Positions 1 through 21,820 of a DNA stretch of 21,820 bases are shown piece by piece. A program made the translations under genes and the position numbers. Under the pieces are notes generated by a model. The model was not told the DNA's origin. It saw nothing but the letters and a program-made list of their open reading frames with translations, and did no database searches. The DNA comes from a virus. How positions within the stretch are numbered: position 1 is the first letter of the stretch; the number at the start of each line of letters is the position of its first letter. Where the stretch lies: positions 1 to 21,820 of IMG/VR virus record IMGVR_UViG_3300035689_000100; one strand, written 5' to 3'.

Positions 1-447
1 ATCGCTTTCCCCTGCGGAGATAATAATTAATTTTGGTTGCCGTGCGTAGTTGTAGGGGAGGTATTCGTTTGTGTTAAGTCCTGCTGCTCCGCCGTCCATA
101 GCGCGGCCATCTTTAGCCACCATGTTACCGATCACGAGGCCGAGGGAAAAGTGATTGCCCGTAGCGGTTGCGAGAATGAGCGCGTCAGCAGGATCGGTAG
201 GTGCTGTTGGGGCTTCATCGCGCAGGTTGAGGAGTTGAAAAGAATGCGATAAAGTGGCTGCGGCCATCATCGTGCCGGAGATGCGGTTGGCGATCTGCGT
301 GGTTGTTGTAGGGTTTGCTGTAGGGGAACGAGTGACGTAAACTGCGCGTGATGCGATGGACTGTCCGTCGAAGATAACCGTTACAGGGGCATGATTAGGG
401 CTGTTAAGGCTTTGACCAGCCGCTTGAATAATAGGGGATTTACACAT
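1..447 (-). CDS. Unknown phage tail-region protein, 3' end cut off
   Basis: This reading frame is open from the ATG at 447 to the left edge, giving 149 codons with no stop, so only the N-terminal part is present. The start has a strong Shine-Dalgarno AGGGGG five bases upstream and lies 12 bases past the stop of the preceding gene. The protein begins MCKSPIIQAAGQ, is rich in Ala, Thr and small residues, and has no signal peptide or membrane segment that I can see. A segment near residues 22-40 (VTVIFDGQSIASRAVYV) looks like alternating beta strands. I recognise no domain. Its place at the end of the tail-fibre genes suggests a tail appendage, a spike or a fibre-associated protein, but this is inferred from position only. 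Confidence 0.75.
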   Translation of the reverse strand, partial: MCKSPIIQAAGQSLNSPNHAPVTVIFDGQSIASRAVYVTRSPTANPTTTTQIANRISGTMMAAATLSHSFQLLNLRDEAPTAPTDPADALILATATGNHFSLGLVIGNMVAKDGRAMDGGAAGLNTNEYLPYNYARQPKLIIISAGESD

Positions 448-459
448 CAATGCCCCCTA

Positions 460-753
460 TCAGATTGTTTTGACATAAACGTTTGCGTCGCCAAGCAGCC
501 AAAGAACAAGCCCCTGCCCTGCTAAAATATCTGTCGCTGTTGCATCATTCCCCGCCGCAGCAGAAGTGCATGACACGCGTATCGCCTTGTGTTCGTCATT
601 CTGGACAAGAAGAGCAAGCGCTGGACGCGCCCCCGCCGTTCCTAAGCCTGTCACTAGCGCGTAAGAGGATGTTGGTGTGGCTTCAGCGCGGTATGTCGTA
701 ACAGCGTCAATACCATAAGGAGATGACCCCTTTAAATTGAAATAGACCGTCAT
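460..753 (-). CDS. Small hypothetical tail-region protein, 97 aa
   Basis: This 97-residue protein has the composition of a small beta-rich virion protein, with many Ala, Thr, Gly and Val, few charges, no signal peptide and no membrane segment. It starts one base after the stop of the upstream 174-residue gene. Its Shine-Dalgarno (AAAGG) lies inside the end of that gene, so translation is probably coupled. The C-terminal part (residues about 76-97, with GQGLVLWLLG and VYVKTI) resembles the last strands of a small sandwich fold, but I cannot name a family. From context, between fibre genes and another appendage gene, it is probably a minor tail component or a fibre chaperone. Function is unknown. 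Confidence 0.7.
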   Translation of the reverse strand: MTVYFNLKGSSPYGIDAVTTYRAEATPTSSYALVTGLGTAGARPALALLVQNDEHKAIRVSCTSAAAGNDATATDILAGQGLVLWLLGDANVYVKTI

Positions 754-754
754 T

Positions 755-1279
755 TTATATTACCTTTGCGATTAAGTAGCTGTAAGGATTTACAGCATCC
801 GTCCAGTCGTTGTTGATATTGACGCACACAATGCCGTCTGTGTTTGGCGCACCTGTCGAATGTGAAGTGCCCCAAAACTCAAGGCGGTAATACCCGCTCA
901 ATGATAATTCAGCGCGTCCAAACGTGATTAAATCAGCGTAGTGATCATCAATGGATGCAATGTTACATGCTGCTTTCCCGTGCCTTGTGACAAAATCCAT
1001 TGATGAATTATAATAAGGCACATCAACGCTTGAAGCGGGGGGTGTGGCAATCGGATTGGGAGAATAGCGCAACGTTGCGCGAATAGCGACACCAACAGCG
1101 CCCGTAAAGCTAACCTCACTGCCACGATGTCTAAGATTGACTTTCCCCTGCCATTCAAGGACAGAAGGGTCTTCAATTTGGAAATCAACCCTGAATTGCT
1201 GTAAACACGTCCATATTGATGACGGCTCACTGCGATAAAGCGCTGTTTCTGTTGTTAATTGGCGTTCAAATACAAGCAT
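755..1279 (-). CDS. Hypothetical fibre-associated beta-rich protein, 174 aa
   Basis: The frame is open up to an ATG at 1303, but the ATG at 1279 is preferred. It is preceded by GGGGAGG seven bases upstream and overlaps the stop of the upstream fibre gene by one base (TAATG), as at other junctions here. The product starts MLVFERQ and is 174 residues long. Residues about 127-137 (SLSGYYRLEFW) resemble the [10 protein letters not shown] segment in the C-terminal sandwich domain of the adjacent fibre (residues 283-291). Both may therefore share a C1q/TNF-like or related jelly-roll head, although similarity outside that motif is weak. No signal peptide or membrane segment is seen. Likely a tail fibre tip, receptor-binding subunit or fibre accessory protein; this is inferred from context and the short motif. 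Confidence 0.75.
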   Translation of the reverse strand: MLVFERQLTTETALYRSEPSSIWTCLQQFRVDFQIEDPSVLEWQGKVNLRHRGSEVSFTGAVGVAIRATLRYSPNPIATPPASSVDVPYYNSSMDFVTRHGKAACNIASIDDHYADLITFGRAELSLSGYYRLEFWGTSHSTGAPNTDGIVCVNINNDWTDAVNPYSYLIAKVI

Positions 1280-2400
1280 TATATGGCCTCCCCACAAAAC
1301 CATGTTGATCTGATCGCGCCATTAATTGTTTTGTCACCAGCGCCAAAGCCATAAACATAAACCTCATAGTAATCAGTGCCATTTGCAACGTCGTTTATTG
1401 TTATACTTGCCGTAAAATTTGTCGTGCCAGACCAAGGTTTGTAATCATCGGCTAACGCAACGCCATTTTTATAAATTACTAATCCCCATACCGATTGATC
1501 AACAGCACCGCCTCCTGAAAGACATGCAGCGCTTAGACGGTAATAACCAGATGGAGGGGTGAAGCGAGACGTTGAGGTATCATAATACCCACCGTTATCA
1601 AAACGCTCAGTGCCAAACGTCACTTTTGTTTCAGTAGCAGATAAAATTCCAGTTTGATTTGTTCCGTTTTTATGCGCAAAGAATGCCACACGAGACGCAA
1701 GGTTTGAGGGGGTAATGACAACACTTGATGATGATTGCGCTTGTGTTTCGGCATTGGTTGCAAGTTCAACAGCGCCCGTCGCGCTCGTTGTTGCGGCCTG
1801 TTTAATGGCATTGAAAGCCGCAGCCGCTGTTGTCTGCCCCGTGCCACCATTAGCGATCGGCAATGTATCCGTCACTCCGCTTGCGAGGTTCACAGCAGCC
1901 CATACGCCATCACCACGCCAATATGTGACCGATGATGCGCTTGTTCCGCTATTCAAGTTCGTGACTGGTAGATTGCCCGTGACATTCGTTGCGAGAGATA
2001 CCGAGTTTAAAAGGGCAATAGAGCCGAGTGAAAGCAGCGCTCTTTGAGCCGTATCACTCGCCGCTGTAAGCAATGCACGCCCCGCCACCGTGCCATCGCT
2101 TATTTCACTTGCGGGATGCGTATGCGCACTTGGTGTAAATGTTGACGGCTTGCCTGTTACATCTGTCCAAGCCACAACGCCCACGGGCAAATTATCAAGC
2201 GTGATTTTTGAGAATGAGCCATCATCTTTATTTTGCAGCGCAACAATAAACTGTGTCAGATCACTAACAGATGTTGTTTCGCTCAATGTTCTATAATTTG
2301 CATTGATCGTATAACTGCCACCAAGTCGAGCGGATGCGATAATCCCCTGCCCTGTTATTGTAGACGGCAGTCGTGGCTTAACCCTGATTGACAATCTCAT
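1279..2400 (-). CDS. Tail fibre protein with C1q-like C-terminal domain
   Basis: A 373-residue fibre protein that would bind host receptors at the tail. Residues about 85-105 carry the [13 protein letters not shown] segment typical of phage fibres. Residues 181-199 contain [11 protein letters not shown], a motif repeated in many fibre shafts. Residues 208-234 have the [12 protein letters not shown] and ITPSNL pattern also common in fibres. Residues from about 238 to the end form a predicted beta sandwich ([27 protein letters not shown]) resembling the C1q/TNF-like heads of some fibres. The start overlaps the stop of the Ig-like gene upstream by four bases (ATGA). The downstream gene starts in a TAATG overlap. 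The fibre assignment is firm; the fold of the C-terminal head is inferred from pattern. Confidence 0.85.
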
Positions 2401-2738
2401 TTAAAACCACCTTCATAAATAGAAACATTGCTAACAATCGCTTGTGAAATTGAGCCGTCGCCACTGTCAGTTATTCGCGCATAAACTTTGTATGTGTCTG
2501 CGGGTAAGTCGCTCATGAGAGACGCAGGAAAAACAAATTCAAATTCCGAGCCGTCAACAGTAACCCGCCCATCAGAATTTGTGCCGCTCAGGACAATATT
2601 CCCGTATCTGTTGCGCACCTCAACGGAGATGCTTAAGCCTGTTAAAGTGAAAGGCTCACCAGTGTCGTCATCAACAGCCTGAAAAACGTCAGAACGCCAA
2701 TCGGATGAATTACTTGCTGGAGTCAGTGCATGTGTCAT
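2397..2738 (-). CDS. Small Ig-like tail protein, 113 aa
   Basis: A 113-residue protein of a type often found beside phage fibre genes. The sequence alternates short strands and turns: [19 protein letters not shown] (residues 12-30), then [12 protein letters not shown], a Gly/Asp turn, and DTYKVYARI (residues 81-89). This is what an immunoglobulin-like or baseplate-upper-domain-like sandwich would look like. No catalytic motif, signal peptide or membrane segment is visible. It starts three bases after the stop of the collar-domain fibre gene and overlaps the next fibre gene by four bases, so the three are probably translated together. Likely a connector or attachment domain between fibres and tail. 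The exact family is not recognised with confidence. Confidence 0.75.
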
Positions 2739-2741
2739 TTA

Positions 2742-3713
2742 TTACAACTTTTGATAAAATGTGCCAAGGATAAAACGATGCATGTTGCTGTGCGCTAATC
2801 CGCCACCTTGACTTGCGATTGAGTGCGTGCGGCCTTGGTTATCAACCACCGTTGAGCCGTTTGCCGTTGCGACGTTTAAGTTGAAATTCGGCGCAGCTTG
2901 ACCAAACAACGTTAAGCTGTAAGCAGCCCTATCGTAGAGCAACGTTGCGCTTCCTCCTGTTGTTGCCCCGCCGTGATTGTGTGATGGAATATGCGTTATG
3001 TCTAAAACGACTGTTGCAGCGCCACCGAATGAACCCGCTGTGTCAGACCCGCCCGTTATTGATATTCCAGTCGCACGGTTCGCCGCGCTATTCCCCATGC
3101 CATCAAGCCCGATTTGGCCTGTAAAGCGCATATCGGTTAGCGTTATTGTTTTATTGGCTGCATAGTCAGCAGCGGCATTCACGCCACGTCCAGAACTAAC
3201 AGCGGCTAGAGTGTTGCTTTTATTATTCCAGATCCACGCATAAAGCGTGGCAGTGTCGGCATTAGCGCGTTCTGTTGCGCCTGATACAGCATTCCCGATT
3301 GTACGCCCGTTTTGGCGAACAAAGCCGTCCTCTGTCCCTGCTTTCTCTAAAAACTTAACAAAACCCGTCTTGATGCGCTCAGAATCTGGAACTTCCGATG
3401 ATGTGCTTTCAATAGGCGCGGGATTAGGAACTTTGGTATCGTACCATAATTGCACGCCCGTTGATAAAGTAACCCTCTCGCCATAATCCCCATAAGGAAT
3501 AAAGAACGTGGGGACTTTGCCGTTAGCATCCGCAAGAACGGTTGCATCGGTGTCGCTATCATTCTCAAAAGCAGTCGTACCGTCAGCGTCAGCATAAACA
3601 GTGATAGGTGTTGAGGTGAGAGCATCCGTGATGTATATTTTTGCGTAAGGATCAGGCGTGCCATTTGAAGCCGTGATAACCCTATTCGACAAGGGAGAAC
3701 GAATTGTGCTCAT
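2742..3713 (-). CDS. Tail fibre with head-binding-like N-terminus and collar-type C-terminus
   Basis: A 323-residue fibre. Residues about 15-95 follow the pattern of podovirus fibre attachment domains (PDPYAKIYITD, ITVYADADGTT, VLADANGKVPTFFIPYGDY), suggesting this is the part docked on the tail. Residues about 128-165 (GFVRQNGRTIGNA, LYAWIWN) and the C-terminus (THIPSHNHGG at 240-249, GGLAHSNMHRFILGTFY at 304-320) match the phage tail collar domain, where paired histidines coordinate metal in characterised fibres. It is the first gene after a terminator-like hairpin whose U7 run ends 13 bases before the start codon. The Shine-Dalgarno is weak (GAG), and an upstream out-of-frame ATG lies in the same leader. 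The fibre call is strong; metal binding is inferred from the family. Confidence 0.87.
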   Translation of the reverse strand: MSTIRSPLSNRVITASNGTPDPYAKIYITDALTSTPITVYADADGTTAFENDSDTDATVLADANGKVPTFFIPYGDYGERVTLSTGVQLWYDTKVPNPAPIESTSSEVPDSERIKTGFVKFLEKAGTEDGFVRQNGRTIGNAVSGATERANADTATLYAWIWNNKSNTLAAVSSGRGVNAAADYAANKTITLTDMRFTGQIGLDGMGNSAANRATGISITGGSDTAGSFGGAATVVLDITHIPSHNHGGATTGGSATLLYDRAAYSLTLFGQAAPNFNLNVATANGSTVVDNQGRTHSIASQGGGLAHSNMHRFILGTFYQKL

Positions 3714-3726
3714 GAAATTTTCTCAT

Positions 3727-3750
3727 AAAAAAAGCCCCCATAAGGAGGCT
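3727..3750 (-). terminator. Rho-independent terminator before fibre genes
   Basis: On the minus strand, AGCCTCC and GGGGGCT form a seven-pair stem (one G-U pair) around the loop TTAT, followed by seven T. It separates the ejection-protein block from the fibre genes. The U run ends 13 bases before the fibre start codon, the same distance as in the hairpin before the scaffold gene. It may act as a partial terminator, since no obvious promoter lies between it and the fibre gene. Confidence 0.8.
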
Positions 3751-3774
3751 AGATGCGTTATATTTTAACGTTTC

Positions 3775-3912
3775 TTAGTCTTGTTTTTCTTTTTTCTTTT
3801 TATTGCGTTGGAACTTCTCAACAAAGAAACGCTTAATCTTAGCAGGTTCATTTTTGAATGTTTTGATGAAAGCCTTTTCAAGAGCCTTACTTGGTGTTGT
3901 CTTTTTTTCCAT
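3775..3912 (-). CDS. Small basic hypothetical protein, 45 aa
   Basis: A 45-residue ORF starting ATG at 3912, one base after the stop of the large ejection protein. The sequence AAAGGGCGATAAAATG gives it a usable Shine-Dalgarno inside the end of that gene. The product begins MEKKTTPSKALEKAF and ends KKKKEKQD. It is strongly basic (about 15 lysines) and likely helical, with no signal peptide or cysteine. It fills an otherwise empty gap and is followed by a terminator, so it would be the last gene of the ejection block. A small DNA-binding or internal head protein is possible from charge alone. I recognise no family. Confidence 0.55.
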   Translation of the reverse strand: MEKKTTPSKALEKAFIKTFKNEPAKIKRFFVEKFQRNKKKKEKQD

Positions 3913-3913
3913 T

Positions 3914-6900
3914 TTATCGCCCTTTGTCTTTAAGGGTTTGATCGTATTTTAATTTCTGATTGTCTTCAAGCTTAACAGTTTTATCATAAGATGATTTTAA
4001 CACGCTTTTAGGGTCAATCTTATCGCCGAACATATTGCCGCCAGCGCCAGATTTTCTAGCCTCATTAGCATAGTTCTCAAAAAACTCGCCTATTTTTTGT
4101 TTGCTTATAACGCGGCCTTTTTCATAAAGCGCATTGATAATAACGGCCACATCATCCTCAATGGGATTAAATGCGTCTAATTGTTGCATATATTTATCAA
4201 TCGGCAAGCCTTTATCTCTTGCGTCTGAAATAAGCGTCGCTGCTTTGGTTATTTGCTGAGAAAGGTCAAAATCCGCCGTTACATCGCCTCTTTTTATTGC
4301 CGATTTAAGCTTAAGCCATTGTGGGGCTGCTATTTGTAGACCGCCTGTTATGCCTTTGATGTTGTCGTCAAGGGATTCTGAAACGCGCCTCAAAATGGAT
4401 GAATCGCCATAAGCCGCCTGTAGAACAGCGTTGTTAATCCTTGATAAGCCCTCAGATGATAAAATGTTATCTTTATCACGGAAGCTTGCCTGTTCTGTCG
4501 TAGGTAATTTTGATATAAATGAACGGACAAATTTTTCGTTAGCTAATGATTGTAGATCACCAGAATCTTGGATTAAATCAATCATTTCATTGGTGATCAT
4601 CCCCGCTTCCTGTTCAGCTTTTTCAGTCGCGGATTGTTCTAAAATAGCACCCTTGTTTGACATTTGCGTAAATTTAACGCGCTTGTCTTGAGACATTTCA
4701 CCCATTCTTTTTCTCACAAGAACTGGGTTTTTGATGCCTTCAATATTAAAGCCTTGCTCAGTTAAATAGCGCTTATAAGCTTCAGCTTTTTGACCGCCTT
4801 GGCTATAAATACGATTAAGCGCTTCAACGCGGCCATTGCCGCTTTCGACCATCATGTCACCGCCAATAATAGGCGCACCACGATCAGATTCCGATGAATA
4901 GCCTAAGCGCTCAGGATCAAACTCTTTTATTATTTTATTAACTTGCAAATCAGATGACCCTCTTGCTCTATCGCGTGGCTGCAACTCTTGAGAATAGCGC
5001 GGGTTAAATGAATGTATTAATTCAGACGCATCAACAATAACAGGCTCGACCTCAACCTTTGTGTTATCCGCAGCCGTGACGTTATGCTTGCCAAATTTAG
5101 GCGTTACACCACTCACTTGAGAAGGTTGAACCACCTGATTTGTCGCGGCTTGTGTTATCGGAATTTCGACACCTGTCTCTTTTTGTATTGCTGTGACCAT
5201 TGGCTGTATGATTTTAGCCTTTGCCGCATCGGATGCTTTGCTATCAACCACTTTCAAAATTGAATTTAGTTTGCGTGCCGAAACAGGGTTAGCAATGACT
5301 TTTGCAAAGCCATACGTGCCAGCACCAAACAATGCCGCCTTTGCAAAGCCGATAAAACTCCCAACAGTCGCAAGACCGCCAGCTATGCCAAGATTGTTAA
5401 CGACAACGCGCCCCGTGCCTGATTTATTGCCAAACTTTTCAAAGGCTCTTGCCCTGTTCATAACTTGAATAATGTTTTCAATGGAATCGCGGTATTCAGT
5501 GCCTTTAGTCCCAAAAATAGCATTTTTCTGTCTATCACCTATTTTGCTAAATGCCGAAACAAAACCAGTTGGTGAAATATCACCATCAAGATTGCGTCCT
5601 ATTTTAGCAATAAGCGTTCCACGCACTTCGTCGGCAACATCTTTTGGCAATTCACGCATGACTGTATTTAATAGCCCCGCATTGCTTTTAGGGTTAAGAG
5701 CAAGCCGTTCAATCGCGCCAAATACCTCTTCAGCGCTTCTCAATCCGTCTTTGCCAACGATTTTCTCAAGCGCCTTTGATTTTGCAGATGCAATGCCGTA
5801 TTCACGGTTCGCCTTTTCAAACAGCTTTAAGCCCTTTTCACCGCCAGCGTTATAAGCTGCATTCCTTAAATCGCTTGTTAAAGCGCCATAAATGCTTTTT
5901 AATTCACCCTTGCTTGTGTCCTGCAAAAGCGCATTGCTTTGAAGCTCACCTATTTTTGAGCGTAGCGCCTTAACACCTTCAAACGTTAGCCCCTCAGGTG
6001 AATTAATCGCATCGCGCACAATCTTTGTTGCGCTTGTTTCACTTGGCAACATTGCAAGTTTGTTTTTTTCAGCAATTTGATTAACAGCGGATCGCGTCGC
6101 ATTTAAAACGGTTGTTTTTGTTTGATCAATTACTTCATCAAGCGGTTTATAATTTTCACCAGCCCCGCCGCGTGTTTTTACAAAATTAGTGAGCGCTTGA
6201 AGCGTTTTATCACCCGCAACATCGGGAGACGAAGCGCCAAGAGATGAAGCCATATCATCAACACGACCGCCAACTTGTTGAACAAATTTATTTTCAGCGT
6301 TCTTTATAGGCGCACCAAGGAAAGCCAATTCGCCAATAGATGATGCTAGCCCCTGCGTTGCGCCGCTATCTGTTGCCATGTAACGCGGAAGATCAATGCC
6401 TTCCTTAGATGCGGCAATAATTGCTTGATCTGATTCAGATAGTCCTCTTGCCGCTCTTTCAGCCGCTCTATTTGCAAGGTAATCACCGCTTTTGGCAACC
6501 CCTGCCCCGATAACGCCACCAACCGCGCCACCAATAGCGCCTTGTGTCGCGCTATCTTTCAAGCCTTCACCAGCGCCAAAACCATAAAGCCCACCAACCG
6601 CCGCGCCTTGTCTTGCCGCGCTGGCAATGCCTGTAGGGTTAGATAACGCTGGAGCTGTTACCAGCCCACCCGCAATGTTTGCAGCAATGGCAGTTTTAGG
6701 ATTACTTGCTTCTGCAAATTTGTTTTTAAGCCTTTCTTGTGCGACCTGTTCATCATAACGCTTTGAGGCTTGACCATCACCAAAACCAAGCGCGTCAGAT
6801 GCCAGCCTGTAACCGCCTCTCACAACGTCCAACACACCAAAGTCATCGGCTTGATTTTGATAGAGGGCTTTACGTGGATCAGCACTAGGCAATGCTTGCG

Positions 6901-7177
6901 CCGCCATAGCGTCAGATCGTCTTGCATCGCTAGCCCCAGCCGATAACAGGCCAGACATTTCATCGCTTAGATTGCTTGTTAAGCCTTGCTCTAATGCCCT
7001 GCGAATAGTACCGCTTTGTCCATATAATTCAGTTGGCGGGTTTTGCGCTTGCACATCAAAGGCTTGATCAATGCGAGATTGTGGGGAAGGCGTGTCATCC
7101 CACTGCACTTGCGATAAGTCTATTTGAGGGCTATCATCCCACTTGATTTGAGAAATATCAATTTGGCCTGTGCTCAT
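3914..7177 (-). CDS. Large ejection (injection) protein with C-terminal ParB/DdrB-like domain
   Basis: A 1087-residue protein in the position of P22 gp16, the last ejection protein, expected to be packaged in the head and released into the cell with the DNA. Residues 5-30 are a 13-residue tandem repeat (QIDISQIKWDDSP, then QIDLSQVQWDDTP). Residues about 165-230 and 590-630 are Gly/Ala-rich and hydrophobic and could insert into membranes. Residues about 710-840 carry ELQPRDRAR (731-739) and VESGNGRVEAL (777-787), the signature of the DdrB-associated ParB-superfamily domain of phage and plasmid polyvalent proteins. Residues about 860-1045 match the helical DdrB-type region that usually follows it. 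It overlaps the lysozyme-domain gene by four bases (ATGA). The C-terminal assignment is from recalled motifs; nuclease or NTP-binding activity is not shown. Confidence 0.85.
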   Translation of the reverse strand: MSTGQIDISQIKWDDSPQIDLSQVQWDDTPSPQSRIDQAFDVQAQNPPTELYGQSGTIRRALEQGLTSNLSDEMSGLLSAGASDARRSDAMAAQALPSADPRKALYQNQADDFGVLDVVRGGYRLASDALGFGDGQASKRYDEQVAQERLKNKFAEASNPKTAIAANIAGGLVTAPALSNPTGIASAARQGAAVGGLYGFGAGEGLKDSATQGAIGGAVGGVIGAGVAKSGDYLANRAAERAARGLSESDQAIIAASKEGIDLPRYMATDSGATQGLASSIGELAFLGAPIKNAENKFVQQVGGRVDDMASSLGASSPDVAGDKTLQALTNFVKTRGGAGENYKPLDEVIDQTKTTVLNATRSAVNQIAEKNKLAMLPSETSATKIVRDAINSPEGLTFEGVKALRSKIGELQSNALLQDTSKGELKSIYGALTSDLRNAAYNAGGEKGLKLFEKANREYGIASAKSKALEKIVGKDGLRSAEEVFGAIERLALNPKSNAGLLNTVMRELPKDVADEVRGTLIAKIGRNLDGDISPTGFVSAFSKIGDRQKNAIFGTKGTEYRDSIENIIQVMNRARAFEKFGNKSGTGRVVVNNLGIAGGLATVGSFIGFAKAALFGAGTYGFAKVIANPVSARKLNSILKVVDSKASDAAKAKIIQPMVTAIQKETGVEIPITQAATNQVVQPSQVSGVTPKFGKHNVTAADNTKVEVEPVIVDASELIHSFNPRYSQELQPRDRARGSSDLQVNKIIKEFDPERLGYSSESDRGAPIIGGDMMVESGNGRVEALNRIYSQGGQKAEAYKRYLTEQGFNIEGIKNPVLVRKRMGEMSQDKRVKFTQMSNKGAILEQSATEKAEQEAGMITNEMIDLIQDSGDLQSLANEKFVRSFISKLPTTEQASFRDKDNILSSEGLSRINNAVLQAAYGDSSILRRVSESLDDNIKGITGGLQIAAPQWLKLKSAIKRGDVTADFDLSQQITKAATLISDARDKGLPIDKYMQQLDAFNPIEDDVAVIINALYEKGRVISKQKIGEFFENYANEARKSGAGGNMFGDKIDPKSVLKSSYDKTVKLEDNQKLKYDQTLKDKGR

Positions 7178-9030
7178 TGCATTATCTCTGGCTTGCCATT
7201 TCGAATGATAACCCTACGGCCATCGGGAAGCGTTCCAGTTTGTCCCTCTTGAGGTGTGGCGTTTTGCTGTTGTTGATTATTTATTTGGCTGTTGTTTTTT
7301 CTAAAGCTTTGACGTTCATTAGGGGTCATAATTTTCCCGTGAATGATCAAATCAAAATTTTCTTGAACCCTTCTAAGGTTTGTTAAGAATTGCGCTTCAC
7401 TTTGAGACTGCTCTAAACTTGCAACACTGTCTTGTAAAAGCTCAAGTTCTCTAACCGCAATACCACCTAATGCGGCCCCTGTTGGTGAAGCCTCGCGCAT
7501 TTTTTGCAGCTCGCCAAAGGCTGTTTTTGCTTTAATCGTGTTGAGAGTGTTCTTTAAATCGCTCGCATTCGTTGTAAATGGTACATAATCAGCAACGAAT
7601 TGACCGCCCTTGCCAACGGACGGCAAGCTTGATCCACTAACCAATTTTTGAGCGTCACCTATAGCGTCCGTTATGCTGTTATAAGATGATATTTCAGACC
7701 TTTTTTTAGCGCCCATCTTTTGTTGCTTTTCTAAAGCGTCTGCCTCTGCTTCACTGCCTTTAATTGGCCTAATCTCTACAATATCACCATTTTGATCACG
7801 TACGGCCTGATAACCAGCGGGAATAGTGCCCTCATTTTTATTAACAGGCCTTAACTTGCCTTGCGCCTCTGCATCGTACTTTTTAATTTGCGCCTCTTTT
7901 AAGCGCTGTTCAACATCATTGACGGGCTTGCTCATAATGATTTCGGCTTGCCCCGTGCGCGGGTCTGTTCTTAACAGTTGATCGCCAAAGGCTTGGAAGC
8001 CGTATGTTTCCTTTTGTTGCGCTTCAAGAGCTTCTTTACGCACTTTTAGTGCGCGTTCCATGAGAGGGCGGCTATCTGTCGCTTGAGCCTGTCTTGCAAG
8101 GGCTTGAGCGCGTGCCATAAGCTGTTGTGCATAGCTGCTTTGTTGAGGCTGTTGCCCTTGCTGTGGTGCAACAAAGCCTTGAGCAGGTGTTGCCCCTTGT
8201 GCTGGTGCAGATGCCTGTTGTTGACCGCCAACGCCAAACTCTTGCGCCGCACGCCTTGCTTGAGCAATCCTATTCTCAGCACCGTGAGCTAACATAGGAT
8301 TATTCCAAGTAAAGCCAGCGGGTCTGAAATAGCCGATTGCAGCCCTTGCCGCGTCTTCTGGTGTTTGCGCTTTTGCCAACGCTTGCCCTGCACGGCCTTC
8401 GGTTGTTTTTAATTCATGCGCAATAAATGCGCCTTGCACTTCTGGGTCACGCCAATCAAGCCCCTTTGATGCAGCAAAGCCCATGAGGTTTTTCGCACGG
8501 TCTTGATTCCATTGTGCAAGCCCAATGCTATCAGAGCCGTCTCGACCATCGCCACGATTGCGTGCGTCTGTTCTAAAATTGCTTTCTTGTGCAAGATTGC
8601 CTGTCAAGCCAACAGCAGCAACGGGAGAGATACCATTTTTAATAAGCGAGTTGTAAACTTTGCTTTTAATATCGCCTACACCGCCGCCTTGCATTGCTTG
8701 GAATGAAGGCATTTTAGGTTGAGCACTATCAAACGCCTGATCAATTCGAGGATTGCCTTGAGGCTCTTGTTGTGGCGCACCTAAGCCTAATGCAGCAACA
8801 GGTGAGGACGGTTGAGCTGCAATATTTTGATTTTGATCGCCGCCTCCCAATCCAAGAACAGATTGGAACTGACTTTGAAACTCACCTTTAATCGCGTCTG
8901 CTTCCTGCTTTTCTTTTAAGCGTTTTTGCCCACGCTCATAACCTGAAAAGAAAGCGTCAGGCATAGACGCAATCATGTTTGCTACGCCGTAGTCTTTTGT
9001 CGTAAAATCATAAAGAGGAATAGGTGGCAT
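7174..9030 (-). CDS. Ejection protein with phage tail lysozyme domain
   Basis: A 618-residue virion protein. Residues about 122-265 match the phage tail lysozyme family: VYNSLIKNGISPVAAVGLTG, then NLAQESNF with likely catalytic Glu149, SIGLAQWNQDR (168-178) and IAHELKTTEGRAG. It would cut peptidoglycan during DNA entry. Residues about 270-300 are Gln/Ala-rich linker. Residues about 440-575 form a helical module seen in other podovirus ejection proteins (MREASPTGAALGGIAVRELE, 511-530). Residues 95-101 (RIDQAFD) recur at residues 35-41 of the next protein. It starts in a TAATG overlap with the preceding gene and overlaps the following one by four bases. By position it corresponds to P22 gp20. 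The hydrolase call is strong; the ejection role is inferred from synteny. Confidence 0.87.
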   Translation of the reverse strand: MPPIPLYDFTTKDYGVANMIASMPDAFFSGYERGQKRLKEKQEADAIKGEFQSQFQSVLGLGGGDQNQNIAAQPSSPVAALGLGAPQQEPQGNPRIDQAFDSAQPKMPSFQAMQGGGVGDIKSKVYNSLIKNGISPVAAVGLTGNLAQESNFRTDARNRGDGRDGSDSIGLAQWNQDRAKNLMGFAASKGLDWRDPEVQGAFIAHELKTTEGRAGQALAKAQTPEDAARAAIGYFRPAGFTWNNPMLAHGAENRIAQARRAAQEFGVGGQQQASAPAQGATPAQGFVAPQQGQQPQQSSYAQQLMARAQALARQAQATDSRPLMERALKVRKEALEAQQKETYGFQAFGDQLLRTDPRTGQAEIIMSKPVNDVEQRLKEAQIKKYDAEAQGKLRPVNKNEGTIPAGYQAVRDQNGDIVEIRPIKGSEAEADALEKQQKMGAKKRSEISSYNSITDAIGDAQKLVSGSSLPSVGKGGQFVADYVPFTTNASDLKNTLNTIKAKTAFGELQKMREASPTGAALGGIAVRELELLQDSVASLEQSQSEAQFLTNLRRVQENFDLIIHGKIMTPNERQSFRKNNSQINNQQQQNATPQEGQTGTLPDGRRVIIRNGKPEIMQ

Positions 9031-9728
9031 TATTTACCCCCTGTGAAAATCTTTGTGAACATGCCACCACTGCCCATGCCAGACCCCATAAGCGACGCGA
9101 GAGCTTGGCCACCAGCCGCCCAGTTCGCTTCTTGCTTGGCCTTCACATCATCACCAGCTTTGAGCGCACCCATTCCCATACCTGTAATGTTGTTGATATT
9201 GTCTTGAATGGTTGAGCCGCGTTGATTGTAATAATTGCTTGCAAGTCCTGCCAAATTTCCGAGATTGTTGTTTCTCAGTTGCGCCGTCTGCAAACCGCGT
9301 TGATCCATATCGCCAAGCCGACCAAGATGATCGCCATAAGTTTTGTTATACAGCCCCGCCATATAGCTCATCACATCGGTGTCAGTATTTCCGCTATTAA
9401 GCATCCCACCCGCAGAAGCCTTGCGCAAAATGCCTTGGCTATCCTGTTGAGCGTTGTCTTTCATTAATCTGGCAAGCGGAGAGCTTTGAAACATCCCTAG
9501 AGCGCTTTGATTGCCAGCCTCACCGCCCAAGCCAAGCGCATTAGAATAAGCCTCAGAACCCGCGCCGTATCTGTCAGCATACGGCTTGTAGTATTCATCA
9601 CCCTGTCCTAGGTAGCCCTTGGCCTCATTATAGCCTGTGTCATATTCACCGAGAACGCGCTTCTCACCGTCTTGAATGGTTTGAGCGCCCCACATCGCTG
9701 CATTGCGCGCACCTTTTGCACTTGGCAT
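9030..9728 (-). CDS. Ejection/internal virion protein, gp7-like, 232 aa
   Basis: A 232-residue protein in the position of P22 gp7 (229 residues), the first of three consecutive ejection proteins. The N-terminal half is helical and Tyr/Gly-rich (YDTGYNEAKGYLGQGDEYYKPYADRY). The middle has repeated Gly-Asn-Leu and LASNYYNQRG segments. The last 40 residues are Gly/Ala/Met-rich (AAGGQALASLMGSGMGSGG), suited to an amphipathic or membrane-inserting helix. There is no catalytic motif and no signal peptide. The start has AAGGA eight bases upstream, in a leader closely resembling those of the coat and head-fibre genes, suggesting strong translation. The ejection assignment rests on length, composition and order rather than a recognised motif. 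Confidence 0.7.
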   Translation of the reverse strand: MPSAKGARNAAMWGAQTIQDGEKRVLGEYDTGYNEAKGYLGQGDEYYKPYADRYGAGSEAYSNALGLGGEAGNQSALGMFQSSPLARLMKDNAQQDSQGILRKASAGGMLNSGNTDTDVMSYMAGLYNKTYGDHLGRLGDMDQRGLQTAQLRNNNLGNLAGLASNYYNQRGSTIQDNINNITGMGMGALKAGDDVKAKQEANWAAGGQALASLMGSGMGSGGMFTKIFTGGK

Positions 9729-9739
9729 GTTTTAAATCC

Positions 9740-10015
9740 TTACGTGAATTGGATGCTTTTAAGCGTGCCACCGTGATTGACCCACCAACGCACTTGACCG
9801 CTGGTTGTGTTCTCGAACACCCTTACATCGCCGTCTTGAATGTCACTTGTTGTTGGATCAGCCGCTAAAGATGTGATCTTCATCCTTGTTCTGATATCAC
9901 TCACGCACGCAAACATCGAATAGTTGAACGTGTAATAAATAGGATCAAACGTAGTCCCAACACCCGAAACAGGGCTTGAATTGATTTTCGGGATAGGCTG
10001 GAGTTCAATGCTCAT
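9740..10015 (-). CDS. Small hypothetical virion protein, 91 aa
   Basis: A 91-residue protein between the tail hub and the first ejection protein, the place held by genes 26 and 14 in P22. It overlaps the hub gene by four bases (ATGA), and its stop codon overlaps the Shine-Dalgarno of the next gene. The sequence is beta-rich, with TFDPIYYTFNYSMFACVSD near residues 22-40 and GQVRWWVNHGGTLKSIQF at the end. It has no coiled coil, so it does not look like a gp26 tail needle. A head-completion or tail-plug role is possible from position. No family is recognised. Confidence 0.7.
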   Translation of the reverse strand: MSIELQPIPKINSSPVSGVGTTFDPIYYTFNYSMFACVSDIRTRMKITSLAADPTTSDIQDGDVRVFENTTSGQVRWWVNHGGTLKSIQFT

Positions 10016-11433
10016 GCGTTTGCAAGCTTCACAATGTCAGCGTCAGCGGCATACAAAGTAAAATTAACGGGGTCTGAAACATCAATGCGCACTTGAGCGC
10101 CTTTGTTTGATATTTTGCCGAGCCTGTTAATTCTGATTTGAGCGCGATAATCGCCTTCTTTGCCGATTGAACGACGAATAGGGTTTTCAAACGTCACGCC
10201 ACCATTGCGCGATACGCTGATCATGCATTGCGGGTCTGTTTCAATAGGCACAGCACCCGTTCTAACGCCAACACCCGTGTTCATATCAATGTTGAGAGCG
10301 TGCCAGCTTGCGCCCGTTGAGAATGCACTCATAGTCGCGCTGATAACCGTTGCGATTAACGGATCGTTGCCTTCTTTGTAATATTCGGGATCAACGACAT
10401 ACATTTTGCCGTTGTAAGCATCGCCCACAAGCCAAGAGCCGAACGCCTTAACCGTGAATGAACCACGCCACCGCGATTGTTCATAACTTGTGCGCTCATA
10501 CCATCCGCCCGTTGAATAATCATATTCCCATGTCCACGACTGGCAGGAAAGCACCCAGCACGGATGACCCGCGTGCATATAAACACACGCTTCTAGCTCA
10601 TTCTTATCGACTAAATTCTCGATATCTCTTTCAACGGTGTGATTACTCACAGGCGTTGGTGTGTAGCCCCGCATTTGATAAACTTTATTATCATCACCGA
10701 CAAACATTGGGGGTTGCGTAAAGCCAGCCTCAAACCCCGCAACAGCAGATGATGACGCAATGCCATAAGAGAGCGTATCGAGGAACGTGAAGGGAAAGGC
10801 GACAAGGTTGCCCGTGTTGCGCCATATTTCCGTTGTTTCCTTGCCAAATGCGATCAGATCACGCCCTAAAGGTATTGCCCTCAAAAGACCGTCTGGTTTG
10901 CTTTCTGCAAAGGCAGTGTCAAGCGTATTGATTGCCGTATCGTTGAGCGCAGTCGTTCTCATGCGCCCATCGCCATAAACAAAGACGAAATAGCCACCCA
11001 AAAAACATACGGCTATTGGCGAGCCTACATCCGCGTCAGGATAACTTGCAGGAGCGCCGCTTGTCGTAAGCAAATAAGCCGTTGAGTCTGTTACAGCGAC
11101 AATATCAGGCGTAGGTGCTTTGTTATTGCGAGCAAAATAGACCTGACCAGTTCCAGACAGAACCCCTAGATCAGTCGATGAATAAGTGCCATCGCCATTG
11201 CTCGTGATATAAACAAGCCTGTTATCAAGCGCCGCTAGCACGTTCTCATTGATATTAAGAAAGCCGCGACAATGCGTGTAATTGGCTATCTCAACAATCT
11301 CACGCAAACCAGCAACGCGCTTTCTTGCAATGCGTCCATCGTTTAGCTTCTCGACGTATGTATTGATTAAGCGCCCCCCGCTTTCCGAAAACTCAGCAGG
11401 GCTTGAGAGCGTGGGTAAAGGAACGTCAACCAT
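10012..11433 (-). CDS. Packaged-DNA stabilisation / tail hub protein, P22 gp10-like
   Basis: A 473-residue protein matching the P22 gp10 family (472 residues), which binds the gp4 ring below the portal, closes the filled head and forms the hub for tail fibres. The sequence begins VPLPTLSSPAEFSESGGRLINTYVEK, as in family members. It then runs through repeated beta-blade-like segments (RLVYITSNGDGTYS, AYLLTTSGAP, FVFVYGDGRMRTT, LIAFGKETTEIWRNTG, KMYVVDPEYY). No signal peptide or membrane segment is present. It directly abuts the end of the gp4-like gene with no intergenic bases, consistent with the P22 order 5-4-10. Family and role are assigned with good confidence from synteny and pattern. Confidence 0.88.
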   Translation of the reverse strand: MVDVPLPTLSSPAEFSESGGRLINTYVEKLNDGRIARKRVAGLREIVEIANYTHCRGFLNINENVLAALDNRLVYITSNGDGTYSSTDLGVLSGTGQVYFARNNKAPTPDIVAVTDSTAYLLTTSGAPASYPDADVGSPIAVCFLGGYFVFVYGDGRMRTTALNDTAINTLDTAFAESKPDGLLRAIPLGRDLIAFGKETTEIWRNTGNLVAFPFTFLDTLSYGIASSSAVAGFEAGFTQPPMFVGDDNKVYQMRGYTPTPVSNHTVERDIENLVDKNELEACVYMHAGHPCWVLSCQSWTWEYDYSTGGWYERTSYEQSRWRGSFTVKAFGSWLVGDAYNGKMYVVDPEYYKEGNDPLIATVISATMSAFSTGASWHALNIDMNTGVGVRTGAVPIETDPQCMISVSRNGGVTFENPIRRSIGKEGDYRAQIRINRLGKISNKGAQVRIDVSDPVNFTLYAADADIVKLANA

Positions 11434-11787
11434 TTATGGATTGCGCCATAATATTTTAAGATGTCGCACTGGTCTTGTACGGTCTTCAATGTCGCGCAAA
11501 TCATCAAGCGCCGAAGCCTCAAGCGTTTTCATTTCAGCAAAGCTTTTGCCAAACCGCATCCCATATTTTGCCGCGACAAACTCACAAAACGGGATAAACC
11601 ATTGTTCATCAAGCTCACCATCTTGAACCTGATTAACGATGTCAGTAATTCTTTTTGATGCGAGATACTCAGCCGCCGCGTCTATATCAACAACGGCATT
11701 GTCCTCAGCAGACACAGGTTGCCCCACCCCGACAACGTTAAGGATTTGTAGAGCACCCTCAATGATGTCAGAGCGGGACTTAGTCAT
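11434..11787 (-). CDS. Head-to-tail adaptor, P22 gp4-like, 117 aa
   Basis: A 117-residue, mostly helical protein at the position of P22 gp4, the ring that binds under the portal after packaging. The N-terminus (SRSDIIEGALQILNVVGVGQPVSAED) has the helix and Gly-Gln turn typical of adaptor proteins. Later segments (AAEYLASKRITDIVNQVQ, FIPFCEFVAAKYGMRFG) continue the helical core. It is shorter than gp4 (166 residues) and lacks an obvious extra C-terminal domain. P22 gp4 also has muramidase activity, and no such site can be seen here. It starts in a TAATG overlap with the head-fibre-like gene and abuts gp10. The adaptor role is well supported by order. Confidence 0.75.
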   Translation of the reverse strand: MTKSRSDIIEGALQILNVVGVGQPVSAEDNAVVDIDAAAEYLASKRITDIVNQVQDGELDEQWFIPFCEFVAAKYGMRFGKSFAEMKTLEASALDDLRDIEDRTRPVRHLKILWRNP

Positions 11788-12089
11788 TATGCAGCGCCTT
11801 TATGAAGGCCGTAAGCAACAAGCGTTGAACGGATTTCATTCAGCTCAGCGGCAATAAATGCCAAGGCGTTCTTAATCGCCACAATATCAGCTTGAGCGTA
11901 TGCACCGCCCGCAGTAATAGCCGCAAATGTCGCAGCGCCAGTACCGCCCGTGCTGTCTGTAATAGCAGCAAGAGCAGCGCCAGAGCGTTGAACAATCGGG
12001 GTTGAGTTAAAGAAGGCAATTTTATCGGTAATGCTTTGGCCTAAAACTTGACCATCAGGATTACCGTCAGAGAGTTGACGTGCTGTCAT
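11787..12089 (-). CDS. Head fibre/decoration-like protein, 100 aa
   Basis: A 100-residue protein immediately after the coat gene. Residues about 26-60 are PIVQRSGAALAAITDSTGGTG followed by an Ala/Thr/Gly repeat. Residues 64-97 form a helix (YAQADIVAIKNALAFIAAELNEIRS). This arrangement matches small phage proteins usually annotated as head fibre or decoration proteins, which attach to the outside of the capsid through a trimeric helical stalk. AAGGA lies nine bases before the start, in a leader nearly identical to that of the coat gene, which suits a product made in quantity. The family resemblance is from memory and moderate. A tail adaptor accessory is the alternative. Confidence 0.68.
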   Translation of the reverse strand: MTARQLSDGNPDGQVLGQSITDKIAFFNSTPIVQRSGAALAAITDSTGGTGAATFAAITAGGAYAQADIVAIKNALAFIAAELNEIRSTLVAYGLHKGAA

Positions 12090-12127
12090 TTTAAAAAGTC
12101 CTTATAAATGATTGATCTGATTTAGGT

Positions 12128-13372
12128 TTATGTTCCAGAAACGCGAACGGCGAGACGTGGATCAATACACTTGAACCCGCAAAGAACGTCGAGACGATGG
12201 AAGGAAGTATCGTTCACGCCATCACGAACAGGCTCAAGCATGACGCTGATCCCGTCCTCGGTGATGCGCGAAACATCAACCGCACCCGCAGGGATTTCAC
12301 GCGGCACAAACACAATCGCCATCGAGTTTTTGTGATAAAACAAGTTCTGTTGATAGCCTGTGTTCGCCGTGCCTTTAACAGTGATTGGAGCATCATCTGC
12401 TGGGGCAGCGGTACAGTTTTGATGCACCCCAGACGAGATAATCGGGGGGCTGATTGTAAGCGTTGTTTCGTTTGCGCTGTTCGCATTCGTTGTCACATCA
12501 GCAACAAGCGTAAACTGCATGGGAAACCCAGTATTTTCTTTTGTGCGTGGGTTAACAGCGTTCACGCCTGAAATTGTAAACACATCGCCTTTTTTCAAGA
12601 CTTTTGTGGTTGACCAACCATCCGTTGCGAGCGTTTGCGACCACAAAGAAGAGGTTTTAACGCTATCATACGTCACGTTCTGGCTTGCACCACGAACAAG
12701 AGGCGTTCCGCCATGATCACCGACTGTGTGGATTTTCACAAAGTTAGATGACATAACGCCGACTTTATTGAGCATTGGTAACTTGCCTTCTTTAAGTGCG
12801 CGGTTCGTATCACCCGCAACAAAGAGAGACGGCAAAGCACCAACAAGCGCCGCATGATCTGTTTCATCAAGAACGGCAAAGCGGTTATCCATCGGGATTG
12901 CAAGCTTATTCATGCGGGTTGTGCCCACAAGGAAGTCAGAATAGCTGTCAATCGTGCTTCCAGCCGTGCCCACCCAGTTGTTAACGAACGGGTAAAACTC
13001 ACCCATCGCATCCGAGATGATTGTCTGAACAATGTTTGTTACAGCAGGTTTGATGAAGCGCTCGGTGAAGTTCTCAATGCTCAATGTGCGATCAGTTGTG
13101 CTAAAAGTCAGATCAGAGCCATAAGGCTTGTTAACTTTTAGATCGACACTGCCCTCAATGGACTCTTGAACAGACGCGACAACAGTGCGGCGCACCGATG
13201 GATCAACAGGACGACGAATTGTGATTGTGTCGCCTTCTTTGTAGCCATTTTTCTTAGCGCCAAAGTCTTCTTCATAACCACGATAAAACGTTTTTAAAAC
13301 GTCTGTCTCGTTTTTGAGAATAACCATTGCAGCTTTGGCAATGGTGTCATTTGTTAAAATATTGGAAGCCAT
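12128..13372 (-). CDS. Major coat protein, P22 gp5-like
   Basis: A 414-residue protein at the coat position, against 430 in P22. It resembles the P22 coat family. The N-terminal part has DTIAKAAMVILKNET and TITIRRPVDPSVRRT, the latter like the N-arm and E-loop of HK97-fold capsids. Residues about 235-300 (KVLKKGDVFTISGVNAVNP, then FTLVADVTT) look like the inserted beta-barrel I-domain. The C-terminus has ISVMLEPVRDGVNDTSFHRL and CIDPRLAVRV, the P-domain and A-domain strands. The start has AAGGA nine bases upstream in an AT-rich, unstructured leader, consistent with very high expression. It sits between scaffold and the head-fibre-like gene. Confidence in the coat call is high. Confidence 0.92.
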   Translation of the reverse strand: MASNILTNDTIAKAAMVILKNETDVLKTFYRGYEEDFGAKKNGYKEGDTITIRRPVDPSVRRTVVASVQESIEGSVDLKVNKPYGSDLTFSTTDRTLSIENFTERFIKPAVTNIVQTIISDAMGEFYPFVNNWVGTAGSTIDSYSDFLVGTTRMNKLAIPMDNRFAVLDETDHAALVGALPSLFVAGDTNRALKEGKLPMLNKVGVMSSNFVKIHTVGDHGGTPLVRGASQNVTYDSVKTSSLWSQTLATDGWSTTKVLKKGDVFTISGVNAVNPRTKENTGFPMQFTLVADVTTNANSANETTLTISPPIISSGVHQNCTAAPADDAPITVKGTANTGYQQNLFYHKNSMAIVFVPREIPAGAVDVSRITEDGISVMLEPVRDGVNDTSFHRLDVLCGFKCIDPRLAVRVSGT

Positions 13373-13399
13373 TTTATTAAATCCTTATTAAATTGGCTG

Positions 13400-14206
13400 T
13401 CAGATCAGACCTTTTTTTCTGAAAGCGTTTTCAAGGTCGCTGACTGACATTTCATTGGTTGATTTGGATGGAGATGTGCCGCCCTTAAGCGCCCCTGATG
13501 GAGCGGGAGCGTCTGTTTGTGTTTTTGATTTTGGTGATGACAGAGAGGCTTCAAGCCGACCGATTTCACGCGCCGCAGAGAGCGGGGACATGCTGTTGAT
13601 TTCGGCTAATTTTCGGGGGTTCGATGCAAAATGGTATTTTAAAAGAGCAGATTTATCGCTTTCAAGGATGATTGCGGCAACGTGATCTTTTGGCGCTTGG
13701 CCTTTGTAATTCGATATGACTTGATCATAATCAGGGATGACTTTTTTCGCTTCGCTCTCACGCATTTTGTGATCGCTAGCGAGCGTTTCAATCCGCTCAC
13801 GCTGGACTGCTTCAAGCTCTTCTTTTGCGTCAGCCGCTCTTATTTCAGACGTTGCTTTCTTGGCGACCCATTCACCACGGGCTGCCTCATAATCGTCATA
13901 GTCTGCATAATCGTCAAGCTTAGGCCGCTCTGTAGGCTCTGCGCTCTTTTCAAGTCTCTGATTTAATATCGAAATACGTTCTTCAAGCGCCGTGATTTTG
14001 TCGCGGTAACGTGATGACCTAGAGCGCTTTTTACGCGCTTCCTTGCCTTCGTCGCTTCCGTCTTCATCGCCCTCATGATCATCATCTTGAGGATTGTCTT
14101 GCTCTTGATCCGCATCGTTTTTAGACGCTTCATTATTAGGCTCTAAAGCAGCCTGTGAAGGCTTCTCCTCATCTAACTCTGGCGCACTAGTGTCTTGATC
14201 TGTCAT
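13400..14206 (-). CDS. Scaffolding protein
   Basis: A 268-residue capsid assembly scaffold, located between portal and coat as in P22 (303 residues there). Residues about 29-54 are strongly acidic (DADQEQDNPQDDDHEGDEDG). Residues 56-70 are basic. Residues 71-90 begin a predicted coiled coil (ITALEERISILNQRLEK) that continues in Glu/Lys-rich helices to about residue 160. The last ten residues, ENAFRKKGLI, form a short basic helix like the coat-binding end of P22 scaffold. Scaffold is expected inside the procapsid and leaves before packaging. The start codon lies 13 bases after the U7 run of a terminator-like hairpin and has only a weak Shine-Dalgarno, with an out-of-frame ATG between. Confidence 0.87.
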   Translation of the reverse strand: MTDQDTSAPELDEEKPSQAALEPNNEASKNDADQEQDNPQDDDHEGDEDGSDEGKEARKKRSRSSRYRDKITALEERISILNQRLEKSAEPTERPKLDDYADYDDYEAARGEWVAKKATSEIRAADAKEELEAVQRERIETLASDHKMRESEAKKVIPDYDQVISNYKGQAPKDHVAAIILESDKSALLKYHFASNPRKLAEINSMSPLSAAREIGRLEASLSSPKSKTQTDAPAPSGALKGGTSPSKSTNEMSVSDLENAFRKKGLI

Positions 14207-14219
14207 TGGTTTTGTCCAT

Positions 14220-14243
14220 AAAAAAAGCCCCTCTAAAGGGGCT
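14220..14243 (-). terminator. Rho-independent terminator before scaffold gene
   Basis: On the minus strand, AGCCCCT and AGGGGCT form a perfect seven-pair stem (loop TTAG), followed by seven T. It stands between the portal and scaffold genes. Full termination would cut off coat expression unless another promoter exists within the portal gene, so it may be an attenuator or an mRNA-processing or stability element. Its arm lengths, U-run length and distance to the start codon match the hairpin at 3727-3750. Confidence 0.82.
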
Positions 14244-14266
14244 GATCATTGCGAGAATGCCGCGCC

Positions 14267-16432
14267 TTATGCGTCAGCTCCTGCAAATCCGTCATAGGGC
14301 GAAGGCTGGACAAATTGGCCTTGCTCTAAATCTTGCATTATCATTTGCTCTTGAGGATCAAAGGCCATTTGAGGCTCTTGAGGTTGCTCTAACATGGCAA
14401 TAATTTGGCTTAGTGCTTGCTCTAGCGTGTTGACGTTTTGCGCAAGCATATCGACACGCGGATCAACGGTTTGAATAGGCTGCATCATGCCAGCCATTTC
14501 AGCTTCTGCCTTTTTAAGCTCAAGATCGGCTTTCATTGCGTCTGCTTGGGCTTTTTGCGCTTGTGCGTTCTTAATGTTCACATCGGCTTGTTTCATCGCC
14601 ATGTCAGCTTGCTTGCTTTCCATTTCCATTTGCATAGCCGCTTGCTCTTCTGGTGAAGGCATAGGCGGTTGTTTTGGTTGAGCGCCTTCCTCTTCTTGCT
14701 CAGCGGCTAATATCGCAGGGGGAAGCATTGTTTTTAAACGCTCGGCAATCTTGTCGGACAAAGGCCAGTCTTGAGACTTGGCCACCAGATCGGCAATCAT
14801 GGGAGACACAGCGGGGTTAGACTGCAAGAAGCTCATCATTCCGTCTTTGGCTTCCATGCGCTTTGTGGTGTAAGACGCGCCTGTTTCGACACGCAAATCA
14901 TAGGAAAGATTACTCATGTCGTTCTGGATGAAGTCTTGACCGCCCAAAAGCAGCGCTTTGTTTAGATCGACCTCATTTACCGCGCCATCTTCACCAATGA
15001 CTTGCAAAACACGTTCAGTGTCGTAAATATGCGGGATCATCTCAAGAATGATGCGCCCTGTATGCTCAAGCGCACGTTTAAAGTTCTCGATGTAAACATA
15101 TGTACCAGTGTCGCTTTGTCTATCCCTCGCTTGAATAGCAACGCCTGATGTCTCATTCGATCTATTGCCAAGAGCGCTATCATAAATGCCTGTAATGGCC
15201 TTCATGTCCTCAACGGCGAGATTAATGCCCTCACCAATTCCTTGCGACGAGACGGGAGGCTGCGAGCGTTGAGGCGCACTTGCACCAGATACAGGCGTAT
15301 AAATCAGAGCGGGGAGATTGTCGGTGTTTGCACCACTCCACATCTCTAAATGATCATCAAGCTGCCCTTTTGCCGCGATAAACGGCACTTTAGGCTGTAA
15401 TGCAACGACTTCAACATGTGATGATGTGAAATAGTTTAAGCGCCGTTGCGCATCCTTGATGAACCTGATTTTACCGTGTCTGTAGGTTTTTGTACCTACC
15501 CGCACTTCCTCGCCAATGATCGGCACAATCGGAATATGCTTAGCGTTTTTCTTGCCCTTTGAAACGCCCCATTCAACAGCATCTTCAAGGATTTCCGTTG
15601 ATGTGACAACGTATTTGCAAATGGTGGTAGCATCGCGCTGGATAACCGAGCCATCCGCACGAATGATGTCTTTCTTTGTCTTTTTCTTAACCCAATACTC
15701 ACAAACGCGAATGTTATCGTTCTCAGACCACCATGAGTCAGTGCCATGCATCGAATGCGCACGGTATTGATGGATGTCATCAAAGCCAGAGGTTGCCGCA
15801 TCGGGGTATTTTTCTTTAAAAACCGCAAGCGTCATATCAACAGGGACGAAACACCATTGCGCGTCACTGCGATCTGGTCTTGTCGCATCGGGATCCCAAA
15901 TTACACCTACACCATCGTCAACACGCTCGATGCGTATCTCTTGCAAATCGGTGTCATCGTCCGCATAGTCCGTCGTGACACGCCAATGACCAATGCCAGC
16001 GGTTACTTGGCTATCCGCAGCATAATAAAACGCATCGGACGCAACAGAGTTATAAGTGATGTGCCTTAGTATCTGATTGACAGCGTCGGCTTTGTCTTTA
16101 TCGTTGTCTTGTATGCCCACAACTTTAAACGTGGGGTTCATCTGGCGTATATCGCCCGTCACTTGATTGATGAATTGAGGGCAACGATTAACGACTAAGC
16201 ATGGCCTATCAGCGTTTTCGCGGTCTTTCTTGATCTTCTCGTCCCAGTGACCAATGCCAGCGCGAAACTCTAAATCCTGATACGCTTCTCTTGTATTGTT
16301 GCGCTCATATTCAACGCCGCGAGAAGCACGCTCACGCATGAGCTTAAGGAAGCCAGCATCATCCTCTTTTTTACGCGCCTTGCCAGCCAGACCCTCCGCC
16401 TCGGCCTTGTCGTAATTTGTTAATGATGTCAT
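14267..16432 (-). CDS. Portal protein, P22 gp1-like
   Basis: A 721-residue portal (725 in P22) that forms the ring at the packaging vertex. The frame extends 18 codons further upstream, but ATG at 16432 is chosen. It has AAGGA eleven bases upstream, gives a sensible N-terminus (MTSLTNYDKAEAEGLAG), and yields the family length. It overlaps the terminase gene by 62 bases. Typical segments include DRPCLVVNRCPQFINQVTGDIRQ and the core DMKAITGIYDSALGNRSNETSGVAIQARDRQ, split across the clip and wing. Residues about 596-650 are an uninterrupted Gln/Ala/Lys/Met helix, followed by another helix at about 664-682, matching the long C-terminal barrel of P22 portal. Confidence is high. Confidence 0.92.
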   Translation of the reverse strand: MTSLTNYDKAEAEGLAGKARKKEDDAGFLKLMRERASRGVEYERNNTREAYQDLEFRAGIGHWDEKIKKDRENADRPCLVVNRCPQFINQVTGDIRQMNPTFKVVGIQDNDKDKADAVNQILRHITYNSVASDAFYYAADSQVTAGIGHWRVTTDYADDDTDLQEIRIERVDDGVGVIWDPDATRPDRSDAQWCFVPVDMTLAVFKEKYPDAATSGFDDIHQYRAHSMHGTDSWWSENDNIRVCEYWVKKKTKKDIIRADGSVIQRDATTICKYVVTSTEILEDAVEWGVSKGKKNAKHIPIVPIIGEEVRVGTKTYRHGKIRFIKDAQRRLNYFTSSHVEVVALQPKVPFIAAKGQLDDHLEMWSGANTDNLPALIYTPVSGASAPQRSQPPVSSQGIGEGINLAVEDMKAITGIYDSALGNRSNETSGVAIQARDRQSDTGTYVYIENFKRALEHTGRIILEMIPHIYDTERVLQVIGEDGAVNEVDLNKALLLGGQDFIQNDMSNLSYDLRVETGASYTTKRMEAKDGMMSFLQSNPAVSPMIADLVAKSQDWPLSDKIAERLKTMLPPAILAAEQEEEGAQPKQPPMPSPEEQAAMQMEMESKQADMAMKQADVNIKNAQAQKAQADAMKADLELKKAEAEMAGMMQPIQTVDPRVDMLAQNVNTLEQALSQIIAMLEQPQEPQMAFDPQEQMIMQDLEQGQFVQPSPYDGFAGADA

Positions 16433-17696
16433 GTGTTTTTGTGTCCTTGGGGACTTCGTAATCAATAGCCATGAGGCCGAATGCATCAGCCGCGTGTGAT
16501 GCCCAGTTATGGTTCGGTCCTAAATCAACCTTGCGTTTTTCGTCTAATTTTGCGCAATAAGCGCCAAGTGCATCAACGCCACCGTGAGTTGTCGCTTCAT
16601 TGATCCAGATAGACGGAAACAAACGCCTAACAGCTTCAATACGAAGCATTGCAGCACCCGCACCTTGGTTTTCAATCACGCGAACGTTAAAGCCTGCCTC
16701 TTCAAGAGCGCTTTTGTACGTGACCTTGTAAACCTTATCATGCGAGCGCCCATCATGAGGAAGTACGCATAGAGCGTTTTCATAACCGCTTGATCTAAGC
16801 CACTGCACATGTGTTGCGAGCGGTTGACCTTGTGCCTCATAATAGTTGAGCACTCGTATCTCACGCCCGACAAATTGCACAATCCAAATGGCGCAAGCGT
16901 CTGATTTATCACCAGTTCCGCCAATGTCCCAATAGGCGCGGGTTGTCATTAGAGGATCAGCAGCAACGCGGCTTAATCGCCCTTGCGCTTTCATCTCATT
17001 GATCTGCTTAGCAAAATAAGCGCCTGTTATGACTTGCGCATAATCGCCTTCCCAAATATGCGCGTAGCTATCGGGGCGTTCTTCCATGTCCTTTAAACGC
17101 ACCCTTTCAAGCACCGCAGGAAACCACGGGTTGTCTTTATAGTTGATCTCAGCAATTTTAATCCTGTCAGATTTGACTTGCCGAAACCGTGCATCCGTTG
17201 CGCTATGCTTGCTATCAGGATTCCACGTAACCCATAGCTCGCTAACCTCTTCACGCAATGTCGGGATAAGGATTTGCCAAGCCGTTTCTGTAACGGGATC
17301 GGCTTCATCAACCCAACAAAGCAAGATACGCGCTTTTGATTTGACGCTTGATATATTGCGATCAAGACCAGCAAACTTGTATGAGACACTTCCGCATCGT
17401 GTGCGTATGTATTTTTCGCCAATGTCAAAATGCGCGGCAAGCCAAGGCTCACTTAAAATCGCCTCTTTGACTTCCGCCATTGATGAATCGTCAAGCGAGT
17501 TCATAAACTCACGGCAACAAAGGATGATGCCTTTATAGCCTAACATGCTGAACATGTAGGCTTTTACAGCCGTCATCTTTGCAAACGTGCGTGTTTTGCC
17601 AGAGCCGCGACCACCATAAGCCGCGCGAATATCTGCCTCACCAACGAAAACAGGGATAAGCTTAGGCGGGATTATGATCTGTTGCGTTGAGGTCAA
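16371..17696 (-). CDS. terL: Terminase large subunit
   Basis: A 441-residue ATPase-nuclease motor that pumps DNA into the procapsid. The ATPase domain has Walker A GGRGSGKT (28-35), Walker B ILLCWVDEAD (124-133, catalytic Glu131) and the coupling motif VTWNP (156-160). The RNase H-like nuclease has Asp257 in YWDIGG, Asp315 in LPHDG and Asp404 in HAADAF, the expected metal-binding triad. It resembles the PBSX/P22-type terminase family. The start is TTG at 17696, with GAGGA eight bases upstream. No ATG precedes Walker A, so the non-ATG start is necessary. It overlaps the small terminase gene by 35 bases and the portal gene by 62 bases. High confidence. Confidence 0.94.
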   Translation of the reverse strand: MTSTQQIIIPPKLIPVFVGEADIRAAYGGRGSGKTRTFAKMTAVKAYMFSMLGYKGIILCCREFMNSLDDSSMAEVKEAILSEPWLAAHFDIGEKYIRTRCGSVSYKFAGLDRNISSVKSKARILLCWVDEADPVTETAWQILIPTLREEVSELWVTWNPDSKHSATDARFRQVKSDRIKIAEINYKDNPWFPAVLERVRLKDMEERPDSYAHIWEGDYAQVITGAYFAKQINEMKAQGRLSRVAADPLMTTRAYWDIGGTGDKSDACAIWIVQFVGREIRVLNYYEAQGQPLATHVQWLRSSGYENALCVLPHDGRSHDKVYKVTYKSALEEAGFNVRVIENQGAGAAMLRIEAVRRLFPSIWINEATTHGGVDALGAYCAKLDEKRKVDLGPNHNWASHAADAFGLMAIDYEVPKDTKTHDIINKLRQGRGGGSGWQGA

Positions 17697-18000
17697 AAGC
17701 GCCGTCCTCGTTTAGGCTAGGCGCTACAAGTTCAATGCGTGTTACCATCTCCATCGCGCCGCCGTTTTTGCCTGTTAATTGCATGTCAACGCTATTAAGT
17801 TTTGCGTGTAGATAAGGAGCGGCAGCCTTGGCAGCATCAAGACGCACATCACGCGGATTGTCTTCATTGCGCAATATTTGCAGCATGTAATCCAATGGCG
17901 TAATTCCCGCAGCCTTAGCTTTTTCACGCGCTTCGCGGTCTATTCTGTTTTGACCGCCGAGAGGGCGACCCGCATTTCTTCTTACACCGCCGGCTGGCAT
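17662..18000 (-). CDS. Probable terminase small subunit
   Basis: A 112-residue protein directly upstream of, and overlapping, the large terminase gene, as expected for TerS, which recognises the packaging site and regulates the large subunit. The N-terminus GVRRNAGRPLGGQN is the AT-hook-like Gly-Arg-Pro segment found at the start of many small terminases. Residues about 30-75 are helical (ITPLDYMLQILRNEDNPRDV, LDAAKAAAPYLHAKL), matching a family of short TerS-like proteins. The last 35 residues are acidic and poorly conserved in appearance. The Shine-Dalgarno is weak (GAG), and the gene overlaps the end of the upstream ORF by 19 bases. The role is inferred from motif and position. P22 gp3 itself is longer (162 residues). 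Confidence 0.75.
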   Translation of the reverse strand: MPAGGVRRNAGRPLGGQNRIDREAREKAKAAGITPLDYMLQILRNEDNPRDVRLDAAKAAAPYLHAKLNSVDMQLTGKNGGAMEMVTRIELVAPSLNEDGAFDLNATDHNPA

Positions 18001-18248
18001 GACTTAAACTCACTCAGGACGCTCATTAGCCTGTTATGCTGCTCGTTAATTTCATCGATTGTATTCATTCCAAAAACATCACACCCGCACCACAAACCGC
18101 TTGTCATCTCGCTCTCTGAATTAGCATAATTGATAACTAAACGATTGTAATCACAGTCTGGAGACGCAGGGTAATAAAACGAATTGCAAAAGACACCCGC
18201 CTCAGTTGCCAGTCGCTTAAATTCCTCGGCTAATTGCTGCAAGTGCAT
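17982..18248 (-). CDS. Hypothetical protein, 88 aa
   Basis: An 88-residue protein upstream of the small terminase, overlapping it by 19 bases. It begins with an amphipathic helix (LQQLAEEFKRLATEAG). The middle contains three cysteines (CNSFYYPASPDC, then GLWCGCDVFG), and the end is another helix (IDEINEQHNRLMSVLSEF). The Cys pattern is not a clean zinc motif. It starts three bases after the stop of the 141-residue gene. No family is recognised, and there is no signal peptide or membrane segment. Possibly a packaging-region accessory, from position only. Confidence 0.6.
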   Translation of the reverse strand: MHLQQLAEEFKRLATEAGVFCNSFYYPASPDCDYNRLVINYANSESEMTSGLWCGCDVFGMNTIDEINEQHNRLMSVLSEFKSCQPAV

Positions 18249-18251
18249 AAA

Positions 18252-18677
18252 TCACCCGTAAGGATTGTCTTTTTTAACCTGATCAATGCGACCACAAATG
18301 CCTTCAAACTCAGGGGTTAACGGAACGTTCATTGATCTGATTTGGTTAACGATTGCGCCGATCTGATCACCAATAAGAGGATAAGCAGACACGCGCTTGA
18401 TTTGATTGAAGAACTTTTTTTGCCGTGGTGACATTTGCGTGTGCGGATGCACCAGCGTCACGAGACCAAGCGAATGATCTACATCGTGGAATGATGGATA
18501 CGGCAAGCGCGTCTCATCCTCAGCGGAAAGAGGCGTTTCATACGCATAAATACGATCTGTAGGCAGTGACTGCGTGCGCAAATGCTCTTTATCGGATGAT
18601 ACCATGATTGCGTAATCGCCACGCACAAGAGCGAATAATGGCGCGGGCGCTTCTGGTATGTTCTGGTTGTCTTGCAT
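18252..18677 (-). CDS. Hypothetical protein, 141 aa
   Basis: A 141-residue protein of unknown function between the first late gene and the packaging genes. It divides into an N-terminal beta-rich half (PLFALVRGDYAIMVSSDKEH, residues 13-32) and a helical C-terminal half (SPRQKKFFNQIKRVSAYPLI). The latter includes YPLIGDQIGAI, which loosely resembles the YP-IGDQLDA motif of some phage tail and fibre-assembly proteins. That resemblance is short and does not establish function. There is no evident Shine-Dalgarno within ten bases of ATG 18677, so initiation may depend on low structure in the AT-rich leader. The next gene begins three bases after its stop. Confidence 0.62.
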   Translation of the reverse strand: MQDNQNIPEAPAPLFALVRGDYAIMVSSDKEHLRTQSLPTDRIYAYETPLSAEDETRLPYPSFHDVDHSLGLVTLVHPHTQMSPRQKKFFNQIKRVSAYPLIGDQIGAIVNQIRSMNVPLTPEFEGICGRIDQVKKDNPYG

Positions 18678-18720
18678 GAGTTTATATTAATCCCATTTAA
18701 GCGCATGTCAAGCCGTTATG

Positions 18721-19275
18721 TTATACCGTTTCTTTCTTTACGCGCAATGCTGCGAATGAACCGCGCACAATAGACGCATGGCGCTTGAATTGGTGCAGAT
18801 TGTGCAGCGCTTGCAGTAAATCGGATTGATCAACACGCAGCGTGTGCAGACCCTCAACACAAGCAGCATCTAGAAGCGCTCTATGACGTGATGAACAGAT
18901 GCGCTGGAACTCGCGCACGATGTGATTGCAGTCAACAAGTGATGTACCTGTTGTAGGGCTTTCACGCATCAATGAGGGTGATTTAACACGCGGTGCGCCG
19001 ATTGCGTTTAGATACTTGCGCATCTCAACAGCGTACCATTTGCCGACGTTATACAAATCAGATGCATCGACACCGAGAACTTTATGAGACGCGCCCTTGT
19101 CTGTTATTAAACCTGTCATCCATATATCAAAAGGCGTTGCTTGCCCTGCGTCCATTGCGCGCTTAATCGCAGCAGGCGCCCAGTTTTCGCTCTGATTATT
19201 GTAATAGCTTTGTTTGATTTTGCCGTTTTTGTCGCGATTGGTGTTATTTGAACGCTTGCGACCGCTTAAAGCCAT
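18721..19275 (-). CDS. Hypothetical first late-operon protein, 184 aa
   Basis: A 184-residue basic protein, the first gene after the leftward promoter at 19318-19346. The N-terminus (residues 1-30) is rich in Asn, Lys and Arg (RKRSNNTNRDKNGKIKQ) and probably disordered or nucleic-acid-binding. Residues 31-95 are helical, with FDIWMTGLITDKG and VGKWYAVEMRKYLNAIG. Residues 108-175 hold a histidine/arginine-rich helical region (CNHIVREFQRICSSRHR, LLQALHNLHQFKRH). No catalytic motif is recognised. The position, promoter-proximal and upstream of terminase, is where P22-like phages place the late activator or other regulators. A regulatory role is only a hypothesis. Confidence 0.68.
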   Translation of the reverse strand: MALSGRKRSNNTNRDKNGKIKQSYYNNQSENWAPAAIKRAMDAGQATPFDIWMTGLITDKGASHKVLGVDASDLYNVGKWYAVEMRKYLNAIGAPRVKSPSLMRESPTTGTSLVDCNHIVREFQRICSSRHRALLDAACVEGLHTLRVDQSDLLQALHNLHQFKRHASIVRGSFAALRVKKETV

Positions 19276-19317
19276 TGATCACCCGATTAGCAAGTTATTA
19301 ACTTAACCTGAATTAAT

Positions 19318-19346
19318 TTCATATTCTGATTTTAATCGCGTGTCAA
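19318..19346 (-). promoter_or_regulatory. Leftward sigma70-type promoter for packaging genes
   Basis: On the minus strand, a perfect -35 TTGACA (19341-19346) is followed, after 17 bases, by TATGAA (19318-19323). Transcription would start near 19311 and read into the 184-residue gene and then the packaging genes. A second TTGACA lies eight bases further upstream (TTGACAATTTGACA), so the true -35 is ambiguous. Confidence 0.5.
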
Positions 19347-19355
19347 ATTGTCAAC

Positions 19356-19385
19356 GGACATTTGTGGACAGTCTGCATTTGTCCA
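19356..19385. promoter_or_regulatory. Operator-like repeats between divergent promoters
   Basis: GGACA occurs at 19356-19360 and 19366-19370, ten bases apart. CATTTGT occurs at 19359-19365 and 19376-19382. TGGACA and TGTCCA form an inverted repeat (19365-19385, nine-base spacer). The cluster lies just upstream of the leftward -35, where an activator or repressor would bind. The protein is unknown; the small helix-turn-helix protein at 20201-20404 is one candidate. Confidence 0.4.
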
Positions 19386-19451
19386 TCAATATATTAAAAC
19401 TTAATCTCAAAATATTTTTTGATTTTTTTTCTTATGATGTGATTTTTGTTG

Positions 19452-19480
19452 TTGACACTCTAATCCATATGGGATAGTGT
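19452..19480 (+). promoter_or_regulatory. Rightward promoter of the plus-strand cluster
   Basis: A perfect -35 TTGACA (19452-19457) precedes the first plus-strand gene by about 65 bases. The -10 is weak: TAGTGT at 17-base spacing or GATAGT at 15. It follows a T-rich tract (19411-19450). A weak -10 is consistent with regulation by a bound protein. Confidence 0.45.
19460..19477. promoter_or_regulatory. Imperfect dyad overlapping the rightward promoter
   Basis: CTAATCC and GGATAG flank ATATG, giving an imperfect palindrome centred on CCATATGG, between the -35 and -10 of the rightward promoter. This placement is typical of a repressor operator. The arms differ by one inserted base. Confidence 0.35.
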
Positions 19481-19487
19481 TTATATA

Positions 19488-19502
19488 TCAGCAAGGGGCT
19501 GA
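19488..19502 (+). promoter_or_regulatory. Short hairpin in the 5' leader of the plus-strand cluster
   Basis: TCAGC and GCTGA form a perfect five-pair stem around AAGGG, ending seven bases before the strong Shine-Dalgarno AGGGG (19509-19513) of the first gene. The loop itself looks like a Shine-Dalgarno. A role in translation control or leader stability is possible. Confidence 0.3.
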
Positions 19503-19519
19503 CAACACAGGGGATTAAG

Positions 19520-19852
19520 ATGAGCACATCCAACACATGCAAAGCTGTCAATAATACTTTATGGCGTGAAATTGATGAAGATTTATATCATGATCGGCTT
19601 GGTGATATGTATCCATCATATAGAACTGGACACGGATTTCAATCAGGTGAAGCTGCAACACATTTGGTGTGTACTGTTAACGGATGTATTGAACCTGCTT
19701 ACGACTCGTTTGTAGTGATAAGAAAAAACATATCAACATGTATTTTTTATAAAAGTGTGACCCCGCTTTCTAATGCAGAGTTTGAACAAATTACTCCAGC
19801 GATTGTGATGTCTCACTGTGTTGAAAAATCACCAGTTGAGGCGCAATCATGA
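19520..19852 (+). CDS. Hypothetical protein, first gene of plus-strand cluster, 110 aa
   Basis: A 110-residue protein with a strong Shine-Dalgarno (AGGGG, six bases from ATG), and the first gene after the rightward promoter. It has acidic N-terminal helices (WREIDEDLYHDRLGDMYPSY), a central region with HLVCTVNGC (residues 48-56), and strands SFVVIRKNISTCIFYKSV (63-80). Cysteines are at 7, 51, 56, 74 and 100. Only the 51/56 pair is close together, which is not enough for a recognised zinc site. No signal peptide or membrane segment is seen. Its stop overlaps the start of the next gene (ATGA). The family is not recognised. As an early, host-facing accessory gene it could be a moron or a host-takeover factor, which is inference. 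Confidence 0.7.
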   Translation: MSTSNTCKAVNNTLWREIDEDLYHDRLGDMYPSYRTGHGFQSGEAATHLVCTVNGCIEPAYDSFVVIRKNISTCIFYKSVTPLSNAEFEQITPAIVMSHCVEKSPVEAQS

Positions 19853-19977
19853 AATCGTTTTTCTTTATATTGGCATTATTTGCCTTGTTTATGGTTATGG
19901 CTAGCGACGATGCAGCCATGAGCCAATGTCAGAAGTCGCATAGTTTTGAAACGTGTTTCACTCAGATGAATAGGTGA
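19849..19977 (+). CDS. Small exported or membrane-anchored protein, 42 aa
   Basis: A 42-residue ORF that overlaps the previous stop by four bases (ATGA). Residues 1-22 are MKSFFFILALFALFMVMASD: a Lys, then a long hydrophobic stretch, which reads as a signal peptide or a single membrane helix. The remaining 20 residues contain two cysteines (SQCQKSHSFETCFTQM) spaced to form a disulphide in the periplasm. There is no lipobox. Tiny Cys-pair proteins with such leaders occur in many phage early regions, but I cannot name a family. It may act in the envelope, for example in superinfection exclusion, which is a hypothesis. Confidence 0.6.
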   Translation: MKSFFFILALFALFMVMASDDAAMSQCQKSHSFETCFTQMNR

Positions 19978-19980
19978 TTT

Positions 19981-20214
19981 ATGAATGCAATAAGCAAAAA
20001 TTACAAACGGATTATCATTAATAATTTTAGCATCGCACCAGACGATGAGGTCGTTGAAAAAGTTTTAGAAATAATAAAACAAGGACGCAATTCAGGAGAT
20101 AGTTATTGCTATGTGACTGTTTGGAGTAAGCTTTATGTTAGAGCTAAAACAAATAAAAACGGCTCTGATATTTTTAATGTTTTTGATCGAGATGCAAACC
20201 ATGACCCCCGCTGA
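19981..20214 (+). CDS. Hypothetical protein, 77 aa
   Basis: A 77-residue protein starting three bases after the previous stop, with AGGTGA as Shine-Dalgarno. It begins with a basic strand-helix segment (NYKRIIINNFSIAPDDEVVEKVLEIIKQGR). A beta-rich part (SYCYVTVWSKLYVRAKTN) follows, and the tail is polar. The size and mixed alpha/beta pattern fit many small phage regulators, but no motif is diagnostic. It overlaps the helix-turn-helix gene by 14 bases, so the two may be translated together. Confidence 0.65.
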   Translation: MNAISKNYKRIIINNFSIAPDDEVVEKVLEIIKQGRNSGDSYCYVTVWSKLYVRAKTNKNGSDIFNVFDRDANHDPR

Positions 20215-20404
20215 ATTTAAGGCTATTCGTGAGGCTCTTGGCATGTCTCAATCGTTGTTTGCTCGTGCGTTAGCTGCGGTTAATCCTGCTGTTGCCGCGC
20301 CTAATTATCAGCGTATTTATGAGTGGGAGAACGGGTTTAGACCGTTACCTGTTCAGTGGATTATGAGGGCTAACGTGCTTAAAAAGAAACGCCGCGCTTC
20401 ATAA
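20201..20404 (+). CDS. Helix-turn-helix DNA-binding protein, Cro/antitoxin-like, 67 aa
   Basis: The frame is longer upstream, but the product beginning MTPAEFKAIREALGMSQSLF is chosen. That start gives the standard first helix of the XRE/Cro family and overlaps the preceding gene by only 14 bases. ATG at 20192 is an alternative three codons earlier. Residues 4-35 carry the helix-turn-helix (FKAIREALGMSQSLFARAL). QRIYEWENGFRPLP follows at about 37-50, the typical recognition-helix sequel in MqsA-type antitoxins and small phage regulators. The basic tail is LKKKRRAS. It could bind the dyad at 19460-19477 or the repeats at 19356-19385, giving autoregulation. It ends 26 bases inside the convergent gene. 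DNA binding is well supported; target and role are inferred. Confidence 0.8.
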   Translation: MTPAEFKAIREALGMSQSLFARALAAVNPAVAAPNYQRIYEWENGFRPLPVQWIMRANVLKKKRRAS

Positions 20405-20972
20405 AATATTCAGCGTGATCAATTAAGCCTTGATTATATTTTTTTTCGTACTCAGCGCTAAATTCTGGATAGTGAAACATTGGTCTATGATTGTTATCGT
20501 GCAGAATATGGCCATTACCGTTTTCTGCTAATGATATAGTGACTTTTGTCTGATCAAAAGGGATTTCTCGCCAATTTATAAAAACTTGTTGTTTTGTTTT
20601 TTCTTTAAGGCGCAATTTGAGCGATTTAATTTCATTTTTACGATGGTTTACAAAGCTATTTTTTTGCTCATTTGTCATCAAGTGACCGTATTTTTTTAGC
20701 CCTCTATAGATATTATGTTTTTTGAGTTTTATCTCTCTTATGGTTAATTTTCTCATACGAGAAAGAACATACATATTATAAATAAATTCTTGATGATCTG
20801 ATGGTAGCAGATATTTTGAGCGCGTGCGTTGTTTAGGTTTATATTCCTCTATCTCATCACTACATCCATCAAAGTCAGTTAGTGGCTTCATCGTGTCAGG
20901 ATCAATGCCCTTTGCAGCGCACATTGCGAGATAGTCCGCAAGAGGGTCTTTTTGCTTTTCGTGAATATTCAT
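20379..20972 (-). CDS. Hypothetical basic protein, 197 aa
   Basis: A 197-residue protein at the end of the replication genes, starting in a four-base ATGA overlap with the loader-like gene. The N-terminal 45 residues are acidic to neutral (PLADYLAMCAAKGIDPDTMK). Residues 45-130 are Lys/Arg-rich, long helices (RMRKLTIREIKLKKHNIYRG, NEIKSLKLRLKEK) likely to form a coiled coil or bind nucleic acid. The C-terminus (residues 150-197) contains HILHDNNHRPMFHYPEF. No catalytic motif is recognised. It is more AT-rich than the structural genes. It converges with, and overlaps by 26 bases, the plus-strand cluster. Replication accessory or anti-host factor are both possible. Confidence 0.7.
   Translation of the reverse strand: MNIHEKQKDPLADYLAMCAAKGIDPDTMKPLTDFDGCSDEIEEYKPKQRTRSKYLLPSDHQEFIYNMYVLSRMRKLTIREIKLKKHNIYRGLKKYGHLMTNEQKNSFVNHRKNEIKSLKLRLKEKTKQQVFINWREIPFDQTKVTISLAENGNGHILHDNNHRPMFHYPEFSAEYEKKYNQGLIDHAEYFMKRGVSF
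20416..20446 (+). terminator. Weak terminator of the plus-strand cluster
   Basis: TGATCAA and TTGATTA pair (seven pairs, one G-U) around TTAAGCC, followed by TAT and eight T. It lies 12 bases after the stop of the helix-turn-helix gene and inside the 3' end of the convergent minus-strand gene. The AT-rich stem makes it weak. Confidence 0.5.
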
Positions 20973-21454
20973 TTTAAAGGCTCACCAGCGGCTTTTGTGA
21001 GAGTGTCGGCTACATGGGTAGCTTTCGCTTCATTCAATCGGCTTGGCGGGCTATCTAATGGCGATTGTGATGCCATTGATTTTGATTTAAGCTCGCTTAC
21101 AAGTGACGCTAGCCCTTCGCTGACAGTTTTAAACTCATCCGCAGATGGTTTATGTTCAGGCGGGGCGATGTAATACCTCGGACGCAACGGCGCACAATCA
21201 CGCGCCCTTTGCTCTTCAATCAACTTCCGTAAATTAGCAGGCGCTGGCATGTCATCGTTGTGTTTAACGTATTCGCGGATTGAATTTATGATTTCCTCAA
21301 TCGTGTATTCAGATAAAACCCAGATCATCCCCTCGGTTAGGGCTTCCAATTCTTGCGGTGTCATCCCGTACTTCTTTTGCATCTGTGCTATTGAGGAAAG
21401 GCAGGCAAGTAAACGTATTTTGTTCGATGCTGTGTTGCTGTGATTCATCTTCAT
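20969..21454 (-). CDS. Helicase-loader-like phage replication protein, 161 aa
   Basis: A 161-residue protein with the layout of small phage helicase-loader or lambda P-like proteins. A helical region YGMTPQELEALTEGMIWVLS (residues about 29-48) is followed by YTIEEIINSIREYVKHNDDM and PAPANLRKLIEEQ, the latter close to the Pro-x-Pro-Ala-Asp/Asn-Leu segment found in these families. The C-terminal 60 residues are low-complexity, Ser/Lys/Ala-rich. It lies directly downstream of, and overlaps by 146 bases, the partial replication protein. If a -1 shift happened at the A8 tract in that gene, the junction would be a one-base TAATG overlap. Replication assignment is by pattern and neighbourhood. The specific loader activity is inferred. 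Confidence 0.68.
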   Translation of the reverse strand: MKMNHSNTASNKIRLLACLSSIAQMQKKYGMTPQELEALTEGMIWVLSEYTIEEIINSIREYVKHNDDMPAPANLRKLIEEQRARDCAPLRPRYYIAPPEHKPSADEFKTVSEGLASLVSELKSKSMASQSPLDSPPSRLNEAKATHVADTLTKAAGEPLK

Positions 21455-21820
21455 TAATCCATTTTTGAGCTATTTTTTTTGCTTGTGTTGTCCATTGGCT
21501 TTCTTGCCGTTCAGGCCTTGGCGGTGCTCGGTTATCAGGTTTATTGACCCATTCCGCGTCAAAACCTTGCCAACCGCGTTCAGCGCAGGTTCTCACAGCG
21601 TCCGCGATTGTGATGTTTGCCTTTGCCGATTCCCGTTTCATGCGTTCAACAACGGTTTTCGTGATAGAACCCGCCCTTTTCGCAACTCTGACCCGTTTCC
21701 AGTCATCCAATGCATCAGGATCAACACCAAGGGCTATCAGCTCGTTTTCGGGGGAAAGGGGTTTTTCTTTTTGACCCCCTTTAGGGGGGTTTTTCTTTGA
21801 GGGTATGGGGGGGGGATATG
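21309..21820 (-). CDS. Phage replication protein, C-terminal part (5' end outside window)
   Basis: The frame is open from the right edge to the stop at 21309. The coding sequence enters with a Pro/Lys-rich linker (YPPPIPSKKNPPKGG) and then has a folded C-terminal domain (ELIALGVDPDALDDWKRVR, then VRTCAERGWQGFDAEWV). The GW-GF--W ending is shared by phage replication initiators of the DUF1376 or O-like kind, whose N-terminal part is missing here. A TTG at 21710 could serve as a start for a shorter product, but the open upstream frame and the linker make a partial gene more likely. The last 46 codons overlap the loader gene, and an A_AAA_AAA tract at 21473-21480 lies just before the overlap. 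Confidence in replication function is moderate. Confidence 0.65.
   Translation of the reverse strand, partial: YPPPIPSKKNPPKGGQKEKPLSPENELIALGVDPDALDDWKRVRVAKRAGSITKTVVERMKRESAKANITIADAVRTCAERGWQGFDAEWVNKPDNRAPPRPERQESQWTTQAKKIAQKWINEDESQQHSIEQNTFTCLPFLNSTDAKEVRDDTARIGSPNRGDDLGFI
21473..21480 (-). other. A8 slippery tract, candidate -1 frameshift site
   Basis: On the minus strand, GCA AAA AAA ATA contains the heptamer A_AAA_AAA in the correct phase for -1 slippage. After a -1 shift the frame reads AAT AGC TCA AAA ATG GAT TAA, and the stop overlaps the loader ATG at 21454 by one base. In frame 0 the protein continues a further 46 residues into the loader gene. Confidence 0.55.
21757..21798. 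repeat. Direct repeats flanking a G/C hairpin in the linker
   Basis: GGGGTTTTTCTTT appears twice (starting at 21758 and 21786, 28 bases apart). Between the copies, ACCCCC (21774-21779) and GGGGGT (21785-21790) form a six-pair stem with loop TTTAG, followed by five T on the plus strand. The plus-strand hairpin therefore looks like a terminator, although it lies within the minus-strand replication gene and encodes the linker KKNPPKGGQKEKP. Confidence 0.5.

Follow-up and report, generated by a model that had tools for sequence, protein, structure and literature searches.

The stretch of viral DNA analyzed here, hereafter the window, comprises 21,820 nucleotides, positions 1 to 21,820 of IMG/VR record IMGVR_UViG_3300035689_000100. 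On its minus strand, an open reading frame at 3914..7177 encodes a protein of 1087 amino acids, uninterrupted by any internal stop, whose start codon overlaps the stop codon of the upstream gene (ATGA). This upstream gene (7174..9030, minus strand) lies at the position of P22 gp20 and encodes a protein with an internal Phage_lysozyme2 domain at residues 123-264 (E=7e-25); phage Pam5 shows the same arrangement, with its gene annotated as a tail lysozyme. In the place of P22 gp7, a gene at 9030..9728 (minus strand) makes a weak match to PHROG 598, "DNA ejection" (E=9e-4). Genes for P22-type coat, portal, Hc3 (head-closure), and "DNA ejection" proteins follow the P22 order, and the syntenic series of portal, scaffold, coat, gp10, gp7, gp20, and gp16 is that of a P22-type head cluster. 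A first-pass annotation, made from the letters of the window, had placed the 1087-residue protein at the position of P22 gp16. This placement is borne out by the gene order, and also by profile-profile homology of the protein's N-terminal region to gp16, described below.

The window is 100% identical to part of a second record, IMGVR_UViG_3300035663_000039 (38,352 bp). A 127-bp segment, window positions 20159-20285, is found at each end of that record, and the genome is therefore complete, circularly closed (or permuted), and about 38.2 kb in size, with the window spanning the record junction. Outside the window, the same genome encodes two DNA methyltransferases close together, of the C5-cytosine and N6/N4 types (L135:13472-14362 and 14874-15575), which fits restriction pressure; no restriction endonuclease was recognized among the scanned subset of this genome's open reading frames. 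The phage genome also carries, on the minus strand, a transposase-like gene with a small neighbor (L135:8237-9523 and 9519-10067; PHROG 4285, E=6e-20) and a Rad52/22-family recombinase gene (L135:6617-7240, E=1e-38) adjoining a gene of the Gp157 family.

By its sequence, the 1087-residue protein is a fusion of an inner-membrane DNA-ejection protein with a DdrB module. Pfam finds a single domain in it, ddrB-ParB (PF18763), while the NCBIfam search returned no family and PADLOC matched the protein to none of its defense families. Sequence searches of PDB with the protein and with both profiles gave, as best matches, variant surface glycoproteins, designed helical repeats, and RNA polymerase, all of which we judged to be chance matches. 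The HExxH motif is absent, which makes self-processing of the kind proposed for P1 DdrB unlikely in this protein, and identification as a metallopeptidase polyvalent protein was dropped for the same reason. Polyvalent proteins as described by Iyer et al. combine several effectors on one chain, in many cases including a metallopeptidase, and are brought in at invasion; here there is one recognizable effector module on a protein of delivery type.

The DdrB module occupies residues 688-1052 (4022..5116, minus strand) and forms one conserved unit of a ParB-like domain and a helical domain. PF18763 matches residues 704-824 (4706..5068, minus strand) with E=3.2e-34 and 118.1 bits, against a Pfam curated cutoff of 27.6, and scores 122.8 bits in a genome-level search. 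In tblastn against a phage collection, P1 DdrB (YP_006491.1) from the Dar antirestriction system shows 33% identity over residues 679-1051 (E=6e-39), and the C-terminal part of the protein is homologous to P1 DdrB. The two segments from which the first-pass annotation had recognized the domain match the translation exactly, ELQPRDRAR at residues 731-739 (4961..4987, minus strand) and VESGNGRVEAL, the pocket loop, at residues 777-787 (4817..4849, minus strand); given the E-values, a chance motif match is ruled out as their origin. Canonical partition ParB was also dropped as an identity, as Pfam shows no ParB_N match.

Conservation was assessed across 63 relatives that are 31-44% identical to the window's module. 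Twelve residues invariant in that set are present here: Q733, R735, and R737 in the first segment, S779, G780, N781, and R783 in the pocket loop, Tyr801 (4775..4777, minus strand), and Q745, G767, P769, and P818. The Gly-Asn-Gly-Arg pocket, whose loss in close homologs the annotation had named as evidence against its reading, is thus kept in all 63, and with the Pfam score and the homology to P1 DdrB this upholds the proposed domain identity. DdrB-like ParB domains are described as having an arginine in the pocket, an Asp or Asn where strand 2 ends, and, ahead of the final strand, an additional helix that carries a tyrosine (PMC5512222). R783, within SGNGR, fits the first by motif rather than by comparison with the published figure. 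In the AlphaFold model of the module (pLDDT 90.7, pTM 0.74), D716 closes the strand 707-716, and Y801 lies on a helix, 796-807, ahead of the strand 818-824, in agreement with the extra helix said to mark these domains (PMC5512222). Columns conserved in at least 97% of sequences number 17 of 116 in the ParB-like part versus 10 of 226 in the helical part.

The helical part spans residues 825-1052 (4022..4705, minus strand) and terminates in a conserved LFG/MFG motif. A helical region following the two segments had been predicted correctly, but its length is about 230 residues rather than 180. In alignments of the relatives, the ParB-like domain and the helical region form a single unit of about 370 residues, so the helical part belongs to the same module, and its treatment as a separate domain was dropped. 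In phage D6, a 454-residue protein consists almost entirely of the module, and in large phage proteins of 1000-4700 residues it is internal. In a set of 30 module-bearing proteins, large ones also carry other domains on the same chain, LPD1 in six of the 30 and LPD38 in two, with single cases each of zeta-toxin-like, PBECR1, PBECR3, and RadC domains.

Membership of the module in the DdrB family is firm; its membership in the wider ParB/Srx superfamily is supported by the published classification and by a tier of viral structure matches to the predicted model. Foldseek against viral structures (BFVD) returns DdrB proteins first, with E-values down to 6e-27, and then phage ParB, ParB/sulfiredoxin, Spo0J, and GmrSD-type proteins at E-values of about 0.007-0.06, below usual significance, several with probabilities of 0.97-1.00. 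A purely structural fold, the other finding that would have told against the annotation, is not what this search returns. The ParB/Srx-like assignment that the annotation had made agrees with the viral structure matches but was not reproduced by two other approaches. When the whole module was the query, Foldseek found nothing significant in PDB; the helical part, at 230 residues, probably outweighs the rest of this query. Profile-profile comparison of ddrB-ParB with a small set of canonical ParB_N domains (11, taken from two rhizobial genomes) gave an alignment that was mis-registered and not significant.

The ejection-protein half comprises residues 1-660 (5198..7177, minus strand). Residues 1-240 are poorly ordered and rich in glycine and alanine, and are followed by a well-predicted helical core at approximately residues 247-585. 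Hydropathy points to two candidate membrane segments: a glycine-rich hydrophobic stretch, TAIAANIAGGLV...GAIGGAVGGVIGAGVA, at residues 162-228 (6494..6694, minus strand), and a second such stretch at residues 591-629 (5291..5407, minus strand), just ahead of the module, that may enter the inner membrane. Profile-profile comparison of the ejection family with six P22 gp16-type proteins aligned 568 columns at a probability of 99.3% (E=1.3e-20), while five column-shuffled controls reached at most 0.2% and a reversed profile 0.3%. The N-terminal 660 or so residues are thus a clear, if remote, homolog of P22 gp16, which is itself 609 residues long, lacks a DdrB module, and is encoded in the same gene order. 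The Pseudanabaena phage protein Pam5 gp13 (UQS95229.1, 692 residues) occupies the same gene position after a tail-lysozyme gene and is 32.5% identical over residues 58-610 (E=1e-57), but has no DdrB module at its end. Further relatives of this half are a "putative injection protein" of Rhizobium phage RHph_Y1_10 and a protein of a Sphingopyxis phage. The structure model of the ejection half is weak (pLDDT 66.7), and Foldseek against PDB with that model gave no significant match.

When viral sequences were scanned by pattern for the ejection half, 34 loci came up, one of them the window's own virus. At none of the other 33 does the ejection protein carry a DdrB module; a few of these loci are cut upstream by the contig end, with the C-terminal ends still visible. 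The ejection proteins of the isolated phages Pam5 and RHph_Y1_10 also lack it, and the module is dispensable in these relatives. Among phage and plasmid records, every match falls short of 80% coverage of the 1087-residue protein, and across 385 alphaproteobacterial genomes matches extend over one half or the other, never both, so that the full fusion of the window's type has been seen in one virus only.

Among loci bearing the module, one other gp16-type protein was found, encoded at L074:6750-9980 in IMGVR_UViG_3300043409_001730 (L074). The N-terminus of this 1077-residue protein is homologous to the ejection family (profile-profile, 96.1%, E=3e-9), but its DdrB module lies in mid-protein, at residues 415-756, and belongs to a different clade. 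In the module tree, the window's module lies close to modules from very large phage proteins (L020-L028), its long branch leaving the exact neighbor unsure, while that of L074 groups with L052 and L080; a tree constrained to hold the two together was rejected (p-AU 0.002). Gp16-type proteins have thus taken up the module twice independently. In Alcaligenes phage Piluca and Acinetobacter phages TPWB-05 and MD-2021a, the module is found on a different internal protein of short-tailed phages (949-963 residues, 33-37% identity). These phages belong to an epsilon15-type podovirus lineage, their modules fall in another clade, they have no gp16-type core, and in TPWB-05 the fusion partner of the module is a transglycosylase SLT domain. 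The module has thus been gained more than once by delivery proteins of short-tailed phages.

P1 DdrB shares the whole module of ParB-like and helical parts with the same pocket motifs. It differs in that the module stands at the protein's N-terminus and a predicted metallopeptidase at its end (HELGH at 872), whereas the window's protein has a gp16-type N-terminus and no HExxH. The genomic settings differ as well. When the six P1 Dar proteins were searched by tblastn against the complete 38-kb genome, DdrB alone found a match (E=7e-43); DarB, DarA, Hdf, DdrA, and Ulx were undetectable, the best of these five being DarA at E=0.94. The DdrB-like ParB polyvalent proteins of Iyer et al. belong to the same domain family, and injection was already proposed there for lysozyme fusions of Acinetobacter prophages, so the idea that injected phage proteins contain DdrB-ParB domains is already in print; P22-type ejection proteins go unmentioned in the text of that paper, which has no occurrence of "P22" (PMC5512222). 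Each half of the window's protein is a known family, and no earlier description of a P22 gp16-type ejection protein fused to DdrB was found in the searchable literature. What is new is this fusion, its independent recurrence, and the absence of other Dar proteins.

We infer the packaging, ejection, and topology of the protein by analogy with published work on P22, T7, and P1. P22 gp16 is a virion protein that leaves before the DNA and is membrane-bound where the DNA comes in, the inner membrane being its presumed location (PMC10883804). In T7, the C-terminal part of gp16 is believed to reach into the cytoplasm (PMC8954989). DdrB has been detected in the P1 virion (PMC9024508), P1 Dar proteins including DdrB reside in the head and are co-ejected (PMC9024508, PMC12810830), and the protection that they give acts in cis only (PMC12707154). 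By these precedents, delivery of the 1087-residue protein with the virion is likely. A gp16-type ejection protein with an added C-terminal module would be packaged in the virion and released together with its gp7- and gp20-type partners, and its gp16 half would enter the inner membrane where DNA passes into the cytoplasm. The DdrB module would thereby be kept at the cytoplasmic mouth of the conduit and be the first to meet the incoming genome, acting in cis, on the arriving DNA or near it, in the earliest moments of infection. We hypothesize that the module has a biochemical activity, perhaps enzymatic, its ParB/Srx-like pocket binding or hydrolyzing NTP, or binding or nicking DNA, and that its purpose is anti-restriction, with less attack by host defenses, restriction for example, as the outcome. 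Absence of the module from 33 relatives of the ejection half, together with its independent capture on two occasions, is as expected of an accessory payload.

This tethered, virion-delivered module, acting in cis to lower attack by host defenses, is the reading that we tentatively prefer, at a confidence a little short of even. Residues 476-609 of P22 gp16 are dispensable for membrane association (PMC10883804), and the gp16 C-terminus may lie on either side of the membrane, which counts against the proposed topology. That no other P1 Dar protein is detectable here makes the comparison with the Dar system incomplete. A stronger proposal is that the fusion is a protection device made of one protein, in which a nucleotide- or DNA-acting module fixed at the pore acts only on the DNA that passes it and would give the cis-only protection known from P1 Dar without DarA, DarB, and the rest; this we regard as rather doubtful.

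P1 DdrB is also credited with a non-enzymatic role, which suggests that the module might instead be an assembly adaptor that docks or loads another internal head protein but does not itself act in the cell. The table of P1 virion proteins states that DdrB "aids DarB addition to capsid" (PMC9024508), incorporation of Dar proteins is stepwise (PMC12810830), and packaging of some depends on others (PMC12707154), which makes any separate role of P1 DdrB hard to tell from capsid loading. The known cargo is missing here, however, as no homolog of DarB, DarA, Hdf, DdrA, or Ulx is detectable in the complete genome, and in a genome without DarB, a DarB-loading role alone leaves the presence of the module unexplained. 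The concentration of conserved columns in the ParB-like pocket is also unexpected for a pure docking domain, and we consider an adaptor unlikely. A non-catalytic clamp that binds the entering genome, whether to ratchet it, hold it, or help it circularize, would suit the DNA binding of T7 gp16-C along with its presumed protrusion into the cytoplasm (PMC8954989), a P22 gp16 mutation that may affect circularization of transducing DNA (PMC10883804), and the work of ParB-superfamily domains on DNA or NTP (PMC5512222). Yet 33 relatives of the ejection half, and the isolated phages Pam5 and RHph_Y1_10, show that DNA entry itself can do without the module, and a clamp seems distinctly unlikely.

The authors who defined the domain point to Osa and GmrS as examples of ParB-like DNases and nucleotidases (PMC5512222), and the module could in principle be an injected NTP-dependent nickase or nuclease that damages host DNA or co-infecting genomes. 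The same authors prefer NTP sensing or degradation (PMC5512222), P1 ddrB is non-essential (PMC10695390), and the phage's own DNA would presumably be at risk from a DNase anchored at the pore through which it enters; we find such an attack improbable. Finally, the fusion may be a passive product of recombination that is under no selection for function in this phage, as its occurrence in a single virus and the slightly AT-richer module (41.9% GC versus 46.5% GC in the ejection half) could suggest. But the frame and every pocket residue are intact even though the nearest relatives of the module are at most 46% identical, and a second gp16-type protein, that of L074, gained the module independently by our analysis, so that this explanation appears very improbable.

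The presence of the module on an ejection protein both here and, independently, in L074 shows that gp16-type ejection proteins are carriers able to acquire payload modules. Because this P22-type phage encodes no other detectable Dar protein, it allows the action of the module in the cell to be studied apart from the loading of DarB. Tethering, if it occurs, suggests a physical reason for the cis-only action of some virion-borne protection, and if the one-protein device were to prove true, DdrB itself would be the active component rather than a packaging helper.

At five further loci (L033-L035, L038, and L049), a protein of 768-784 residues with a DdrB module is encoded directly downstream of a homolog of the window's lysozyme-bearing gp20-type gene. 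The N-termini of these proteins do not match the gp16-type profile, and the arrangement possibly represents another route to the same delivery.
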